Below, piece after piece: positions 1 through 64,000 of a stretch of DNA of 64,000 nucleotides. The position numbers and the translations under genes were made by a program. Source of the stretch: Gammaproteobacteria bacterium Milos-ODIII6 (GTDB lineage Bacteria; Pseudomonadota; Gammaproteobacteria; Chromatiales; Chromatiaceae); the NCBI GenBank assembly GCA_029228645.1, contig JAPTHR010000014.1, positions 2,668 through 66,667 on the forward strand, in the 5' to 3' direction. Each line of letters begins with the position of its first letter. Position 1 is the stretch's first letter. The notes beneath the pieces were generated by a model. The model was not told the DNA's origin. It ran no database searches and was given only the letters and a program-made list of their open reading frames with translations.

Positions 1-211
1 TGACTTCTCTCCAGAGCGTATTGCTCATGATGGAGGAAGCACTTATCTTCGTCCAATGACTGTCCAATCAGATGGGTCCAGCTCTGTTGTCAGGTTTTTT
101 TACACTCTCAAAAAACTTCGGTTAAGTGAATGCCACAAAAAGTTAAAATATCAATGACTTATTATTCTGGCATAATAGTTGCCTATCTTTTCGTTGAAGA
201 AATGTTGAAAC
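1..211. other. AT-rich left edge, no recognised gene
   Basis: The plus-strand frame from base 2 stays open to a TGA at 155-157, giving 51 codons, so this could be the 3' end of a gene cut by the window edge. I recognise no family in it. The stretch is visibly AT-richer than the min operon and belongs with the AT-rich PEP-CTERM gene that follows. No convincing -35/-10 pair was found. Confidence 0.2.
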
Positions 212-223
212 ATGGAGAGGAAA

Positions 224-823
224 ATGAAAAAAATTGTTTGTTTACTTGCTTTGTTATTTGGAAGTGGTCTATCGAATGCTAGCATCATAAGTTTTACACC
301 TTCCGGCACATCAACCGTAAGCCAGTCAACTAATCTTTATTGGGACATGTTGTCTGATACAACTTCAACTTCGGCTTTCGGCGCTATTGGTAATTTTAAT
401 CTGACGAATCACGGTGATTTTCATTTCTTCCCCGGTGTTGCAGATATGATCAATGCCGGCACAGGAACAGGCGGAATTGACTTGGCATTAGGCACCCTGA
501 TTGGGCCTGGAAGTAACTGGTCGAATACTGACTTTTTTGTTGGTACAACTGCCTTCGGCGGAGGGTGCAGTATTGGCAATACATGTATCTACGGCTTATC
601 CTTCGATTTATCAGGTAGCACTCACTACGGCTGGGTTCAATTTTCTGAAGGCACCTCTACTCAAAGTATTCTCGGTTGGGGATATGAATCTGTTGCAGGT
701 CAATCAATTGCTGCTGGAGCAACATCTCAAGTTCCAGAGCCAGCATCACTCGCTTTGCTAGGACTCGGTTTAGCAGGAATTGGCTTTTCAAGGAAAAGAA
801 AACGGCTTAAGTATGCCGAGTAA
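224..823 (+). CDS. PEP-CTERM sorting domain protein
   Basis: About 199 residues. An N-terminal signal peptide (MKKIVCLLALLFGSGLSNA) is followed by a Ser/Thr/Gly-rich, secreted-looking body. The C-terminus is a textbook PEP-CTERM tripartite signal: VPEPAS, a short hydrophobic helix rich in Leu/Gly/Ala, and a basic tail (SRKRKR). Such proteins are exported, then recognised by an exosortase and linked to extracellular polysaccharide; no exosortase lies in this window. The ATG at 224 is chosen over the in-frame ATG at 212 because GGAGAGG (214-220) lies between them and a typical MKK signal start follows. The gene is AT-rich compared with its neighbours, consistent with transfer or a separate accessory origin. 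The specific function is unknown. Confidence 0.85.
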   Translation: MKKIVCLLALLFGSGLSNASIISFTPSGTSTVSQSTNLYWDMLSDTTSTSAFGAIGNFNLTNHGDFHFFPGVADMINAGTGTGGIDLALGTLIGPGSNWSNTDFFVGTTAFGGGCSIGNTCIYGLSFDLSGSTHYGWVQFSEGTSTQSILGWGYESVAGQSIAAGATSQVPEPASLALLGLGLAGIGFSRKRKRLKYAE

Positions 824-838
824 ACCGCAATATTAATA

Positions 839-866
839 AAGCCTCGGAATTAACCGGGGCTTTTTT
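839..866 (+). terminator. Rho-independent terminator of the PEP-CTERM gene
   Basis: AAGCCTCGG and CCGGGGCTT pair around a 6-base loop, one pair being a G-T wobble, and a run of six T follows. It lies 15 bases after the stop codon of the PEP-CTERM gene. Confidence 0.85.
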
Positions 867-1248
867 ATGCCTAACTGTCCAGTCCCGAGTGGTTATCAAA
901 TCAAAAGGGTCAAAATCAAAAGGGTCCGTTTCGATTGCTCTGCCCCAAATGCTTCCGTAGTCGACTTTGAAGACCACTCCGCGTCGGAACCCGGCGATGC
1001 TGCCGCAGTGTTGGAAGAGCACACTGCCATTGTCTATCAGCAATTCCTGTAGGACAGCTTCGTGTTGGTTGCGGTCCTTCTCGGCTGATTGAGCGCAGCG
1101 CCACCCGATGCCTTCTTCTCGGCCTCAGCTTACGTCTACTTCGGTCGCGAAGCAGCCGTCCAAAGGTCTTACCGTAGAGCGCGAACCTGGAAAAAATTGT
1201 TGACCCGAAGACCTTTTCTTTCGTCGCCGGAGCGGAGTCCAAGGGTGG
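867..1248. other. Intergenic region with decayed sequence and a short direct repeat
   Basis: No intact gene. On the minus strand a frame reads ...LLIDNGSVLFQHCG... for about 75 codons without a plausible start. It ends through a tandem repeat encoding DPFDFDPFD, i.e. two copies of GACCCTTTTGATTT (plus-strand TCAAAAGGGTC repeated near 900-926). This looks like debris of a mobile or repeat element rather than a functional gene, but I cannot name the element. Confidence 0.35.
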
Positions 1249-1286
1249 AAAAAAATGCCCGGAATCGACACAGTCGATTCCGGGCA
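1249..1286 (-). terminator. Rho-independent terminator of the min operon
   Basis: A perfect 14-bp inverted repeat (TGCCCGGAATCGAC at 1256-1269 and its complement at 1273-1286) with a 3-base loop. Read on the minus strand it is followed by seven T (plus-strand A run 1249-1255). It sits about 100 bases after the minE stop codon. Confidence 0.9.
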
Positions 1287-1383
1287 TCGATTGGAGCTCC
1301 CGGCAGGGCAGATTATCAGGAGTCCATAGTCAGAGGACCTGTGGCCGGTCGATAAAAGGCCGCTTTCGCGGGCCGGTGATCCT

Positions 1384-1635
1384 TCAACTGTCCGGCAGCA
1401 CGATATTCAGCTCCAGGATCTCCTGGTTGCCTTCCTGCTCGACCCGCACGTTGACCGCGTCCTGGTCCACGTGCACGTACTTGCGAATGACCTTGATCAG
1501 GTCGCGCTGCAATTGCGGCAGATAAGAGGGGCCAGGCCCGGCGCGGTCGTGCGCCACCAGGATCTGCAGCCGTTCCTTTGCCTTTGCGGCCGAGCCCGAC
1601 TTGCGGTTCTGTTTGAAGAAATCCAGCAGTGCCAT
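1384..1635 (-). CDS. minE: Cell division topological specificity factor MinE
   Basis: 83 residues, the usual MinE length. The N-terminal part begins MALLDFF (membrane-targeting) and carries the anti-MinCD segment with KERLQILVAHDR at about 20-31. The C-terminal half is the dimerising topological-specificity domain. MinE stimulates the MinD ATPase and drives pole-to-pole oscillation, so that the MinC/MinD inhibitor is lowest at midcell. It starts 3 bases after the minD stop codon and is followed by a strong terminator, making it the last gene of the minC-minD-minE operon. Confidence 0.97.
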   Translation of the reverse strand: MALLDFFKQNRKSGSAAKAKERLQILVAHDRAGPGPSYLPQLQRDLIKVIRKYVHVDQDAVNVRVEQEGNQEILELNIVLPDS

Positions 1636-1638
1636 GCA

Positions 1639-2448
1639 TCAACCTCCGAACAGGCGCCCGAAAAGGCCCTTTTTCCCGACCGTGGTGAAGCGGTGCGGCA
1701 GCTCCTCGCCGAGGTAGCGGTCGACCATGTCCTGGTAGGCCTGGCCGGCGTTGCTCGCCTCGTCCATGATCACCGGGACACCGGCGTTGGAGGCATTCAG
1801 CACTGACTCGGACTCCGGAATGACGCCGATCAGGTCCAGCGCCAGGATATCCTGGACGTCTTCGATGCTAAGCATTTCGCCTTTGGCGACCCGCTCTGGC
1901 GAGTAACGGGTGATCAGCAATCGCTCGCGGATCGGCTCGAGATTCTGCTCGGCGCGGCGCGACTTGCTCGAAAGGATGCCGATCATGCGGTCCGAATCGC
2001 GCACCGAGGAAACCTCGGGGTTGGTGACAACGATGGCGTCGTCCGCGAAGTACATTGCCATGGTCGCGCCTTTCTCTATCCCGGCCGGCGAGTCGCACAC
2101 GATGTAATCGTGGCTCTCCGCCAGTTCGTCCAGCACCTTGCCCACGCCCTCCAGGCTCAGGGCGTCCTTGTCGCGTGTCTGCGAGGCCGCCAGGATCGAG
2201 AGATTCGGCTGACGCTTGTCCCGGATCAACGCCTGACGCAGCCCGGCCTCGCCCTGGATCACGTTGACCAGGTCGAAGACCACCCGACGCTCGCAGCCCA
2301 TCACCAGGTCGAGGTTGCGCAAGCCGACATCAAAATCGATAACCGCGGTACGGTGTCCACGCGCGGCCAGGCCTGTTGCCAGGGCGGCACTGGTGGTGGT
2401 CTTGCCCACGCCACCCTTGCCAGAGGTTACAACGATGATTCTTGCCAA
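1639..2448 (-). CDS. minD: Septum site-determining ATPase MinD
   Basis: 269 residues from a TTG start at 2448, matching the family length of about 270. The start is chosen because LARIIVVTSGKGGVGKTTT must begin the protein, and GGGAG lies seven bases upstream. An in-frame ATG at 2520 would add 24 unrelated residues and run into minC. The deviant Walker A motif KGGVGKTT is at about 11-18, and the C-terminus ends with the amphipathic membrane-targeting helix GLFGRLFGG. MinD binds the membrane in its ATP form, recruits MinC, and is released by MinE. It lies between minC (68-base gap) and minE (3-base gap). Confidence 0.96.
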   Translation of the reverse strand: MARIIVVTSGKGGVGKTTTSAALATGLAARGHRTAVIDFDVGLRNLDLVMGCERRVVFDLVNVIQGEAGLRQALIRDKRQPNLSILAASQTRDKDALSLEGVGKVLDELAESHDYIVCDSPAGIEKGATMAMYFADDAIVVTNPEVSSVRDSDRMIGILSSKSRRAEQNLEPIRERLLITRYSPERVAKGEMLSIEDVQDILALDLIGVIPESESVLNASNAGVPVIMDEASNAGQAYQDMVDRYLGEELPHRFTTVGKKGLFGRLFGG

Positions 2449-2516
2449 CTGAATACTCCCGTGTTGGTCTGTGAAGAGAGAAGACTGTTCGTTAGCGACG
2501 GCGCCTGCCGCCGTTC

Positions 2517-3266
2517 TCACAAGGAATCGAAGCGCAGCGCATCCTGGTCCAGTCGGATCTGAACGGAACGTCCCATGAACTGTGATGGCAGGTCCTCGTT
2601 CACCTTGTAACGACCGGCGATCGCCACCAGTTCCGCGCCGAACTGACGGCAGAAGATGCGCGCCAAGGGATTGTCGCGCACACCCGCGAGCATCCGCCCG
2701 CGCACCGGGCCGTAGGCGTGAATATTGCCATCCGCCATCACCTCCGCGCCGGAACTCACCCCGGCCAGCAGCACGAGGTCGCCGCCGCGAGCGTAGATGC
2801 GTTGTCCGGAACGCACCGGTTGGTCGACGACGAGCGTTGCCGCGTTGGCTTCGCCGGGCTTCCCGGCGGGCATCGGCGCGTCTGCCGCCGCATTCCCGAC
2901 CGGCGGCTCGCGACGTCGCGGGCGCAGGTTGGGCATGATCGCCAGCTCCAGGAGCTGGGCCTGCTCGCGCAATTCCTCCGAGGCGCCGCGCACTCCGACC
3001 GGGATCAGGCCGTAACCGCGGATCATGCCGACGATCACGGGGAAGCTGTGCGGCGACTGCCCGGACGGGTAGCGGCTCAGGTCGATGACCACGGGCGCCT
3101 GGTCGAAGAAGCGCGGCAGGCGCGCGACCTGCTCGGACAGGAAGGCATCCAGCGCATCGGCGTCGTCCTGGCGAATCAAAAGGCAGGGCAGGGTGTATTG
3201 CCCGGCCCGAAAATCAAAGGCGGCCGCTACGGCTGCCCCCTGGGCCTGGTCATTCGCTTGGGTCAT
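2517..3266 (-). CDS. minC: Septum site-determining protein MinC
   Basis: 249 residues. The N-terminal domain (about 1-115) would antagonise FtsZ polymers. A Pro/Ala-rich linker follows, and the C-terminal beta-helix domain (about 145-249) contains the conserved run DGNIHAYGPVRGRMLAG that binds MinD and septal components. The ATG at 3266 (MTQANDQ) is preferred over the much longer open frame reaching 3971, whose extra part is Arg/Ala/Gly-rich shadow of rnd. The Shine-Dalgarno sequence is weak (CCAGG just upstream). First gene of the min operon. Confidence 0.93.
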   Translation of the reverse strand: MTQANDQAQGAAVAAAFDFRAGQYTLPCLLIRQDDADALDAFLSEQVARLPRFFDQAPVVIDLSRYPSGQSPHSFPVIVGMIRGYGLIPVGVRGASEELREQAQLLELAIMPNLRPRRREPPVGNAAADAPMPAGKPGEANAATLVVDQPVRSGQRIYARGGDLVLLAGVSSGAEVMADGNIHAYGPVRGRMLAGVRDNPLARIFCRQFGAELVAIAGRYKVNEDLPSQFMGRSVQIRLDQDALRFDSL

Positions 3267-3352
3267 GCCTGGAACCGCTCCGGCGTATTCGACGAGAAAA
3301 AACAGGATCGGGATTCTATCCGAAACGGCTCGCCCGCAGGAGCCGGCCCGCG

Positions 3353-4501
3353 CTACTGAACGAGTTGAAAGGCGCCGTCCCGTAATTGCAGTGTGAGGTC
3401 GCCATCGCGCAGCTGCGTCAGCGGTTCGCCCGCCACCGCACGGCGCCAACCGCTCAGAAGGGCGCAATCCGACTCGCCCCGCACCAGTTGCTGCAGGTCC
3501 TTGTGGGTGGCTATCGCCTGGGGCGAGAGCTGGTGCTCGGCGGCGATCAGGCGCAGCGCAGCGCCGAGGTAGTCGACCATGACCTCCTGCTGCACCGTCA
3601 GCGGCTTGGGGCGCCGTTTCTCCACCGGCCACTCTTCCTTCGGGCGCTCCATTCCGGCGAGGACCAGGTCGAGCAGCTGGCGACCCTCCTTGCGCACCAG
3701 GCCGGCGTCCATGCCGCGGACGTTTGCCAGGGCCTCCAGTTTGCGCGGCTGGCGGCGGCAGAGCTCGAGCATGATGTCGTCTTTCAACAGCCACTTGCGC
3801 GGCAGGTCGCGCCTGCGCGCTTCGATCTCGCGCCACTCCGCCAGCAATTGCAGGATGGCGAGCTGCCGCCCGCGCAGGTGCTGGCGACCCTTGACCCGCT
3901 TCCATGCCGTGCTGGGTTCGGGCGCGTAGGTTGCCGGATCGGCCAGGGTCGCGAAATCGGCCGCCAGCCACTGCAGGCGCTCGCGGTCGGACAAGCGCCC
4001 GCGCATCTCCAGGTAGAGCTGGCCGAGGTAGATCACATCGTCCAGGGCGTAGCGCAGTTGCTGCTCCTGCAACGGGCGCGCCGACCAGTCAGTGCGCGAC
4101 TGATCCTTGGGAAGATCCACCTCGAGTACCTGATTGACCAGGTTGGCGTAGCCCACTTGATCCCCGTGGCCGAGCAGTGCGGCGGCGGGCTGGGTATCGA
4201 ACAATGGCAGCGGGAACTGCTGCCAGTCGTGCCAGAAGATCTCGAGGTCCTGGCGCGCGGCATGGAAGACCTTGAGGATGCTGCCGTCGAACAGGACATC
4301 GAGGAAAGGCTGCATGTCTTCCAGTCGCAGCGGATCCACGCAAGCGGCGATCTCGCCATTGCAGACCTGGATCAGGCACAGTCGCGGATAGTAGGTGCGT
4401 TCGCGGATGAACTCGGTGTCGACCGCCAGCCATTCGCTGCCGCGCAGCTGTTCACATAGTTGCTGCAGGGCGTCCTGGGTATCGATAAGGTATTCTTGCA
4501 T
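3353..4501 (-). CDS. rnd: Ribonuclease D
   Basis: 382 residues. A DEDDy 3'-5' exonuclease domain comes first: VDTEF (D28/E30), then FHAARQDLEIF, then YALDDVIYL supplying the remaining acidic residues and the Tyr. HRDC-like helical domains follow in the C-terminal half. RNase D trims 3' ends of tRNA precursors and other small RNAs. The ATG at 4501 (MQEYLIDTQ) is chosen because the 38 codons upstream are unrelated to the family and read into the divergent gene. It is transcribed away from the membrane protein at 4543, leaving about 41 bases for both promoters. Confidence 0.95.
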   Translation of the reverse strand: MQEYLIDTQDALQQLCEQLRGSEWLAVDTEFIRERTYYPRLCLIQVCNGEIAACVDPLRLEDMQPFLDVLFDGSILKVFHAARQDLEIFWHDWQQFPLPLFDTQPAAALLGHGDQVGYANLVNQVLEVDLPKDQSRTDWSARPLQEQQLRYALDDVIYLGQLYLEMRGRLSDRERLQWLAADFATLADPATYAPEPSTAWKRVKGRQHLRGRQLAILQLLAEWREIEARRRDLPRKWLLKDDIMLELCRRQPRKLEALANVRGMDAGLVRKEGRQLLDLVLAGMERPKEEWPVEKRRPKPLTVQQEVMVDYLGAALRLIAAEHQLSPQAIATHKDLQQLVRGESDCALLSGWRRAVAGEPLTQLRDGDLTLQLRDGAFQLVQ

Positions 4502-4542
4502 CGGTCCATCCGTTTCGGGGCCGAAAGCATAACATCTGGTTG

Positions 4543-5058
4543 ATGAACGATTTGACCCGCTTCTTCTGGCAGCTGTGCCTGTTGCGCCGTACCCCCGGCG
4601 ACCTGCCCCGGTCACCCTGGTTGCTGCAATGGCTGTTGTTGCTGAACCTGCTGATCAACACCCTGCTCGGCGTGCCGGTATTCGGGCCCGGGGCGTCGCT
4701 GCTGGCGGCGCTGGTGGAGCTGCTGCTCAGCGCCGGCCTGCTGTTCGCCGCCCTGCAGGTACGCGGGCGGGCTGAGCGCTGGCTGCAGTCCTATGCGGCG
4801 CTGCTCGGGGCGGGCGTGGTGCTCGGCGGGATCGCGCTCGTGTACCGCAACCTGCTGGGGTTGCTGGGCGTCGAGATGACCGCGCTTCCGGACCTGATGT
4901 TGTTCGTCTGGAGTATCGTGGTGATGGCGCACGTGCTGCGGCATGCCCTGGATATCGGCCTGGCCGCGTCGGTGTTGATCGTGCTCGCCTACACCATGTT
5001 CCTGTTTGGCCTGATTGCGCAATGGTTTGCGCCGGAACTGGCTGCCAACCCCACCTGA
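4543..5058 (+). CDS. Small inner-membrane protein, unknown function
   Basis: 171 residues, nearly all hydrophobic, with about four predicted membrane segments (roughly residues 25-45, 52-72, 85-105 and 125-160). No catalytic motif was seen and no family is named with confidence; a Yip1-like fold is one possibility. The ATG at 4543 is used, and a TTG lies one codon earlier. It precedes mpl by 11 bases and is probably cotranscribed with mpl and ubiX. Confidence 0.75.
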   Translation: MNDLTRFFWQLCLLRRTPGDLPRSPWLLQWLLLLNLLINTLLGVPVFGPGASLLAALVELLLSAGLLFAALQVRGRAERWLQSYAALLGAGVVLGGIALVYRNLLGLLGVEMTALPDLMLFVWSIVVMAHVLRHALDIGLAASVLIVLAYTMFLFGLIAQWFAPELAANPT

Positions 5059-5069
5059 GTCGTCCCGTC

Positions 5070-6440
5070 ATGCACATCCACATCCTCGGTATCTGCGGCA
5101 CCTTCATGGGGGGGATTGCCCTGATCGCCCGCGAACTGGGGCACGAGGTGTCGGGTTCGGATGCGAATGTCTATCCGCCCATGAGCACCCAGCTGCAGGA
5201 GGCGGGTATCACCCTCATGCCGGGCTACAAGCCGGAACATCTGCAGCCGGCCCCCGACAGGGTGGTCGTGGGCAATGCCCTGTCGCGCGGTAACCCCGCG
5301 GTGGAATACATGCTGGACGCGGGCCTGAGCTACACCTCCGGTCCGCAGTGGCTGGCGGAACAGGTCCTGGCGGATCGCTGGGTGCTGGCGGTGGCCGGCA
5401 CACATGGCAAGACGACCACGAGCGCCATGCTGGCCTGGATACTCGAGGATGCGGGATTGAATCCCGGCTTCCTGATCGGGGGCGTGCCGCAGAATTTCGG
5501 CATCTCCGCGCGCGCGGGCAGCAGCCCCTTCTTCGTGGTCGAGGCGGACGAATACGACACCGCGTTCTTCGACAAGCGCTCCAAGTTCGTGCACTACCAT
5601 CCGCGTACCCTGGTCATGAGCAACCTCGAGTTCGACCATGCCGATATCTTCGACGACCTGGCGGCCATCCAGACCCAGTTCCATCACCTGGTGCGCACCG
5701 TGCCCGGGAGCGGCCTGATCATCAGTCCGCTCAACGAGGGCAATTTGCACGAGGTATTGGACATGGGCTGCTGGACTCCGCTGGAACACTTCGATCAGCA
5801 GATGGAGGCCACCTGGCGGGTGTCCGGGGTCAGCGCGGACGGCAGCGCCTTTGACGTGATCTGCGAGGGCCGGACCGTGGGGCGGGTCGCATGGGCGCTG
5901 ACGGGCAGGCACAACATCGCCAACGCGCTGGCGGCGATTGCGGCCGCGCGGCACGCGGGCGTGCCCCCGGATGTGGCCGCGGATGCGCTGTGTCGTTTCC
6001 GCAATGTGCGACGCCGTATGGAACTGCGAGGCGAGGTCGGCGGCATACGGGTGTTCGACGACTTCGCCCATCACCCGACGGCGATCGAGACGACCCTGGC
6101 CGGACTGCGTGCCCAGGTGGGGCAGGGGCGTATCCACGCGGTGCTCGAACCGCGCTCCAACACCATGCGCATGGGGGTGCTTGCCGGCCGCCTGGCCGAT
6201 GCGCTTCGGCAGGCGGATACGGTACAGGTGTTCGTGCCCCCCGACCTCGCCTGGGATGCCGCTGCGGTGCTGGCGCCACTCGGGGACAGACTGCAGGTCG
6301 CCGCCAGCACGGACGAGATCGTGAACCGTCTGAGCGGGACGGCGAAGGCCGGCGACACCATCCTGGTGATGAGCAATGGCGGTTTCGAGGGCATCCACGG
6401 TCGCATCCTGGACGCATTGAAACAAAGGGAGAGCGCATGA
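5070..6440 (+). CDS. mpl: UDP-N-acetylmuramate:L-Ala-gamma-D-Glu-meso-DAP ligase
   Basis: 456 residues. Mpl reattaches recovered murein tripeptide to UDP-MurNAc in peptidoglycan recycling, using ATP in the cytoplasm. The N-terminal Rossmann-like loop HILGICGTFMGG is typical of Mpl/MurC, the ATP loop AGTHGKTTT is at 109-117, and the Mur ligase central and C-terminal domains follow (for example NHxR-like RHNIANALAA and the EPRSNTMRMG loop). The start at 5070 leaves out 16 codons that overlap the upstream gene. Its stop overlaps the ubiX start (ATGA). Confidence 0.96.
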   Translation: MHIHILGICGTFMGGIALIARELGHEVSGSDANVYPPMSTQLQEAGITLMPGYKPEHLQPAPDRVVVGNALSRGNPAVEYMLDAGLSYTSGPQWLAEQVLADRWVLAVAGTHGKTTTSAMLAWILEDAGLNPGFLIGGVPQNFGISARAGSSPFFVVEADEYDTAFFDKRSKFVHYHPRTLVMSNLEFDHADIFDDLAAIQTQFHHLVRTVPGSGLIISPLNEGNLHEVLDMGCWTPLEHFDQQMEATWRVSGVSADGSAFDVICEGRTVGRVAWALTGRHNIANALAAIAAARHAGVPPDVAADALCRFRNVRRRMELRGEVGGIRVFDDFAHHPTAIETTLAGLRAQVGQGRIHAVLEPRSNTMRMGVLAGRLADALRQADTVQVFVPPDLAWDAAAVLAPLGDRLQVAASTDEIVNRLSGTAKAGDTILVMSNGGFEGIHGRILDALKQRESA

Positions 6441-7051
6441 ACGAGGCGATTGCAGTGGCCGTGACCGGGGCATCCGGGACGCAGTATGGGCTGCGCCTGA
6501 TCGAGTGCCTGTTGCAGGCGGGGCGTGAGGTGCAGCTGATGATCTCGCAGGCCGGCCAGGTGGTCATCAATATGGAGACCGACCTGCAGCTGCCATCCGG
6601 GAGTGCCGAGGCCGAAGCCTACCTGACCCGGCACTTTGGCTGTGAGGCGGGCCGGCTGCGCGTTTTCGGCCGACAGCAATGGCTCGCGCCGGTCGCCAGC
6701 GGCACCAATCCGCCACGCGCCATGGTCGTCTGCCCCTGCACCACCGGCACCCTGGCCTCGGTCGCGGGCGGGATCTGCAATGACCTGATCGACCGGGCCG
6801 CCGACGTCGCGCTCAAGGAGAAACGGCCGCTCATCCTGGTGGTGCGCGAAACACCGTTCTCGACCATCCACCTGCAGAACATGCTGACCCTGGCGCAGGC
6901 CGGGGCCACCATCCTGCCGGCCAACCCGGGGTTCTACTTCCGCCCCGAGACGGTGGACGAAATCGTCGATTTCATCGTCGCGCGAGTGCTCGACCACCTC
7001 CAGGTGCCGCATGAACTTGGCCGGCGTTGGGGCGAGCGCACGGAATCGTGA
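6437..7051 (+). CDS. ubiX: UbiX flavin prenyltransferase
   Basis: 204 residues. UbiX joins a dimethylallyl group to FMN, making the prenylated flavin cofactor used by UbiD decarboxylases in ubiquinone synthesis. The N-terminal flavin-binding motif is AVTGASGTQYGLRL, and the family signatures VCPCTTGTLASVAGGICNDLI and RPLILVVRETPFSTIHLQNM are present. Its ATG overlaps the mpl stop by 4 bases, so it is translationally coupled and in the same operon. Confidence 0.96.
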   Translation: MNEAIAVAVTGASGTQYGLRLIECLLQAGREVQLMISQAGQVVINMETDLQLPSGSAEAEAYLTRHFGCEAGRLRVFGRQQWLAPVASGTNPPRAMVVCPCTTGTLASVAGGICNDLIDRAADVALKEKRPLILVVRETPFSTIHLQNMLTLAQAGATILPANPGFYFRPETVDEIVDFIVARVLDHLQVPHELGRRWGERTES

Positions 7052-7340
7052 TCTGCCGCAAGGACGGCAGGCACCTGATCGTCGAGCTGAAAAACGATGC
7101 GCTCAGCGATCAGCGAGGACCTCGACCGCCTCACCAAGGGCGAGCGCCCACTCACGCCCGAAGGCCGCAAGGCCGCGGCACTCAACCCTGAGGTGCTGCA
7201 CTAGCTGTGATCTTCGCCGCCGGAGCGTTGGCAGAGAATGCGCTGGATGAGACGCGGGCATTTGGGCAGGAAGTGCAATACGGCAGTCCGTAGCCCCGCT
7301 GTATGTATGAAGAGTTGCATTGAAGCGGATGGCGGCCTTC
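7052..7340. other. Gene debris downstream of ubiX
   Basis: No intact gene. Two plus-strand frames look like broken coding sequence: ICRKDGRHLIVELKND (about 7052-7100), then, after a frame change, ISEDLDRLTKGERPLTPEG ending at a TAG at 7202-7204. A third fragment, VIFAAGALAENALDETRAFG, follows. The origin is not identified. It marks the left border of the accessory Fic/methyltransferase patch. Confidence 0.3.
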
Positions 7341-7380
7341 CTTATTTCAAATAAAGATAATAAGAAGAGAATATTTATTC

Positions 7381-7423
7381 TATAATTCAAAAAATGAAAA
7401 TAAGAGGGCAAGGGAATTGCCCT
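7381..7423 (+). promoter_or_regulatory. Candidate promoter and operator of the Fic gene
   Basis: An AT-rich leader contains an exact TATAAT (7381-7386) 63 bases before the fic start; no good -35 was found. Just downstream lies a perfect inverted repeat, AGGGCAA (7405-7411) and TTGCCCT (7417-7423) around GGGAA, which is a possible repressor site or RNA hairpin. The Fic protein carries a C-terminal DNA-binding-like region, so autoregulation is possible but unproven. Confidence 0.4.
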
Positions 7424-7448
7424 TATCTCGTACTTCAAGGAGTCAGAA

Positions 7449-8606
7449 ATGAGCAGAAGCGGCACCTTCCGAAAAACCCTACAGGGCTATAAGGCCTTTT
7501 TCCCGGCCCCATTGCCGCCCGAACCGGCGCTGCAACTGGATGGAGAGCTGAGTCTGCTGTTGTCCCGTGCTGACAGGGCGCTCGGCGCGATCAACACCAT
7601 CGCCAGCGTACTGCCGAGCCCCGAGCTGTTTGTCGCCATGTTCATTCAGAAGGAGGCCTTGCTCAGCTCGCAGATCGAAGGCACACAATCATCTTTGGTT
7701 GATGTTCTCGGGCTCGACGAGGAAACCGAGCCGACCGTCGACCTGGGTGAGGTCATCAACTACGTCCAGGCCATGAATTTCGGCCTGGAACGCATCCGCA
7801 GCGACGAATTCCCGATGTCGCTGCGTCTGCTGCGCGAGATCCATGCTGTACTCATGCAACAGGTGCGCGGTGGCAAGGACGCTCTGACGCCCGGTGAACT
7901 CCGTCAAAGCCAGAACTGGATCGGCGGGTCCAACCTGCGCAACGCCCGCTTCGTGCCGCCACCGGTTGAGGCCATGCACGAGGCGCTGCACGCGCTGGAA
8001 AACTACCTGCACGCGGAAAGCGAGTTGCCGGTGTTGGTGCGCTGTGCCCTCATCCATTTCCAGTTCGAAACCATCCACCCATTCAACGACGGCAACGGTC
8101 GCCTCGGGCGGTTGCTGATCACCTTGTACCTAGTATGGCGCGGGGTACTCGACGAGCCGATGCTGTATCTGAGCGCCTATCTCAAGGTCCATCAACAGGA
8201 ATACTACGACCGCCTCACCCAGGTGCGGGTGGATGGCAACTACGAGGCCTGGGTGCGCTTCTTTCTGGAGGGTGTGGTGGTCGTATCCAACCAGGTGGTC
8301 AGCACCACCCGTCGAATTCAGCGCCTCGAGCGTGACGATACCGATCGGTTGATCCAGTCCAGCGTCGGACCTTCGGGGGTGATGTTACTGCGTCTGCTGA
8401 TGCGTCAGCCCGTGGTGCGTGTGAAAGATGTGCAGCAGGCCCTGGGGGTGAGTTACAACAAGGCCAACACCCTGATCACCGAGGCGGAGCGCATCGGTAT
8501 CCTGCAGCAGATCACGCCGGGGCGGCGTAACCGCAAATTCAAGTACAAGGCCTACATCGACATCCTTTCCGAAGGCACCGAACTGCAATTGAGCGATCAG
8601 GCATGA
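7449..8606 (+). CDS. Fic family protein (putative AMP transferase)
   Basis: 385 residues. The order is an N-terminal Fic/DOC helical domain, the catalytic loop HPFNDGNGRLGR (about 218-229), and a C-terminal winged-helix-like region (VRVKDVQQALGVSYNKANTLI). The catalytic His and the Asn/Arg residues are intact. SSQIEG near residue 78 fits the inhibitory motif S/TxxxE(G/N) N-terminal to the Fic core, so this is a class II enzyme expected to be autoinhibited. Fic enzymes usually transfer AMP from ATP to Tyr, Ser or Thr of target proteins. The start has AAGGAG at 7437-7442. Its TGA overlaps the ATG of the broken DNA methyltransferase gene, so the two were once one operon. Confidence 0.9.
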   Translation: MSRSGTFRKTLQGYKAFFPAPLPPEPALQLDGELSLLLSRADRALGAINTIASVLPSPELFVAMFIQKEALLSSQIEGTQSSLVDVLGLDEETEPTVDLGEVINYVQAMNFGLERIRSDEFPMSLRLLREIHAVLMQQVRGGKDALTPGELRQSQNWIGGSNLRNARFVPPPVEAMHEALHALENYLHAESELPVLVRCALIHFQFETIHPFNDGNGRLGRLLITLYLVWRGVLDEPMLYLSAYLKVHQQEYYDRLTQVRVDGNYEAWVRFFLEGVVVVSNQVVSTTRRIQRLERDDTDRLIQSSVGPSGVMLLRLLMRQPVVRVKDVQQALGVSYNKANTLITEAERIGILQQITPGRRNRKFKYKAYIDILSEGTELQLSDQA

Positions 8607-9006
8607 GCAAAGACACGCTAAAGATCAGCAAGGCCAAGGGCTGCCCCGTGCTCACCTGGGTGGGCAAGCGGCCGCTCACCCGGGTAGAGGCCTTTGCGGC
8701 GCAGCTGTTCGAGAGCTTCGAAGTCCCCACCCCAACCCTCCCCACCCGTGGGGAGGGAGAGCCGGTTCCTCCTCCAGCAGTGGGGAGGGAGAGCCGGTTC
8801 CTCCTCCAGCAGTGGGGAGGGAGAGCCGGTTCCTCCACCAGTGGGGCGGGAGAGCCGGTTCCTCCCCCACCCGTGGGGGAGGTTAGGAGGGGGAGTCAGA
8901 ATGCAAACTGGCGAGACTGGCCGGATGTCTACCCGCAGGCGCCGGCGTGGCAGTCAAGGTGATCGACAGGCTCGGCGAGGAAGCGGTGGTGGTGAAGCGG
9001 CTATGA
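8603..9006 (+). pseudogene. Broken type III-like DNA methyltransferase gene
   Basis: The first ~37 codons (MSKDTLKISKAKGCPVLTWVGKRPL) match, from my memory of the family, the N-terminus of Mod-like site-specific DNA methyltransferases, where RDWPDVYP and then the catalytic region follow. Here RDWPDVYP appears once at about 8913-8936. The frame then breaks, and in another frame an apparent C-terminus (VAVKVIDRLGEEAVVVKRL) ends at 9004-9006. The whole catalytic core (SAM-binding and DPPF-type motifs) is missing, so a large internal deletion joined the two ends. A tandem repeat is also inserted between the N-terminus and RDWPDVYP. The start overlaps the fic stop by 4 bases. Confidence 0.7.
8728..8902. 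repeat. GC-rich tandem repeat inside the broken methyltransferase gene
   Basis: Four units of 32, 32, 29 and 32 bases start at 8748, 8780, 8812 and 8841. Each begins GTGGGGAGGGAGAGCCGG or a close variant and ends in a C/T-rich tract. The flanks (CCCCACCCCAACCCTCCCC and GGGGGAGGTTAGGAGGGGGAG) are roughly complementary, so the block can fold on itself. The reading frame stays open through it. It resembles short dispersed GC-rich repeats common in proteobacterial genomes. The unit is too short and has no spacers, so it is not CRISPR. Confidence 0.75.
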
Positions 9007-9049
9007 ACGCAAGCTGTGACCCCGTCCCGACTTTCTGAGGGTATCCGGG

Positions 9050-9625
9050 GTGTTCTGGCGCAAAAAACTTTTCCATAGCCGCGCGGTTTCGCATCCGGCG
9101 ATGACGGCACTGTTGGCGCTGATGGTCAGCGCCGGGGTCTGGATTTTCGGACCGGGCAGGCTGTTCGGCGGCGGCACTGGCAACACAATAGCCGCTGTAC
9201 TGGTGTTTGGCGTGCTTTTTCTGCTGGTGTTTCTGCTGATCCACTACGCCTACGGCATTCGAGTCTGGGTCAGGCAGGAGACGGTGTTGACGCCGCTGGC
9301 GGTCGAAGAAAGCGTGTTGTCCTTCAGGGGGCTCACGAAATATTCGAGAGGAACGCTCCCGGTCCGATACATCACCAGTCTGACCCTGTATCGGTTCGAC
9401 GGCCTCTGGTGGCGGTTCTGGCAAAGGGATGCGGGCCTGCCGGCAAACACCAGGGTCTACCGGCAACCGGGTTATGTCGGCCCGGGCGTGGTGATCCGCT
9501 ATCAGCTGCCACCCCACATGGTGGATAATCCACAGGAGCGAACCTGGATACTGCCCGTACCGCAGGCGCGGGAACTGATGCGCCTGCTTGAAGAGACCCG
9601 GCCAGGGTCGAAAGACAGGCTGTAG
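9050..9625 (+). CDS. Membrane protein of unknown function
   Basis: 191 residues from a GTG at 9050; an ATG at 9101 is an alternative start and no clear ribosome binding site favours either. Two adjacent hydrophobic segments (about 18-35 and 45-66) are followed by a soluble domain of about 120 residues, rich in beta-type sequence, with many Arg/Trp/Tyr. A PH-like (bPH/YdbT-type) domain is possible but not shown by any motif. It stands alone, right after the degraded methyltransferase gene. Confidence 0.6.
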   Translation: MFWRKKLFHSRAVSHPAMTALLALMVSAGVWIFGPGRLFGGGTGNTIAAVLVFGVLFLLVFLLIHYAYGIRVWVRQETVLTPLAVEESVLSFRGLTKYSRGTLPVRYITSLTLYRFDGLWWRFWQRDAGLPANTRVYRQPGYVGPGVVIRYQLPPHMVDNPQERTWILPVPQARELMRLLEETRPGSKDRL

Positions 9626-9659
9626 CCAACGCGTTTGGACCAGCATTTCGGAAAGCGGA

Positions 9660-9740
9660 GTAGGGTACGGTAAGCAAAGCGCATGGCACCGTTGCGCACG
9701 ATCTCAGGCGGTGCAATGCGCCGCGTTTACTACACCCTAC
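9660..9740. repeat. Imperfect palindromic repeat (REP-like)
   Basis: 31-base arms (9660-9690, beginning GTAGGGTACGG, and 9710-9740, ending TACACCCTAC) are complementary at roughly two thirds of positions and separated by 19 bases. The pattern of GTAGGGT...GGTGCAATGCGC...ACCCTAC is typical of dispersed extragenic palindromes. The rest of the gap between the genes at 9625 and 9871 shows nothing else. Confidence 0.55.
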
Positions 9741-9870
9741 CGGATAGGAGCCTGCCTACATGAAACACGAAAAGGAGCCGTCCGGCCCCATCGAGGTCGG
9801 TCTGTTTCGAGGCGGAGCCAGTACTTGAACCGGATCGACGGATGATTACCTGTGGTCGGGGTGTGGATGG

Positions 9871-10056
9871 ATGAACGATTCGTCTGAAGACAGCGGCCTG
9901 CGGGACTGGGCAGCCCTCAGCGCCGACGAGCAGCTGGCCCTGCGCGAGGCCTACGGGCACTATCTCGACACCCTGCCGCCGACCTGTTCGCTGCAGACCA
10001 AGATCGACCGTTTCCGGCATTGGCTGGCGGAGCGGGGGGTCCATTTCGAGGGGTGA
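9871..10056 (+). CDS. Small protein of unknown function
   Basis: 61 residues, acidic N-terminal half, basic C-terminal half (KIDRFRHWLAERGVHF), probably all helical. No family recognised. The likely ATG at 9871 follows GGGGTGTGGATGG, which is a weak ribosome site. Coding support rests on the open frame and ordinary composition only. It precedes a terminator 90 bases downstream. Confidence 0.45.
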   Translation: MNDSSEDSGLRDWAALSADEQLALREAYGHYLDTLPPTCSLQTKIDRFRHWLAERGVHFEG

Positions 10057-10147
10057 TGGAACCTTTCTCCGATAGTGCAGTCTCTTAGGTTGCAGGCGAG
10101 AGCTTGTAATGAACGGATGTTCATTGATTGACTCCCCTTGGTGATTA

Positions 10148-10180
10148 GCCGGCGTCTCTTTACGGAGGCGCCGGTTTTTT
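10148..10180 (+). terminator. Rho-independent terminator upstream of amtB
   Basis: A GC-rich stem (GCCGGCGTCTCT with GGAGGCGCCGGT, including wobble pairs) around a short loop, followed by six T. It separates the small gene ending at 10056 from the amtB control region. Confidence 0.8.
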
Positions 10181-10191
10181 CTTGCCTTATT

Positions 10192-10228
10192 TGCACCAAC
10201 TTGGCGCATATCGACCTATTATGGTGCA
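10192..10228. promoter_or_regulatory. Candidate NtrC binding sites
   Basis: TGCACCA-ACT-TGGCGCA at 10192-10208 differs by one base from the NtrC consensus TGCACCA-N3-TGGTGCA. A second, half-conserved site with an exact TGGTGCA (10222-10228) lies one to two helical turns downstream. They are about 75-100 bases upstream of the sigma-54 promoter, the usual place for activator sites. Confidence 0.65.
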
Positions 10229-10275
10229 CTCTGAGGCATCTTTCGGGTGGGCGGGTGGCTAACCCCTTGAATTGA

Positions 10276-10296
10276 CATGCCTCATAATGAGGCATG
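10276..10296. promoter_or_regulatory. Perfect 21-bp palindrome overlapping the amtB promoter
   Basis: CATGCCTCAT and ATGAGGCATG are perfect complementary arms around a single A. The right arm contains the GG of the sigma-54 -24 element. A TTGACA-like hexamer (10272-10277) also touches its left end. A repressor bound here would block sigma-54 holoenzyme; the regulator is unknown. Confidence 0.5.
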
Positions 10297-10305
10297 AATC
10301 GTGCA
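10290..10305 (+). promoter_or_regulatory. Sigma-54 promoter of amtB
   Basis: AGGCATGAATCGTGCA has the invariant GG (10291-10292) and GC (10303-10304) exactly 10 bases apart and fits the consensus TGGCAYG-N4-TTGCA well. With NtrC-like sites upstream and an ammonium transporter gene starting at 10349, control by nitrogen limitation through NtrC and sigma-54 is the natural reading. Confidence 0.7.
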
Positions 10306-10348
10306 TTTTGCCGGCAATTCCAAGACCCATAAGTCCCGAGGAGAATCG

Positions 10349-11650
10349 ATGTCTGACAAGATCAAAAGAAGTGCGCTCGCACTCGGTCTGCTTGCCCTGC
10401 CGGTGACGGCGCTGGCCGAAGACGCCCTGAGTGGGCCGGATACGGCCTGGATCATGGCCTCCACCGCGCTGGTGCTGTTGATGACCCTGCCCGGTCTGGC
10501 GTTTTTCTACGGCGGACTGGTGCGCAGCAAGAACGTCCTGTCGGTACTGATGCAGTGCTTCGCGATTGCCGGCCTGGCCTCCGTCCTGTGGCTGGTGGCG
10601 GGTTACAGCCTCGCCTTTGGTGAGGGCAATGCCTACATCGGTGACTTCAGCAGGGTCATGATGGCCGGCGTGGGGCGGGAGACCCTGTCCGGCACCATCC
10701 CCGAATCGCTTTTCATGATGTTCCAGATGACCTTCGCGATCATCACCCCGGCGCTGATCGTCGGTGGTTTTGCCGAGCGCATGAAGTTCTCCGCCATGCT
10801 GCTGTTCACTGCGTTGTGGATGTTCCTGGTGTACGTGCCGATTACCCACTGGGTCTGGGGTGGCGGCTGGCTTGGCCAGATGGGTCTTTATGACTTCGCC
10901 GGCGGCACTGTGGTGCACATCACCGCGGGTGTCGCGGCGCTGGTGGCGGCGGTTGTGATGGGGCCCCGGCGTGGCTTCCCCGGTACCGCTATGCCGCCGC
11001 ACAATATGACCATGACGGTCGCCGGTGCCGGCATGCTCTGGGTTGGCTGGTTCGGTTTCAACGGTGGCAGCGCGCTGGCCGCGGACGGGAGCGCCGCGAT
11101 GGCGATCCTGGTCACGCACATCTCGGCGGCCGCCGGCACCCTGGTGTGGCTGAGCATGGAATGGATCCGTTTCGGCAAGCCGAGCGTGCTGGGTGCGGTC
11201 ACCGGTATGGTGGCGGGCCTTGGCACCATCACCCCGGCCTCCGGATTCGTCGGTCCGGGTGGCGCCCTGGTGATCGGTATCCTGGCCGGATTCGTCTGCT
11301 TCAATGCCACCCTGTTCATCAAGCGGGTGCTCAAGATCGACGACTCCCTGGACGTCTTCCCTGTGCACGGCGTGGGCGGTTTCCTCGGCACCCTGATGGC
11401 GGGGGTCTTCTCGGCGACCTCGCTGGGCGTATTCAGCGGCTACGGATTTGCCGATGGGATCGAGAGCATGGGTGGCCAGCTTTACGTGCAGGCCGTCGGG
11501 GTTGTTGCGACGGTGGTGTTCACCGCGGTCCTTACCTGGGTGATTCTCAAGGTGGTGGACGCGATCACCGGCCTGCGTGTCGGCGACGAGGACGAGGTCG
11601 AAGGTCTCGATATCGTGCTGCATGAGGAGCGCGGCTACGATATTCACTGA
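10349..11650 (+). CDS. amtB: Ammonium transporter
   Basis: 433 residues. The signal peptide (ending VTALA) is followed by eleven membrane segments of the Amt/Mep/Rh family. Signatures include DTAWIMASTALVLLMTLPGLAFFYGGLVRSKN-type helix 1 and the pore histidines in VHITAG and FPVHGVGG. It imports ammonium across the inner membrane. The ATG at 10349 is chosen for GAGGAG at 10338-10343 and for the signal peptide. No glnK precedes it, unlike the usual glnK-amtB pair, so its PII partner must be encoded elsewhere. A sigma-54 promoter with NtrC-like sites lies upstream. Confidence 0.95.
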   Translation: MSDKIKRSALALGLLALPVTALAEDALSGPDTAWIMASTALVLLMTLPGLAFFYGGLVRSKNVLSVLMQCFAIAGLASVLWLVAGYSLAFGEGNAYIGDFSRVMMAGVGRETLSGTIPESLFMMFQMTFAIITPALIVGGFAERMKFSAMLLFTALWMFLVYVPITHWVWGGGWLGQMGLYDFAGGTVVHITAGVAALVAAVVMGPRRGFPGTAMPPHNMTMTVAGAGMLWVGWFGFNGGSALAADGSAAMAILVTHISAAAGTLVWLSMEWIRFGKPSVLGAVTGMVAGLGTITPASGFVGPGGALVIGILAGFVCFNATLFIKRVLKIDDSLDVFPVHGVGGFLGTLMAGVFSATSLGVFSGYGFADGIESMGGQLYVQAVGVVATVVFTAVLTWVILKVVDAITGLRVGDEDEVEGLDIVLHEERGYDIH

Positions 11651-11705
11651 TGGCAGGTGGCGGGCGAGCAGGGACGCGTGCCCGGCCTCTTGCTCGGCCT
11701 TGCTG

Positions 11706-13700
11706 TTATTCCTCGCCGCTCCTGGCGGCCCGGACAGTAAAGGATGGTCGTTCGGACTCCGGGGTGAGCAGGAGCGTCGCATCCGCCTGGTGGAGTAGCT
11801 CGACGATGCTGTCGCCGTCCTGCGGGTAGCGGGACAACCCCATCTCGGCCTTCACGCTGGCACCCTCGTCGGGTGGATCGCTGGGCATGCCGATGCGTGC
11901 CGCGATCTCCTGCCCCGGCTCGCCAGCCACCTTTTCCGCATCGTAATCGAACATCACGACCGCAAACTCGTTGTGGCCCAGACGCGCGACGGTGTCGCTC
12001 GCACGCATGCGGCTCGCGAGGCGATGCGCAATGGCCTGGCGTAGCCGGTCGTGGGTGTTTTCGCCCTCGGGTTCCTGCCCCGGGACGAACCCGGAGAGTT
12101 GCAACAGCACGACCAGCAGCGGTTTCTCGTTTCGCTCTGCCAGCAGGAGCGCCTGCTTCGCGCGATCGTGGAAGAGTGGTGCGGCGGGCAGTCCGGTCAG
12201 GTGATCGTAGCCACTCAAGGGGGAAGGGGTGGTCTCGAGCCGTTCACGCGCATGTGATGCCAGCAGCAGTTCCTGAGAGCAGCTGTCCAGTCGTTTTTCC
12301 AGGTCTGCCTGCGAACGTTGCAGCGCAAGCCGCGTTCTCGCCTCGGTTTGGGCCTTGCTCTGCAACTTGCCGCCGAGGTCGACCAGTGCCTGTGCGGCCT
12401 GCTGCTGTTCGTCGAATTGGACGTTCGGCGGCACATGCAGGTACTTGCCGTCAGCGGTCTGCTGCGCGGTATGTTTGAGGTAGTGCAGGGGCAGGGCCAG
12501 TCGATCAGCGCCCCGGCGGCTTTTCAGCATCAGCAGGAAAGCAGTCAGGGAGAGAATGAGGACCGTTACCAGGGCGCCACTCAGGAGGGTGTTCATCACG
12601 GTGTCGACAGCGCGTTGCGCGGATCCCACGGCGGTGGCTTCGGTTTGAATGGCGAGCAGCTTCCAGTCTGTTTGCGGAATGGTCGACCAGGCCAGCAGCC
12701 GGTTTCCACCCGGCCCGAGAGGCAGAATGCCGTTTTCCTGTTGGGTGATCGCCGTCCGCGCGCTCTCAGGCAAGCGGACGTCGAGCGCGCCTTCGCGGTC
12801 AGGGCCTGTCTGCAGTTCAATGGCTGAACCATTTGCTGCGGCGTCCGCTGCGCCGATATCCGCCGAGGGTGCGATCAGCGAGCCGTCGCTCGAGAGCAGC
12901 ATCAGGGCGGCGTGCTTGCGATCCGGCAGTGGGTCGATGCCGGCGACCAGTGCGTCCAACCGGACATCCAGACCGACCACTCCCTCAAGCAGGTCGTTGC
13001 GGTAGACCGGCGCGATACAGGCGCTTAGCCAGTGGCTACTGCCGGGATCACGCCGCGGGGCGGCCCACACCGGAACACGCTCCGGATTGTGGCTCGCGTC
13101 CGCGAGGTAGTAGTTCGGCGATTGGGCAAGGTCTGTGCCTGGTGTGAAGCGTTCCAGCGGGTCGCTGTAGGGATAGCTGAGCTGGAGGGAGTCGTGGGTG
13201 CTGAAAAAGACTTCGACCGCCTGCGGGTGTCGCTGCAGGAGGTCGCGCATGGCGGGGTCAACGCTCAGCAGGCGCTGCAGTTTCTCGAGGGCACGCGCGT
13301 CTACCGGTTTGATACCGCTGTAGAAAAAAGCGAATCCCCCGTTCTCCTGGGACGAGTACAGGTCGCCTTGCGGGGTGCGCGCATACGCCTTGTATTGCTG
13401 CAGCGGCAGGCTCGCGGGCCGCCGTAACACCAACCCGACGTGGCGGGCGAAGGACGCCACATCCCGGGACAGCTGTTCCAGTTGCCCGCTGATGATGGTG
13501 GTGCGCAGCTGGATCGTTTCCCGAAGCTGTTTGTGCGCCTGTTGCCGGAGCGCGTCACGCTGCTGCTCGAGCAGTCTTTCGTATGCAAGCGCCCCAGCGA
13601 TCGCCAGGGTGGCAATAACCAGCAATGCGGGAAGCAGGCCGCTGAGCAACAGCAGCCGGCGTAACCAGTGGGCGATCGAAGGTTTATTGGAGTTGTTCAT
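11706..13700 (-). CDS. Cache-domain membrane sensor with degenerate GGDEF domain
   Basis: 664 residues. The order is TM1 (about 15-37), a large periplasmic double-Cache-like sensor (about 45-350), TM2 (about 370-393), a coiled-coil linker (to about 490) and a GGDEF domain (about 497-650). The active-site GGDEF is replaced by GHNEF (about 575-579) and the substrate-binding DxLTGLPNR is altered to DHLTGLPAAP, so diguanylate cyclase activity is doubtful. The inhibitory-site motif RxxD (RASD, about 566-569) keeps its normal five-residue spacing, so it may instead bind c-di-GMP. The ATG at 13700 (MNNSNKPS) is preferred to an upstream one at 13745. It is convergent with amtB and divergent from aceE. 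Confidence 0.8.
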   Translation of the reverse strand: MNNSNKPSIAHWLRRLLLLSGLLPALLVIATLAIAGALAYERLLEQQRDALRQQAHKQLRETIQLRTTIISGQLEQLSRDVASFARHVGLVLRRPASLPLQQYKAYARTPQGDLYSSQENGGFAFFYSGIKPVDARALEKLQRLLSVDPAMRDLLQRHPQAVEVFFSTHDSLQLSYPYSDPLERFTPGTDLAQSPNYYLADASHNPERVPVWAAPRRDPGSSHWLSACIAPVYRNDLLEGVVGLDVRLDALVAGIDPLPDRKHAALMLLSSDGSLIAPSADIGAADAAANGSAIELQTGPDREGALDVRLPESARTAITQQENGILPLGPGGNRLLAWSTIPQTDWKLLAIQTEATAVGSAQRAVDTVMNTLLSGALVTVLILSLTAFLLMLKSRRGADRLALPLHYLKHTAQQTADGKYLHVPPNVQFDEQQQAAQALVDLGGKLQSKAQTEARTRLALQRSQADLEKRLDSCSQELLLASHARERLETTPSPLSGYDHLTGLPAAPLFHDRAKQALLLAERNEKPLLVVLLQLSGFVPGQEPEGENTHDRLRQAIAHRLASRMRASDTVARLGHNEFAVVMFDYDAEKVAGEPGQEIAARIGMPSDPPDEGASVKAEMGLSRYPQDGDSIVELLHQADATLLLTPESERPSFTVRAARSGEE

Positions 13701-13814
13701 TGCTCGCCATCGCAGCGTGGTCAAGGTTGTCGCGACGCCACCCAAACACGCAGCCTGCGGATCGCCCCCACATCCCTATTATGGCGTGCCCGGCGATTCC
13801 TGAGAAGGCGATGT

Positions 13815-13833
13815 ATTGGTACAATAGTCCAAT
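13815..13833. promoter_or_regulatory. Inverted repeat and possible promoter upstream of aceE
   Basis: ATTGG (13815-13819) and CCAAT (13829-13833) flank TACAATAGT. TACAAT (13820-13825) could be a -10 element for aceE and the repeat a bound operator. It resembles half-sites of the pyruvate regulator PdhR (ATTGGT...ACCAAT), but the spacing is larger than in the PdhR consensus. Low confidence. Confidence 0.25.
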
Positions 13834-13973
13834 TAAATTAAATACGTAACATATTGTTTTGAAATGGAACGCAGAAATTGTTCGCTTTTCCTTGGTATCT
13901 TTGCTTGAATTGCGCTCAAGCGACGCCCGAAGGGGTGTCTGATGTGAGATTCCAGCGACAACGGTGGCAGGCA

Positions 13974-16631
13974 ATGGCAGTGAAACCCGATATCGATCCC
14001 CAGGAAACACAGGAATGGCTGGACGCCCTCGACTCGGTACTCGAGATGGAGGGCGCAGACCGGGCGCATTACCTGCTCGAACGTCTGATCGACAAGGCGC
14101 GACGCTCCGGGGCGGACATCCCGCTCAGCGCCAACACCGCCTATGTGAACACCATTCCCCTGACCAAGCAGCCGCCCTACCCGGGCGACCAGGCGATGGA
14201 ATCCCGAATCCGTTCCTTCATCCGCTGGAATGCCATGGCGATGGTGGTGCAGGCGAACCGCAAGGCCACAGAACTCGGCGGTCACATCGCCAGCTTTGCC
14301 TCCGCTGCGACCCTGTTCGACGTCGGCTTCAATCATTTTTTCCGTGCGAGCAACGACACTCAGGAGGGTGACCTGGTGTTCTTCCAGGGGCACTCCGCCC
14401 CAGGGATTTACGCGCGCGCCTTCCTCGAAGGGCGCCTCAGCGAGGAGGAGATGAACCGCTTCCGCCAGGAGGTCGATGGCGGTGGGCTTTCCTCTTATCC
14501 GCACCCCTGGCTGATGCCGAACTTCTGGCAGTTCCCCACCGTGTCCATGGGGCTGGGGCCGCTGATGTCGATCTACCAGGCGCGCTTCATGAAGTACCTT
14601 GCGGATCGGGATCTTTCCGCGGCCGCCGATCGCAAGGTCTGGGCCTTCATGGGTGACGGCGAGATGGACGAGCCGGAGTCGCTGGGCGCCATCTCGCTCG
14701 CCGGGCGCGAGCGCCTCGACAACCTGGTGCACGTGGTCAACTGCAATCTGCAGCGCCTGGACGGCCCGGTGCGCGGCAATGGCAAGATCATCCAGGAACT
14801 CGAGGCGGTCTACCGCGGCGCGGGCTGGAAGGTGATCAAGGTGATCTGGGGTGGGTACTGGGATCCGCTCCTGGCGCGCGACAAGGACAACCTCCTGCTC
14901 AGCCGCATGGAGGAGTGTGTCGACGGCGACTATCAGGCCTACAAATCCAAGGACGGCGCCTTTGTGCGCGAACACTTCTTTGGCAAATACCCCGAACTGA
15001 AGGCGATGGTGGCCAACATGTCGGACGAGGACATCTGGCGCCTCAACCGCGGTGGCCACGATCCGATCAAGATCTTTGCGGCCTACGCCGAGGCCACCGC
15101 GCACAAGGGTCAGCCGACCGTGATCCTGGCCAAGACTGTCAAGGGCTACGGTATGGGCGAGGCCGGCGAAGGGCAGAACATCACCCACTCGCAGAAGAAG
15201 ATGGGCGAAGAAGCACTCAAGGCCTTTCGTGACCGCTTCAATATCCCGATCCCCGACGACCAGATCGCCTCGGCGCCGTATTTCAAGCCACCCGCGGACA
15301 GCGCGGAGATGAGCTACCTGCACGAGCGTCGCAATGCCCTCGGCGGTTATATGCCCTCCCGCCGTGCAGAGGCCAAGCTGCTCGAAATACCGGAACTCTC
15401 CACCTTCAAGGCCCTGCTCGAGGGCAGCGGCGACCGCGAGATGTCCACCACGATGGCCTTCGTGCGTTTCCTCACCACCCTGATCCGCGACAAGAACATG
15501 GGCAAGTTCGTGGTGCCGATCGTGCCGGACGAGGCGCGCACCTTCGGTATGGAGGGTATGTTCCGGCAACTGGGTATCTATTCGTCCGTGGGTCAGCTGT
15601 ATACCCCGCAGGACTCCGATCAGGTCATGTATTACCGCGAGGACAAGAAGGGCCAGATACTGCAGGAAGGAATCAACGAGGCGGGCGCGATGTCCTCCTG
15701 GATCGCAGCTGCCACGTCGTACAGCAACCACGGCGTGAGCATGATCCCCTTCTACATCTACTACTCCATGTTCGGCTTCCAGCGCGTGGGTGACCTTGCG
15801 TGGGCCGCCGGAGACATGCAGGCGCGCGGTTTCCTGCTCGGCGGCACCGCTGGGCGTACTACGCTGGCCGGCGAGGGTCTGCAACACCAGGACGGGCATA
15901 GCCACCTGGTTGCCGGCACCATCCCGAACTGCCGCAGCTATGACCCGACCTTTGCCTACGAGCTGAGCGTGATCCTGCACCACGGTATGAAGGAGATGTA
16001 CGAGCGGCAGCAGAACGTCTTCTACTACGTCACCGTGATGAACGAGAACTACCCGCAGCCCGCCATGCAGGAAGGCTCGGAAGAAGGGATCATCCGCGGC
16101 ATGTACCTCTACCGGCAGGGGTCGCGCAAGAAGAAGCGGGTGCAGCTGCTGGGTTCTGGCACCATCCTGCGCGAGGTGATCGCGGCAGCCAATCTGCTCG
16201 AAGAGGAGTGGAACGTGGCAGCCGACGTGTGGAGCGTTACCAGCTTCAACGAGCTGCGCCGCGACGGCCAGGACACGGAGCGCTGGAACATGCTGCATCC
16301 CACGCGCAAGGCGCGCCAGAGTTACGTGGCGCAGCAGTTGGAAAAGGCCGTCGGTCCGGCGGTGGCTGCGACCGATTACATGCGTGCCTATCCCGACCAG
16401 ATCCGCCCCTATCTCGGCGATCGTCATTACCTCACGCTGGGCACGGACGGCTTCGGCCGTTCCGACCTGCGCTCCCAGCTGCGTAAACATTTCGAGGTCA
16501 ATCGCCACTACGTGGTCGTGGCGGCGCTCAAGGCGCTGGTCGACACCGGGGAGATCGAATCCAAGGTCGTGGCCCAAGCGATCAAGGCCTACAAGATCGA
16601 CCCGGAAAAGCCCAATCCGGTGACGGTCTGA
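13974..16631 (+). CDS. aceE: Pyruvate dehydrogenase E1 component (homodimeric)
   Basis: 885 residues, the length of the gammaproteobacterial single-chain E1. It decarboxylates pyruvate with thiamine diphosphate and acetylates the lipoyl arms of AceF. The ThDP motif runs from GDGEMDEPES to VVNCNLQRLDGP. Transketolase-like middle and C-terminal domains follow, with GGTAGRTTLAGEGLQHQDGHSHL and ATDYMRAYPDQIRPY typical of AceE. The ATG at 13974 (MAVKPDIDPQETQEW) gives the normal N-terminus; 32 upstream codons in the open frame do not match. First gene of aceE-aceF-lpdA, 15 bases before aceF. Confidence 0.97.
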   Translation: MAVKPDIDPQETQEWLDALDSVLEMEGADRAHYLLERLIDKARRSGADIPLSANTAYVNTIPLTKQPPYPGDQAMESRIRSFIRWNAMAMVVQANRKATELGGHIASFASAATLFDVGFNHFFRASNDTQEGDLVFFQGHSAPGIYARAFLEGRLSEEEMNRFRQEVDGGGLSSYPHPWLMPNFWQFPTVSMGLGPLMSIYQARFMKYLADRDLSAAADRKVWAFMGDGEMDEPESLGAISLAGRERLDNLVHVVNCNLQRLDGPVRGNGKIIQELEAVYRGAGWKVIKVIWGGYWDPLLARDKDNLLLSRMEECVDGDYQAYKSKDGAFVREHFFGKYPELKAMVANMSDEDIWRLNRGGHDPIKIFAAYAEATAHKGQPTVILAKTVKGYGMGEAGEGQNITHSQKKMGEEALKAFRDRFNIPIPDDQIASAPYFKPPADSAEMSYLHERRNALGGYMPSRRAEAKLLEIPELSTFKALLEGSGDREMSTTMAFVRFLTTLIRDKNMGKFVVPIVPDEARTFGMEGMFRQLGIYSSVGQLYTPQDSDQVMYYREDKKGQILQEGINEAGAMSSWIAAATSYSNHGVSMIPFYIYYSMFGFQRVGDLAWAAGDMQARGFLLGGTAGRTTLAGEGLQHQDGHSHLVAGTIPNCRSYDPTFAYELSVILHHGMKEMYERQQNVFYYVTVMNENYPQPAMQEGSEEGIIRGMYLYRQGSRKKKRVQLLGSGTILREVIAAANLLEEEWNVAADVWSVTSFNELRRDGQDTERWNMLHPTRKARQSYVAQQLEKAVGPAVAATDYMRAYPDQIRPYLGDRHYLTLGTDGFGRSDLRSQLRKHFEVNRHYVVVAALKALVDTGEIESKVVAQAIKAYKIDPEKPNPVTV

Positions 16632-16646
16632 GCGGGGGATGACAGG

Positions 16647-18338
16647 ATGAACCAGATGATCGAAGTAAAGCTCCCGGATATCGGCGATTTCCATGACGTC
16701 GAGGTGATCGAGATCCTGGTCTCGCCAGGCGACAGCGTGGCGGTCGAAGACTCGCTGATGACGCTCGAGAGCGACAAGGCCACCATGGAGATTCCCTCTC
16801 CCGAGGCGGGCGTGGTGCAGGAAGTGAGGATCAGCATCGGGGACAAGATCAACCAGGGGGATGTGATCCTGCTGCTGCAGTCCGCGGAGACCGCGGACGA
16901 GGCAGAACAGGCGGAAACGGAGGCTGAAACCGCCGAGGTGGCAGCGCCCGAGACCGAAACGGCGAGTCCACCGGAGACGGCGCCAGCAGCGGCTGCGGCG
17001 CCCGCCAGCGGGGCCGTACAGACGCTGCCGGTGAGCATCCCGGATATCGGAGATTTCAAGGATGTCGAGGTGGTCGAGATCCTGGTCGCGGATGGCGACA
17101 GCGTGCAAAAGGACGGATCGCTGCTCACGCTCGAGACCGACAAGGCCACCATGGAGATCCCATCCCCGCATGCGGGGGTTGTCCGTGATCTGAAAGTCAG
17201 CGTCGGCGACCGGGTCAACCAGGGTGACCCGCTGTGCGACATCGAGACCGCTGGCGGTGCTGCGGCCGCGGAAAGCGCGCCATCCGCGCAGCCGTCTGGC
17301 GAGCCGGCGTCCACTGCCGCCGAGGCAGCAGCGCCGGCGGCAGAGGCCGAGACGCCGCAACGCCTGCCGGGCGAGAAAGAGGCGCGCCGTCGCCCGGTGA
17401 TCGCCAAGCCCTCGGATGCCCCGAGGGGCAAGGCGCATGCCAGTCCGGCGGTGCGTCGCTTCGCGCGCGAGCTCGGCGTCGATCTCTACCATGTGCCGGG
17501 ATCCGGCGCGAAGAGCAGGATCATCAAGGAGGATGTCCAGGATTTCGTCAAGCGGACCCTCGCGGAAGGGGCGCCCGAAGTGGCGGCCAGCGGTGGTGCA
17601 CTGCAACTTCCGCGCCCGCCGGAAATCGATTTCAGCCAGTTTGGCGAGATCGAGGAACAGGAACTCGGCCGCATCAAGAAGATCAGCGGCAAGCACCTGC
17701 ACAATGCCTGGCTGGGTATTCCGCATGTCACCCAGTTCGACGAGGCGGACATCAGCGAGCTGGAGGCCTTCCGCAAGGGGCTCAAGGCGCAGGCGGAGAA
17801 GGAAGGCGTCAAGCTGACCTTCATGCCGTTCCTGATGAAGGCCCTGGCGGCGGCCCTGCGCGAGTACCCGCAGGTCAACGCATCGCTTTCGCCGGACACC
17901 GAAAAGCTGATCCTGAAGCGCTATGTCCATATCGGCGTGGCGGTCGACACCCCCAACGGCTTGATGGTGCCGGTGGTGCGCGATGTCGACCAGAAAGGGG
18001 TGTTCGACCTGGCGCGCGATCTCATGGACGTCAGTTCCCGTGCGCGTGCCGGCAAGCTGTCACCCACGGACATGCAGGGCGGCTGCATCTCGATCTCGAG
18101 CCTGGGCGGCATCGGGGGTACCCAGTTCACGCCGATAGTGAATTCGCCGGAAGTGGCGATCCTGGGTGTTTCACGCGCGGAGATGAAGCCCAAGTGGAAC
18201 GGGAGCGATTTCGAGCCACGCCTGATGATGCCGTTCAGCCTGTCTTATGATCACCGCGTGATCGACGGGGCCGAGGGTGTGCGCTTCACCACCTACCTGT
18301 CGGGACTGCTGGGTGATATCCGCAGGCTGGTGCTTTAG
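16647..18338 (+). CDS. aceF: Dihydrolipoamide acetyltransferase, pyruvate dehydrogenase E2
   Basis: 563 residues. Two lipoyl domains each contain DKATMEIPSP, whose Lys carries lipoate (about 45 and 165), and are joined by Ala/Glu/Pro-rich linkers. Next come the peripheral subunit-binding domain (SPAVRRFARELGVDL..., about 275-310) and the catalytic acetyltransferase domain ending in the active-site DHRVIDGAEG (about 535). E. coli AceF has three lipoyl domains; two is common in other groups. It transfers acetyl from the lipoyl arm to CoA and forms the complex core. The gene follows aceE by 15 bases. Confidence 0.97.
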   Translation: MNQMIEVKLPDIGDFHDVEVIEILVSPGDSVAVEDSLMTLESDKATMEIPSPEAGVVQEVRISIGDKINQGDVILLLQSAETADEAEQAETEAETAEVAAPETETASPPETAPAAAAAPASGAVQTLPVSIPDIGDFKDVEVVEILVADGDSVQKDGSLLTLETDKATMEIPSPHAGVVRDLKVSVGDRVNQGDPLCDIETAGGAAAAESAPSAQPSGEPASTAAEAAAPAAEAETPQRLPGEKEARRRPVIAKPSDAPRGKAHASPAVRRFARELGVDLYHVPGSGAKSRIIKEDVQDFVKRTLAEGAPEVAASGGALQLPRPPEIDFSQFGEIEEQELGRIKKISGKHLHNAWLGIPHVTQFDEADISELEAFRKGLKAQAEKEGVKLTFMPFLMKALAAALREYPQVNASLSPDTEKLILKRYVHIGVAVDTPNGLMVPVVRDVDQKGVFDLARDLMDVSSRARAGKLSPTDMQGGCISISSLGGIGGTQFTPIVNSPEVAILGVSRAEMKPKWNGSDFEPRLMMPFSLSYDHRVIDGAEGVRFTTYLSGLLGDIRRLVL

Positions 18339-18351
18339 AAAGATTGTTAGA

Positions 18352-18492
18352 ACCGCAAAGGACGCCAAGGACGCAAAGGATTTAAGGCAGGCACGCGGAT
18401 GCTCGTTGCTTGGTATTCGCATGTATTGTGGTTTCGATTGCGCGGTTTCATGTATTCGAAGAAGCCTTCGCGAACTTGGCGACCTTTGCGGT
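18352..18492. repeat. MITE-like inverted-repeat element between aceF and lpdA
   Basis: 28-base arms (18352-18379 and 18465-18492) match at 24 positions; the outer 18 bases (ACCGCAAAGGACGCCAAG) match at 17. Total length is about 141 bases, with no transposase. The motif of repeated CGCAAAGGACGC is familiar from dispersed repeats of proteobacteria. No clear target duplication was seen. The element fills most of the unusually long (261-base) gap in the pdh operon. Confidence 0.7.
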
Positions 18493-18599
18493 GAATTTCT
18501 TATTCAGCCGACGAAAACTTAGCGTTGAGTTGTTCGGTATTTTGGCCGCTTCAGATTTTTTCGTATTGGGAAACGCACTGCATCCAGGGGAATGAACAG

Positions 18600-20021
18600 A
18601 TGAGCAAAGTGGATATCCATACGCAGGTCGTCGTGTTGGGAGCAGGACCCGGCGGTTACAGCGCGGCCTTCCGCGCCGCGGATCTTGGCCTGAGCACTGT
18701 GCTCATCGAACGTTATTCCTCGCTCGGCGGGGTGTGTCTCAACGTCGGCTGCATCCCCTCGAAGGCCTTGCTGCATACCGCGGAGGTAATCAACGAGGTG
18801 GCGGAACTCGAGGTGATGGGGGTGCGTTACACCAAACCCAAGATCGACCTCGACGCGATGCGTGCCGGCAAGGACAAGGTGGTCGGACGCCTCACCGGCG
18901 GCCTGGCGGCGCTGGCGAAACAACGCAAGGTCCAGGTGGTCCAGGGGGTCGGCCAGTTCGAGACCCCACGCCAGATCACGGTGCAGACTGCCGAGGGTGT
19001 CAAACGCATCGAGTTTGAGCACGCCATCATTGCCGCCGGTTCCCGGCCGGTCCAGATCCCCGGTTTCCCCAACGACGACGAGCGCCTCATGAATTCGACC
19101 GGCGCGCTCGCCCTCGCGGACGTGCCCAAGTCCATGCTCATCATCGGCGGGGGCATCATCGGCCTGGAGATGGCGACGGTCTATTCGACCCTGGGCGCCA
19201 AGATCGACATCGTGGAGCTGCAGGATGGACTCATTCCCGGGTGTGACCGGGATCTGGTGCGTCCGCTGCAGAAACGCCTCGGCGCCAAGGTGCGCAACAT
19301 CTGGCTGAAGACCAAGGTCGCTGATATTCAGGCGCTCAAGTCCGGCCTCAAGGTGACCTTCGAGGGCGACAAGGCCCCCGAACCGCAGACCTACGATCGG
19401 GTATTGGTTTCGGTGGGACGTATCCCCAATGGCAAGCTGATCAATGCGGAAGCCGCGGGCGTCGAGTTCGACGAGCGTGGCTTCATCAGCGTGGATCAGC
19501 ACATGCGTACCAATGTGCCGCACATCTACGCCATCGGCGACATCGTCGGCAACCCGATGCTGGCGCACAAGGCGGTGCACGAGGGTCATGTCGCGGCCGA
19601 GGTCATTGCCGGGCTGCCGGCCCTGTTCGACCCCCTGACCATCCCCTCGGTGGCCTATACGGATCCCGAGGTCGCCTGGATGGGCCTGACCGAAACCGAA
19701 GCCCAGGAGAAGGGCATCGAGATCGAGAAGGGCGTGTTCCCCTGGGCGGCTTCCGGCCGGGCCCTCGGCATTCACCGTGAAGAGGGCCTGACCAAGCTGA
19801 TCTTCGACCCCAAGACGCACCGTCTGCTCGGTGCCGGCATCGTTGGACGCAATGCCGGTGAGCTGATTGGTGAGACCGTGCTGGGTCTGGAGATGGGCGC
19901 CGATGCCGAGGATATCGGGCTCACCATTCATCCGCATCCGACCCTGAACGAATCCATTGGTATGGCGGCCGAGATGGCCGAGGGGACGATCACCGACCTG
20001 ATGCCGCCGCGTAAACGCTGA
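18600..20021 (+). CDS. lpdA: Dihydrolipoamide dehydrogenase, E3
   Basis: 473 residues. The FAD motif VVVLGAGPGGYSAAFRAADLG comes first, then the redox disulfide GGVCLNVGCIPSKALL (about 44-59), the NAD motif IIGGGIIGLEMA, the second FAD motif YAIGDIVG, and the C-terminal catalytic His-Glu pair in HPHPTLNES. It reoxidises the dihydrolipoyl arms of AceF and passes electrons to NAD+. The ATG at 18600 (MSKVDIHTQ) has AGGGGA upstream; the upstream open frame is element sequence. It is separated from aceF by a MITE-like insertion but is still likely part of the operon. Confidence 0.97.
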   Translation: MSKVDIHTQVVVLGAGPGGYSAAFRAADLGLSTVLIERYSSLGGVCLNVGCIPSKALLHTAEVINEVAELEVMGVRYTKPKIDLDAMRAGKDKVVGRLTGGLAALAKQRKVQVVQGVGQFETPRQITVQTAEGVKRIEFEHAIIAAGSRPVQIPGFPNDDERLMNSTGALALADVPKSMLIIGGGIIGLEMATVYSTLGAKIDIVELQDGLIPGCDRDLVRPLQKRLGAKVRNIWLKTKVADIQALKSGLKVTFEGDKAPEPQTYDRVLVSVGRIPNGKLINAEAAGVEFDERGFISVDQHMRTNVPHIYAIGDIVGNPMLAHKAVHEGHVAAEVIAGLPALFDPLTIPSVAYTDPEVAWMGLTETEAQEKGIEIEKGVFPWAASGRALGIHREEGLTKLIFDPKTHRLLGAGIVGRNAGELIGETVLGLEMGADAEDIGLTIHPHPTLNESIGMAAEMAEGTITDLMPPRKR

Positions 20022-20027
20022 GACCCA

Positions 20028-20810
20028 ATGCCGCTGCCGTTGCATTTCCGCGAGTACGGTGATGGCGGCGGGGTGTTGGTGCTGCTGCACGGCCTGTTCG
20101 GCTCGTCTGCCAACTGGGGTTCAATCGCGCGCTCGCTTTCTTCCCGCTACCGGGTGCTGGTGCCCGATCTGCGTAATCACGGCCAGTCCCCGCATGCGCC
20201 GGAGATGGACTACAGCAGCATGGGCACCGACTTGCTCGGCCTGCTGGACAGCCTGGAAATCGGCTATTGCCTCCTGGTCGGGCACAGCATGGGCGGCAAG
20301 GTGGCCATGCATCTGGCCCTGCAACAACCGCAACGGATCCGGGGGCTGGCGGTCGTGGATATTGCGCCGGTCGCCTATCGGCACGACTTCAGTCTGATCC
20401 TGGATGCCATGGAGTCGATCGATCCGGCTGCGTTGCGGGACCGGTCCGATGCGGATCGGAGGCTTGCAGCAACGGTCCCCGAGGAGGGCGTTCGCGGCTT
20501 CCTGCTGCAGAACCTGGTGCGCACCGGCTCTGCTTGGGCTTGGCGGATCAACCTGCCGGCGCTGAGGGAGGGCATGTCGGACATCACCGGCTTCGATCAG
20601 CCAGCCGGCATGAGTTATCCCGGTCCCGCGCATTTCATCTTCGGCGAGCGTTCGGATTATGTCCGACCGGACGCAGAACCCGTGATCCGGGAGATGTTCC
20701 CGCAGGCCCGGTTCTGCCCGGTGGCTGATGCCGGTCATTGGGTCTATGCGGAGCAGCGCGAAGGCTTCATGCGTTGCCTGGAGGCGTTGCTGCGACAGGG
20801 GATGGGTTAA
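20028..20810 (+). CDS. Alpha/beta hydrolase, YbfF-type esterase
   Basis: 260 residues. Oxyanion region LLHGLFGSSANWG near residue 20, nucleophile elbow GHSMGGK (about 85-91), a likely acid in FGERSDYVRPD and the catalytic His in DAGHWVYAE. The pattern of HGLFGSSxNW and VPDLRNHGxSPH is that of the YbfF acyl-CoA/ester hydrolase group. The substrate is unknown. It starts 6 bases after the lpdA stop, so it is probably cotranscribed with the pdh genes. Confidence 0.85.
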   Translation: MPLPLHFREYGDGGGVLVLLHGLFGSSANWGSIARSLSSRYRVLVPDLRNHGQSPHAPEMDYSSMGTDLLGLLDSLEIGYCLLVGHSMGGKVAMHLALQQPQRIRGLAVVDIAPVAYRHDFSLILDAMESIDPAALRDRSDADRRLAATVPEEGVRGFLLQNLVRTGSAWAWRINLPALREGMSDITGFDQPAGMSYPGPAHFIFGERSDYVRPDAEPVIREMFPQARFCPVADAGHWVYAEQREGFMRCLEALLRQGMG

Positions 20811-20982
20811 CCCAGGTTGTTCTGAACAGGGTCCTGAATACCCTGGGGACGTGTCAAAATGGCCAGGTCAATTGACCCCGGCCCGGATCTGCGGGTCATC
20901 ACGGATTGACTTTTTACCCTTCGAGGGAAAAATAAACCGCTGGTTTGGCGGGCTGAGATGCCATTCCGGGATAGGCGTCAGT

Positions 20983-21001
20983 TATCGGTCGGGTACCGAT
21001 A
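20983..21001. promoter_or_regulatory. Inverted repeat upstream of the cytochrome gene
   Basis: TATCGGT and ACCGATA are perfect arms around CGGGT, and GGCG/CGCC lie just outside. There is no T run, so this is an operator or leader hairpin candidate rather than a terminator. It ends 48 bases before the start of the cytochrome c gene. Confidence 0.4.
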
Positions 21002-21049
21002 GCGCCGCACTAAGAATAACGATCCAAATTAATTCCAAAGGATGATCCC

Positions 21050-22168
21050 ATGATGAGAATTTTCATGTTCACGGTTGCGCTCGCCTTCGCGGGCAACGCC
21101 TTGTCCGCGGACCTGGCGCGCGGTGAGGAAATCAACAAGAGCTGCGCCATCTGCCACGGACAGTATGGACAGGGCACCCCCGGGCAGCTCTCTCCCAGAA
21201 TTGCCGGCATGCCCCAGGAATACCTGGTCAAGGCGATCAAGGAGTACCGCGACCAGGATCACCGCAACTATCCGCTGATGGTCCGTACCTCCAAGCTGCA
21301 CGAGATGTCCGAAGAGGACATCAACAACGTGGCCGCCTATCTGGCATCGCTGAATCTCAGTGCCGATGCGCGCTTCAATGTGGAGGCGATCGGGGGCAAT
21401 GTCGAAAACGGTGAGGAGATCTTCCAGGACGAATGCCGGTTCTGTCATTCCCGCGACGGTTATGGCAATCCGAGGAAAGAGGCGCCTCCCCTGGCCGGTC
21501 AGCACCCCGCCTACCTCTACACCACCATCCGTGGATTCCGTGACAAGGTCCGCCGGCATGCCAATGACGAGGAAGACGAGACCTTCGACGAATACGAAGA
21601 CCAGGACCTCATCGACCTGAGCGCCTATATCGCCACGCTGGACGACGCCAAGGTGTCGGAGGGATATACCTTCCAGCCACCCGAGTTTGCGCCGCCAGTC
21701 AAGGCAGTCGCGTCTGCCGAGTCCGCGGCGAGATCCTCCAGCATCGAAATCACCGACATCAAGCAGACCGTGGTTCAGATGGCCCTCGAGGATGGCGTCT
21801 CCATCGAGGATGCGGCCCAGGCGATGTTGTCCAAGGCGGTCGAGCTGAACCTCAAGCTGGTCGGCCAGCAGAACGTGTCGCAGGAACTCGAGGCGCGCGG
21901 CGAGAAGACGCCGCACCTGTCGATCTACCAGTTCTGTAACCCGATGGATGCCAAGGTCATGGTCATGGCCAACCCGGTGTTCTCGAGCTACATGCCGTGC
22001 CGGATTTCGATGGTCGAAGACCCGAATGGCAAGATCTGGCTGATGATGCTCAACCTCGACATGCTGATCAACAGCGACCTGTTGCCGGCCGAGGTCACCG
22101 AAACCGCGGTCCGGGTCAACCAGCAGATGCTGGCGGTCATGGTCGCGGGCAGTGCCGGCGATTTCTGA
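21050..22168 (+). CDS. Diheme cytochrome c fused to a DUF302 domain
   Basis: 372 residues. A signal peptide (to about residue 20, ALSA) is followed by two class I cytochrome c domains with CAICH (32-36) and CRFCH (129-133), each with a downstream Met candidate for the sixth ligand. An acidic/Ala linker (about 205-240) leads to a C-terminal DUF302 domain (about 245-372), including LSIYQFCNPMDAKVMVMANP and MPCRISMVEDPNGKIWL. It is expected in the periplasm as an electron carrier. DUF302 has no agreed function; the fusion suggests it binds a partner or ligand of the electron-transfer step. AAAGGA provides the ribosome site. A strong terminator follows. Confidence 0.85.
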   Translation: MMRIFMFTVALAFAGNALSADLARGEEINKSCAICHGQYGQGTPGQLSPRIAGMPQEYLVKAIKEYRDQDHRNYPLMVRTSKLHEMSEEDINNVAAYLASLNLSADARFNVEAIGGNVENGEEIFQDECRFCHSRDGYGNPRKEAPPLAGQHPAYLYTTIRGFRDKVRRHANDEEDETFDEYEDQDLIDLSAYIATLDDAKVSEGYTFQPPEFAPPVKAVASAESAARSSSIEITDIKQTVVQMALEDGVSIEDAAQAMLSKAVELNLKLVGQQNVSQELEARGEKTPHLSIYQFCNPMDAKVMVMANPVFSSYMPCRISMVEDPNGKIWLMMLNLDMLINSDLLPAEVTETAVRVNQQMLAVMVAGSAGDF

Positions 22169-22185
22169 AACAAGCCGCTGAAGCG

Positions 22186-22213
22186 GGCCGGGCTTTCAGC
22201 CCGGCCTTTTTTT
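22186..22213 (+). terminator. Rho-independent terminator of the cytochrome gene
   Basis: A 9-bp perfect stem, GGCCGGGCT and AGCCCGGCC, around TTC, followed by seven T. It lies between the cytochrome gene and the convergent exporter operon. Confidence 0.93.
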
Positions 22214-22222
22214 ACGTTCGCT

Positions 22223-23422
22223 TTATTCCGTTCGGAGTGCCTCGATCGGGTCCAGGCTTGCGGCGCGCAACGCCGGCAGGGCCCCGGCCAGCAGGCCGAT
22301 TACGACCGCGACGGCAAACGACAGCAGCACATAGGTCCACGCGATCTGCACCGGCAGCCCGGGCACGAGCAGGCCGACCAGCCAGGCACCGCCGATGCCC
22401 AGCGCGAGGCCCGCAATCCCGCCCATGCTGCCCAGAATCATGGCCTCGCCGAGGAACAGCCCCAGGATCTGGCGACGTGCTGCACCCAGCGCACGCAGCA
22501 GTCCGACCTCGTGGATGCGCTCGTTGACCGAGATGGTCATGATGGTGAGGATGCCGATACCGCCGACCGCCAGCGAGATGGTCCCGAGTGCCCCGACGGC
22601 GAGGGTCAGGATGTCCAATACCGAGCCGAGTACCTCGAGCATCTGGTCCTGGGTGATGATGGTGAAGTCCTCGCGTCCGTGTCGCTGACGCAGGATCGTG
22701 CGCACCCTTTCGGCCACCTGCGCCGCGTCTGCGCCGGCCTGATAGAGCAGATCCACCTCCATGAGGCTTTCGCGATTGAACATGGCGAGTGCGCGACCGA
22801 CTGGGATATAGACGCTGTCATCCAGGTCGAAGCCCAGCATCTGCCCCTTGGATTGCATGCTCCCGATGACGCGGTAACTCTCGCCGCCAATACGGATTCT
22901 CTCCCCCAAGGGGGAATGGGCGCCGAAAAGTTCCTCGCGCAGCTTGCTTCCGAGCACGGCGAAGGCGCGCGCGTTGCGTGGTTCGTCCGCCGGCAGGAAA
23001 CGGCCCGAAGCGGGGCGTATCTGCCAGACCTCGGGCACGTCTGAACCGGTGCCGAAAATGTAGGTGCGGCGGGTGCGCCCCTTCCACTCGACCGCGCCGT
23101 TGCCCTGCACGAAGGGCACCACCGCTCGCACTTGGGGGAGACGTCGCAGCGACTCGGCATCGTCCAGGCTGAGTGGCCTGACCGTGCTGATGATCGCGCC
23201 GGACATGCCGAAGGTCTCGGTCTTGCCGGGGGTGACCGCGAGCAGGTTGGTGCCGAACTGGGTGAATTCCGCGGTGACAAAGCGTTGCACCCCTTCGCCG
23301 ATCGCGGTCAGCAGGACCACGGCCGCAATGCCCACCGCGATGCCCAGGCCGGTCAGCAGGCTGCGGGTGCGCTGCGCCAGGATGGCGAAAGTGGTCAGCT
23401 GTAGCAGGTCGGCCACTCTCAT
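22223..23422 (-). CDS. MacB/FtsX-type ABC exporter permease (second copy)
   Basis: 399 residues. TM1 (about 20-42), a periplasmic MacB-PCD domain (about 50-245), then three membrane segments in the C-terminal FtsX domain (about 270-390) with NERIHEVGLLRALGAARRQI. It lacks an ATPase domain, which is supplied by the gene at 24616-25302. It starts one base after the stop of the other permease; the two differ enough to form a heterodimer like LolC/LolE. Last gene of the four-gene operon. The exported substrate is unknown. Confidence 0.9.
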   Translation of the reverse strand: MRVADLLQLTTFAILAQRTRSLLTGLGIAVGIAAVVLLTAIGEGVQRFVTAEFTQFGTNLLAVTPGKTETFGMSGAIISTVRPLSLDDAESLRRLPQVRAVVPFVQGNGAVEWKGRTRRTYIFGTGSDVPEVWQIRPASGRFLPADEPRNARAFAVLGSKLREELFGAHSPLGERIRIGGESYRVIGSMQSKGQMLGFDLDDSVYIPVGRALAMFNRESLMEVDLLYQAGADAAQVAERVRTILRQRHGREDFTIITQDQMLEVLGSVLDILTLAVGALGTISLAVGGIGILTIMTISVNERIHEVGLLRALGAARRQILGLFLGEAMILGSMGGIAGLALGIGGAWLVGLLVPGLPVQIAWTYVLLSFAVAVVIGLLAGALPALRAASLDPIEALRTE

Positions 23423-23423
23423 G

Positions 23424-24629
23424 TCAGCGTCCGCTCAAAGCCTGCACCGGGTCCAGGCGAGCCGCGCGACGCGCCGGCAGGACCCCGAACAGCAAACCGG
23501 CCGAGAGCGCCACGCCGACCGCCGCAAGGGGCGCCCACAGGGGCGCGGCGAAGGGGAAGCCGGGATAGAGCTGGTTGACCAGCAGTATGCCGAGCCCCGC
23601 GAGCACGATCCCGATGAATGCGCCCGCGCCCGCCAGCATAATCGACTCGGTCAGGAACAGGCGTAGCACCTGGCGTTCCGATCCGCCCAGGGCCTTGAGC
23701 AGGCCGATCTCCGCGACCCGCTGCGATACTGCGACCAGCATCACGTTCATGATCAGGATGCCGGCCACCGCAAGGCTGATCGCGGCGATGCCGCTGACGG
23801 TATAGGTGAGTGCCCGCAGGATACGGTCAAAGGTGCCGAGCATGGCGTCCTGGCTGATGATGGTGACGTCATCCTCGCCATCGTGGCGCAGCCGGATGGT
23901 TTTTATTGCCGCCTGCCGCGCGGCCTCGATGTCTTCTTTGGCGCTTGCCTGAATGAGTACCCGGAACAGGGAGGGCGAGTTGAACAGCGCCTGTGCGGAT
24001 GCGACCGGAATGATCGCCATATCGCCCAGGTCCGTCCCCAGGGATTCACCCCCCGGCGCCAGTATTCCGATCACCCGGAAGCGCCGGTCGTTGACCCGAA
24101 CCCAGCGCCCGAGCGGGTTGTGACGGCCAAACAGTTCCTGCTTGAGAGCGGCGCCGAGGACGATCACGTTGCTCTGCCGGTCGGCGGGGATGTCCGGCAG
24201 TTGCCGCCCCACACCGACGCGGATGCGCCGAATCGGGAAGAAGTCCGGGGTACTGCCCACGATGGTGACCTCGCGCTCCAAGTTGGCGTGCGACACCGGC
24301 GCGTTGCCCACTGTGATTGGCGCCACCTTGATAATGCTCGGTTCGCGCAGCAGCGCCTGTGAGTCGTCTATGGTCAGGTCGCGCGGCGTCTGCCCGAAAA
24401 GTGGTGGCGGACCACCGGTGGTCTCAGTGCGCCCGGGCAGCATGATCAGCAGATCGGTGCCCAGTTGCTCGAATTCGCCGATCACGTAGCGGCGGGCGCC
24501 CTCCCCGAGGGCGGTGAGCAGGACCACCGAGGCGACACCGATACTCATCGCGAGCAGGGTCAGCAGGGTGCGGGTGCGTGCCTCGAAGACCGATCGTGAG
24601 GCGAGTGCCAACAGGTCAGGCAGGCGCAT
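23424..24629 (-). CDS. MacB/FtsX-type ABC exporter permease (first copy)
   Basis: 401 residues from the ATG at 24629 (MRLPDLLALASRSVFEARTRTLL), chosen because the ten upstream codons lie inside the ATPase gene and are not family-like. It has TM1, a periplasmic MacB-PCD domain and three C-terminal membrane segments with SQRVAEIGLLKALGGSERQV. It overlaps the end of the ATPase gene by 14 bases. With the next permease it probably forms the membrane part of a lipoprotein, peptide or small-molecule exporter. Confidence 0.9.
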   Translation of the reverse strand: MRLPDLLALASRSVFEARTRTLLTLLAMSIGVASVVLLTALGEGARRYVIGEFEQLGTDLLIMLPGRTETTGGPPPLFGQTPRDLTIDDSQALLREPSIIKVAPITVGNAPVSHANLEREVTIVGSTPDFFPIRRIRVGVGRQLPDIPADRQSNVIVLGAALKQELFGRHNPLGRWVRVNDRRFRVIGILAPGGESLGTDLGDMAIIPVASAQALFNSPSLFRVLIQASAKEDIEAARQAAIKTIRLRHDGEDDVTIISQDAMLGTFDRILRALTYTVSGIAAISLAVAGILIMNVMLVAVSQRVAEIGLLKALGGSERQVLRLFLTESIMLAGAGAFIGIVLAGLGILLVNQLYPGFPFAAPLWAPLAAVGVALSAGLLFGVLPARRAARLDPVQALSGR

Positions 24630-25302
24630 CTTCGGGCTCGTCGCTGTCGATGCGGCCATCCAGCATGCGAATCCGGCGGCGTGCCCGGCGGCCGATAGCC
24701 GAATCGTGCGTGACCACGATCAGCGTGATGCCATCGTCGTTGAGCTTTTCGAGAAGCTGCACCACCTCCTGGCCCGAGTGCTGGTCGAGGTTCCCGGTCG
24801 GCTCGTCCGCCAGCAGCAGGCCAGGACGCATGACGATGGCGCGACCGATCGCAACGCGCTGGCGCTGGCCACCCGACAGCTGGTCGGGCCGGTGCGAGGC
24901 GCGGTCGCCCAGGTCCAGGGATTCGAGTACCTCGCCGACGCGACGCTCTCGCTCGGGGGGCGCGATTCCGGCGAGAACCATGGGCAGCGCGATGTTCTCG
25001 GCCGCGCTGAGGCGCGCCACCAGGTGGAAGGCCTGGAAAACGAAGCCGATATGCTCGCGTCGCAGGGCGGCCCTCTGCTCTTCCCCCAGTGTGGTGGTGG
25101 GAGTACGGTTAAGTCGGTATTCGCCGCGGGTCGGGCGATCGAGCAATCCGATCACATTGAGCAGGGTGGATTTGCCGGAACCGGAGGGACCCATGACCGA
25201 GAGGTAGTCCCCGTCCGGTATGTCCAGGTTGACGTCGGCGAGCGCGCGCACCGTTTCGTCGCCCACCGCGAAATCGCGCTCGACCTGCTGCAACTCGATC
25301 AT
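24616..25302 (-). CDS. ABC transporter ATPase (MacB/LolD type)
   Basis: 228 residues. Walker A GPSGSGKST (38-46), signature LSGGQRQRVAIGRA, Walker B GLLLADEPTGNLD, and switch His in VVTHD. The sequence belongs to the LolD/MacB/FtsE group. It powers the two permeases encoded downstream. The ATG overlaps the stop of the adaptor gene by 4 bases, so the operon order is adaptor, ATPase, permease, permease. Confidence 0.95.
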   Translation of the reverse strand: MIELQQVERDFAVGDETVRALADVNLDIPDGDYLSVMGPSGSGKSTLLNVIGLLDRPTRGEYRLNRTPTTTLGEEQRAALRREHIGFVFQAFHLVARLSAAENIALPMVLAGIAPPERERRVGEVLESLDLGDRASHRPDQLSGGQRQRVAIGRAIVMRPGLLLADEPTGNLDQHSGQEVVQLLEKLNDDGITLIVVTHDSAIGRRARRRIRMLDGRIDSDEPEDAPA

Positions 25303-26438
25303 TCGGAGTCTTCCTGGCGAGCCAGCGCGCCGTCCTCCACACCTTCGCGGTCGACCGAGGTGACCACCAACTCGCCTTCTTCGATCCCGTCCAGTATCTC
25401 GGTGTGGTCCCAGTTGGCGACCCCGGTGCGCACCTCGCGCAGGCTCAGGGTCTGTTCCTCTGGCTGCAGGACGTACACCCGGTCGCCCTCCAGCAAGGCC
25501 TCGCTGGGGATGCGCAGGGTGTCCCGGCGCACATCCAGGATGATCTCGACGTCGGCCGAGTAGCCGGCCACCAGGTCCCGGATGTCATCGGGGTCGAGAA
25601 ATTCGACCTCCACATCCACCGTGCGTGCCTGTTTCTCGACATCCAGCACATAATCCGCGACGCGTCGCACCTGGCCGGAGAAGCGGCGATCTCCAAAGGC
25701 ATCCAGGGTCACGCGTGCCGGCTGCGCGGGGCTTACCCCGGCGACGTCCACCTCGTCGATCGGGGCGTTGAGGTAGAAGCAGTGGCTGGCGATCAGATCG
25801 ACGGCCGGGGCTGTTGCCACGCCCACCGGAGAGGGGGTGACATACTCGGAGAGCTCGCCATTGATCTCGGCCACCACGCCGTCGAAAGGTGCGGTCAAAC
25901 GGGTCTTTTCCAGCATCGCCAGAGCCACCCCGATCTGCGCGCGGCTGACCGCGGCCTTGGCGCGCGCGCCGGTGCACGCGGCATTTGCCGATCGAGCCCC
26001 CGACACGGCCTGGTCGACCTGGTCCTCGGCCACCAGTTTGCGCGCCAGGAGCTTTTGCTGTCGGGCCGCCTCGCGCTGCGCCTGTTCGGCCTCGATACAG
26101 CGCGCCTCCGCGGTGGCTTCCGCGCTCGCCGCCTCCTGGCGCGCCAGTTCGAGCTGGGCCTGCAGGTCCTCGTTCCACAGTTCGAGCAGTAGCTGGCCGC
26201 GCTTGACCTTGTCGCCCTCTTTGATCGGCAGGAGCGCGATCTGACCGCCGGCACTCGGCGTGAGCCCGGCGCGTCGGCAGGCCTTGACGGTGCCGGCACG
26301 GGTATTCGCGACCGTCTTCTCGACGATTCCCTTTTGCACGGCGGCGACAGTCACGCTGACCGGTTGGGGTCGCGAGTTCCACCAGGCCCAGGTTCCGGCC
26401 AGCGCGATTACGAGGAGCAAGATAAGGATTCGTTTCAC
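25299..26438 (-). CDS. Periplasmic adaptor subunit (HlyD/MacA-like)
   Basis: About 379 residues from a GTG at 26438 ([20 protein letters not shown]), a start chosen because the hydrophobic anchor must be N-terminal; no good ribosome site was seen. After the anchor come a split lipoyl/barrel-sandwich domain, a long alpha-hairpin (about 90-170, Ala/Glu/Arg-rich coiled coil) and a beta-barrel domain ([25 protein letters not shown]). It would bridge the inner-membrane exporter to an outer-membrane channel. Four Cys in the mature part, two in the hairpin, are unusual for the family. First gene of the operon, divergent from argG. Confidence 0.88.
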
Positions 26439-26518
26439 GTCGTTGATGTGGTCGCTTGCGTGTACTTCGTAATCAGTATCGCAGGTTTGCCGGACGATGC
26501 AGGCTGGACTCGCTACGG

Positions 26519-26524
26519 TATAAT
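26519..26524 (+). promoter_or_regulatory. Candidate -10 element of argG
   Basis: An exact TATAAT 38 bases before the argG start, in an otherwise GC-rich region; no matching -35 hexamer was found. The same 120-base gap also serves the divergent exporter operon. Confidence 0.4.
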
Positions 26525-26561
26525 CCCTGTCCTTTCGCTTCAGTGGTTTCAGAGGGAAGAC

Positions 26562-27785
26562 ATGGCGCAATCGGAAGTAAAAAAAGTGGTTCTGGCCTAT
26601 TCAGGCGGGCTGGACACATCGATCATCCTCAAGTGGCTGCAGGATGTGTATCACTGTGAGGTGGTGACCTTTACTGCCGATATCGGTCAGGGCGAGGAGG
26701 TTGCGCCCGCGCGTGCCAAAGCCAAGGCCATGGGGATAAAGGAAATCTACGTCGAGGACCTGCGCGAGGAATTCGCGCGTGATTACGTTTTCCCGATGTT
26801 TCGCGCCAATGCGATCTACGAGGGCGAGTACCTGCTCGGTACCTCGATCGCACGCCCGCTGATAGCGAAACGCCTGGTGGAGATCGCGCGCGAGACCGGC
26901 GCGGACGCGATCTCGCACGGCGCCACCGGCAAGGGCAATGACCAGGTGCGCTTCGAACTCGGGGCCTATGCGCTCAATCCCGACATCAGGGTGATCGCCC
27001 CCTGGCGCGAATGGGACCTGCTCTCGCGCGAGAAGTTGATGAAATATGCCGAGGAGCATGGCATCGAAGTCGACTATGCCAAGCAGAGCGGCAAATCGCC
27101 GTACTCCATGGATGCCAACCTGCTGCACATCTCCTACGAAGGCGACATCCTGGAGGACCCCTGGAACGAGCCCGACGAGGACATGTGGCGCTGGACCGTG
27201 TCGCCGGAGGAGGCGCCGGACGAACCCACCTACATCGAACTGACCTTCGAGCGCGGCGATATCGTCGCGATCAACGGCCAGCGGATGAGTCCGGCCGGGG
27301 TGATGTCCTACCTCAACACCGTCGCTGGGGCGGACGGGGTGGGGCGCGACGACATCGTCGAGAACCGCTATGTCGGCATGAAGTCGCGTGGTTGCTACGA
27401 GACCCCGGCCGGGACCGTGATGCTGAAGGCGCATCGCGCCATGGAATCGCTGACCCTGGACCGTGAGGCGGCGCACCTCAAGGACGAACTCATGCCACGC
27501 TATGCCGAGATGGTTTATAACGGCTACTGGTGGAGCCCGGAGCGCGAGGCCCTGCAGGCCCTGATCGACAAGACCCAGGAAACGGTCAACGGCGATGTCC
27601 GGATCAAGCTGTACAAGGGCAATGTGATCGTGGTGGGGCGTCGTTCCGAGAGCGACAGCCTGTTCGACGAGTCGATCGCGACCTTCGAGGACGATCAGGG
27701 CGCCTATGACCAGAAAGACGCGGCCGGCTTCATTCGCCTGAATGCGCTGCGCCTGCGGGTCGGCGCTCGTCGCCGCGGCAGCTGA
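26562..27785 (+). CDS. argG: Argininosuccinate synthase
   Basis: 407 residues. The ATP-binding PP-loop AYSGGLDTS (about 13-21), [13 protein letters not shown], and substrate residues in [29 protein letters not shown] are all present. It condenses citrulline and aspartate with ATP in arginine synthesis. The ATG at 26562 ([16 protein letters not shown]) has GAGGGAAG just upstream; the longer open frame starting in the exporter leader is not family-like. It stands apart from other arg genes. Confidence 0.97.
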
Positions 27786-27834
27786 AATTTTTACAGACCG
27801 GGTGTCAGCTCGGCGGATTGTTAGGAGGAGAGTG

Positions 27835-28788
27835 ATGAAGAGAATCTTGATTTTTGCCGGGCTGCTGTTCGCAGGCGTGGTGCTGGCGCTGCAGATCGGG
27901 CCCCCGATCAAGGGTGAATGGGCGCCTGAAAAAGTGGCGGACGGCGTTTACGTGATCCATGGGCCAACGGAACTGCCGACCCCGGAGAATCAGGGCTTCA
28001 TGAACAACCCCGCTTTCGTGGTCGGAGACTCCGGCGTGGTGGTGGTCGATCCCGGCAGCAGCCTGCAGGTTGGCGAGATGTTGCTGGCGCGCATCGCCAA
28101 GGTGACCGACAAGCCGGTCGTGGCGGTCTTCAACAGCCATATCCACGGTGACCACTGGCTGGGTAACCAGGCCATCAAGGCGCGTTACCCGGATGTGCCA
28201 ATCTACGGTCATGAGCGGGTCGGACCCAAGGTCATCGCTGGCGCCGGTGCGCAGTGGATCAACCTGATGCTCGACCTGACTCACAAGGCCACCGCCGGCA
28301 CCGAGGTCGTGGCGCCGGACCATCCCGTCAACGATGGTGATGTGATCAAGACGGCAGGCCTGACCTTCCGCATTTTCAACAACGACAAGGCGCATACCGA
28401 TACCGATATCATGGTCCTGGTGGAGGAGCGTGAGGTCATGTTCCTCGGGGACAACGCCGGTCACGGCCGGATCCTGCGCCTCGAGGGCGGCAGCTTCCGC
28501 GGCAACGTGCTGGCCCTCAACCGGGCCCTCGAGACGAACGCCAAGGTGTTCGTGCCCGGACACGGCCGCACCGCTGGCAGCGAGGCCGCCACCCGCTACC
28601 GCGATTACCTGCAGACGGTCTACCAGACGGTGGCGGACGGCTATTCCGACGGCCTTGCCGACTTCGAGATCCGTCCGACCCTGGTCGCGAAGCTGGACCG
28701 TTGGAAGGACTGGTCGGGCTTCGACATCGAGCTCGGGCCGCACATCAGCGCGGCCTTCCTCGAGGCCGAGGCAGCGGACTTCGAGTAG
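27835..28788 (+). CDS. MBL-fold metallo-hydrolase (quinoprotein-relay / SoxH-like)
   Basis: 317 residues. An N-terminal signal or anchor (MKRILIFAGLLFAGVVLALQ) is followed by a metallo-beta-lactamase fold. The zinc motif is HIHGDHWLG (HxHxDH, about 100-108), with further ligands in DKAHTDTD, FLGDNAGHGR and PGHGRT. The gene arrangement and length fit the periplasmic group near SoxH or quinoprotein relay hydrolases. The substrate is unknown. The ribosome site AGGAGGAG is strong. It follows argG by 49 bases and is closed by a terminator. Confidence 0.85.
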   Translation: MKRILIFAGLLFAGVVLALQIGPPIKGEWAPEKVADGVYVIHGPTELPTPENQGFMNNPAFVVGDSGVVVVDPGSSLQVGEMLLARIAKVTDKPVVAVFNSHIHGDHWLGNQAIKARYPDVPIYGHERVGPKVIAGAGAQWINLMLDLTHKATAGTEVVAPDHPVNDGDVIKTAGLTFRIFNNDKAHTDTDIMVLVEEREVMFLGDNAGHGRILRLEGGSFRGNVLALNRALETNAKVFVPGHGRTAGSEAATRYRDYLQTVYQTVADGYSDGLADFEIRPTLVAKLDRWKDWSGFDIELGPHISAAFLEAEAADFE

Positions 28789-28814
28789 CGGCCTGGCGAT
28801 CCATCTCCCGAATG

Positions 28815-28838
28815 AACCCCGCTCCGGCGGGGTTCTTT
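28815..28838 (+). terminator. Rho-independent terminator after the metallo-hydrolase
   Basis: AACCCCG and CGGGGTT form a 7-bp stem around CTCCGG, followed by CTTT. A short T tract makes it moderate in strength. Confidence 0.7.
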
Positions 28839-28886
28839 ATGCGAGCCCCTGGATGGGGTGGTACCTCCCGCGTGAAGGTGAATGAT

Positions 28887-29831
28887 ATGACGCGTCCGCT
28901 GATCGCACTGAGCAGCTGCCTGCATGGTGATCCGGTGCGTTACGATGGCGCCGACAAGCGCGATGCCTGGCTGCTCGAGGAGCTCGGCAGGTTCGTCGAT
29001 TATCGGCCCATCTGTCCCGAGGTCGGCATCGGGCTGGGCGTGCCACGCGCTCCGATCCGCCTGGTCGCGGAAAACGGCGGGACCCGCGTGCGCGGGGTCG
29101 CCGATCCGTCGCTCGACGTCACTGAGCAGCTGCGACGTTATGCCCTGGAAGTCCTTCCGCAGCTGGCGGAGGCCTGCGGCTATGTGTTCAAGGCGCGCTC
29201 ACCAAGCTGCGGTCTCTTCGGCGTGCCGCGTTACGACCGGGAGGGACGGCTAAGCGACACGAGCAGTGGCGCCTTTGCCGCGGTCATTGCGAGCCGCCTG
29301 CCAGTGCTGCCGCTGGAGGAGGAGGGCAGACTCGCCAATCCGGTGCTGCGCGAGCATTTCGTGGCGCGGGTGTTCGCCCTGCGGCGCTGGCGCGAGCTGC
29401 TAGCCGAAGGCCCGGACGCGGCGCGCCTGATCGCCTTTCACGCCCGTCACAAGTACCAGTTGATGGCGCACTCTCCGCTTGCCTGTAGCCGCCTGGGGCA
29501 GCTGCTGTCCGATCTGTCCGGGGACGACCTGGCACAGCGCCTGGCAGCCTACGGGCAGGACTTCCTGGCGACCCTGGCGCAGCCGGCCAGCCGCGCGGCC
29601 CAGGTGAACGTGCTGCAGCACCTGGCCGGCTATCTCAAACGGGTGCTGGAGCGGCCCGCGCGGGCCGAGCTTGCGCAGGCCATCGAGCGCTACCGCACGG
29701 GCGTGGATCCGCTGCTGGTTCCAATCCAGCTGTTGATGCATCATGTCGCGCAGCACGCCATTGAGGCGCTCGCCGAGCAGAGTTACCTCAATCCCTATCC
29801 AGCGGCGCTCGATCTGCGCCGGGGAATCTGA
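28887..29831 (+). CDS. DUF523 and DUF1722 (YbgA-like) protein
   Basis: 314 residues. The N-terminal DUF523 domain (about 1-150) has SSCLHGDPVRYDG and FKARSPSCGLFG. The C-terminal DUF1722 domain (about 185-305) includes FHARHKYQLMAHSP and VNVLQHLAGYLK. Fusions of these two domains are found widely in proteobacteria, often near photolyase or stress genes, with no settled function. The ATG at 28887 is chosen for GAAGGTGA upstream and for the domain boundary. It is 8 bases from the next gene. Confidence 0.88.
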   Translation: MTRPLIALSSCLHGDPVRYDGADKRDAWLLEELGRFVDYRPICPEVGIGLGVPRAPIRLVAENGGTRVRGVADPSLDVTEQLRRYALEVLPQLAEACGYVFKARSPSCGLFGVPRYDREGRLSDTSSGAFAAVIASRLPVLPLEEEGRLANPVLREHFVARVFALRRWRELLAEGPDAARLIAFHARHKYQLMAHSPLACSRLGQLLSDLSGDDLAQRLAAYGQDFLATLAQPASRAAQVNVLQHLAGYLKRVLERPARAELAQAIERYRTGVDPLLVPIQLLMHHVAQHAIEALAEQSYLNPYPAALDLRRGI

Positions 29832-29839
29832 ACACGCGC

Positions 29840-30628
29840 ATGCAGCAAGAGAGCAACGATTTCGCCAGCTTCGGCCTGATTGTCATCGGGGACGAGATTC
29901 TCGCGGCCCGGCGTCGCGACCGTCACTTCGAGGTGATCGGCGGGATGCTGCGGCAGCGGGGCTTCGGCCTTGCCTGGCTGCGTATCCTGCCGGACGATCC
30001 GGACTACCTCGCGCGCGAGCTGCGACGCACCATGGAAGAGGGCATCCCGGTGTTCAGTTGCGGCGGTATCGGCGCCACCCCGGACGACTATACGCGCGCC
30101 TGTGCGGCGCGCGCCGCAGCAGTGCCGCTGGCGCTTCATCCGGACGCCGTGGCGGAAATCGAGGCGCGCTTCGGCAAGGACGCCTACCCGAATCGTATCC
30201 ACATGGCCGAGCTGCCACAGGGCGCCGAGCTGATTCCCAACCCGGTCAACCGGGTGCCCGGCTTCAGTATCCGCAGGCACTATTTCCTGCCGGGTTTTCC
30301 GGACATGGCGCATCCCATGGTCGAATGGGTGCTGGATCAGCACTACGGCACGCATACGCCGCCGATTCAACGCTCGGTCTGGGTATTCGGAGTGAGCGAG
30401 AATGACCTGATGCCGTTGCTCCAGGGCCTGACTGAGCGCTTCCCGCAGCAGAAACTGTTCAGCCTGCCGCGGCTGGGGGAGCCACGCCGGGTGGAACTCG
30501 GTTACCGTGGCCCGGCGGCGGTCATCGAAGCCCCCTTCAACGCCCTGCTGCAGGGCCTGCGCGAGCGGGGCTACCGCTTAGAAGTCAGTGTGGACGAGGA
30601 TGACAGTGGCGGTGGGGGCGTGGCATAA
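29840..30628 (+). CDS. Molybdopterin-binding-like protein (CinA N-terminal family)
   Basis: 262 residues. The MoCF/CinA fold has FGLIVIGDEILAARRRDRHFEVI near the N-terminus and the GGIGATPDDYT loop (about 73-83). It is a stand-alone competence/damage-inducible CinA-like domain without the C-terminal deamidase. Relatives act on cofactors or nucleotides, but the substrate is not known. It ends in a Gly/Asp-rich tail. It follows the DUF523 gene by 8 bases and converges with the DUF971 gene. Confidence 0.85.
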   Translation: MQQESNDFASFGLIVIGDEILAARRRDRHFEVIGGMLRQRGFGLAWLRILPDDPDYLARELRRTMEEGIPVFSCGGIGATPDDYTRACAARAAAVPLALHPDAVAEIEARFGKDAYPNRIHMAELPQGAELIPNPVNRVPGFSIRRHYFLPGFPDMAHPMVEWVLDQHYGTHTPPIQRSVWVFGVSENDLMPLLQGLTERFPQQKLFSLPRLGEPRRVELGYRGPAAVIEAPFNALLQGLRERGYRLEVSVDEDDSGGGGVA

Positions 30629-30634
30629 CCCACG

Positions 30635-31039
30635 CTAAGAACTTTCGGGCGATGTGCCGGCGCCGCCAGCCAGATGGCGCGGTGGCTGACGCTGGTGCCC
30701 GGCCGCGTGCAGTCGTTCGAGGTAATCGGTCCAATAGAGGGCCTGCTTGCGCCCGAGGTCGTGCAGGTAGTCCCAGTCGAACAGTCCGGAGTCGTGGCCG
30801 TCATCGAACACGATCTTTATCGCGTACTGACCCACCGGAATGATGTCGTCGATATTGACGTCCTGTTTATCGACCTGCAGCTTGGCGTGCTGGCCCCAGT
30901 GCCCGCGCACTTCGGCCGATGGGGAGTACACGCGCAACAGTTCCACCGGATAGCGGAATCCGGTGCCGTCGTCGAACCGGATCTCGAGTTCGTGCGACTT
31001 GCGGTGCAGGGTGATGTCGGTGGCTCTGACTTGGCTCAT
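30635..31039 (-). CDS. DUF971 domain protein
   Basis: 134 residues. DUF971 (gamma-butyrobetaine hydroxylase N-terminal-like fold) covers about 1-105, with LHRKSHELEIRFDDG, LRVYSPSAEVRGH and DGHDSGLFDWDYLHDLG. In other proteins this fold accompanies iron-sulfur cluster carriers or hydroxylases; stand-alone copies are uncharacterised. The ATG at 31039 is preferred over one 12 codons earlier. The C-terminal tail (HQRQPPRHLAGGAGTSPESS) is probably disordered. Confidence 0.88.
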   Translation of the reverse strand: MSQVRATDITLHRKSHELEIRFDDGTGFRYPVELLRVYSPSAEVRGHWGQHAKLQVDKQDVNIDDIIPVGQYAIKIVFDDGHDSGLFDWDYLHDLGRKQALYWTDYLERLHAAGHQRQPPRHLAGGAGTSPESS

Positions 31040-31206
31040 CCCGCGGATTCTGGCGTGCTCTGCGCAACCTGCCAACCCTGTGCGTGTTGTTGGAACCCTC
31101 GCTGACGTTCATCAACGAAGCGGGCGCCCGTCGGGTATATCTTTTCGGTAGAATTCACGGCCCCGGTCGAATCGGCCGGGCGGTCCAATGTCAGTCAGGA
31201 GGTCCC

Positions 31207-31452
31207 ATGCTGGGCGAAAAACACGATCTGGTCCATGAACTGCCCGAGTATCGCGAGCAGATCCATCAACTCAAGACCCAGGACAATTACTTTGCCCGAC
31301 TGTACGACGAGTACCACGAGGTGGAGCACGAGGTGCGCCGTATCGAGGAAGGGGTCGAGGTGAGCTCGGACGAGTATCTCGAGGAGCGCAAGAAGGTCCG
31401 TCTCAAGCTGAAGGACGACCTGTTTGCGATGCTGCGCGCGGCTGAAGCCTGA
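31207..31452 (+). CDS. YdcH family protein (DUF465)
   Basis: 81 residues. A short helical-hairpin protein with HELPEYREQIHQLKTQDNYFARLYDEYHEVEHEVRRIEEG, typical of DUF465/YdcH, and a second helix rich in Lys/Leu. Function unknown. The ATG at 31207 has a near-perfect ribosome site AGGAGGT (31197-31203). Single gene between the DUF971 gene and the convergent minus-strand operon. Confidence 0.9.
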   Translation: MLGEKHDLVHELPEYREQIHQLKTQDNYFARLYDEYHEVEHEVRRIEEGVEVSSDEYLEERKKVRLKLKDDLFAMLRAAEA

Positions 31453-31471
31453 GGCGGCTCCCAGGAAACAA

Positions 31472-31915
31472 TCAGTAGATGAAGGGAATCAGGCGTTTGC
31501 AGCTGTCGCAATATTCCCTGTAGTCGCCGAAGCGGGCGTGCAGGTAGCGTTCCTCCTTGTGCATCTTGCCAAGCACCGCGATCAGCAGCAGACCCAGAGA
31601 GAGCTGATTCAGCAGGCCGCCATTGAACATGGCCACGCCGAACATGAACAGCAGTACCGCCAGGTACATCGGGTGGCGGACCCAGCGGTAGGGCCCGCTG
31701 GTCACCAGCCTGGCGCGCTCGAGCAGTTCCGGGTAGACACCGAAGTTGCCGAGGCGGTTGTGCAGCAGGGTGTACAGACCCACCCCGATGCCGGCCAGCG
31801 AGACACTAAGCCACCAGGTGGAACCCTGCTGCCCCGCGTAGGGCAACAGCCCCATCCCGATGGCGACGAATTGCAGGGCAACCAGGCTATGGCTGCTCGC
31901 TGGCGGTTTCATCAT
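31472..31915 (-). CDS. Membrane methyltransferase (isoprenylcysteine/PEMT-like)
   Basis: 147 residues. Four membrane segments and the C-terminal SAM-binding signature of the ICMT/PEMT family: GPYRWVRHPMY, followed by EERYLHARFGDYREYCDSCKRLIPFIY. It probably methylates a lipid or isoprenoid-type substrate at the inner membrane. The ATG at 31915 overlaps the hemH stop by 4 bases, so it is coupled to hemH as the last gene of the ppx operon. Confidence 0.85.
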   Translation of the reverse strand: MMKPPASSHSLVALQFVAIGMGLLPYAGQQGSTWWLSVSLAGIGVGLYTLLHNRLGNFGVYPELLERARLVTSGPYRWVRHPMYLAVLLFMFGVAMFNGGLLNQLSLGLLLIAVLGKMHKEERYLHARFGDYREYCDSCKRLIPFIY

Positions 31916-32985
31916 GAGTTGGCTCCCAGTTTGCGCGCGCGTTCCAGCACCGCCTGTGGATCCTCCTGGTTCGCCGTCCAGCCGCAGGTGTGGCGATCCA
32001 CGAGGTCGCACAACATCGTAATGTGCGATGCCTGGTCATTGAGACAGGGGATGTACTCGTAACGTTCGCCACTCGCCTGCAGAAACTCGTCGCGGTTTTC
32101 CATCGCGATCTCTTCCAGGGTTTCGAGACAGTCGGTCGAGAACCCGGGACAGATCACCTGGACCGAGCGGGTGCCATCGCTGGCGAGCTTGTGCAGGGTC
32201 TTGTCGGTATAGGGCTGCAGCCATTGCTTCGGCCCGAGCCGCGACTGGAAGCTCAGAGTCCAGCGGGAGGCGTCCAGTTCAAGGGCCTCTGCCAGCAGGC
32301 GTCCGGTCTTGTGGCACTCGCAGTGGTAAGGGTCCCCCTTGTCGAAGTACTCCTGCGGGATTCCGTGGAAAGACATCAACAGCTTATCCGCCTCGCCGTG
32401 CTGCTGGCGCCATTCGCGCACGCTCGCGGCCAGTGCCTCGATATAGGCCGGGTCATCGTGGTAGTGATTGATGAAGCGGGTCTCCGGGAGCCAACGCCAG
32501 CCGCGCAGGACCTGGGTCACCTCGTCGAAGATCGAGGCGGTGGTGGTGGCTGAATACTGCGGGTAGAGCGGCAGCACCAGCAGGCGGCGCGCACCGGCAT
32601 CGCGCAGCTGTTCCAGGCCGTGCCGGATCGAGGGCGTGCCGTAGCGCATTGCCAGGGCAACGCTCAAATCGTCCCCGTGGCGGTCCTGCAAGGCCTTGCG
32701 CAGCGCTTCCTCCTGCGCCCTGGAGATGGTCAGCAACGGGGATCCCTGCTCGGTCCAGACCTTCTGGTAGGCCTTGGCGGAGCGCCCGGGACGGGTATTG
32801 AGAATGACCATGTTCAGGACAAACCACCAGATGGGGCGGGGCACCTCCACCACGCGCGGGTCCCACAGGAACTCCTTGAGGTAACGGCGTACCGAGGCCC
32901 GGTCGGGCGCGTCCGGGGTGCCGAGATTGACCAGCAGGACACCAGTACGGTCGGCTTGGTCGTGGCGGAAGGGGGTCTGGCTCAT
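31912..32985 (-). CDS. hemH: Ferrochelatase
   Basis: 357 residues. It inserts Fe2+ into protoporphyrin IX in the last step of heme synthesis. LLVNLGTPDAP at the N-terminus, LPLYPQYSATTTAS, the metal-binding His in SFHGIPQEYFDKGDPYHCECHKT and the conserved Glu in PGFSTDCLETLEEI are all present. It lies 36 bases after the gene ending at 33022 and is coupled to the downstream methyltransferase. The heme product fits the cytochrome c encoded in this window. Confidence 0.97.
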   Translation of the reverse strand: MSQTPFRHDQADRTGVLLVNLGTPDAPDRASVRRYLKEFLWDPRVVEVPRPIWWFVLNMVILNTRPGRSAKAYQKVWTEQGSPLLTISRAQEEALRKALQDRHGDDLSVALAMRYGTPSIRHGLEQLRDAGARRLLVLPLYPQYSATTTASIFDEVTQVLRGWRWLPETRFINHYHDDPAYIEALAASVREWRQQHGEADKLLMSFHGIPQEYFDKGDPYHCECHKTGRLLAEALELDASRWTLSFQSRLGPKQWLQPYTDKTLHKLASDGTRSVQVICPGFSTDCLETLEEIAMENRDEFLQASGERYEYIPCLNDQASHITMLCDLVDRHTCGWTANQEDPQAVLERARKLGANS

Positions 32986-33021
32986 GATTCGACTCGGTCT
33001 GCTGTTGCACGAAGAAGGTCA

Positions 33022-33906
33022 TTATAAGGCGCGTCTGAGGCGTGCTTTCACACGTGCCTCCTGGATGATCTCGGGCTGCAGGATCTCGGGGTAAAGAAGA
33101 TAGCGGTCCGCCACCAGGCTCGCACGCCTCAATGCCTGCTGTTCGAGCTCGCGGCGCTTTGCCGGGGCGAGCGGCAACATCAGTAACAGCGGCGCCAACC
33201 ACTCGATGTAATCCTGCACCAGTTGCGTCAGCAGCGGGTCCGGCCAACGGGTCTCGATCCCGAGGGTAGGGAAGGGCATGCGCAAAGGTTCACCGTTGTC
33301 GAGACGTCGACTGCCGCCATCGTCGAGCCGCTCGACCCAAAGACCACTTGCGCAGTGCTGGCGAACCTCGTGTTCGAGGCGTTGCGCGTGCGCGCGCTCC
33401 GATGAGGCGTCCTGCGACGGGATGCCCGCCCTGCGCAGGCTCGGCGATTCGAACCCATCCCGGGCCGCCGGGGTCGCGCGCCAGGCCGTCTCCAGCGGAC
33501 CGCCGGTGTGCTTGGCCTCGAGCTCGCTTGCGATCAGCGCGATCGGGTTGGCGTGTTGGTCGCAACACCAGTACTCAAAGCGGTCCGCCAGCGCAAACGG
33601 CAGTTTCCCGATGTTGGCGGTGACGGCCTCGAGCAACTCGTCGCCGGCGCGCTGCATGCCCCCCAGGTCCATGAGCGGGTTGGCATTGACCCGGTGCAGG
33701 CCCTCGTCCCGCGACCACAGCGCCCAATTGAAGAACTGGCGCTGTGTCCCGCGGTCGGCGCTGCGCCAGGTGTGCTCCGGACGCTCCGCCATGACCTGCA
33801 GCTGCCACAGGCCGCCGTTTTCGCTGAAGGCGCGTGCCGCATTCGTTTCGACCACCTGGAGCACGCCCGCGAAGGGGTTGAGCTGGCGGATCGCATAGCG
33901 CTTCAC
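33022..33906 (-). CDS. Protein of unknown function in the ppx-hemH operon
   Basis: 294 residues, soluble, no signal peptide. The N-terminal part (MKRYAIRQLNPFAGVLQVVETNAARAFSENG) and several Trp-rich stretches (RQFFNWALWSRDEGLHRVNANPLMDLGG) look like a conserved protein, but I do not recognise the family. The ATG overlaps the stop of the FKBP-methyltransferase gene by 4 bases, so the two are translated together and probably work together. Confidence 0.7.
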   Translation of the reverse strand: MKRYAIRQLNPFAGVLQVVETNAARAFSENGGLWQLQVMAERPEHTWRSADRGTQRQFFNWALWSRDEGLHRVNANPLMDLGGMQRAGDELLEAVTANIGKLPFALADRFEYWCCDQHANPIALIASELEAKHTGGPLETAWRATPAARDGFESPSLRRAGIPSQDASSERAHAQRLEHEVRQHCASGLWVERLDDGGSRRLDNGEPLRMPFPTLGIETRWPDPLLTQLVQDYIEWLAPLLLMLPLAPAKRRELEQQALRRASLVADRYLLYPEILQPEIIQEARVKARLRRAL

Positions 33907-35183
33907 GGCTGGCGATAACCCCAGACGGCGAACACCGGGTCACTGCTGTCGCGCTGCTTGGAGTACGGATCGCCCGGCGGGCGGGGCAGACCGCGCAGCG
34001 AGTAGCTGTGCAGATCGCGGAACCGACCCTCGCGCAGGAAATATTCGAGCACGAGGCCGGGGCGTTCGAAAGGGTGGGCAAACTGCCATACCCGGGTCAC
34101 CTTGGGTGGGAACCAGCGATCGGAGAAGGTCACGACCAGGGGTGCGGCGGGCCGCAGCACCCGTGCCAGCTCGCTGAATACCGCGAAGGGTTTTATCAGG
34201 TACTCGACCGAGAGGCTGCAGATCGCGCCATCGAAGCTGGCATCCGGCCACGGCAGCGAACTCTCGATGTTGAGATCCTGCACCACTGCCCCAGCCAGCG
34301 CGGGGTTGGCTTCCATCTCAGCCCTGTTCATTCCCAGGCCGAAGACCTCTGCGGCGTAATCCCCCGGCAGGTGGGAGTGCAGGCTGCTCATCAGGTCGAG
34401 GATCCTGCCCTCGGACGGCAGCAGGCGTCGATACAGTGCGCCGATCTGGGCCGAGGCCGTGTTATCGACATGCGCGACCATGCGCGGCTGTGCATAGAAG
34501 ACCTCGTCCGGCTCCGCGGCCTGGCGCAGGAAGGGGGAGTCACTGAAGAAATCGGTCGGCTGGTCATCCCAACGCGCCTGCATCCCCGGGCCACCGTTGC
34601 ATATCTGCTGGGTCATGTTCTGCAGCTGTTCAACCGGTCCTTCGCCGGCTTTGCGGCTGTCCAGGATACGCGCGCCAAGGCGCAGCTCGCGACCGGCCAG
34701 GGGGTGGGCAAGATCGATGTCCAGCTGGTTTTCGGCTACCCCGATGACGCGCAGGGGGCGGATGTCGCGCCGTCGGCAGCCGGCGACCCCCGCAATGAAA
34801 CCGCGCGGGTAGAAACGACCGATCCTCGGTTCCACGAGGTGGCCTCGGATGAAGTGGCGGTCGAAGGATTCGCCTGGGATCCTGAGCCGGTCCCCTGGGG
34901 TCGCGGCCGCAAGCAACTCGCCGGACCCGAAGACATGGCTGGCGACCTCGCCTCGCGGCTGGTTCAGGAGTTGCTGCTGCAACGGTTGCGGCAGAAGTTC
35001 AGGTGCGAAATGTGAATGCGGGGCAACCAGGATATCGCTGTGGCGCGCGCTCCCGGATTCCCAGGAGAGCTCGTATGCAATCTGCGCCACGGTGTCCGGC
35101 CGATTCGACTGCAGCGCCCCCGGGGTGGCGTCCCGGTCGCCGACGGCGATGGCGCTCAAGCCGCTGAAGTCCTTGTCCCGCAT
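33903..35183 (-). CDS. SlyD/FKBP-like domain fused to a SAM methyltransferase
   Basis: 426 residues. The N-terminal part (about 1-175) resembles SlyD-type FKBP proline isomerases: VAQIAYELSWESGS, RIGRFYPRGFI, and HPLAGRELRLGARIL like the HPLAG...F.V.V segment of SlyD. The C-terminal part (about 215-415) is a class I methyltransferase: GRILDLMSSLHSHLP, VVQDLNIESSLPWPDASFDGAICSLSVEYL, ARVLRPAAPLVVTFSDR. The Gly-rich SAM loop is weak, so activity is not certain. It lies 6 bases after ppx and overlaps the next gene. The substrate may be a proline-containing protein, but this is inference. Confidence 0.7.
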   Translation of the reverse strand: MRDKDFSGLSAIAVGDRDATPGALQSNRPDTVAQIAYELSWESGSARHSDILVAPHSHFAPELLPQPLQQQLLNQPRGEVASHVFGSGELLAAATPGDRLRIPGESFDRHFIRGHLVEPRIGRFYPRGFIAGVAGCRRRDIRPLRVIGVAENQLDIDLAHPLAGRELRLGARILDSRKAGEGPVEQLQNMTQQICNGGPGMQARWDDQPTDFFSDSPFLRQAAEPDEVFYAQPRMVAHVDNTASAQIGALYRRLLPSEGRILDLMSSLHSHLPGDYAAEVFGLGMNRAEMEANPALAGAVVQDLNIESSLPWPDASFDGAICSLSVEYLIKPFAVFSELARVLRPAAPLVVTFSDRWFPPKVTRVWQFAHPFERPGLVLEYFLREGRFRDLHSYSLRGLPRPPGDPYSKQRDSSDPVFAVWGYRQP

Positions 35184-35189
35184 ATACGC

Positions 35190-36701
35190 TCAGAACTTTA
35201 GTTTGAATCCCGCATTGGCGAGGTACCCCGCCTCGTGTTCCAGTTCCAGGTGGGTGAGTGGATGGGACGCCAGCCAGTCGTCCGGAAAACCGACCTGCAA
35301 CGTGCCCGAATCCTTGATATCGAGGTACAGCATCGGCTTGTTGTCGGGCGAGTGGCCGCGGTGCAGCAGGACCGAGAGGCGCAGCAGCACGGTCAGGCGG
35401 CGGGTGGGTTCGAGCAGGTATTCCGGCAGGTTTTGCCAGGCGGCCTCGGAAAACTTGCGCCGGTGGTTGTAAACCATCGCCGCGAGCATCGCCTGCTGCG
35501 GGCGTGAGAAGCCCGGCATGTCGGCATTCGCGAGAATGTAGGCGCCGTGCTTGTGGAAGCCGCTGTGCGAGATGCTCAGGCCCACCTCGTGCAACCGGCA
35601 TGCCCAGCCGAGCATGCGCGCGTGGTCGCCGCTGGTCAGGTCCCAGGGGCGCGCAACCTGGCTGAGTAGCGCTGTCGCGGTCATCTCCACCCGCTGTGCC
35701 TGGGCGTTGTCGACGCCGAACCGCTCCACCAGCGACTCCACCGTGCGGGTGCGCACGTCGATGTGCCGGGTGTAGCCGATCAGTTCGTACAGCAGCCCTT
35801 CGCGCAGGGCCATGTCGGAGACCTGCATCTTTTCGATCCCCAGGCTGTCGAACAGGGCGCTCAGGACCGCCACGCCGCCGGCGAACACCGGGCGGCGCTC
35901 GTCCGAGAGACCCTCCAGTTCGATCGCATCCACGTGTCCGGCCTTGATCAGCTTCTTGCGCAGTTTTTTCAGGCTGGCCGCAGTGATCCCCTCTTCGCTC
36001 CAGCCGTTCGCCTTGACCACGCTGCGGATCGCGCGGATGGTCCCGGAGCTGCCTACCGCGCGGCTCCAGTTGCCTTGCTGGTAGATATGGCGTACCGGGC
36101 GCACTTCCAGCGCGGCGCGCAGCATCGCGGATCGCATGCTGTCTTCGCTGATGCGGCCCTCGCCGAACATCAGCCGGCTCATGCTGACACAGCCCATGTA
36201 CAGGCTGTCACGCTGGCCCGGTTCGGTGCCCTGGCCGAGGATCAGTTCGGTGCTGCCGCCACCGATGTCGATCACCAGGCGGGTCTCGTCCCCGGCGGCC
36301 AGGCCATGCGCCACCCCGAGGTAGACCAGGCGCGCCTCCTCGTTACCCGAGATGATCTCGATCGGGTGACCGAGGGCCCGCTCGGCTGTCCTTAGAAAGG
36401 CGCCGTTGTCCTCGATCTGGCGCATGGTGTTGGTCCCGACCGCGCGGATCGCCTCCGGAGGGATGCCGCGCAGGCGCTGGCCGAAACGCTCCAGGCAATC
36501 CAGCGCGCGCTGCGCGACCTGTTCATCCAGCGACTGGTCTTCACGCAGCCCCTCGCCGAGCCGCACCGAGTCGCGCAGCCGGTCGACCAGCACGAGGCGA
36601 TCCTTGTCCATGCGCCCGACGACCATGTGAAAGCTGTTGGAACCGAGGTCGATGGCGGCGTAGCTGGTCTCGTCGGTTTGGTCCTGCAAAGGCGTGCTCA
36701 T
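35190..36701 (-). CDS. ppx: Exopolyphosphatase (Ppx/GppA family)
   Basis: 503 residues. The ASKHA-fold N-terminal domain has AAIDLGSNSFHMVVGRM (about 15-31) and DIGGGSTELILGQG (about 145). An HD-like C-terminal domain follows, with GWACRLHEVGLSISHSG. It degrades long-chain polyphosphate to phosphate, and some members act on pppGpp. First gene of a five-gene minus-strand run through hemH; divergent from the Nudix gene (61-base gap). A PPK2 gene at 58 kb in this window uses the same polymer. Confidence 0.93.
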   Translation of the reverse strand: MSTPLQDQTDETSYAAIDLGSNSFHMVVGRMDKDRLVLVDRLRDSVRLGEGLREDQSLDEQVAQRALDCLERFGQRLRGIPPEAIRAVGTNTMRQIEDNGAFLRTAERALGHPIEIISGNEEARLVYLGVAHGLAAGDETRLVIDIGGGSTELILGQGTEPGQRDSLYMGCVSMSRLMFGEGRISEDSMRSAMLRAALEVRPVRHIYQQGNWSRAVGSSGTIRAIRSVVKANGWSEEGITAASLKKLRKKLIKAGHVDAIELEGLSDERRPVFAGGVAVLSALFDSLGIEKMQVSDMALREGLLYELIGYTRHIDVRTRTVESLVERFGVDNAQAQRVEMTATALLSQVARPWDLTSGDHARMLGWACRLHEVGLSISHSGFHKHGAYILANADMPGFSRPQQAMLAAMVYNHRRKFSEAAWQNLPEYLLEPTRRLTVLLRLSVLLHRGHSPDNKPMLYLDIKDSGTLQVGFPDDWLASHPLTHLELEHEAGYLANAGFKLKF

Positions 36702-36762
36702 GTCTTTCCTGCCCGGTAAAAGTCGCGCACATGCTACCGCTTTTGCGGTTTAAGATGGAGCG

Positions 36763-37350
36763 ATGAAGATGAAGTATTGCAGTTGCTGTGGTGAGCTCAT
36801 CCGGGTCGGTGTGCCGGAGGGCGACAACCGGCCACGCCACATCTGTGACGCCTGCGATACGGTGCACTACCACAACCCCAAGATCGTGACCGGCTGCATT
36901 CCCGCCTGGGAAGACAAGGTTCTGCTCTGCCGGCGTGCGATCGAGCCGCGCTACGGGCTGTGGACGGTGCCGGCCGGCTTCATGGAGAACGGCGAGACCA
37001 CCTACCAGGGCGCGATGCGCGAGACCCTGGAGGAGGCCAACGCACGGGTCGCGGTCGAGGACCTGTACATGACGGTCAACCTGCCGCACATCGACCAGGT
37101 GTACATGCTGTTCCGGGCCAGGCTGCTGGATCTGGATTTCTCACCCGGCGAGGAGAGCCTCGAGGTCGAACTCTTCGGCAAAGAGCAGGTGCCCTGGAAT
37201 CAGTTGGCCTTTCCCACCGTGGCGTTGACGCTGAAGCAGTATTTCGTTGATCGCGACAAGGGTGCCTTCCCGGCGCGTATGGCGGATATCGTGCGCAACC
37301 CTGCCAATCCGCGAGGTTTCGATGTCAATCTGATTGGCGGGGAATGGTGA
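36763..37350 (+). CDS. Zinc-ribbon Nudix hydrolase
   Basis: 195 residues. An N-terminal zinc ribbon (C6xxC9 and C28xxC31) is followed by a Nudix domain with the full box GX5EX7RETLEEAN (about 72-94). The arrangement recalls NudC-like or ADP-ribose pyrophosphatases. It hydrolyses a nucleoside-diphosphate-linked compound, but the substrate cannot be told from sequence. ATG at 36763, with another at 36769. Monocistronic, divergent from ppx, followed by repeats. Confidence 0.88.
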   Translation: MKMKYCSCCGELIRVGVPEGDNRPRHICDACDTVHYHNPKIVTGCIPAWEDKVLLCRRAIEPRYGLWTVPAGFMENGETTYQGAMRETLEEANARVAVEDLYMTVNLPHIDQVYMLFRARLLDLDFSPGEESLEVELFGKEQVPWNQLAFPTVALTLKQYFVDRDKGAFPARMADIVRNPANPRGFDVNLIGGEW

Positions 37351-37397
37351 GGAGCAAGGGATAGCGAGGCCCTGCACGCCAAGGGCAGGGGGCATCC

Positions 37398-37462
37398 ATT
37401 CGCCAGCAAGCTGGCTCCTACGGCTGGTAGCGTCTTTTTGTAGGAGCGGCCTTGGCCGCGAA
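37398..37462. repeat. Pair of opposed REP elements (BIME-like)
   Basis: REP1, 37398-37421 (ATTCGCCAGCAAGCTGGCTC followed by CTAC), and REP2, 37439-37462 (TGTAGGAGCGGCCTTGGCCG followed by CGAA), are in opposite orientation, 17 bases apart. Each contains its own palindrome (CCAGC-AA-GCTGG and GCGGCC-TT-GGCCGC). They match the GTAGGAGC-type REP sequences well known in Pseudomonas and relatives. No RAYT transposase is present nearby. Confidence 0.85.
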
Positions 37463-37505
37463 GGGTAATCCCGCGAATGGTCCCATGGGCAGGTGGCGTA
37501 TAACG

Positions 37506-37571
37506 GGTCGGAGTCAAACCGTTCACATACGATGGTTTCTCCCACCTTCGTGGCACGGTTTGACTTCGACC
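37506..37571. repeat. 66-base inverted repeat upstream of the GSCFA gene
   Basis: 17-base arms, 37506-37522 (GGTCGGAGTCAAACCGT) and 37555-37571, match at 16 of 17 positions around a 32-base loop. The short phrase CCCTCAGCAC follows twice (near 37571 and 37607). It ends 86 bases before the gene start, and could be a small mobile element or a leader hairpin. A similar phrase, GACTTCGACCCCTT, recurs at 53714-53727. Confidence 0.6.
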
Positions 37572-37657
37572 CCTCAGCACCTCGATGTAACTCCGATCCC
37601 TCAGCACAAGTTGGTACGCTGCCCCCCAATTGTCAATGACTCCAGGAGACGGTCTTC

Positions 37658-39358
37658 GTGAAACACCCGTATGAGACACAGCCGGATAAGGCATTTTGGG
37701 CTACCGGCGTAAGGAATAGTCTCGTAGAGCATGGCTCTCTGGATGTTGAGCCTCTGACATCGATTTTGGACAAGGATGATGTTGTCGTTTCCGCGGGCTC
37801 ATGCTTTGCACAGCATGTTGGAAAGGAGCTGTTCCGACGGGGATACGGTTATGCCAAGTCAGCGTTTTCCGGAGAGCGGGTGGAAAGTTTCGGGTTGGGG
37901 AATGTGTACACCATTCGTCAGCTGAAGCAATGGTTGGAATATGGACTTGGGCAGAGGGAATGGGCTGAACAGACGTTACATGTCGAGTCGGGCCGGTACT
38001 ACGATTATCTGTTGCCCCACTTGGGCAAGTTTTCCAGCCTGGATGATATTCAAGACCATCGAAGGGAGGTGGCAGATGAGTTGGTGCGTCAACTGACTTG
38101 CGCCGATGTTTTTGTGTTCACCCTGGGTCTGACAGAGGCCTGGGTGAACTCCGAGGGTGATGTCTACCCCTCTTGCCCCGGTGTCATGGTTGGGTGTTTT
38201 GATGAGTCTTGTCATCAGTTTGTTAACCTGGCATTTTCCGATGTGTTGTCCGACCTGAAGGATGTCGAAGCTCGTATTCTGGAAATTAATCCAAACCTGA
38301 ATCTGGTCTTCACAGTTTCCCCTGTTCCCCTGACAGGTACCGCAACTGACGAACATGTTTTGATTGCAACGAATCATTCCAAGTCTATTCTGCGAGCAGC
38401 CTTGGGTGAATTTCTCAAGGGCGCGCGATCATCGTCCTACTTCCCTTCCTATGAACTGATCACTCACAACACCTTGAATGATTGGCGCTTCCAGGAAAAC
38501 CTGAGGACAGTAAGTACTGAAGGTGTGGCGTTTGTAATGCAGCATGCATTTGGCGATGCCAGGAACAAGGCTTCCGCGAGAGGGCTGGGCAAGGCCGGGG
38601 AAATCGCTGATGAAGCTTTTTGTGAAGAAAGTCTGATCGAAGCGCATCAAAAACTGGGCCAAAAAAATGCGCCTGATTTTGAGTTTGTGTTAGTTGGTGA
38701 TTCTCATATGGAACATCTGGCCAAGGCACTTGAGGGGATGGGGGTTGCTGTTGCCGGCGGTCAAGTGATGAATGGAAGTGGTTTCACGGATGGGAAGTTT
38801 GAATTGTCCGAATCCAGGGTGTTTGTGCCAAAGGAAAGCCCTGAGTCGAAGGAAATCTGGGACGATCTGTTTGAGAAAATTGAGAACCAAGCTGATGGCT
38901 TGAATATCTTAACGAACATTGGATTTCAGACACATAGAACCATTAATGGAATGGCCAATCATTTCCGTGAGTTGGTGGTGACTTTTGATCAGAGTTTTGA
39001 ATACTTCAATGAGAAGTACAGGGATCAAATTGAAATCTGGTCTCGGCTGTCTCGCTATGGTCGCGTATGGCTGATAGAAGACCCTTCTTTTTATGCCTTC
39101 ATATCCAACAAAACCGATGCGTTGATTGTCAGGGATAAGAACTTCCCTGTGTATTGTGCGTGCGTAAGAGAGGCGGCCAAAGCGGTAGGGGTGGAGTATT
39201 TGGACCCGTGTAATGCGGTCATGCAAAAAATCTTTCATGAAACCGGGTCTGTTGTGGGGGCTGTTGGACCTGACGGTTTCCATGGAAGTGAGAAATACTA
39301 CGAGGTGGCCGCACGCGTGTTAACAGATACCATTTACCCGAAAACGGTTGGTGGTTGA
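37658..39358 (+). CDS. Double SGNH protein: GSCFA domain plus second SGNH hydrolase/acyltransferase domain
   Basis: 566 residues from a GTG with AGGAGA at the right distance. The N-terminal GSCFA domain (about 40-300) has VVSAGSCFAQ (GSCFA at 47-51), FTVSPVPL and YFPSYELITHNTLNDWRF. The C-terminal SGNH-like domain (about 338-560) has FVLVGDSHME (GDSH at 347-350) and the terminal DxxH in GPDGFHGS. Both halves keep a plausible nucleophile, so this may be a two-site esterase or acyltransferase acting on carbohydrate. Base composition is visibly AT-richer than the neighbours and its codon use is different, suggesting transfer. It faces the legionaminic-acid cluster tail to tail. Confidence 0.75.
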   Translation: MKHPYETQPDKAFWATGVRNSLVEHGSLDVEPLTSILDKDDVVVSAGSCFAQHVGKELFRRGYGYAKSAFSGERVESFGLGNVYTIRQLKQWLEYGLGQREWAEQTLHVESGRYYDYLLPHLGKFSSLDDIQDHRREVADELVRQLTCADVFVFTLGLTEAWVNSEGDVYPSCPGVMVGCFDESCHQFVNLAFSDVLSDLKDVEARILEINPNLNLVFTVSPVPLTGTATDEHVLIATNHSKSILRAALGEFLKGARSSSYFPSYELITHNTLNDWRFQENLRTVSTEGVAFVMQHAFGDARNKASARGLGKAGEIADEAFCEESLIEAHQKLGQKNAPDFEFVLVGDSHMEHLAKALEGMGVAVAGGQVMNGSGFTDGKFELSESRVFVPKESPESKEIWDDLFEKIENQADGLNILTNIGFQTHRTINGMANHFRELVVTFDQSFEYFNEKYRDQIEIWSRLSRYGRVWLIEDPSFYAFISNKTDALIVRDKNFPVYCACVREAAKAVGVEYLDPCNAVMQKIFHETGSVVGAVGPDGFHGSEKYYEVAARVLTDTIYPKTVGG

Positions 39359-39385
39359 AGTGGCAACAAGCCGCGTGGTCTGTGG

Positions 39386-40438
39386 TCAGCCAAACATCTC
39401 GGCGAATTCCTCGGAGGCCCGCTCGAGGTCCTCGATGCGCCCGATATCCACCCAGTAATCGCGCAGCGGAAAGCTGCCCACTGGCCGCTGCATGTCCATC
39501 AGGCGCTCGAACAGGGTCGGCATGTCGTAGAACTTCTGCCCCGGGACCAGCTGCAGGGCCTCCGGCGACAGCACGTAGATACCGGCATTGACGTAGTGCC
39601 GCTCGACCGGTTTCTCGCGCAGCTGCTCGATGCGGTAACCGTCACCGATGCGCAGCACGCCGTAGGGAATCTGGTGGCTGTATTCGCGCATCGCCATGGT
39701 GGCAACGAAGCCCTGGCGATTGTGAAACTCCAGCAGGCGGACGAAATCGACCTTGGTCAGGAGGTCGCCGTTCATCACGATGATGGGTTGGTCCGGTGTC
39801 TCCGACAACAGGCTGAGCGCGCCCGCGGTGCCGAGACGCCGGTCCTCGGTGATGTAAGCGATCTGTACCCCGAGCTGCGCGCCGTCCCCGAAGTAGTCGC
39901 GAATCATGTGCCCCTTGTAGTTCAGGCACAGGTGGATGTTCTCGAAGCCCTGCGAGGCAAAGTTCTCGATGATCGTCTCGAGGACCGGTTTCGGTCCTAC
40001 CGGCACCAGCGGCTTAGGGATATTTTCGGTCAGCGGGCGCAGGCGCGTGCCAAGGCCCCCTGCCATGATGACCACCGGTGTGCTGCGCGAGGGTTCACTG
40101 GGGATGCGGTACTCGGCCAGCTCGATGACACAGCCGCGCTTGTCCAGGATCGGCAGGTGGCGCAGCGAATGCCGTTGCATGGTGCGCTGCCAGATGCGCT
40201 CGTCCTCTTCCAGCAGGCCGGTCACCGGGTTGGGGTTCATGACCTCGCTGACCGGGGTCTCCAGGGTGCGCCCCTTGAGCAGCGCGCGCCGGATATCCCC
40301 GTCGGTGATGGTGCCGCTGAGGTGGCAGGCGTCTTCCACCACCAGGGCGATCTGCTTGGCGCCCCGGTCGATGATCTCGAGGGCCGCGCGTACGCTTGCC
40401 GCGGGCTCGATGGCAATGTCTTTCCAGCTGTCGGGCAT
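39386..40438 (-). CDS. ptmE: CBS-domain sugar nucleotidyltransferase (PtmE-like)
   Basis: 350 residues. Two CBS motifs (about 1-115) precede a sugar-1-phosphate nucleotidyltransferase domain (about 120-345) with VVIMAGGLGTRLRPLTENIPKPLVPVG, MNGDLLTKVDF and YVNAGIYVLSP. In Campylobacter, PtmE makes GDP-glucosamine for the legionaminic acid route. Here it is the last gene of that cluster, directly abutting the stop codon of the upstream acetyltransferase (TAA then ATG). The guanylyltransferase specificity is inferred from the context. Confidence 0.82.
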   Translation of the reverse strand: MPDSWKDIAIEPAASVRAALEIIDRGAKQIALVVEDACHLSGTITDGDIRRALLKGRTLETPVSEVMNPNPVTGLLEEDERIWQRTMQRHSLRHLPILDKRGCVIELAEYRIPSEPSRSTPVVIMAGGLGTRLRPLTENIPKPLVPVGPKPVLETIIENFASQGFENIHLCLNYKGHMIRDYFGDGAQLGVQIAYITEDRRLGTAGALSLLSETPDQPIIVMNGDLLTKVDFVRLLEFHNRQGFVATMAMREYSHQIPYGVLRIGDGYRIEQLREKPVERHYVNAGIYVLSPEALQLVPGQKFYDMPTLFERLMDMQRPVGSFPLRDYWVDIGRIEDLERASEEFAEMFG

Positions 40439-41080
40439 TTAATTGGCCAGGTTGCGTTTAATCTCGGCCGGGACGCCGGCTACCAGCGTCAACGGTTTGA
40501 CATTTTCGATGACTACCGCTCCTGCAGCAATAATCACGCCATTTCCGATCTCAATCCCCTGTATCACCACCGCGCCTGCTCCGATATGGGCGTTCTCTCC
40601 AACCCGGCACCCTCCGCAAAGGACCGCCCCGCTGGCGACGTGCACGTGGTCATCGATGACACAGTCATGCTCGATCAGCGCACGGCTGTTGACGATCACG
40701 TTGTCCCCCAGGCGGACGCCGCTGTTGACCGTAGCGCCCGGCAGGAACTGGCAGCCGGTGCCCTGGTGCAGACGTTTCGACACAACCGCTGCCGGGTGCC
40801 GAACCGCCAGAAACCGGTATCCCAGGGCGCTGTAGCGCTCGAACAGGCCACGTCGCAGGCTGTTGTGACCCACCGAGCCCACGCCGTTCACCAGGCGCAG
40901 TTCGTTCGCGGGGAATTCCCGCAGGCAGCTGTCCGGACCGAGGTAGGGGATGCCAGGCAGCAGTTCGCCTTCATCACCCGGCGCGCTGTAGCCGACCACC
41001 ATCGCGCCCTGCTCGAGCAGGCAGTCCGCGAGTACGCGGGCGTGACCACCACCGCCGAGGATCACGATGCGTGAAGTCAT
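40439..41080 (-). CDS. Sugar O/N-acetyltransferase (NeuD/PglD/LegH-like)
   Basis: 213 residues. An N-terminal Rossmann-like part (RIVILGGGGHARVLADCL) leads into a left-handed beta-helix of hexapeptide repeats (GVRLGDNVIVNSRALIEHDCVIDDHVHVASGAVLCGG...). The catalytic His of PglD-like enzymes may be the H in LIEHDC. In legionaminic acid synthesis LegH acetylates the UDP-4-amino sugar; NeuD O-acetylates sialic acid. Position inside the cluster supports LegH. The ATG overlaps the legI stop by 4 bases. Confidence 0.85.
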   Translation of the reverse strand: MTSRIVILGGGGHARVLADCLLEQGAMVVGYSAPGDEGELLPGIPYLGPDSCLREFPANELRLVNGVGSVGHNSLRRGLFERYSALGYRFLAVRHPAAVVSKRLHQGTGCQFLPGATVNSGVRLGDNVIVNSRALIEHDCVIDDHVHVASGAVLCGGCRVGENAHIGAGAVVIQGIEIGNGVIIAAGAVVIENVKPLTLVAGVPAEIKRNLAN

Positions 41081-42153
41081 TCGATGACCTCGTCGGCCGC
41101 GTAGACACGCCTGGCGGGCGTGCCCAGCAGGTCCCAGAAATCCAGCGGCGAGCGGCCGCTGGCCGGACGCTTGCTGCCGAGATTGTCTGTGCTGAAGGGC
41201 TCTCCCCTGGCGATGGGTCGCAGCGCTACCAGGCTCTTGCGCGCAACCGCGCGATTGCCCTGCTCGACCGGCGACATCGCCTTGGTCGGGCTGCCGAGCG
41301 CGATTTCGACGCGCCTTACCGCATTCACCAGCTCCGTCAGTTCATCGGGTTCCAGCGAGGCGACATGATCCGGGCCCGGCAGGGTGCGATCCAGGGTGAA
41401 GTGTTTTTCCAGAATCGTGGCCCCGCGCGCGGCGGCCATCACCGCGACATCGATGCCGAGGGTGTGATCGGAGTAGCCGACCCGCAGGCCGAAGGCGTCG
41501 CGCAGGGTATCCATGGCGCGCAGATTGACCTGCTCCAGCGGGCAGGGGTACTCGGTGGTGCAATGCAGCAGGTGGACCCGCTGGCGCAACAGCTCCCAGG
41601 CCGATGGATCATCCAGCACTGCGCTGAAATCGGATCGCCCCGTTGGCGGGTTGGCATGCAGGTAGCCGAATGCCAGCACCCCCAGTGCCTCGCGGATCTC
41701 GCCCAGGTTCGCCATGCCGGTCGACAGGATCAGCTCGCGCCCCGCGTTGGCGATCTGCAGCAGCAGCGGGGCATTGGTCAGTTCGCCCGAACCGAGTTTG
41801 ATGCGGGGCAGGTGGAGCTCCTGTATCAGGAATTCGGCGCTGGCCGGGTCGAAGGGCGAGGACATGAAGTCTATGCCGCGCTCGCCACAGCGCGCCACCA
41901 GCGCGTGGTGATCCCCGGGTGCGAGCACCAGCCGCTGCAGCATGGCCAGCTGGGAGCCGGAGTCGCCCTCGTTGCGTATCTGGTAGTCCGCCTGTGGGGC
42001 GCTCTGCGTGACCAGCGCGGCCGCGTCGAAGGTCTGGAACTTGACCGCATCCGCGCCAGCGGCAGCGGCAGCATCCACCAGGGCCAGGGCCCGCTCGAGG
42101 TTGCCGTTATGGTTCACGCCGGCCTCGGCGATGACATAGATGGCGTCGCTCAT
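41077..42153 (-). CDS. legI: N-acetylneuraminate/legionaminate synthase
   Basis: 358 residues. NeuB-type TIM barrel with YVIAEAGVNHNGNLERAL, KFQTFDAAALVT, FDPASAEFL, KLGSGELTNAPLL, CTTEYPCP, GYSDHTLGIDVAVMA and LEKHFTLD, and a C-terminal SAF (antifreeze-like) domain (about 290-350, with ARGEPFSTDNL). It condenses phosphoenolpyruvate with a 6-carbon amino sugar to give a nonulosonic acid. Start 42153 (MSDAIYV) is chosen for the 4-base overlap with the legF stop and GGGAGA at correct distance; an ATG two codons earlier is less well placed. Confidence 0.92.
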   Translation of the reverse strand: MSDAIYVIAEAGVNHNGNLERALALVDAAAAAGADAVKFQTFDAAALVTQSAPQADYQIRNEGDSGSQLAMLQRLVLAPGDHHALVARCGERGIDFMSSPFDPASAEFLIQELHLPRIKLGSGELTNAPLLLQIANAGRELILSTGMANLGEIREALGVLAFGYLHANPPTGRSDFSAVLDDPSAWELLRQRVHLLHCTTEYPCPLEQVNLRAMDTLRDAFGLRVGYSDHTLGIDVAVMAAARGATILEKHFTLDRTLPGPDHVASLEPDELTELVNAVRRVEIALGSPTKAMSPVEQGNRAVARKSLVALRPIARGEPFSTDNLGSKRPASGRSPLDFWDLLGTPARRVYAADEVIE

Positions 42154-42866
42154 GCCCATGTCTCCCGGGGGCGATCGAGCATCAGTTCCGCGAAGCGGAA
42201 ATCCAGTTCCGTATCGATATCGATCGATCGCTCCCGCGGCATGACGTAAGCGTAGCTGTTGTCATCCATTTCGAGGCTTCCGGTGCGCATCAGGCGCTCC
42301 ACATTGAACAGGTAAATGGCGCCGTTCAGACGGTAGCTGACGGGCAGGTCCTGTGAGCGGGTGCCGCGAATCCCGGGGCGGAAGAAGTCCTGCATGGACA
42401 GATCCAGCGGGAGCGTATTGCTCCATTCCGGAGGGTGATCGGTTGGGCAGACACTGATAACGGCGTCCGCCTGCTTTTCCAGCAACAGCCCGATGGCGCC
42501 ATCGATGTCCGCGCTGGTTCGCAGGGGCGAGGTGGGTTGCAGGAGCGCCACGTAATCATAGGGTTGACCATGAGCGATCAGGTGATTCAAGGCGTGCAGC
42601 AATACATCCAGCGTCGTTGCTGTATCCGTGGCGAACTTCGCAGGCCTTGAAAAGGGGACGCTTGCACCCGCCGCAAGACTCGCCTCGCCAATCTCCGTGT
42701 CGTCGGTAGAGACAATGACCTGGTCGATCCCGCGTGTCGCCAGCGCGGAATCGATGGTCCAGGAGATGAGTGGACGGCCAGCGAGCGACAGCAGGTTCTT
42801 TCCCGGGAGGCGCTTGCTACCACCCCGTGCCGGGACCAGGCCGAGTATTCGAGGCGACTCGGCCAT
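42150..42866 (-). CDS. legF: CMP-legionaminate (nonulosonate) cytidylyltransferase
   Basis: 238 residues. The CTP-binding signature LVPARGGSKRLPGKNLLSLAGRPLI is at about 8-32, then VIVSTDDTEIGEA, LLQPTSPLRTSADID and the C-terminal DIDTELDFRFAELML. It activates the nonulosonic acid as its CMP ester. The ATG at 42866 has AGGGAGG upstream; the open frame continues 54 codons further with unrelated sequence. It starts a second transcription block after a 373-base gap downstream of legG. Confidence 0.9.
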   Translation of the reverse strand: MAESPRILGLVPARGGSKRLPGKNLLSLAGRPLISWTIDSALATRGIDQVIVSTDDTEIGEASLAAGASVPFSRPAKFATDTATTLDVLLHALNHLIAHGQPYDYVALLQPTSPLRTSADIDGAIGLLLEKQADAVISVCPTDHPPEWSNTLPLDLSMQDFFRPGIRGTRSQDLPVSYRLNGAIYLFNVERLMRTGSLEMDDNSYAYVMPRERSIDIDTELDFRFAELMLDRPRETWA

Positions 42867-43239
42867 GTCAGTACTGCCTCCCTTGGCGAAGCCTTTGAGG
42901 AAGACGGTTCGGCGTAAGCGGTTCGATATATCGGCCCTTTGCCGTCGCCTTGAGGTTTGCGCTGCGTCGCATTTTTTTCCGGGTGCAAGAACGCTTCTGT
43001 CGGGATAGAGAAGCAATGCCTGTGCCATTGAGCGTCGATAAGCGCAAAAGGTATTTAAGCTCTTGTTATGAATGAATATTCAGGCAGGGTGCCAGCTCCG
43101 CGGAGGGGCTGGGGGCTTGCAAAGCGTGGCCGTTGGCGGCGGTGTTGTGCGCAAGGCGTCAAATAATTTACGCGTTAAATTCCTTTGCGCTTATCCACCA
43201 TCAACTCTATTGAGCAGGCTTGGGCAGTGGAGTCTTCAC
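42867..43239. other. 373-base gap inside the legionaminic acid cluster
   Basis: No gene is supported on either strand. The sequence includes an AT-richer block near 43150-43210 (ATAATTTACGCGTTAAATTCC) in an otherwise GC-rich context. All other joints of the cluster are overlaps, so this is either a promoter region for legF-legI-legH-ptmE or the scar of a lost gene. No clear promoter or terminator was seen. Confidence 0.5.
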
Positions 43240-44409
43240 TCAGGTGCAGGGTTGTCGATCGACAAAACGTTTTTGAATCAGTTCGTCCGGTCTCCATGGG
43301 CCTGCCAATACCGAGATGATGCGCTCGGTGGCCGTTCCATCGCCGTAGGGGTTTTTGACGCCGCTACAGTCCGTTCCAAAGGCATTGATTATGGCGGCTT
43401 CTATGGCCTCCGTCTCTACAGGACAATCGATTACGGATACGGCCTTGAGGCGGCCCTTCTGACGGTCACCGATATTGACCGTCGGAGTATGCAGGCTGGG
43501 TGCTTCATACAATCCGCTGGAACTGTTGCCCACGACCGCATCGGATAGTGCGAGCAGTGAGTAGTAAGCCTGTTGCCCGAGTGACAGATGCTGTACCGCA
43601 TTGGTATGACTGGAAACGAAATCCGCCACCCTGCGGTTGAGGCTGTCGCCCTTGGGATCGGCATTGGACCCGGTAAAGACCAGCCCGGTATCCGGCCCTA
43701 AGTTATGCAGAGCAGCCAGAAGTGCCTCGAGCTGGGCTTCCGCCTCCTCCCGTTGCAGTGTCGCGGGGTGAAAAGTGATCGCCAGGTTGCGCTCACGCAG
43801 CTGCATGCTCAAACGGTGTTCCAACTCCGGGGTAGTGAGGCGGGGGGTGGCAAGCAGCAGGTCTATCCCGGGGCTGCCGCTAAGGTGAATCCTGTCATCG
43901 GCCTCACCCAGCTGGCGCAAACGCTGTGCCGCCTGTTCGTTGGTGGCGAAGTGCAGGTGCGACATCTTGGTGATCGCGTGCCGGATGGCATCATCGAAGG
44001 CACCCTCGGTCACATCGCCGCCCGCGATATGAGCGACCGGGATGCAAGCGATCAGTGCGGCCTGTACCACTCCCAGGATCTCATAGCGGTCGCCCAATAC
44101 CAGCAACAGGTCGGGGGTCAGCCGATCCAACTGCTCGGCCATACCGCCGACCACTGCCGCCAGCGCCTGACTGATATCGATGGCATCGTCACCGCCGAGA
44201 TTCACCGGTATTTTCGCATCGACGGAAAAGCCATCCTCTGTGATGGTGTCGATCGTATGTCCGTAATGGGATTCAAGGTGTGAACCAGTAGCGACCAGAC
44301 ACAAATCCAGGTCGGGATGCTGCTGAATGGCGTGCAGCACTGGCAGCAGCAATCCGTAATCCGCCCTGGAACCTGTGACCGCACAGATACGGCGTTTTGC
44401 ACGGCTCAT
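43240..44409 (-). CDS. legG: UDP-N-acetylglucosamine 2-epimerase, hydrolysing (NeuC/LegG)
   Basis: 389 residues. ICAVTGSRADYGLLLPVL at the N-terminus, ATGSHL, LLVLGDRYEI, AHIAGGDVTEGAFDDAIRHAITKMSHLHF, GSPGIDLL and VGNSSSGLYEAPSLHTPTVNIGDRQKGR are NeuC/NnaA/LegG signatures. It removes UDP and epimerises C2 to give the mannosamine-type precursor. ATG 44409 overlaps the legC stop by 4 bases. Confidence 0.92.
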   Translation of the reverse strand: MSRAKRRICAVTGSRADYGLLLPVLHAIQQHPDLDLCLVATGSHLESHYGHTIDTITEDGFSVDAKIPVNLGGDDAIDISQALAAVVGGMAEQLDRLTPDLLLVLGDRYEILGVVQAALIACIPVAHIAGGDVTEGAFDDAIRHAITKMSHLHFATNEQAAQRLRQLGEADDRIHLSGSPGIDLLLATPRLTTPELEHRLSMQLRERNLAITFHPATLQREEAEAQLEALLAALHNLGPDTGLVFTGSNADPKGDSLNRRVADFVSSHTNAVQHLSLGQQAYYSLLALSDAVVGNSSSGLYEAPSLHTPTVNIGDRQKGRLKAVSVIDCPVETEAIEAAIINAFGTDCSGVKNPYGDGTATERIISVLAGPWRPDELIQKRFVDRQPCT

Positions 44410-45623
44410 GATTGGCCTGGCTTCCCGCCCAGCTGTGCCGAACTCGGCAGGCAGATTCCGCGGCTGAACAGATCGTCGCACACGACAAGCGCTGCACGGG
44501 GGCAGTCCTGGTACATCGGAAGATGGTGCAATGGGGTCCAGAACGGCCTCAGCTGAAGACCTTCCGCATGCGCGGCCTGCAGTAGCTCGTCCCGTTGCAA
44601 GGGGGCATCGAGCAGCAGCAGGTTGAGCCAGTGGTTACTCTCGCGTCCTGCCGCCTCCCTAAACAGTCGGGCACCGGACATGTCTGCGAAAGTCTCCCGA
44701 TAGTGTTGCGCCAGTACCTGTTTCGCTGCGATCAGGGCGGGGAGTTGCTCCATCTGGGCCACGCCCAGCGCGGCGTTGAGGTTGGGCATGCGGTAGTTGA
44801 AGCCGATTTCGTCGTGTTCGAACGCCCATGGGTGGGCTTGTTTGGCAGTGGTTGTCAGGTGCCTGGCATGGCGCGCCAGTGCTTCATTCCGGGTAAGGAT
44901 CGCGCCGCCACCCCCGGTGGTGATGATCTTGTTGCCATTGAAGCTCAGGGCGCTGAGATCGCCCCAGGCGCCGGCATGCCGGCCGTCCAGGTGGCTGCCC
45001 AGGGCCTCCGCCGCGTCTTCGATCAATACCAGGCGGTAGCGTTCCGCCAGTGCTTTCAGACGCGGCATATCGGCAATATGCCCGAGCACATGCACGACCA
45101 CCAGGGCGCGTATGGGTCGACCGCTGATCCGGTTATGGCAGACGCCGTCGCGCAGTTCGGCGGTTTGCGCAAGATGTGCTGCAAGCGCCGCAGGATCGAC
45201 ACCCAGCGTCTCATGCTCACAGTCGATAAAATGCGGAACGGCACCCATGGCGGCCACCGGGTTGGCGGTGCCGACAAAGGTCAATGCCGGTAGCAGTACC
45301 TCGTCGCCGGCTTCAACCCCGGCCAGCAACAAACAGGTATGCAGGGCCGCAGTGCCGTTGACCGTTGCCACGGCATGCGGAACGCCGGTGTATTCGCTCA
45401 GCGCCGCCTCGAATCGGTCCACATAAGCACCGACGGAAGATACCCAGCCGGAGTCGAGACAGTCCCTGACCCGTTCCCATGCGTTGGCCTCGAAGCGGGG
45501 CTCGTGCAGCGGTATGGGACGTTCTTCGGGCAGGAGCGAACGCAGGCGTTCCAGTATCGTCGTGATCAATAGGTCCGGTCTGGGACCGGCAACGCTGGTG
45601 AACTCAGATGTTGTAGATGCCAT
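44406..45623 (-). CDS. legC: PLP aminotransferase of the DegT/DnrJ/EryC1 family (LegC-like)
   Basis: 405 residues. VNGTAALHTCLLLAGVEAGDEV, the PLP-anchoring Asp in EDAAEALGS, the Schiff-base Lys in LSFNGNKIITTGGGGAI and FNYRMPNLNAALG are typical. It would aminate C4 of the UDP-4-keto-6-deoxy sugar made by LegB. It carries an N-terminal extension of about 30 residues before the family core and overlaps the end of legB by 20 bases. A role in the nonulosonate route is inferred from its neighbours. Confidence 0.9.
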   Translation of the reverse strand: MASTTSEFTSVAGPRPDLLITTILERLRSLLPEERPIPLHEPRFEANAWERVRDCLDSGWVSSVGAYVDRFEAALSEYTGVPHAVATVNGTAALHTCLLLAGVEAGDEVLLPALTFVGTANPVAAMGAVPHFIDCEHETLGVDPAALAAHLAQTAELRDGVCHNRISGRPIRALVVVHVLGHIADMPRLKALAERYRLVLIEDAAEALGSHLDGRHAGAWGDLSALSFNGNKIITTGGGGAILTRNEALARHARHLTTTAKQAHPWAFEHDEIGFNYRMPNLNAALGVAQMEQLPALIAAKQVLAQHYRETFADMSGARLFREAAGRESNHWLNLLLLDAPLQRDELLQAAHAEGLQLRPFWTPLHHLPMYQDCPRAALVVCDDLFSRGICLPSSAQLGGKPGQS

Positions 45624-46599
45624 GCTTGTAGCGCGCCAGGTTGGCTGGGTCGGTGAACCACGCGGCGGTTTCCGCCAGAGCGCGTTTGAAGCCTTCTTCC
45701 TGGCCGTACTCCGGTCGCCAATTCAGAAGTTCCCGTGCTTTGCGGTTGTCCGCCCAGAGTCTTTCCACCTCGCTTTTTTCCGGTCGAAGGCGCTGCTCAT
45801 CGGTTGCGATGGTGATATCGGCGCCCATCACCTCGGCGATCAGTTTCACCGTGTCGCCAATACTGATTTCGTAGTTGCTGCCCAGGTTGATCTCTTCGCC
45901 CAGCACCCGCTCGGATTGCATCATCGCGATAAAGCCGTTGACTGTGTCTCTCACGTAGTTGAAGTCGCGGGTCGGGTGCAGGGCGCCGAGTTTGAGTTCC
46001 CTGGCACCGTTGGCGATCTGGGTGATCACGGTGGGGATCACCGCACGTGCCGACTGGCGTGGGCCGAAGGTGTTGAAGGGTCTCGCTATGGTCACCGGGG
46101 TTTCGAAGGAGCGGTGGAAAGACAGTGCAATCTGGTCTGCCCCGATCTTGGTGGCGGAGTAGGGCGACTGCCCCTGCAGCGGATGCTTCTCGTCGATGGG
46201 CACGTACTGCGCGGTGCCATACACCTCGCTGGTCGAGGTATGCACCACCTTGCCCACGCCCAGGTCGCGCGCTGCCTGTACCACGTTGAGCGTGCCGCGC
46301 ACATTGGTGTCAACGTAGGCATCGGGTGAGTGATAGGAGTAGGGAATGCCGATCAGGGCGGCCAGGTGAAGTACGGTGTCGCAACCCTGCATTGCCGTGC
46401 GCACGCCATGGGGGTCGCGCACGTCCCCGGCAAATACATCGAGTTCCTGTTTGATGTCCGATGGCGACTCGTCCAGCCAGCCCCAATGGCCGAAGCTGTT
46501 GTAGTAGACGAAGGCGCGCACGTCATGCCCGCGGCGCACCAGTTCCTCGGTGAGATGGGAACCGATAAAACCGTCCGCGCCAGTGACGAGGATCTTCAT
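45604..46599 (-). CDS. legB: NAD-dependent 4,6-dehydratase (LegB-like)
   Basis: 331 residues. Extended SDR: NAD motif VTGADGFIGSHLTEELV at the N-terminus, the catalytic STS(E)VYGTA with YSATKIGADQ (YxxxK) and a sugar-binding C-terminal lobe. It removes water from UDP- or GDP-GlcNAc to give the 4-keto-6-deoxy sugar, the first committed step of legionaminic acid synthesis. The ATG overlaps the stop of the Maf gene by 4 bases. Confidence 0.92.
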   Translation of the reverse strand: MKILVTGADGFIGSHLTEELVRRGHDVRAFVYYNSFGHWGWLDESPSDIKQELDVFAGDVRDPHGVRTAMQGCDTVLHLAALIGIPYSYHSPDAYVDTNVRGTLNVVQAARDLGVGKVVHTSTSEVYGTAQYVPIDEKHPLQGQSPYSATKIGADQIALSFHRSFETPVTIARPFNTFGPRQSARAVIPTVITQIANGARELKLGALHPTRDFNYVRDTVNGFIAMMQSERVLGEEINLGSNYEISIGDTVKLIAEVMGADITIATDEQRLRPEKSEVERLWADNRKARELLNWRPEYGQEEGFKRALAETAAWFTDPANLARYKHGIYNI

Positions 46600-49124
46600 G
46601 CGGGGCTGTGCGCCTTGTCGAGTGAATCGAGCATCATGCGGGCGGCTGGGTTGTCCGGTGACAGGGTCAGCACGTGATTATAGGACTCCCGGGCGGCCTG
46701 CAGGGCGCCTGCCTCCTGCAACAGTCGGCCGAGTTTCATCATGCTCGCGGTATCCGTGGGCGCCTTGGCCAGATAGTCGGTATATACGTCGACCGCCTCC
46801 TGGATTCTGCCGGCCATGCGCAAGGCTTCGGCAAGTTGGGGCGCATAGACCGGAGACAGGCCGGCCAATACATGCAGGCTGAGCACAGCGTTGTCGATGT
46901 CGCGTGCCTGCACATTGAGATAGCTGATGCGGCGCAGCGCGTCCTCGACGCGCGGGTCGAGTTGCTCGCCTGGCGAGCTCTCCAGCCTTTCACTGGCGCG
47001 GTCCAGAATGATCTGGTAGCTGGCCATCGCCTCTTGCGGTTGCCCATCCAGCTCCGCGAGGTAGCCACAGGCAAGTGCCGAGAGTTCCCGTGCTTCGTTG
47101 CTTGCCTGGCTGTAAAGGGCCTCGGCGAGCCGGTTCAACTCGACGGTGTTGCCCTGGCGAAACAGGAGCTGCAATTTGCTCCGGACGGGGGCGAGCGTGT
47201 GTGTATTCCGCAGGCCCTTGGCATGTCTTGTCTCCAGCTGCGACAGTGTGTCCTGCAGTTCTCTCTGCATTTCCTCGAAGGCCGCACGCAGCGGGGCTTG
47301 TGCATGCGCCAGAATTTCCGGGTGGCGCTCTGCGAAAAGCACCACGCGTCCAGGGGTACGGTCTTTATCCCATTGCTTCAGCAGGAGTTCGAGGTCCGGC
47401 CGCTGCTTGAGTTCCTCCAGACGGGCCGATACCCGACCCTGGCAAGCCGACACGATCTGTTGGCACTGTTCCACGGCATCCAGGTAGACCTGGTAGTAGT
47501 CACGGCCCCAGGTGTAGATTTCCTCGTCGCTCCATTCGTGATCGGGATCGGGGCGCAGCAGTCGGATGAAGCCTTCGACGGCGAACTTCTTGAGCAGCGT
47601 GGTGATCTTGCCGAATTCGCTGTCCAGGCGGCGTTCGATCCGATCCATGCGCTTCTTGTACTTGAAGTCCGCCGGTTTGCCGGCTTTTCCGAAGAGATGC
47701 TCGTTGCAGGCCAGCGCCTCCCCGGCGAGTTTGCGTACCTGGTTGAGCTGGTTGCGCGCCCAGGCGAGTTCCTTGCGCGCAATTTTCAGTATTTCGAGCT
47801 GTCGTCCCGGGTGCGCCTCGAGAATTCGTCTGATGCGGTCCGGGTCGTGCCCATCTTCATCCGCGACCACGCGTTCCAGCGGCAGGTATTCCACGGATTC
47901 GATACGCGCGGCATCCGTTGCCGGGTTTATGATTCGGCAGCCGCTCCCCGCGGCGGCCCTGGCTTGCCCCGCCAGGATATCGACCGCCTGCGCAAATGCC
48001 GGGCTGGTATCCGCCAGCCGGCCACCATTGGTTTCCACCTGGTTCCCGACCGTGCCAAGGTTGGGGCCGATGTCACGCTCGCTGCTGGCACTCGCATGCG
48101 TATGCCCCTGTGCGTTGAAGCAGAGATCGACGCCACCGAGGATGACGCGCGAGAAGCCCATCTCGACAGCCACGGCGATAGCGAGGTTGGTGACTGTCGG
48201 GCCGATGCGAACGATATTTTTACTGTTCGAGGTCGTGGGCCAGGGGAAGCGGTCGCCACAGTAGACCGATGATCCCGGCCATTGGCCCAGCAGTAGCGGC
48301 GATACGTGATCGTTGCAAACCAGCAACGGCCGGTTTCGGAATTTCAGGCATTCCTTGCTGACGTCGAAGCTCACCGCATGCGGGTCGATAGAGACCACGA
48401 TGTCGGGTTCGAGCCGGCTCTCCAGCAGACGCCGCGCGATGCGCGAGACAGCAATGACGGTGAGATGCTCGCGGTGTTGTTCGACCCAGGGGAGGATATC
48501 GTCCAGCGAGGGACCGCCGCCCAGGACCACCGCCGTGGCCCCGGCGAAACTGTCCTTCAGCAGTGCAGCCGGGAGCAGATTATCCGCGACATTCTCCAAC
48601 TGGCGGCGGAGAAAGGCATGGTTTCCAAGCTGCAGCTGGATGCCGCGCTCGTACTCCGAGATTTCCACCAGCATGTGTGATTCGAGGATACGGTAGTCGG
48701 ACAGGTGAGCGTCGCGCGCCCCCAGCGAGGTGACCAGGCGAATCCCTCCCAGGTAGGCGTAGTCGCTGAAGCGGTACGACTCGATCAGGTCTACCCATGC
48801 CACTGCGGTGGTCAGGCCGAAGTTCGACGTCTCCAGCATCGGGCCGCATCGTTGCTTTACCGACGGGATCAGCTCCTCGAGCTCGACGAAGACGTAGCGC
48901 GAACCCGGGCCCTGTGTGCGCTTGGCGATCCAATGCGGCAAGAGGCCGGAATCGGTCCCAAGAATGATGAAAAGTGTGTTCGGCTGTTCGAAAAGAGAGC
49001 CGAACTGGCGCTCGAACAGCACCTCCGCACCGACCGCGTCGAAGGTGCTTCGATTGACGTCGTACAGGATTTCGTCGCCGAACCGGTTACGGATAAAGCT
49101 CGGAGAGGATGTTTGCGCACTCAT
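46596..49124 (-). CDS. Maf-type motility accessory factor with C-terminal TPR region
   Basis: 842 residues. The central MAF/DUF115 (MptE-like) domain (about 190-390) has the nucleotide-sugar loop AVVLGGGPSLDDILPWV, DIVVSIDPH and VILGGVDLCFNAQG. A helical middle region (about 430-640) and four or so TPR-like repeats (about 660-835) follow. Maf proteins move CMP-legionaminate or CMP-pseudaminate onto flagellin Ser/Thr. It sits between the flagellin gene and legB, in the same direction, which supports this. The long TPR tail is unusual and may hold the flagellin substrate. Confidence 0.88.
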   Translation of the reverse strand: MSAQTSSPSFIRNRFGDEILYDVNRSTFDAVGAEVLFERQFGSLFEQPNTLFIILGTDSGLLPHWIAKRTQGPGSRYVFVELEELIPSVKQRCGPMLETSNFGLTTAVAWVDLIESYRFSDYAYLGGIRLVTSLGARDAHLSDYRILESHMLVEISEYERGIQLQLGNHAFLRRQLENVADNLLPAALLKDSFAGATAVVLGGGPSLDDILPWVEQHREHLTVIAVSRIARRLLESRLEPDIVVSIDPHAVSFDVSKECLKFRNRPLLVCNDHVSPLLLGQWPGSSVYCGDRFPWPTTSNSKNIVRIGPTVTNLAIAVAVEMGFSRVILGGVDLCFNAQGHTHASASSERDIGPNLGTVGNQVETNGGRLADTSPAFAQAVDILAGQARAAAGSGCRIINPATDAARIESVEYLPLERVVADEDGHDPDRIRRILEAHPGRQLEILKIARKELAWARNQLNQVRKLAGEALACNEHLFGKAGKPADFKYKKRMDRIERRLDSEFGKITTLLKKFAVEGFIRLLRPDPDHEWSDEEIYTWGRDYYQVYLDAVEQCQQIVSACQGRVSARLEELKQRPDLELLLKQWDKDRTPGRVVLFAERHPEILAHAQAPLRAAFEEMQRELQDTLSQLETRHAKGLRNTHTLAPVRSKLQLLFRQGNTVELNRLAEALYSQASNEARELSALACGYLAELDGQPQEAMASYQIILDRASERLESSPGEQLDPRVEDALRRISYLNVQARDIDNAVLSLHVLAGLSPVYAPQLAEALRMAGRIQEAVDVYTDYLAKAPTDTASMMKLGRLLQEAGALQAARESYNHVLTLSPDNPAARMMLDSLDKAHSPA

Positions 49125-49266
49125 AAGTCTGGGTCACTAGGCCCCGGTGCGCGCTGCGCTTACCCGGACAGACCGGGGGCTGGCCGCACGCAGCGGAAAG
49201 ATGCTGTAAGTAATTGTCGATAGCGGGTCAGCCCGCACCGGCTCTCCTCGAGAATATTCAGCTTCC

Positions 49267-50094
49267 TCAGCCCAGCAGCTTGAGCACGTTCTGCGGCATC
49301 TGATTGGCCTGCGCGAGCATTGCTGTACCCGCCTGCTGCAGAATCTGGTAACGCGTCAGGTCGGCGGTCTCGCGGGCAAAATCCGCATCCATGATGCGCG
49401 AGCGGGCAGCGCTCTGGTTTTCCACGATGTTGGCGTTATTGCGTACCGTGGACTCCAGTCGATTCTGTATGGCGCCGAAGTCGGCTCGCAGTGTGGATAT
49501 CTTGTCCAGGGCAGCGTCGATAGCGCCGACCATGTAGGAGGCGCTTGCCTTGGTCGAGATGGCGCCGCCAATCGCACTGGCAAGGCCCGAGGCGCCTGCC
49601 ACGTCCACGGTGGCTACATCGATCTGGTTGTTGGCATCCGCTTCGAAGCCGATCTGCAGGGTAATGTTTGCGGCTGCGCCGATGATCTTGACCCCGTTGA
49701 ATTCGGTGGAGTCGGTGTTGCGGGTGATCTCGGTGCCGAGCGCCTGGTACTCGTCATCCAGGGAGCTGCGGTCAGCCGCGCTGACCGTGCCGTTGATTGC
49801 CTGCACGGCCAGCTCGCGCATGCGCTGCAGGGCGTTGGAAATCTCGGCCATCGCGCCTTCGGCCGTCTGCATCATCGAAATACCGTCGTTGGCATTGCGA
49901 TTGGCCTGCTCGAGGCCGCGGATCTGCGCGGTGAAGCGCTCAGAGATCGCGAGGCCGGCCGCGTCGTCCTTGGCGCGATTGATGCGCAGGCCCGAGGAGA
50001 GGCGTTCCAGGGAAGTCTGCATTCCGCCCTGAGACATGTTGAGTGAGCGCTGAGTGTTCAGCGACATCAGGTTGGTATTGATGATTTGTGGCAT
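49267..50094 (-). CDS. fliC: Flagellin
   Basis: 275 residues. N-terminal D0/D1 (INTNLMSLNTQRSLNMSQ, LSSGLRINRAKDDAAGLAISERFTAQIRGL) and C-terminal D1/D0 (ENQSAARSRIMDADFARETADLTRYQILQQAGTAMLAQANQMPQNVLKLL) are joined by a short middle part, with no outer D2/D3 domain. It polymerises into the flagellar filament. Many surface-side Ser/Thr are potential glycosylation sites for the Maf protein. It is 95 bases downstream of fliW, in the same orientation. A paralogue of equal length is at 50980. Confidence 0.95.
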   Translation of the reverse strand: MPQIINTNLMSLNTQRSLNMSQGGMQTSLERLSSGLRINRAKDDAAGLAISERFTAQIRGLEQANRNANDGISMMQTAEGAMAEISNALQRMRELAVQAINGTVSAADRSSLDDEYQALGTEITRNTDSTEFNGVKIIGAAANITLQIGFEADANNQIDVATVDVAGASGLASAIGGAISTKASASYMVGAIDAALDKISTLRADFGAIQNRLESTVRNNANIVENQSAARSRIMDADFARETADLTRYQILQQAGTAMLAQANQMPQNVLKLLG

Positions 50095-50189
50095 TGATTT
50101 TCCCTCGAATGATGCGGGCGGTCAGCCGGCCGGATAGCAATGAAGGGCGAGCAACTGCTTGAGCATGTTCCTCCGCCTGATCTTTCGGC

Positions 50190-50648
50190 TCAATGAGCCT
50201 CTATGGTCACTGTGCGGCGCGGATCGTGCAGGCTCTTCTGCATGGCGATGCGCTTGCTCAAGTTGATGATGATCGGGCCGTTGAAGTTCGCCTGTGGGCC
50301 GGATGCGTCGGAAGAACCTTCGCGCACCGTGACCAGCAGGGTGAGATCCTTTGGATCCTCGACGCCGAGCAGATCGCTCTCCTCATCCGTGAGCGTTATC
50401 TGGTAATGCACATCGAACCAGTGCGGACTGGTCAGCGGCAGGCGCACTTCCGGGTCCTCGGTGGACTGCAGGTAAAAGACGCTGCGATTCTCGATGTCAT
50501 GAAACAGAGCGAAGCGGCGCAGCTCGCGGAAGCCCGGCAAACCCTGTGGAAAATCCAGAAGGTTGTCGTCCTTCACCGGCAGGTTGCCGAAGCGGGTGCG
50601 GACTTCGATCTGGTCTGTTTTTTCGATCACTTGTGCTTGTGTGGCCAT
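50190..50648 (-). CDS. fliW: Flagellar assembly factor FliW
   Basis: 152 residues from the ATG at 50648 (MATQAQVIEK). Family signatures include TRFGNLPVKDDNLLDFPQGLPGF, FYLQSTEDPEVRLPL, LLVTVREG and NGPIIINLSKRIAMQKSL. FliW binds flagellin and, when flagellin is secreted, binds CsrA to relieve translational repression of flagellin mRNA. No csrA lies in the window. It sits between the two divergently transcribed flagellin genes. Confidence 0.95.
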   Translation of the reverse strand: MATQAQVIEKTDQIEVRTRFGNLPVKDDNLLDFPQGLPGFRELRRFALFHDIENRSVFYLQSTEDPEVRLPLTSPHWFDVHYQITLTDEESDLLGVEDPKDLTLLVTVREGSSDASGPQANFNGPIIINLSKRIAMQKSLHDPRRTVTIEAH

Positions 50649-50979
50649 AGCTCGATTCTCTCTAGTGGCTAACCGTCTTCGGACCTGCAAGTGCAACCGC
50701 GGCCCGGTGTCGATAAGCATCTAGCAGGAGTCGTGCCAACCCGCGATCGGTTGGACCCTACCTATATATGCAGCAGACGCGAGGGGAAAGCGGCAAACCG
50801 ACGGCAGGTTTTGCCACTTGGGCGGCGAGCTTTTGCCAAGTCAATACTTTAGGTATTAAAGCTTCGGGGGCCGAGGTCGTAACAGCGCGTGAAGGCGGTA
50901 AATGCAGGGATTGGCCCAGCATATCCGCTCACGACAGAGCGACAGAAAGGCGACGCCTTCTGTTGCCAGGAGCAAAAAA
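50649..50979. other. Divergent control region of fliW and the second flagellin gene
   Basis: 331 bases without a gene. It contains an AT-rich tract near 50755-50770 (CTATATATGCA) and AATAC/GTATT arms near 50843-50857. GG-N10-GC spacing at 50792-50805 would fit a weak sigma-54 element, and a CCAGGAGC ribosome site lies just before the flagellin start. A small palindrome, AAGGCG-A-CGCCTT, lies in the leader at about 50947-50959. No sigma-28 consensus with correct spacing was found on either strand. Confidence 0.4.
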
Positions 50980-51807
50980 ATGGCACAGGTTATCAACACC
51001 AACGTTCTTTCCCTCAACTCTCAGCGTACTCTCATGAGTTCCCAGGCGGCCATGCAGACCTCGATCGAGCGTCTGTCCTCGGGCCTCCGCATCAACAGCG
51101 CCAAGGACGACTCTGCAGGCCTCGCGATCTCGGAGCGATTCACCGCGCAGATCCGCGGGCTCGAGCAGGCCAACCGCAACGCCAACGACGGTATCTCGAT
51201 GCTTCAGACCGGTGAAGGCGCCATGTCCGAGATCGCCAGCAGTCTGCAGCGCATGCGTGAGCTGGCCGTGCAGGCGATGAACGGCACCATGAGCGCCGCG
51301 GACCGCAAGTCCCTGGATGACGAGTACCAGGCACTCGGCGCCGAGATCACCCGCAACACGGACTCCACCGAGTTCAACGGCACCAAGGTGATCGGCGCGG
51401 CTGCGAGCATCGTGCTGCAGATCGGCTTCGAAGCGGATGCCGCCAACCAGATCACCATCGCCACCGTGGATGTCAACGCCGCCTCGGGTGTCGGTAGCGC
51501 GATCGGCGGTGCGGTCTCGACCAAGGCGAGTGCTTCCTACATGGTCGGCACCATCGATACCGCTCTGGACAAGATCTCCACCCTGCGCGGCGACTTCGGT
51601 GCGGTGCAGAACCGGCTCGAGTCCACGGTGCGTAACAACTCCAACATCGTGGAAAACCAGAGCTCTGCCCGCTCTCGTGTCCTGGATACCGACTTCGCCA
51701 AGGAGACGGCCAACATGACCCGCAACCAGATCCTGCAGCAGGCGGGTGTCGCCATGCTGGCGCAGGCAAACCAGATGCCGCAGAACGTGTTGTCACTGAT
51801 CCGTTAA
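50980..51807 (+). CDS. fliC: Flagellin, second paralogue
   Basis: 275 residues and very similar to the copy at 49267-50094, including the shared TAEGAMAEI/TGEGAMSEI helix and the DKISTLR.DFGA.QNRLESTVRNN segment. Only D0 and D1 domains are present. The ATG at 50980 (MAQVINTNVLSLNSQ) follows CCAGGAGC; 26 upstream codons in the open frame are leader sequence. It heads the flaG-fliD-fliS-fliT run. Differences are concentrated in the short central region, which may be the glycosylated surface. Confidence 0.95.
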   Translation: MAQVINTNVLSLNSQRTLMSSQAAMQTSIERLSSGLRINSAKDDSAGLAISERFTAQIRGLEQANRNANDGISMLQTGEGAMSEIASSLQRMRELAVQAMNGTMSAADRKSLDDEYQALGAEITRNTDSTEFNGTKVIGAAASIVLQIGFEADAANQITIATVDVNAASGVGSAIGGAVSTKASASYMVGTIDTALDKISTLRGDFGAVQNRLESTVRNNSNIVENQSSARSRVLDTDFAKETANMTRNQILQQAGVAMLAQANQMPQNVLSLIR

Positions 51808-51817
51808 GCGTGCGGTT

Positions 51818-51846
51818 CCTGTCCGGGGCATTGGGTCCCGGACAGG
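51818..51846 (+). terminator. Strong hairpin after the second flagellin gene
   Basis: Perfect 10-bp arms CCTGTCCGGG and CCCGGACAGG around a 9-base loop, 11 bases after the stop codon. Only TT follows, so it is either a weak terminator or a stabilising 3' end that lets flagellin mRNA exceed the downstream flaG-fliD message. Confidence 0.6.
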
Positions 51847-51906
51847 TTACTGGCAGAGCCCAGGGCTGGTCCCTGAGGCTCTCCCAGGACACAGTATCAG
51901 GTGACC

Positions 51907-52284
51907 ATGATGGCAAATGATATAGGCAAGAATCTGGTGGGCAGCATGCAGGCGCTGAACCCCGTCGAGGCCGCCACCCGAGCGCGTGCGACCACGAACA
52001 CCACGGGGCGCCTGGAGTCGGCGGCCAAGTCGATGCAGGAGAAGCCTCAGGTTTCCGGGGCCGGCGAATCCCTCAATGAGGTGGTGTCCGGGCTCAACGA
52101 GATGGTACAGAACCTGCATAGGAATCTTCAGTTCTCTGTCGACGACAATAGCGGTGACACCGTTATAAAGGTGATCGACAGCGAGACCGACGAGGTGGTT
52201 CGACAGATCCCCTCGGAAGAAATCATGAAGCTGCGTCAACGTATGAAGGATGCAGCAGGTGCATTGTTTCAGGGTGCCGTCTGA
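51907..52284 (+). CDS. flaG: FlaG family protein
   Basis: 125 residues from ATG 51907 (GTG 51901 and ATG 51910 are also possible; AGGTG overlaps the first). The conserved C-terminal FlaG part is LHRNLQFSVDDNSGDTVIKVIDSETDEVVRQIPSEEIMKLRQRM. FlaG influences filament length in polar flagella. It lies between flagellin and fliD as in Vibrio and Pseudomonas. Confidence 0.9.
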   Translation: MMANDIGKNLVGSMQALNPVEAATRARATTNTTGRLESAAKSMQEKPQVSGAGESLNEVVSGLNEMVQNLHRNLQFSVDDNSGDTVIKVIDSETDEVVRQIPSEEIMKLRQRMKDAAGALFQGAV

Positions 52285-52314
52285 TAGAGCGGATGGCATC
52301 CTCAGGAGGCCACC

Positions 52315-53655
52315 ATGCCAATAACGGCAGCAGGTGTTGGGTCAGGGTTGGATATCGAGACGATCGTCACTCAGCTGATGTCGCTCGAGCGTCAGCCGTT
52401 GTTCAACCTGCAACAGAAGGAATATGAAACCGAGGCGCAAATCAGCGACTTCGGGAGTCTGAAAAGCGCGGTGTCCTCGTTCAAGGATGCGATGGATGAG
52501 CTCGGCAGCGTAGACAAGTTCCGCGTTTACGCCTCCGCATCCAGTGACGAAGACGTTGCGACGGTGACAGCCGACAGCTCGGCGGCCAACGGCACGTATG
52601 ACATCGATATCCAGCGCCTTGCCCAGCACCACAAGCAGGGCAGCAGCGCCTTGGCGGGAGGAACCACCTTCGGCGGCACTTCGGGCGACAGTCTCAGCTT
52701 CACGGTCGACGGGGAGTCAATGAGCATCGACCTGTCCACGGCGATGGACATGCAGGCGCTCCGGGATGCGATCAATGATGCCAGCGATAACCCGGGCGTG
52801 AACGCGACCATCATCAACGCCGGTGACGGCAACCAGCATCTGGTTTTGAGCGCGAGTGACTCCGGCTATGACAAGCGCGTCGAACTGTCCTACGCGGGAA
52901 GCGTCAATGCCGGGACCTTTGGATTCAGTACCATGAACAAGAATGAGAGCGGTGCGGTCATGAGTGATCTGACCAAGCTGGGCGCCGCTTTCACGATCGA
53001 TGGTATCGCTGCGACCGCGGCGGACAACGAGGTGAGCGAGGTGGTCGATGGCCTGACGCTCGAGTTGAAAGCAGTCGGCACGAGCACCTTGTCCGTGAAT
53101 CGTGACACCGAGGCGATCGAAGCTTCGGCCCAGGCCTTTGTGGATGCTTACAATGGCGTGGTCAAGAAAGTTGACAGCCTCGCCTCCGGCAACATCGGTA
53201 ACGATGGCGCCTTGCGTAGCGTGGTGAGCCAGCTTCGTTCGGTGCTGAACGAGGAGGCCAGCGGGCTGAGCGGCAGTTTCAGCACCCTGTCAGAACTCGG
53301 CATAAAGACCAACGCCAAAAGCGGCGAACTCGAGCTCGACTCGAGTGAGTTCCAGGACGCGCTGGACGCAGACTTTTCCGCAGTCTCGTCGTTATTCGCC
53401 GACGCGACCAGCGGCTACGCCACGCGATTCCTTTCTGTCGCGGAGAATCTGCTCGATACGGACGGGATTCTCGAGTCGCGTATCGATAGCCTCGAGGACC
53501 GGGTGAGTGGCTACCAGGGCCGTCAGTCCGCTATAGAGGCCAATCTCGAGTTCAAGGAAAAGGCGCTGCGCTCCCGGTACGCGGCGCTGGACGTGCTGAT
53601 CGGGAACCTCAATTCGACCTCATCCTTCCTGGCCGCCCAGCTGTCTTCTTCCTGA
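52315..53655 (+). CDS. fliD: Flagellar hook-associated protein 2, filament cap
   Basis: 446 residues. The N-terminal ITAAGVGSGLDIETIVTQLMSLERQPL and the C-terminal coiled coil (ILESRIDSLEDRVSGYQGRQSAIEANLEFKEKALRSRYAALD) are typical of FliD. The protein pentamer caps the growing filament and folds flagellin. The middle domains (about 90-330) are variable and Ser/Thr-rich. AGGAGG gives a strong ribosome site 30 bases after flaG. Confidence 0.95.
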   Translation: MPITAAGVGSGLDIETIVTQLMSLERQPLFNLQQKEYETEAQISDFGSLKSAVSSFKDAMDELGSVDKFRVYASASSDEDVATVTADSSAANGTYDIDIQRLAQHHKQGSSALAGGTTFGGTSGDSLSFTVDGESMSIDLSTAMDMQALRDAINDASDNPGVNATIINAGDGNQHLVLSASDSGYDKRVELSYAGSVNAGTFGFSTMNKNESGAVMSDLTKLGAAFTIDGIAATAADNEVSEVVDGLTLELKAVGTSTLSVNRDTEAIEASAQAFVDAYNGVVKKVDSLASGNIGNDGALRSVVSQLRSVLNEEASGLSGSFSTLSELGIKTNAKSGELELDSSEFQDALDADFSAVSSLFADATSGYATRFLSVAENLLDTDGILESRIDSLEDRVSGYQGRQSAIEANLEFKEKALRSRYAALDVLIGNLNSTSSFLAAQLSSS

Positions 53656-53747
53656 AGTCGATCGGCGCTGTCCGGCAGCCCCCGGGCCGGATCAGGCGTG
53701 CCGATTTGATTCCGACTTCGACCCCTTCAATGCAAGCGTTTAAGGCT

Positions 53748-53774
53748 TAAAGATTGACCGCCTGGAGCCGTTAA
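53748..53774 (+). promoter_or_regulatory. Sigma-28 (FliA) promoter of fliS
   Basis: TAAAGATT, 11 bases, then GCCGTTAA: only one mismatch in each half of the consensus TAAAGTTT-N11-GCCGATAA, with exact spacing. It starts 66 bases before the fliS ATG. It implies that fliS-fliT can be transcribed as late flagellar genes separately from fliD. Confidence 0.8.
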
Positions 53775-53813
53775 GTCGGGTATCCATCAACGGCGAGCTG
53801 GGACCGATAAGCA

Positions 53814-54224
53814 ATGACCCTCCGGAACACGCGTGCACTCTCCCAATACGGCAATGTGGCAACCCGCTCGGAGGGCGAATACGCCTCTCCGCACCGGCTT
53901 GTGCAGACCCTCATGGAAGGTGTGCTGGACAAGGTTGCGACGGCAAAAGGCTGCATCCAGCGGCAGGATCTCTCCGGCAAGAGTGCGCACATCACGTGGG
54001 CGAGTTCCATCCTGAACGGCCTGCGTTCGAGCATTGACATGGAGAAGGGCGGCGAGATCGCCGTCAATCTGGACGATCTCTACAGCTACATGCTGCAGCG
54101 GCTCACCGATGCCAATGTCGGCAATGTCACTGATCCACTGGACGAGGTCTCCAACCTGATGTCCGAGATCAAGGGGGCATGGGACGCGATGCCGGAACAT
54201 ATTCGCAACGCGCGTCCCGCATGA
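53814..54224 (+). CDS. fliS: Flagellin export chaperone FliS
   Basis: 136 residues. The FliS helical bundle has SPHRLVQTLMEGVLDKVATAKGCI, KSAHITWASSILNGLRSSIDMEKGGEIAVNLDDLYSYMLQRLTDAN and a C-terminal helix. It binds the C-terminus of flagellin in the cytoplasm to stop early polymerisation. It lies after a 158-base gap carrying a sigma-28 promoter, and its stop overlaps the next gene start. Confidence 0.92.
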   Translation: MTLRNTRALSQYGNVATRSEGEYASPHRLVQTLMEGVLDKVATAKGCIQRQDLSGKSAHITWASSILNGLRSSIDMEKGGEIAVNLDDLYSYMLQRLTDANVGNVTDPLDEVSNLMSEIKGAWDAMPEHIRNARPA

Positions 54225-54547
54225 ATGCCATGCCACCGCATCCCGACCGTGTCCGGCTACTGGGCCAGGCGTTGGATCTGACGCATCAGATGCTGAAGGA
54301 CGGCGAGGCCGGTGAATGGCAGCAGGTGATCGAGCAGGAGCAGCAGCGGCGCCAGCTGCTGGAACAGGCCTTCAGTACCCGCGAGCCGCTGAATGAGGTT
54401 CTGGCCGCCACGGTGCGCCGGATTCTCGAACTCGACAAGGTGCTGCTCGAGGCGAGTGGCCGCGAGCGTGACGAAGTCGGAGGGGAGTTGAGCCGCTACA
54501 ATCGCGGCAGCCGCGCCAGCGATGCCTACCGGGCGAACACTGCCTGA
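54221..54547 (+). CDS. FliT-like flagellar chaperone
   Basis: 108 residues, acidic, helical (LTHQMLKDGEAGEWQQVIEQEQQRRQLLEQAF). Position directly after fliS, small size and the WxxVIExExxRRxLLxxxF pattern fit FliT or an equivalent, which chaperones FliD and modulates FlhDC in enterics. Sequence support alone is weak. The ATG overlaps the fliS stop by 4 bases. Confidence 0.65.
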   Translation: MNAMPPHPDRVRLLGQALDLTHQMLKDGEAGEWQQVIEQEQQRRQLLEQAFSTREPLNEVLAATVRRILELDKVLLEASGRERDEVGGELSRYNRGSRASDAYRANTA

Positions 54548-54633
54548 CAGACCCCATTGAACCCCTCTGGAAGAGGCCGATACCGGAGCACGGCGAAGCC
54601 TGTCAGCGCGTGCTGGTCAGTCGAAAGCGCGCT

Positions 54634-55440
54634 TCAGCGGTGAAGTACCAGTTCCAGGATCGCCTTGCTCCCGAAATAGGCGAGCATCAGTAGCACAAAC
54701 CCGCTCAGTGTCCAGCGGATGGCGATGCTGCCGCGCCAGCCAAAGCGATACCTGCCCCACAACAGCGCGGCAAATATCACCCACGCGAAAATCGACAGCA
54801 GCGTCTTGTGCGCAACATGCTGCGCGAACATGTCCTCCAGGTAGGAGAAGCCGCTCAGAAGCGAGAGCGAGAGCAGCACGAAGCCCAGTCCGATCATCTC
54901 GAACAGCAGCGATTCCATGGTCTGCAGGGGCGGCAGCGCGCGGATGACCCCGCCGGGGTGGTGCGAGCGCAGGTGACTGTCCTGGAAAGCGAGCAGCAGC
55001 GCCTGCAGGGTGGCCAAGGTCAGCATGGCGTAGGCGAGGATGCTCACAACCACGTGCAGGCGCAGTTCCCAGCCGGTTCCGGGCGGGAGCAAGCGACTCC
55101 CGGGAAAGGCGAGGTCGGCGATCATCAGCACGGAGGCGAGCGGAAAAACCAGCAGTCCGAGCGTTTCCACCGGCTTGCCAATCGCCGAGACGAGCAGCAC
55201 GGTGCTGATCATCCAGGTGGTGAGCGAGGCGACGTTGAAGAAACTCAGGTTGATCCCCTCGGCGGTGTGCAGTTCGCCGTAAAGGGCCAGCGCGTGCAGC
55301 AGCACGGCACCGAAGCCGACTGCCAGAACGGTGGAGCGTTGCAACCTGTCCGGGTCGCGATGCTTGAGGCGAAACGCGACCAGCGCGGTGCAAACGAGGT
55401 AGAGAGCGATCGCTGCAGCGGTCAGGAGATAGGCGTTCAT
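54634..55440 (-). CDS. CcsA/YpjD-type cytochrome assembly membrane protein
   Basis: 268 residues with eight predicted membrane segments. It belongs to the CcsA/ResC-like family (inner-membrane protein YpjD/CorE). His residues in the loop after the second segment and WELRLHVVVSILAYAMLTLA are in keeping with heme-handling relatives, but a WWD-type motif is not obvious. In many gammaproteobacteria this gene lies divergent from ffh, as here. Function in this group is not settled. Confidence 0.88.
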   Translation of the reverse strand: MNAYLLTAAAIALYLVCTALVAFRLKHRDPDRLQRSTVLAVGFGAVLLHALALYGELHTAEGINLSFFNVASLTTWMISTVLLVSAIGKPVETLGLLVFPLASVLMIADLAFPGSRLLPPGTGWELRLHVVVSILAYAMLTLATLQALLLAFQDSHLRSHHPGGVIRALPPLQTMESLLFEMIGLGFVLLSLSLLSGFSYLEDMFAQHVAHKTLLSIFAWVIFAALLWGRYRFGWRGSIAIRWTLSGFVLLMLAYFGSKAILELVLHR

Positions 55441-55529
55441 GGGCTCGCAATGATGTCACAGGAAGTCAGGGGATGCATGGGTGAACCATGCGCCGGTGGG
55501 CGCATCAGGAAGTTCCCGTCCCGAAGCCC

Positions 55530-55535
55530 TATAAT
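55530..55535 (+). promoter_or_regulatory. Candidate -10 element of ffh
   Basis: An exact TATAAT 37 bases before the ffh ATG; the -35 is not convincing. The gap between ypjD and ffh is 131 bases. Confidence 0.4.
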
Positions 55536-55571
55536 GCCTTCTTTGAACTGCTGCTGAATACCCGGAATCCT

Positions 55572-56960
55572 ATGTTTCAGAATCTTTCCGACAGGCTCGG
55601 GGACGTCCTGCAGAAGGTGCGCGGCCAGGGCCGCATAACCGAAGCCAACGTCAAGGACACGTTGCGGGAAGTCCGCATGGCGCTGCTCGAAGCGGATGTG
55701 GCGCTGCCGGTGGTCAAGACCTTTGTCGACCAGGTGCGAGAGAAGGCCCTGGGGGAAGAGGTGATGAAAAGCCTCACCCCCGGCCAGGCCCTGGTCAAGA
55801 TCGTCAACGACGAGCTGGTCTCGGTCATGGGCGAGTCCAACGAGGGGCTCAACCTGGCAGCCCAGCCCCCCGCGGTCGTCATGGTTGCGGGTCTGCAGGG
55901 ATCGGGCAAGACCACCAGTGTGGCGAAGCTGGCTCGCCTGCTGCGTGAACGCGACCGCAAGAAGGTCATGGTGGTCAGCTGCGACGTCTACCGGCCGGCG
56001 GCGATCGAGCAGCTGCAGACTTTGGCCACGGAAGTGGAGGTCGAGTTTTTCCCCTCGAATGCGATGCAGAAACCCGTCGCGATCGCGCAGGCGGCCGTGG
56101 AAGGGGCGAAGAAGGGCTTCTTCGACGTGCTGCTGGTCGATACCGCGGGCCGTTTGCACGTCGACGGGCAGATGATGGATGAGATCCGCGAACTGCATGC
56201 GGAGATCGAACCCGTCGAGACCTTGTTCGTGGTCGATGCCATGACCGGCCAGGATGCGGCCAACACCGCGAGGGCCTTCGACGAGGCGTTGCCGCTGACT
56301 GGGGTCATCCTGACCAAGACCGATGGTGATGCACGCGGGGGCGCGGCGCTGTCGATCCGCCAGATCACCGGTAAGCCGATCAAGTTCCTCGGTGTCGGGG
56401 AGAAGACCACCGCTCTGGAGCCGTTCCACCCCGACCGGGTCGCTTCACGAATCCTGGGCATGGGAGACGTTCTCTCGCTGGTCGAGGAGGTGACCCAGAA
56501 GGTCGATCAGAAGCAGGCGGAAAAACTCGCGCGCAAGCTGCAGAAGGGGAAGGGTTTTACCCTGGCGGACTTCCGCGAACAGATGGAGCAGATGCAGAGC
56601 ATGGGTGGCGTTTCCGGCCTCCTCGACAAGCTGCCGGGCATGGGCCAGGTACCGGACGCGGTCAAGTCCCAGATGGGTGACCGTGAAACACGCCGCCTGA
56701 TCGCCATCATCAACTCGATGACACCGCAGGAGCGCGAGTTTCCCGGGATGATCAAGGGGTCACGCAAGAAGCGCATCGCCGCCGGCTCCGGGGCCCAGGT
56801 ACAGGACGTCAACAAGCTGCTGAAGCAATTCATGCAGATGCAGAAGATGATGAAGAAGATGAAGGGAGGCGGTCTCGAGAAAATGATGCGTGGCATGAAG
56901 GGGAAGTTCCCTGGAATGCCAGGGGGCGGGATGCCACCGGGAGGGGGATTCCCCTTTTGA
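55572..56960 (+). CDS. ffh: Signal recognition particle protein
   Basis: 462 residues. N domain (1-90), G domain with GLQGSGKTT (107-115), DVYRPAAIEQLQ, DTAGR (about 188) and TKTDGDARGGAALS, then the Met-rich M domain (about 300-462) with MEQMQSMGGVSGLLDKLPGM and a very Gly/Pro/Met-rich tail. With 4.5S RNA it targets nascent inner-membrane proteins to FtsY. ATG 55572 (MFQNLSDRLG). Its stop overlaps the start of the OmpA-like gene. Confidence 0.97.
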   Translation: MFQNLSDRLGDVLQKVRGQGRITEANVKDTLREVRMALLEADVALPVVKTFVDQVREKALGEEVMKSLTPGQALVKIVNDELVSVMGESNEGLNLAAQPPAVVMVAGLQGSGKTTSVAKLARLLRERDRKKVMVVSCDVYRPAAIEQLQTLATEVEVEFFPSNAMQKPVAIAQAAVEGAKKGFFDVLLVDTAGRLHVDGQMMDEIRELHAEIEPVETLFVVDAMTGQDAANTARAFDEALPLTGVILTKTDGDARGGAALSIRQITGKPIKFLGVGEKTTALEPFHPDRVASRILGMGDVLSLVEEVTQKVDQKQAEKLARKLQKGKGFTLADFREQMEQMQSMGGVSGLLDKLPGMGQVPDAVKSQMGDRETRRLIAIINSMTPQEREFPGMIKGSRKKRIAAGSGAQVQDVNKLLKQFMQMQKMMKKMKGGGLEKMMRGMKGKFPGMPGGGMPPGGGFPF

Positions 56961-57679
56961 CCCGCTCGAGCGTGCGCGCGGCTGTGACAGGGAGGTTGCT
57001 GGCGGCCGCGCTCGCACTCCTTTCGCCCGCGCAGTCGCATGCAGCACTGGACGGTCGACAATTGGAGTTGCGCAAGCTGGGCGACTACGTGACCGAGGTG
57101 CAGGCGCAGGTGGAGCGGCTGCAGGCCGCTCTGGAAGCGGCAGAGCAGCGCAATCGCGAGCAGTCCGGCCTGATCGATCGTCTCGAGGCCAGTCTGAGCG
57201 CGCGTGAGCTTTGCCTGCCCGGCGAGCAGGCGTCGATCCGGCGGCGGTTTTTCGATGAGCTGGCTGCCCGACTGGGGCCGTCACCGGTTTACCGACTGGA
57301 AGAATCCCGCGTCGTGATTGCGGCGGATACGGTGTTCGTATTCGCGCGCGCGGAGATCGGCGCGGAGGGCGAGTCGCGCCTGAAGGCCTTGGCCGAAGCG
57401 CTGCGCGAGGCGGCAAAGGGTCTGCCGGAGGGAGGTGCCTGGCGCCTGCGCGTCGAGGCTCACAGTGATGCCAGGCCCTTGCGTGCGAACTCCCGGTTTG
57501 CGAGCAACTGGGAGCTCTCGGCGGCGCGCGCGACCGAGGTGCTCCATTTTCTCGCCCGACAGGGGTTTCCGGAGCGCCACCTCCTCGCCGTGGCCTGGGC
57601 TGCAACCGTCCCGGCTGGCGACCAGCCCGATCACCGCAGGGATCGGCGTATCGAGCTTCGCCTTGGGTTTGAGCCCTAG
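56957..57679 (+). CDS. OmpA-like (MotB C-terminal type) periplasmic protein
   Basis: 240 residues. An N-terminal signal (AALALLSPAQSHA), a coiled coil (about 38-80, KLGDYVTEVQAQVERLQAALEAAEQ) and an OmpA/MotB peptidoglycan-binding domain (about 110-238, with EAHSDARP, NWELSAARATEV and RRDRRIELRL). The start is a TTG at 56957 overlapping the ffh stop, behind GGAGGGGG; GTG at 56972 or 56984 would keep the signal peptide. The stop codon TAG belongs to the terminal repeat of the following element, so the original end may have been different. Confidence 0.72.
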   Translation: MTRSSVRAAVTGRLLAAALALLSPAQSHAALDGRQLELRKLGDYVTEVQAQVERLQAALEAAEQRNREQSGLIDRLEASLSARELCLPGEQASIRRRFFDELAARLGPSPVYRLEESRVVIAADTVFVFARAEIGAEGESRLKALAEALREAAKGLPEGGAWRLRVEAHSDARPLRANSRFASNWELSAARATEVLHFLARQGFPERHLLAVAWAATVPAGDQPDHRRDRRIELRLGFEP

Positions 57680-57912
57680 CAGTCTGTCGGACTTAACGCT
57701 GTTTGGCTGCAAATCCGCGGATAGCGATCAACTGACCTTATCGGACTCGTCAAATAGGTCCACTATTCTCCTCATCCGATAATTTCATTTGATTCGCTCC
57801 CGCGAATTTGATGCCGGGCATCCTGCCCTTCACCCCTTCGGGGCCAGCAAAGCTGGTCAATCCGCTCCTGGCGGATTAGTCGCTTCAAACGGATAAGTCC
57901 GACAGACTGCTA
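57677..57912. mobile_element. MITE-like element with 19-bp terminal inverted repeats
   Basis: TAGCAGTCTGTCGGACTTA (57677-57695) and its perfect complement (57894-57912) bound a 236-base segment with no transposase frame. Both ends are TA, so a TA target duplication as in IS630/Tc1-type elements is possible; in that case the repeat proper is 17 bp. The interior has short palindromes (GCCGGGCATCCTGCCC, CCCCTTCGGGG, CCAGCAAAGCTGG). The left end supplies the stop codon of the OmpA-like gene. The rest of the 376-base gap to ppk2 (57913-58055) is AT-rich leader. Confidence 0.75.
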
Positions 57913-58055
57913 ACCCGCATCCCGGTGAGCGATACGGGTTGAATTTCGCCCCTGGCCAGCCGTTAGAATTCGAATGGCTTGATTTCTATCAATACAATAA
58001 TTCTTTTTATAGACAACACTTTAAGATTGATATCGAACAGCTTGGAGAGAGCCTC

Positions 58056-59006
58056 ATGACGGATTTGAGTAGCGTGGCGGCGAACGATCGGAAATCGGGA
58101 AAATCAGTTTCCAAGGACTCGGCGGAAGGCGGTGCATCAGAGCAGGCCACGTCGGAAGAAGTGGCCACCCCTTCTCTGAAAGAGATGTTCAAGCGCAACA
58201 TCTATCCCTACGAGAATAAGATGCGGCGCAAGGATTACGAGGCGCAGAAGTACCAACTGCAGATCGAGTTGTTGAAGCTGCAGAACTGGGTGCGCGATAC
58301 CGGGGAACGGGTGGTGATTCTGTTCGAGGGCCGCGACGCGGCCGGCAAGGGTGGGACCATCAAGCGCATGATGGAGCACCTCAACCCGCGTGGCGCGCGC
58401 GTGGTGGCCCTGGAGAAACCGACCGAGGTCGAGAAGGGGCAGTGGTACTTCCAGCGTTATATCCAGCATTTGCCGAGCGCCGGTGAGATGGTCCTGTTCG
58501 ACCGCTCCTGGTACAACCGCGCCGGCGTCGAGCGGGTCATGGGGTTCTGTTCGGCGGCTGAGTACCTGGAATTCATGCGCCAGGCGCCGGACTTCGAGCG
58601 CATGCTGGCGCGCAGCGGGATCCGGCTGTTCAAGTTCTGGTTCTCGGTCAGCCGCGGTGAGCAGCTGCGGCGCTTCAAATCACGCGAGCACGATCCGCTC
58701 AAGCAGTGGAAGCTCAGCCCGGTCGACCTGGCCTCTCTGGACAAGTGGGACGATTACACCGAGGCCAAGGAGGCGATGTTCTTCCACACCGATACCGCCG
58801 ATGCGCCCTGGACCGTGATCAAGTCCGACGACAAGAAGCGCGCGCGCCTGAATGCCATGCGACACGTGCTGGCGAACCTGCCTTATCCCAACAAAGATCC
58901 TGAGGTGGACCTGGAGCCCGACCCGTTGATCGTCGGCAGCGCCTCCAAGATATACGAGGAAGGCGAGCACGCCATGGCTTCGGCCCCGACCAGTTTCAAG
59001 GGTTGA
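58056..59006 (+). CDS. ppk2: Polyphosphate kinase 2
   Basis: 316 residues. A disordered N-terminal tail (1-45) precedes the P-loop kinase fold: Walker A GRDAAGKGGT (92-101), Walker B VLFDRSWYNRAGVERVMGF, and the lid helix with SRGEQLRRFKSREHDPLKQWKLSP. A single PPK2 domain of this kind usually phosphorylates nucleoside di- or monophosphates from polyphosphate; the sub-class is not certain. ATG 58056 with GGAGAGA upstream. It is followed after 21 bases by a small gene. Confidence 0.93.
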   Translation: MTDLSSVAANDRKSGKSVSKDSAEGGASEQATSEEVATPSLKEMFKRNIYPYENKMRRKDYEAQKYQLQIELLKLQNWVRDTGERVVILFEGRDAAGKGGTIKRMMEHLNPRGARVVALEKPTEVEKGQWYFQRYIQHLPSAGEMVLFDRSWYNRAGVERVMGFCSAAEYLEFMRQAPDFERMLARSGIRLFKFWFSVSRGEQLRRFKSREHDPLKQWKLSPVDLASLDKWDDYTEAKEAMFFHTDTADAPWTVIKSDDKKRARLNAMRHVLANLPYPNKDPEVDLEPDPLIVGSASKIYEEGEHAMASAPTSFKG

Positions 59007-59027
59007 GTTATTTTAAGGAGTCAGTCA

Positions 59028-59270
59028 ATGAGTCAGCATTACGAAAAACATGCGGATGAGATCGTCAAGGGATTCGTGGATATGCTCGATCAGGAGGTCA
59101 GGGATTGCCTGGATGAGGAATCGCTGCAACGGCTCAGCATGATGATCGAGTCGGCAATCAGCACCGCAGTCCTGAGTCAACTGGAGAAGGTCGCGGACGA
59201 AATCGCCGGGCTGTCCAAGCAGGTCAGCCGTCGCGCCGAGCACTACGATGCCGGAGACCAGGCTGCTTAG
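59028..59270 (+). CDS. Small helical protein of unknown function after ppk2
   Basis: 80 residues, acidic, predicted helical (DEIVKGFVDMLDQEVRDCLDEESLQRLSMMIESAISTAVLSQLEK). A good ribosome site, AAGGAG, lies 9 bases upstream, and the gene follows ppk2 by 21 bases, so a phosphate/polyphosphate-linked role is possible. No family name is claimed. The stop codon TAG lies in the TTAG duplication at the left edge of the element that follows. Confidence 0.75.
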   Translation: MSQHYEKHADEIVKGFVDMLDQEVRDCLDEESLQRLSMMIESAISTAVLSQLEKVADEIAGLSKQVSRRAEHYDAGDQAA

Positions 59271-59430
59271 GGAGCCTCTGAGAAAGTCTGGGCCGAAAAG
59301 ATTGACGATCAGAATTCGGCAGTTCGAGGCGCAAATCGCACGTAATAGCGAGCTATTGCGAAGATTTGCAACGAAGAAATGACGGATTCTGGCGTCACAG
59401 ATTGAGGCTCATGACTTTTTCAGAGGTTCC
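59271..59430. mobile_element. 160-bp MITE with TTAG target duplication
   Basis: 18-base terminal inverted repeats (59271-59288 GGAGCCTCTGAGAAAGTC and 59413-59430) match at 16 positions. They are flanked on both sides by TTAG (59267-59270 and 59431-59434), a YTAR duplication as made by IS5-group transposases. The interior folds into a hairpin, GCAAATC...AATAGC-GA-GCTATT...GATTTGC. No reading frame. The insertion lies exactly between two convergent genes. Confidence 0.88.
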
Positions 59431-59883
59431 TTAGGCCGATTCAGACACCTCGTCGTCCAGGCGAGACCAGCTCATGTCCACCTCGAGTCGGTAAGACCCC
59501 AGGAACGGCTGGGGCGGTTGACCGCCCCAGTCTCCCGGAGACAGCATCGAGAACTGCAGGGCGCCACGGGCGTTGCGATAGAGGTGGTATTCCCTTCCCG
59601 GTATTTTGCGAAAACTGCATTCAGCCGAGTGCAGGTCAAGGTCTTCCCTGGCCTTTTCCATGATTTCCAGTGCCTTGGCCTGCAAGCCGCGGATCTGGTC
59701 CGCGATCAGGTCCAGCTGCGCAGTGGTTTTGCTGCTCAGGACAAGGTCGGCTTTCTCCAGCTCGGTGGCGAGTTCCACCAGGCTGAAGGCGGGCGCCAGG
59801 CGACTGGTCGGGTAGGGGCTGCTGCGAGCGTCTCCGCGATGGATCGGATCGGGTTTGAGCGGGGGCTTTGTTTCCCGGTTCAC
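59431..59883 (-). CDS. DUF2452 domain protein
   Basis: 150 residues. The N-terminal third is basic and disordered; DUF2452 covers about 30-140, with LIADQIRGLQAKALEIMEKAREDLDLHSAECSFRKIPGREYHLYRN and FSMLSPGDWG. Function unknown. Its TAA stop (59431-59433 on the plus strand, tta) is formed by the right-hand copy of the TTAG duplication. It is divergent from rpsP with a 140-base gap. Confidence 0.85.
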   Translation of the reverse strand: MNRETKPPLKPDPIHRGDARSSPYPTSRLAPAFSLVELATELEKADLVLSSKTTAQLDLIADQIRGLQAKALEIMEKAREDLDLHSAECSFRKIPGREYHLYRNARGALQFSMLSPGDWGGQPPQPFLGSYRLEVDMSWSRLDDEVSESA

Positions 59884-59895
59884 GGTAATTGGTAC

Positions 59896-59923
59896 TTCAC
59901 AAACGGTCGATTTTGCGTAGAAT
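59896..59923 (+). promoter_or_regulatory. Promoter of the rpsP operon
   Basis: TTCACA (59896-59901), 16 bases, TAGAAT (59918-59923): five of six matches to each sigma-70 hexamer. It lies about 100 bases before rpsP in the gap to the divergent DUF2452 gene. Confidence 0.6.
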
Positions 59924-60023
59924 ACCGCGTTTCCCCGCCGAGTGGCCCTGTCTGTCTGAGTGGAAATGTTCCAGGCAAGAGGGCTTTGTCGACGGTTCCA
60001 AAGAACTTAACAGGTTGAAATAG

Positions 60024-60281
60024 ATGGTTTCAATTCGTCTTGCCAGAAGCGGGGCCAAGAAGCGCCCCTTCTACCACTTGGTGGCTGCGGACTCGCGTAG
60101 AGCGCGTGGTGGTCGTTACATCGAGCGCCTCGGTTTCTTCAACCCGATCGCGGTTGAGGGTCAGGAAGGGCTCCGGATCGACCTGGAGCGTGTCGACTAC
60201 TGGGTATCCGTGGGTGCCAAGTTGAGTGATCGCGCTACCAAACTGGTCGAATCCTATCGCAAGGAAGCCGTTTCCGCCTGA
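60024..60281 (+). CDS. rpsP: 30S ribosomal protein S16
   Basis: 85 residues. [40 protein letters not shown] is the S16 signature. First gene of the conserved operon rpsP-rimM-trmD-rplS; its gap to rimM is 32 bases. ATG 60024 gives the normal N-terminus, [10 protein letters not shown]. Confidence 0.98.
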
Positions 60282-60313
60282 GCAGCTTCGGCCAGCGGGC
60301 CCCGGACGCTTGC

Positions 60314-60862
60314 ATGAGTGAACTGGGCAATAGTGGACGAGACGATATCGAGGGTGACGAGCGCAATCTCGTCACCCTCGGTCGTGTAACCGGGGCGCAC
60401 GGCCTCAAGGGCTGGCTCAAGGTTCATTCGGATACGTCGCCCAGGGAGAACATTGCGGGTTTTCCGCACTTGTTGCTCAACACCGGGGACGGCTGGCGGC
60501 GTTGGCGGGTCAATTCCGGCGGGCGCCAGGGAAAGTACGTGGTCCTGAAGTTGCGTGGATGCAACGACAGGAACGCGGCGGAAGAACTGGTCGGCGCGCA
60601 GCTCGCGATAGCGCGTGAGCAGCTGCCCGACCTGATGGAGCCCGGCGAGTTTTACTGGGCAGACCTCGAGGGCTTGCGCGTCGAGGACCTGGAAGGGGAA
60701 CTGCTCGGGCACCTCGACCACCTGTTCGAGACCGGGGCAAACGATGTGATGGTGGTTCGCGGTGAACGTGAACGCCTGATCCCCTTTCTCTGGGAACGGG
60801 TGGTGAAGGGCGTAGACCTCGAGCACGGCGTGATCCGCGTGGATTGGGATCCGGATTTTTAA
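60314..60862 (+). CDS. rimM: 16S rRNA processing protein RimM
   Basis: 182 residues. The N-terminal RimM domain has VTLGRVTGAHGLKGWLKVHSDT and the C-terminal PRC barrel has FYWADLEGLRVED and IPFLWERVVKGVDLEHGVIRVDWDPDF. It helps 30S head maturation and binds S19. About 15 N-terminal residues before the core are extra. It follows rpsP in the conserved order. Confidence 0.97.
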   Translation: MSELGNSGRDDIEGDERNLVTLGRVTGAHGLKGWLKVHSDTSPRENIAGFPHLLLNTGDGWRRWRVNSGGRQGKYVVLKLRGCNDRNAAEELVGAQLAIAREQLPDLMEPGEFYWADLEGLRVEDLEGELLGHLDHLFETGANDVMVVRGERERLIPFLWERVVKGVDLEHGVIRVDWDPDF

Positions 60863-60877
60863 ACTGGAGTCCGGGAC

Positions 60878-61615
60878 ATGCGGTTCGACGCAATCAGCCT
60901 CTTCCCTGGCATGTTCGATGCCATCCGGGAGGGTATACCCGGTCGGGCCTTGCAGCAGGGACTGGCCGATTTGGTGCTCTGGAACCCGCGCGACTACGCC
61001 ACGGACGTGCACCGCACCGTGGATGACCGGCCATACGGCGGTGGGCCGGGAATGGTGATGAAGGTGGAACCGCTACAGGCCGCGATAGAAGCGGCAAAGG
61101 CGGCGGCACCGGAGTCGATGGTGATTCACCTGAGCCCGCAGGGTCGGCGCTTTGACCAGGCGGCAGCGCGTGAAATGGCGCAGCGTTCGGGTATGATCCT
61201 GGTCGCCGGGCGCTACGAGGGCATAGACGAGCGCCTCATCGAGACATATGTCGACGAGGAGTGGTCGATCGGAGACTACGTGCTATCGGGGGGCGAACTG
61301 CCCGCGATGGTGCTCATGGACAGCGTCATCCGGCTTTTGCCGGGTGCGTTGGGCCACCAGGATTCCGCGGAACAGGATTCTTTTCGTGATGGGCTGCTCG
61401 ACTGCCCGCATTACACCCGACCTGAAGAGGCGCTCGGGTGCCGGGTGCCGGAGGTGCTGACCTCCGGCAACCACAGGAACATAGGACGCTGGCGCCTGCA
61501 GCAGGCGCTGGGTCGGACCTGGCTAAGGCGACCGGACCTGTTGCAGAAACGGGGCTTGAGCCAGGAAGAGCAGGAACTGCTCGATGAATTCATACGCACC
61601 AACGACGGTGCTTGA
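60878..61615 (+). CDS. trmD: tRNA (guanine-N1)-methyltransferase
   Basis: 245 residues. SPOUT-class fold with the trefoil knot: [78 protein letters not shown] and the C-terminal helical domain. It makes m1G37 in tRNAs, preventing +1 frameshifts. It is 15 bases after rimM and 55 bases before rplS. Confidence 0.97.
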
Positions 61616-61670
61616 GTGGAAACGATCGTGCCGGGAGGCACTTTTTCAAACAGGGTCAGGAGCTAGGGCG

Positions 61671-62024
61671 ATGAGCAACATCATCCAGGAACTCGAAGCA
61701 GAGCAGATGAACAAAGAGATGCCGGAGTTTGGGCCGGGCGACAATGTCGCGGTCCAGGTGAAGGTAGTGGAAGGCAACCGCGAGCGGCTGCAGACCTTCG
61801 AGGGTGTCTGTATTGCCAAGCGTAACCGCGGCGTCAATTCTGCCTTTACCGTGCGCAAGATCTCGCATGGCGAGGGCGTTGAGCGGGTCTTCCAGACCTA
61901 TAGCCCGCAGATCGCCTCGATCGAGGTGAAGCGCCGTGGCGATGTGCGCCGCGCCAAGCTTTACTACTTGCGTGGCCGCACCGGTAAGGCCGCCCGTATC
62001 CGCGAGAAGATCTCCAGCAAGTAA
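61671..62024 (+). CDS. rplS: 50S ribosomal protein L19
   Basis: 117 residues. [55 protein letters not shown] and [33 protein letters not shown] are L19 signatures. ATG 61671 with CAGGAG upstream. Last gene of the operon, followed 81 bases later by a terminator. Confidence 0.98.
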
Positions 62025-62105
62025 GCCGGAAAGGCTGAGTGCACCGGGCTGGAAACCGGTGTCGGCCTGGCGTCTGCTTGCCCGGGCCATGCCACGGGCG
62101 TGAAT

Positions 62106-62144
62106 ACACCCTGATGCTTTTCGAGGCGTCGGGGTGTTTCTTTT
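62106..62144 (+). terminator. Rho-independent terminator after rplS
   Basis: ACACCCTGATGC and GCGTCGGGGTGT form a 12-bp stem with wobble pairs around an 8-base loop, followed by TTCTTTT. Confidence 0.8.
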
Positions 62145-62417
62145 GGTCGGGTCGCGGGGGCATCCCTATCCAGGTGGTCGGTCACGCGCAGGTCCCGGAA
62201 TCGGCTGTCGCTCCGGGACCTTGTTAGCCGGGCGCCCAGAACCCCTGTTTGGCTGCAGCATGCAATTCTCCCGGAGCGGCACGAAATCCGTGCCGCCGGG
62301 GGGGATGAGTCCGGCAGCGCTGTGCTAGCATCTCTCTCCTTCCCTGGTCGCGCCGGGTGTGTCGGTGCATGCCCGGTCGGCCAGTCGAACCCAACTATGC
62401 CGCCGCCCCAAAGGATC
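62145..62417. other. Leader region of ispG with two hairpins
   Basis: No gene is supported. GGTCCCGGA (62191-62199) pairs with TCCGGGACC (62212-62220), and GCGGCACG (62276-62283) pairs with CGTGCCGC (62289-62296) around AAATC. The second lies about 120 bases before ispG. Possible TGCTAGCAT extended -10 near 62328-62336. No known riboswitch was recognised. Confidence 0.4.
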
Positions 62418-63635
62418 ATGAGCCACACCATTCAGCGTCACATCACCGTTCCGGTCAAAGTGGGCCGAATAAGTATTGGCGGCACCGCCCCGGTGGCGGT
62501 GCAATCGATGACCAACACCGATACCGCCGACGTGGCGGCGACGGTCCAGCAGGTGGCAGACTTGGCGCGCGCCGGTTCAGAGCTCGTGCGGATCACCGTG
62601 AACAACGAGGCGGCAGCGAGCGCGGTGCCGGAGATCCGTGCTCAATTGGACGCACGCGGTGTGCACGTGCCGCTGGTGGGCGATTTCCACTTCAACGGTC
62701 ACCGACTGCTTGGTGAGTATCCTGAGTGTGCCGTGGCGTTGGCCAAATACCGCATTAACCCGGGCAACGTCGGCAGCGGGGAGAAGCGCGACGAACAATT
62801 CGCCGCCATGATCGAAACCGCCAAGCGCTTCGACAAGCCGGTTCGGATCGGGGTCAACTGGGGTTCGCTGGACAAGGGTCTGGTTGCGCGCATGATGGAC
62901 GAAAACGCGCGTACGCCAGAGCCACTCGACGCCGACAGCATGATGCGCGAGATTATGGTCGCCTCCGCGCTGCAGAGCGCGCAGCGGGCCGAGGAAATCG
63001 GTCTCGGGCGCGACCACATCATCCTCTCGTGCAAGATGAGCCGGGTGCAGGACCTCATCGGTGTCTACCGCATGCTCGCGCAACGATGTGACTACGCGCT
63101 CCACCTGGGTCTGACCGAGGCCGGGATGGGCTCAAAGGGCATCGTCGCCTCGACCGCCGCACTGGCGGTTCTCCTGCAGGAAGGGATCGGCGACACCATC
63201 CGGATATCGCTGACACCGGAGCCGGGCGGTGATCGTACCCAGGAGGTGCGCGTGGCGCAGGAGATCCTGCAGTCGATGGGCCTGCGCGCTTTCATGCCCC
63301 AGGTTATCGCCTGTCCGGGTTGTGGCCGCACCACCAGCACCTATTTCCAGAAGCTGGCCCAGGACATTCAGGGCTATCTGCGCGAGCAGATGCCGGTATG
63401 GCGGGAGAAGCATCCCGGTGTGGAAGCGATGGATGTGGCCGTCATGGGCTGCGTGGTGAACGGTCCTGGCGAGAGCAAGCATGCCAATATCGGGATCAGC
63501 CTGCCCGGCACCGGAGAACGTCCGGCGGCCCCGGTGTTCATCGATGGAGAGAAAGCCGTCACCCTCAAAGGTGACCGCATTGCTGAGGAGTTCCAGACGA
63601 TAGTGGAGGAATATGTACGGACCCATTACGTCTGA
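62418..63635 (+). CDS. ispG: 4-hydroxy-3-methylbut-2-enyl diphosphate synthase
   Basis: 405 residues. [51 protein letters not shown], and the [4Fe-4S] ligands in ACPGCGRTT and [22 protein letters not shown]. It converts MEcPP to HMBPP in the MEP isoprenoid pathway. ATG 62418 ([13 protein letters not shown]) has AAGGAT close upstream; an ATG at 62397 is less likely. Confidence 0.97.
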
Positions 63636-63664
63636 GTGAGTGCAAAGCCCTGAGGAGGAGCAGC

Positions 63665-64000
63665 ATGAAAAAAATCATTCCCGTCTTCATTGCAGTTTGT
63701 GGTTTGTCCATGCCTTTGGCGGCTGGCGCCGAAGAGGCCATGACGGTGCAGGTCAAGCGCCTGTCGCTGGCCACGGCCACGACCATGGCCCAGGCCGCGG
63801 TGAAGGCCTGCGAACAGGAGGGCATCCAGATCGGGGTGACCGTGGTCGACCGAAACGGTATCCCGCAAGTGGTGCTGCGCAACACGGTGGCGCCGCCCAT
63901 CACCCTGCCGATCAGCCGTGACAAGGCCTACGCCGCTGTGATGTTTAACGTGCCCACCTCGCAACTCGAGGATCGTGCCAATACGCCCATCGGGCGGGTG
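63665..64000 (+). CDS. GlcG/HbpS-family heme-binding-like protein, 3' end outside the window
   Basis: 112 codons to the window edge without a stop. The signal peptide MKKIIPVFIAVCGLSMPLAAGA is followed by a GlcG/HbpS (DUF336) fold: VKRLSLATATTMAQAAVKACEQEGIQIGVTVVDRNGIPQVVLRN and SRDKAYAAVMFNVPTSQL. Such secreted copies bind heme or act as redox/adduct-binding proteins; the ligand is not known. AGGAGGAG gives a strong ribosome site; it follows ispG by 29 bases. Confidence 0.8.
   Translation, partial: MKKIIPVFIAVCGLSMPLAAGAEEAMTVQVKRLSLATATTMAQAAVKACEQEGIQIGVTVVDRNGIPQVVLRNTVAPPITLPISRDKAYAAVMFNVPTSQLEDRANTPIGRV

What the first reader, a model, noticed from the sequence alone, without database searches (positions are those of the whole stretch)
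37658..39358. Low-GC double-SGNH (GSCFA plus GDSH...DxxH) protein beside the nonulosonic acid cluster
Two SGNH-type domains in one chain is not a common architecture. The gene is AT-richer than everything around it, has inverted and REP repeats upstream, and abuts a complete sugar pathway feeding flagellin glycosylation. A role in acylating or de-acylating the glycan is a reasonable hypothesis.
Basis: partly seen in the sequence, partly recalled or inferred. Interest (0 to 1): 0.62.

Follow-up and report, generated by a model that had tools for sequence, protein, structure and literature searches.

The report
Probable one-chain GSCFA-SGNH acyltransferase
A foreign-looking bacterial gene encodes, in one chain, two protein halves that other bacteria usually make as two neighbouring genes and that probably work together to put acetyl (or similar) groups on small molecules or sugars; this pairing suggests a job for a protein family whose role was unknown.

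Summary
ORF 37658-39358 (566 aa, 49% GC in a 62% GC window) has an N-terminal GSCFA domain (E 5e-46) and a C-terminal half that Pfam misses but whose AlphaFold model is an SGNH fold (Z up to 12.8).

It is best read as two subunits fused. Its GSCFA subfamily ("PipG-like") lacks the SGNH block-V His in 72 of 72 scorable domains, and an SGNH, WcbI or alpha/beta-hydrolase gene is adjacent or fused in 68 of 73. Ten of ten scorable other GSCFA domains keep the His; none of 11 has an SGNH or WcbI neighbour. The published split pair, PipF+PipG, is needed for a terminal O-acetylation; the residues essential there correspond to Ser349, His542 and Cys49 here.

The tie to the legionaminate/flagellin cluster is weak: the gene is absent from the genus's 7 other genomes, 4 of which have LegB, and NeuB-type genes lie near GSCFA in 1 of 22 larger loci. 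The acceptor is unknown.

By-product: WcbI, which needs an unidentified partner, sits beside or fused to GSCFA in 14 of 73 cases.

The parts
37658..39358 (+). 566-aa GSCFA-SGNH fusion protein (whole ORF with stop)
   Evidence: full-length 46% identical homologue in a Rhizobiaceae MAG, L002
37784..38545 (+). N-terminal GSCFA domain, residues 43-296 (PipG-like subfamily)
   Evidence: Pfam PF08885 E 5.4e-46
37796..37816 (+). GSCFAQH motif, residues 47-53; C49 corresponds by motif to the essential Cys47 of PipG
   Evidence: PipG mutants in PMC12828459 (passages)
38498..38509 (+). N281-T284: block V of the GSCFA domain, catalytic His replaced by Thr
38612..39355 (+). C-terminal SGNH half, residues 319-566 (PipF-like)
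38696..38707 (+). GDSH, residues 347-350: predicted nucleophile S349
39272..39283 (+). DGFH, residues 539-542: predicted D539/H542
37391..37484 (.). REP-type repeat upstream
   Evidence: 145 of 146 non-self matches of the queried stretch in the own genome fall here
37505..37572 (.). inverted repeat, 18-nt arms, upstream of the gene
   Evidence: one other similar stretch on contig C9
36763..37350 (+). Nudix hydrolase gene; left border of the insertion
   Evidence: next to the PtmE-like gene in G003, G007, G006
39386..40438 (-). PtmE-like CBS + nucleotidyltransferase; last gene of the leg operon, right border of the insertion
   Evidence: the name PtmE is recalled
40439..41080 (-). NeuD-type acetyltransferase
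   Evidence: TIGR03570 over cut-off
41077..42159 (-). NeuB-type nonulosonate synthase
   Evidence: TIGR03569 over cut-off
42150..43028 (-). cytidylyltransferase, presumably for CMP-nonulosonate
   Evidence: PF02348; PseF TIGR03584 below cut-off
43240..44481 (-). NeuC-type UDP-sugar 2-epimerase
   Evidence: TIGR03568 over cut-off
44406..45623 (-). LegC aminotransferase
   Evidence: TIGR04181 over cut-off
45604..46599 (-). LegB dehydratase
   Evidence: TIGR04180 over cut-off
46596..49124 (-). Maf-type glycosyltransferase (MptE-like, TPR)
   Evidence: PF01973; the name Maf is recalled
49267..50094 (-). flagellin 1
   Evidence: PF00669/PF00700
50902..51807 (+). flagellin 2
   Evidence: PF00669/PF00700

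Best explanation
The gene encodes a soluble, probably cytoplasmic O-acyltransferase (most likely acetyl-CoA dependent) in which two subunits, usually separate and encoded side by side, are fused. The C-terminal SGNH half supplies the catalytic Ser349-(Asp539)-His542. The N-terminal PipG-like GSCFA half has lost its own block-V His, keeps Cys49, and acts as the obligatory partner: it binds or presents acceptor or donor, perhaps with a transient acyl on Cys49. The gene was acquired horizontally into the junction between a Nudix gene and the legionaminate/flagellin operon. Shown here: two-domain anatomy, SGNH-like fold of the C-half, His loss, near-universal pairing, recurrent fusion, insertion into a site that is empty in three relatives. 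Inferred: transferase rather than hydrolase chemistry, acetyl-CoA as donor, cytoplasmic location, role of Cys49, acceptor.
For: (1) Split homologue with genetics: in P. entomophila, deleting pipD, pipF or pipG leaves the non-O-acetylated product; PipF Ser18 and His211 and PipG Cys47 are important; the authors infer a PipF-PipG catalytic complex (PMC12828459, abstract and passages). (2) The window N-half groups with GSCFA proteins of Streptomyces loci that are detoxin-type by gene content (L023, L024, L039: NRPS and TauD; L029 unannotated) in a clade with local support 0.98. The C-half aligns end to end with the neighbours of those genes, with 16 invariant residues including GDSH and D..H (7 rows). 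(3) A profile of the two fused C-halves picks such partner genes as its five best non-self hits. (4) A partner profile built without any fused protein scores the window at E 2.7e-4 and L085 at 1.7e-7. (5) Pairing: 68 of 73 PipG-like GSCFA ORFs have a partner adjacent or fused, against 0 of 11 others for SGNH/WcbI; block-V His absent in 54+18 of 72 scorable, kept in 7+3 of 10. (6) Fusion recurs: window/L002, L085 and L122 lie in separate places of one FastTree tree, as do WcbI-GSCFA fusions. (7) The C-half model resembles PatB, OatA and a Salmonella LPS acetyltransferase domain (Z 12.1, 11.1, 11.0).
Against: No biochemistry on this protein. The top structural rows are esterases as well as transferases, so the fold does not decide the reaction; Foldseek also lists FabG-type dehydrogenases from rank 10 on, with query TM-scores of 0.32-0.48 over the 50 rows shown. 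The hold-out score of the window is the sum of two weak pieces (domain E 0.93 and 0.18), the same profile fails on L002 (E 0.14), and hhalign aligns the fused C-halves to the partners over only 34 columns. The Asp is less conserved than Ser and His: 10 of 11 rows, and not among the nearly invariant columns. In PipF/PipG the Asp208 and PipG His51 variants were made but are not named as important. PipFG also needs PipD; no PipD-like protein was found in the own genome, a search without a positive control. In pseudovibriamide synthesis PppH/I/J are each needed for the larger products, but the expected unacylated analogue was not seen (PMC11796379, passages), so that case does not show acylation, and I did not see whether one of the three is a GSCFA protein. 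The His-loss/partner correlation concerns essentially one clade. PipF/PipG sequences themselves could not be fetched. 5 of 73 PipG-like ORFs have no adjacent partner (2 at contig ends).
Confidence: 0.7

Rival explanations
1. O-acetyl esterase: the C-half removes acyl groups (for example from an O-acetylated nonulosonate) and the GSCFA half is a binding module.
For: Foldseek's best row is a sialic acid esterase (7pzh, E 1.6e-4) and many top rows are GDSL esterases.
Against: The one clear genetic precedent for the pair is an acetylation. The partner family WcbI binds CoA. Pairing with a His-less GSCFA subunit is unexpected for a simple esterase.
Confidence: 0.14
2. The acceptor is the legionaminic acid / flagellin glycan next door.
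For: 27 nt from the leg operon, in a genome with Maf-type protein and flagellins. O-acetylated nonulosonate on flagellin is reported for Campylobacter (PMC3068675, abstract start in the listing).
Against: Not in the operon (convergent). Absent from the 4 other genus members with LegB. NeuB-type gene near GSCFA in 1 of 22 loci. Relatives sit in NRPS clusters and other glycan loci.
Confidence: 0.28
3. The gene is cargo that modifies something unrelated (another polysaccharide or a small molecule) and its position is accidental (also compatible with the best explanation).
For: Low GC, repeats on one side, insertion into a convergent junction that carries a different 3.6-kb insert in G005.
Against: No acceptor pathway was identified for it; the own genome was not surveyed for one.
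Confidence: 0.4
4. Decaying or non-functional insertion.
For: AT-rich, one species of the 8 sampled in the genus.
Against: Intact 566-codon frame, 46% identity over the whole length to a Rhizobiaceae protein with the key residues kept.
Confidence: 0.05

Closest known systems
PipG + PipF (with PipD), terminal O-acetylation in pseudotetraivprolide biosynthesis, P. entomophila (PMC12828459, abstract and passages)
   Same: GSCFA protein plus an adjacent SGNH-type protein; the Cys of GSCFA and the Ser/His of the SGNH partner that matter there have counterparts here
   Different: Here one chain, no NRPS cluster seen at the locus, no PipD found, acceptor unknown
GSCFA protein plus 'putative protein' in detoxin/rimosamide/miramide clusters (MirD/MirC and homologues; PMC9503745, legend and table passages)
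   Same: The Streptomyces plasmid loci of this gene content (L023, L024, L039) hold the closest split relatives in tree and alignment
   Different: Two overlapping genes in NRPS clusters; MirC/MirD themselves were not fetched
WcbI (PF18588), capsule biosynthesis protein that binds CoA and lacks activity alone (PMC4104973, abstract and passages)
   Same: Takes the same place beside GSCFA: 14 of 73 PipG-like ORFs, 5 of them in one open frame
   Different: The window C-half is not WcbI: no PF18588 match; Ser rather than Cys in the nucleophile motif
PatB / OatA / AT3-SGNH (OafB-type) O-acetyltransferases
   Same: SGNH fold of the catalytic part (Z 11.0-12.1)
   Different: Those act outside the cytoplasm with a membrane partner that supplies acetyl (recalled); here no AT3 match and, by eye, no membrane stretch at the N-terminus

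Membership tests
GSCFA family (PF08885) | match to the Pfam model above its cut-off | tested here: met
   157.7 bits against cut-off 25, residues 43-296
GSCFA family (PF08885) | GSCFA motif | tested here: met
   residues 47-51
SGNH superfamily, N-half as an active enzyme | block-V D..H | tested here: not met
   N281-T284 in place of D..H; His present in 10 of 10 scorable non-PipG-like domains
SGNH superfamily, C-half | alpha/beta/alpha SGNH fold | tested here: met
   AlphaFold pLDDT 78.2; VIA-align Z 12.8 to 10.4 over the 50 rows listed, mostly GDSL/SGNH esterases or O-acetyltransferases by title or recall
SGNH superfamily, C-half | block I GDS and block V D..H | tested here: met
   S349, D539, H542; in the wider set Ser and His are invariant, Asp is not
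SGNH superfamily, C-half | blocks II/III Gly and Asn | tested here: inconclusive
   G422 and H426 are conserved in the fused and detoxin-type partners; no canonical GxND recognised
PipF/PipG O-acetylation pair | GSCFA subunit with important Cys (PipG Cys47) | tested here: met
   C49 in GSCFAQH, same spacing to His as PipG Cys47/His51; PipG itself not available
PipF/PipG O-acetylation pair | SGNH subunit with Ser18/His211 (Asp208 proposed) | tested here: met
   S349/D539/H542 align with the Streptomyces partners; PipF itself not available
PipF/PipG O-acetylation pair | third component PipD | tested here: inconclusive
   no match in the own genome with a presumed Streptomyces counterpart (L023 10695-11459), no positive control
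PipF/PipG O-acetylation pair | O-acetylation activity | not testable with these tools
   needs biochemistry
WcbI (PF18588) | Pfam match | tested here: not met
   C-half gives no PF18588 hit at E <= 10
AT3-SGNH acyltransferases | acyltransferase-3 membrane domain | tested here: not met
   only GSCFA matched in the whole protein at E <= 0.01

The most novel reading that the evidence does not exclude
PipG-like GSCFA proteins are the common subunit of a broad class of soluble CoA-dependent O-acyltransferases with interchangeable catalytic subunits (SGNH/PipF-type, WcbI, alpha/beta-hydrolase). The GSCFA subunit gave up its own His, its Cys takes part in acyl handling, and the window protein is a self-contained one-chain member. 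It follows that the missing partner of WcbI proteins is a GSCFA protein.
Probability: 0.4. Interest if true: 0.8.

Novelty: new variant of a known kind. Interest (0 to 1): 0.64.

Why it matters
A 2022 review lists GSCFA as an SGNH family with no known activity and no structure (PMC9487903, passages), and sequence searches of solved structures gave nothing below E 0.1. WcbI has been known since 2013 to bind CoA but to lack activity alone and to need an unidentified partner (PMC4104973, abstract and passages). Recurrent fusion and adjacency tie WcbI and GSCFA together and give one-chain proteins that can be purified and assayed without reconstituting a complex. In the held open-licence library no paper contains both 'WcbI' and 'GSCFA': 52 hold at least one term, the listing ranks papers with more terms first, and its top rows hold only one.

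Tried and rejected
Leg-specific enzyme: tested by presence in the genus, empty sites and loci; the link is not conserved. Phage origin: no match in annotated phages, none with the whole protein in viral contigs; GSCFA relatives do occur in viral contigs when an alignment is used (22 loci). Homology between the two halves (internal duplication): profile comparison of the GSCFA and partner alignments finds nothing, so a simple duplication is not supported. tRNA-linked insertion: no tRNA in the window. Promoter and terminator scan: no more sites than in shuffles. The full-length AlphaFold model from 4 sequences was unusable (pLDDT 50.5). A 25-row alignment for a second full-length model misplaced the partner rows on the N-half, so only the C-half was modelled; the N-half was never modelled well. 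WcbI was not seen among the listed structural rows of the C-half, which excludes nothing. The insert in G005 was checked as a possible replacement glycan gene: by eye two PhnD-like binding proteins and a GGDEF/EAL protein, no GSCFA.

Changed on re-checking: the pseudovibriamide case is weaker than I first wrote, so it moved to the evidence against and the main confidence went from 0.72 to 0.70, the esterase rival from 0.13 to 0.14.

Full report
WHAT IS THERE. The ORF 37658-39358 (+) is intact, 566 codons, GTG start. Residues 43-296 match Pfam GSCFA at E 5.4e-46; this is the only GSCFA match in the own genome. The rest has no Pfam or NCBIfam match above cut-off. The gene is 49.0% GC (GC3 0.52) against 62.3% for the window; none of 624 windows of that size is as low. 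Upstream lie a REP-type element (145 of 146 further matches of the queried stretch in the genome) and an inverted repeat with one other similar stretch. To the right, 27 nt away and convergent, is a nonulosonate operon (PtmE-like, NeuD, NeuB, cytidylyltransferase, NeuC, LegC, LegB), then a Maf-type protein and flagellins.

INSERTION. LegB is in 5 of 8 genomes of the genus (E 1e-60) and the Nudix gene in 7 of 8 (E 1e-30), but the fusion gene only in the own genome (1 of 8). In G003, G007 and G006 the PtmE-like gene and the Nudix gene are convergent neighbours 27-164 nt apart by tblastn ends (G006 at a contig end); in G002 the two lie on different contigs; in the own genome about 2.0 kb lie between them; G005 has a different 3.6-kb insert there. 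So, within the 8 genomes held, the gene is a single-species acquisition at a variable junction.

SPREAD. With the whole protein: family 7 of 194 genomes and class 4 of 369 (E 1e-10), phylum 24 of 398 (E 1e-30), each count including the own genome. Nearly all match the N-half only. Full-length relatives: L002 (Rhizobiaceae MAG, 46%), L085 (C-half 24%, E 3e-13 in a two-sequence comparison), and from viral contigs L122. Plasmids: 39 records, none covering 80% of the query; the C-half alone finds nothing there. Annotated phages: none.

THE PARTNER RULE. Next to single-domain GSCFA genes I saw a 220-300 aa gene, often overlapping, annotated 'hypothetical' or once 'WcbI family' (7 plasmid loci). Nine such neighbours and the two fused C-halves (window, L002) align at GDSH and D..H: Ser and His in 11 of 11 rows, Asp in 10 of 11. 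With the detoxin-type and Leisingera partners the alignment runs end to end with 16 invariant residues (7 rows). A profile of the two fused C-halves ranks such partners (L029, L039, L024, L026, L023; E 2e-5 to 0.024) above every other non-self ORF of the set. In the reverse, hold-out test on 2559 ORFs, the window scores E 2.7e-4 (two weak pieces, domain E 0.93 and 0.18), L085 1.7e-7 and L002 only 0.14.

Over all loci gathered (2966 ORFs) I then typed neighbours with three profiles: SGNH/PipF-type, WcbI, alpha/beta-hydrolase. Of 86 GSCFA ORFs, the two pieces of broken locus L019 were set aside, leaving 73 PipG-like (BLAST E < 1e-38 to the window N-half, the window included) and 11 others. 'Adjacent' means overlapping or within 200 nt, either strand, stop-to-stop frames. 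PipG-like: SGNH in 51 (4 in the same frame: window, L002, L085, L122; for the first two the profile contains the proteins themselves), WcbI in 14 (4 co-directional, 5 divergent, 5 in the same frame), alpha/beta-hydrolase-like only in 3, none in 5. The five: L004 and L126 end at contig ends; L016 has about 283 extra N-terminal residues; L018 has an SGNH gene 1.2 kb away; L089 lies beside an NRPS gene and its 20-kb context held no partner. Others: none of 11 has SGNH or WcbI; one has a weak alpha/beta-hydrolase match. Pfam confirms WcbI and GSCFA in the same frame in L117, L121, L125, L127; L035 is by my profile only. Caveats: the profiles were seeded with such neighbours, some loci are near-duplicates (L113/L114, L003/L004), the loci are related by descent, and one open frame is not proof of one protein.

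LOSS OF THE HIS. At block V the PipG-like domains read mostly [DN]-x-R-[TSNEARD], the others D-x-x-H. First set: 54 of 54 scorable PipG-like lack His and 7 of 7 others have it (L036 and L019 gapped; one L019 piece without the motif dropped). Viral set: 18 of 18 and 3 of 3 (L133 without the motif dropped). This is one clade-level change, so it is a strong pattern and not many independent events.

TREE. One FastTree tree of 82 GSCFA domains (L019, L114 and the motif-less L133 left out), rooted on one non-PipG-like sequence because these did not form a single group: window and L002 are sisters (local support 1.0), inside a 21-member clade (0.98) that also holds the Streptomyces detoxin-type GSCFA proteins. 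L085 and L122 branch elsewhere, so SGNH fusion arose about three times. The WcbI-associated proteins form one group of 15 (0.75), including L126 whose contig ends before a neighbour could be seen.

STRUCTURE. The C-half model (pLDDT 78.2, pTM 0.78) is SGNH-like: Foldseek best E 1.6e-4 (sialic acid esterase), PatB 4e-4, with FabG-type dehydrogenases from rank 10 on; VIA-align Z 12.8 (GDSL acetylesterase), PatB 12.1, OatA 11.1, Salmonella LPS acetyltransferase domain 11.0, rmsd 3.1-5.0 A. Query TM-scores are moderate (0.32-0.48 over the 50 Foldseek rows shown) and model residues 55-69 are poorly predicted. A profile of the partner set against solved sequences gave only chance-level hits, to LAE5 (5jd3, E 0.28), which also appears in the structural lists, and to a ribosomal protein (E 0.31). 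The GSCFA half was not modelled reliably.

FUNCTION. PMC12828459 (abstract and passages): deleting pipD, pipF or pipG leaves the non-O-acetylated product; pipG deletion was not complemented by pipG alone but by pipFG; PipF Ser18 and His211 and PipG Cys47 matter, and the role of Cys47 was called unexpected; Asp208, His51 and Thr238 variants were made but are not named as important in the passages seen. PMC11796379 (passages): pppH, pppI or pppJ mutants make only pseudovibriamide A and not B and C; the authors suggest a complex, but the unacylated analogue expected for an acylation role was not seen. I infer from G-S-C versus G-D-S that the GSCFA Cys stands where the SGNH Ser stands; one multiple alignment placed them so, profile comparison did not confirm it. 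PMC4104973 (abstract and passages): WcbI binds CoA, with Cys14 and His201 near its thiol or acetyl end, shows no activity alone, and the authors propose a partner presenting the acceptor. Together these favour an acyltransferase made of a catalytic subunit plus a GSCFA subunit, here in one chain.

ACCEPTOR. Unknown. Relatives lie beside NRPS genes (L023, L024, L039) or glycosyltransferase and nucleotide-sugar genes (for example). Only L016 of 22 loci of 10 kb or more (2 of them around non-PipG-like genes) has a NeuB-type gene. The leg operon is a plausible target by position only.

VERDICT. As a protein it is a new, one-chain variant of the PipF/PipG pair. The wider point, that PipG-like GSCFA proteins are partners of several hydrolase-fold subunits including WcbI, is what I did not find in print in the held open-licence library.

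Noticed in passing
L117, L121, L125, L127, L120, L123 (viral contigs): WcbI and GSCFA are in one frame or adjacent in viral (probably proviral) contigs, by eye near tail-fibre-like and endolysin-like genes in some (L121, L123, L125): candidate prophage genes that acylate host surface glycans.
   Followed up: partly
window 37350-39386 against G003, G005, G006, G007: The Nudix/PtmE-like junction at the end of the leg operon is a variable spot: empty in three relatives, two PhnD-like genes plus a GGDEF/EAL gene (by eye) in G005.
   Followed up: partly
L019 (G267:C15): A PipG-like GSCFA gene and its SGNH partner lie in several pieces with in-frame stops; a decaying copy or an assembly problem.
   Followed up: no
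L030, L034, L036: The gene before GSCFA is alpha/beta-hydrolase-like (GxSxGG by eye; PF12697 E 1e-4, below cut-off, for L036 only), a possible third partner type.
   Followed up: partly
L016 9388-11328: 647-aa frame with about 283 unassigned residues before the GSCFA domain, starting with another GSC motif; possibly a reverse-order fusion.
   Followed up: no
L089 / L134 (G889): PipG-like GSCFA gene beside a very large NRPS frame with no SGNH, WcbI or hydrolase partner found within 20 kb.
   Followed up: partly
window 42500-43999: A second, milder GC dip (about 57%) inside the leg operon around the cytidylyltransferase/NeuC boundary; the order of these genes and the identity of NeuC vary among relatives.
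   Followed up: no
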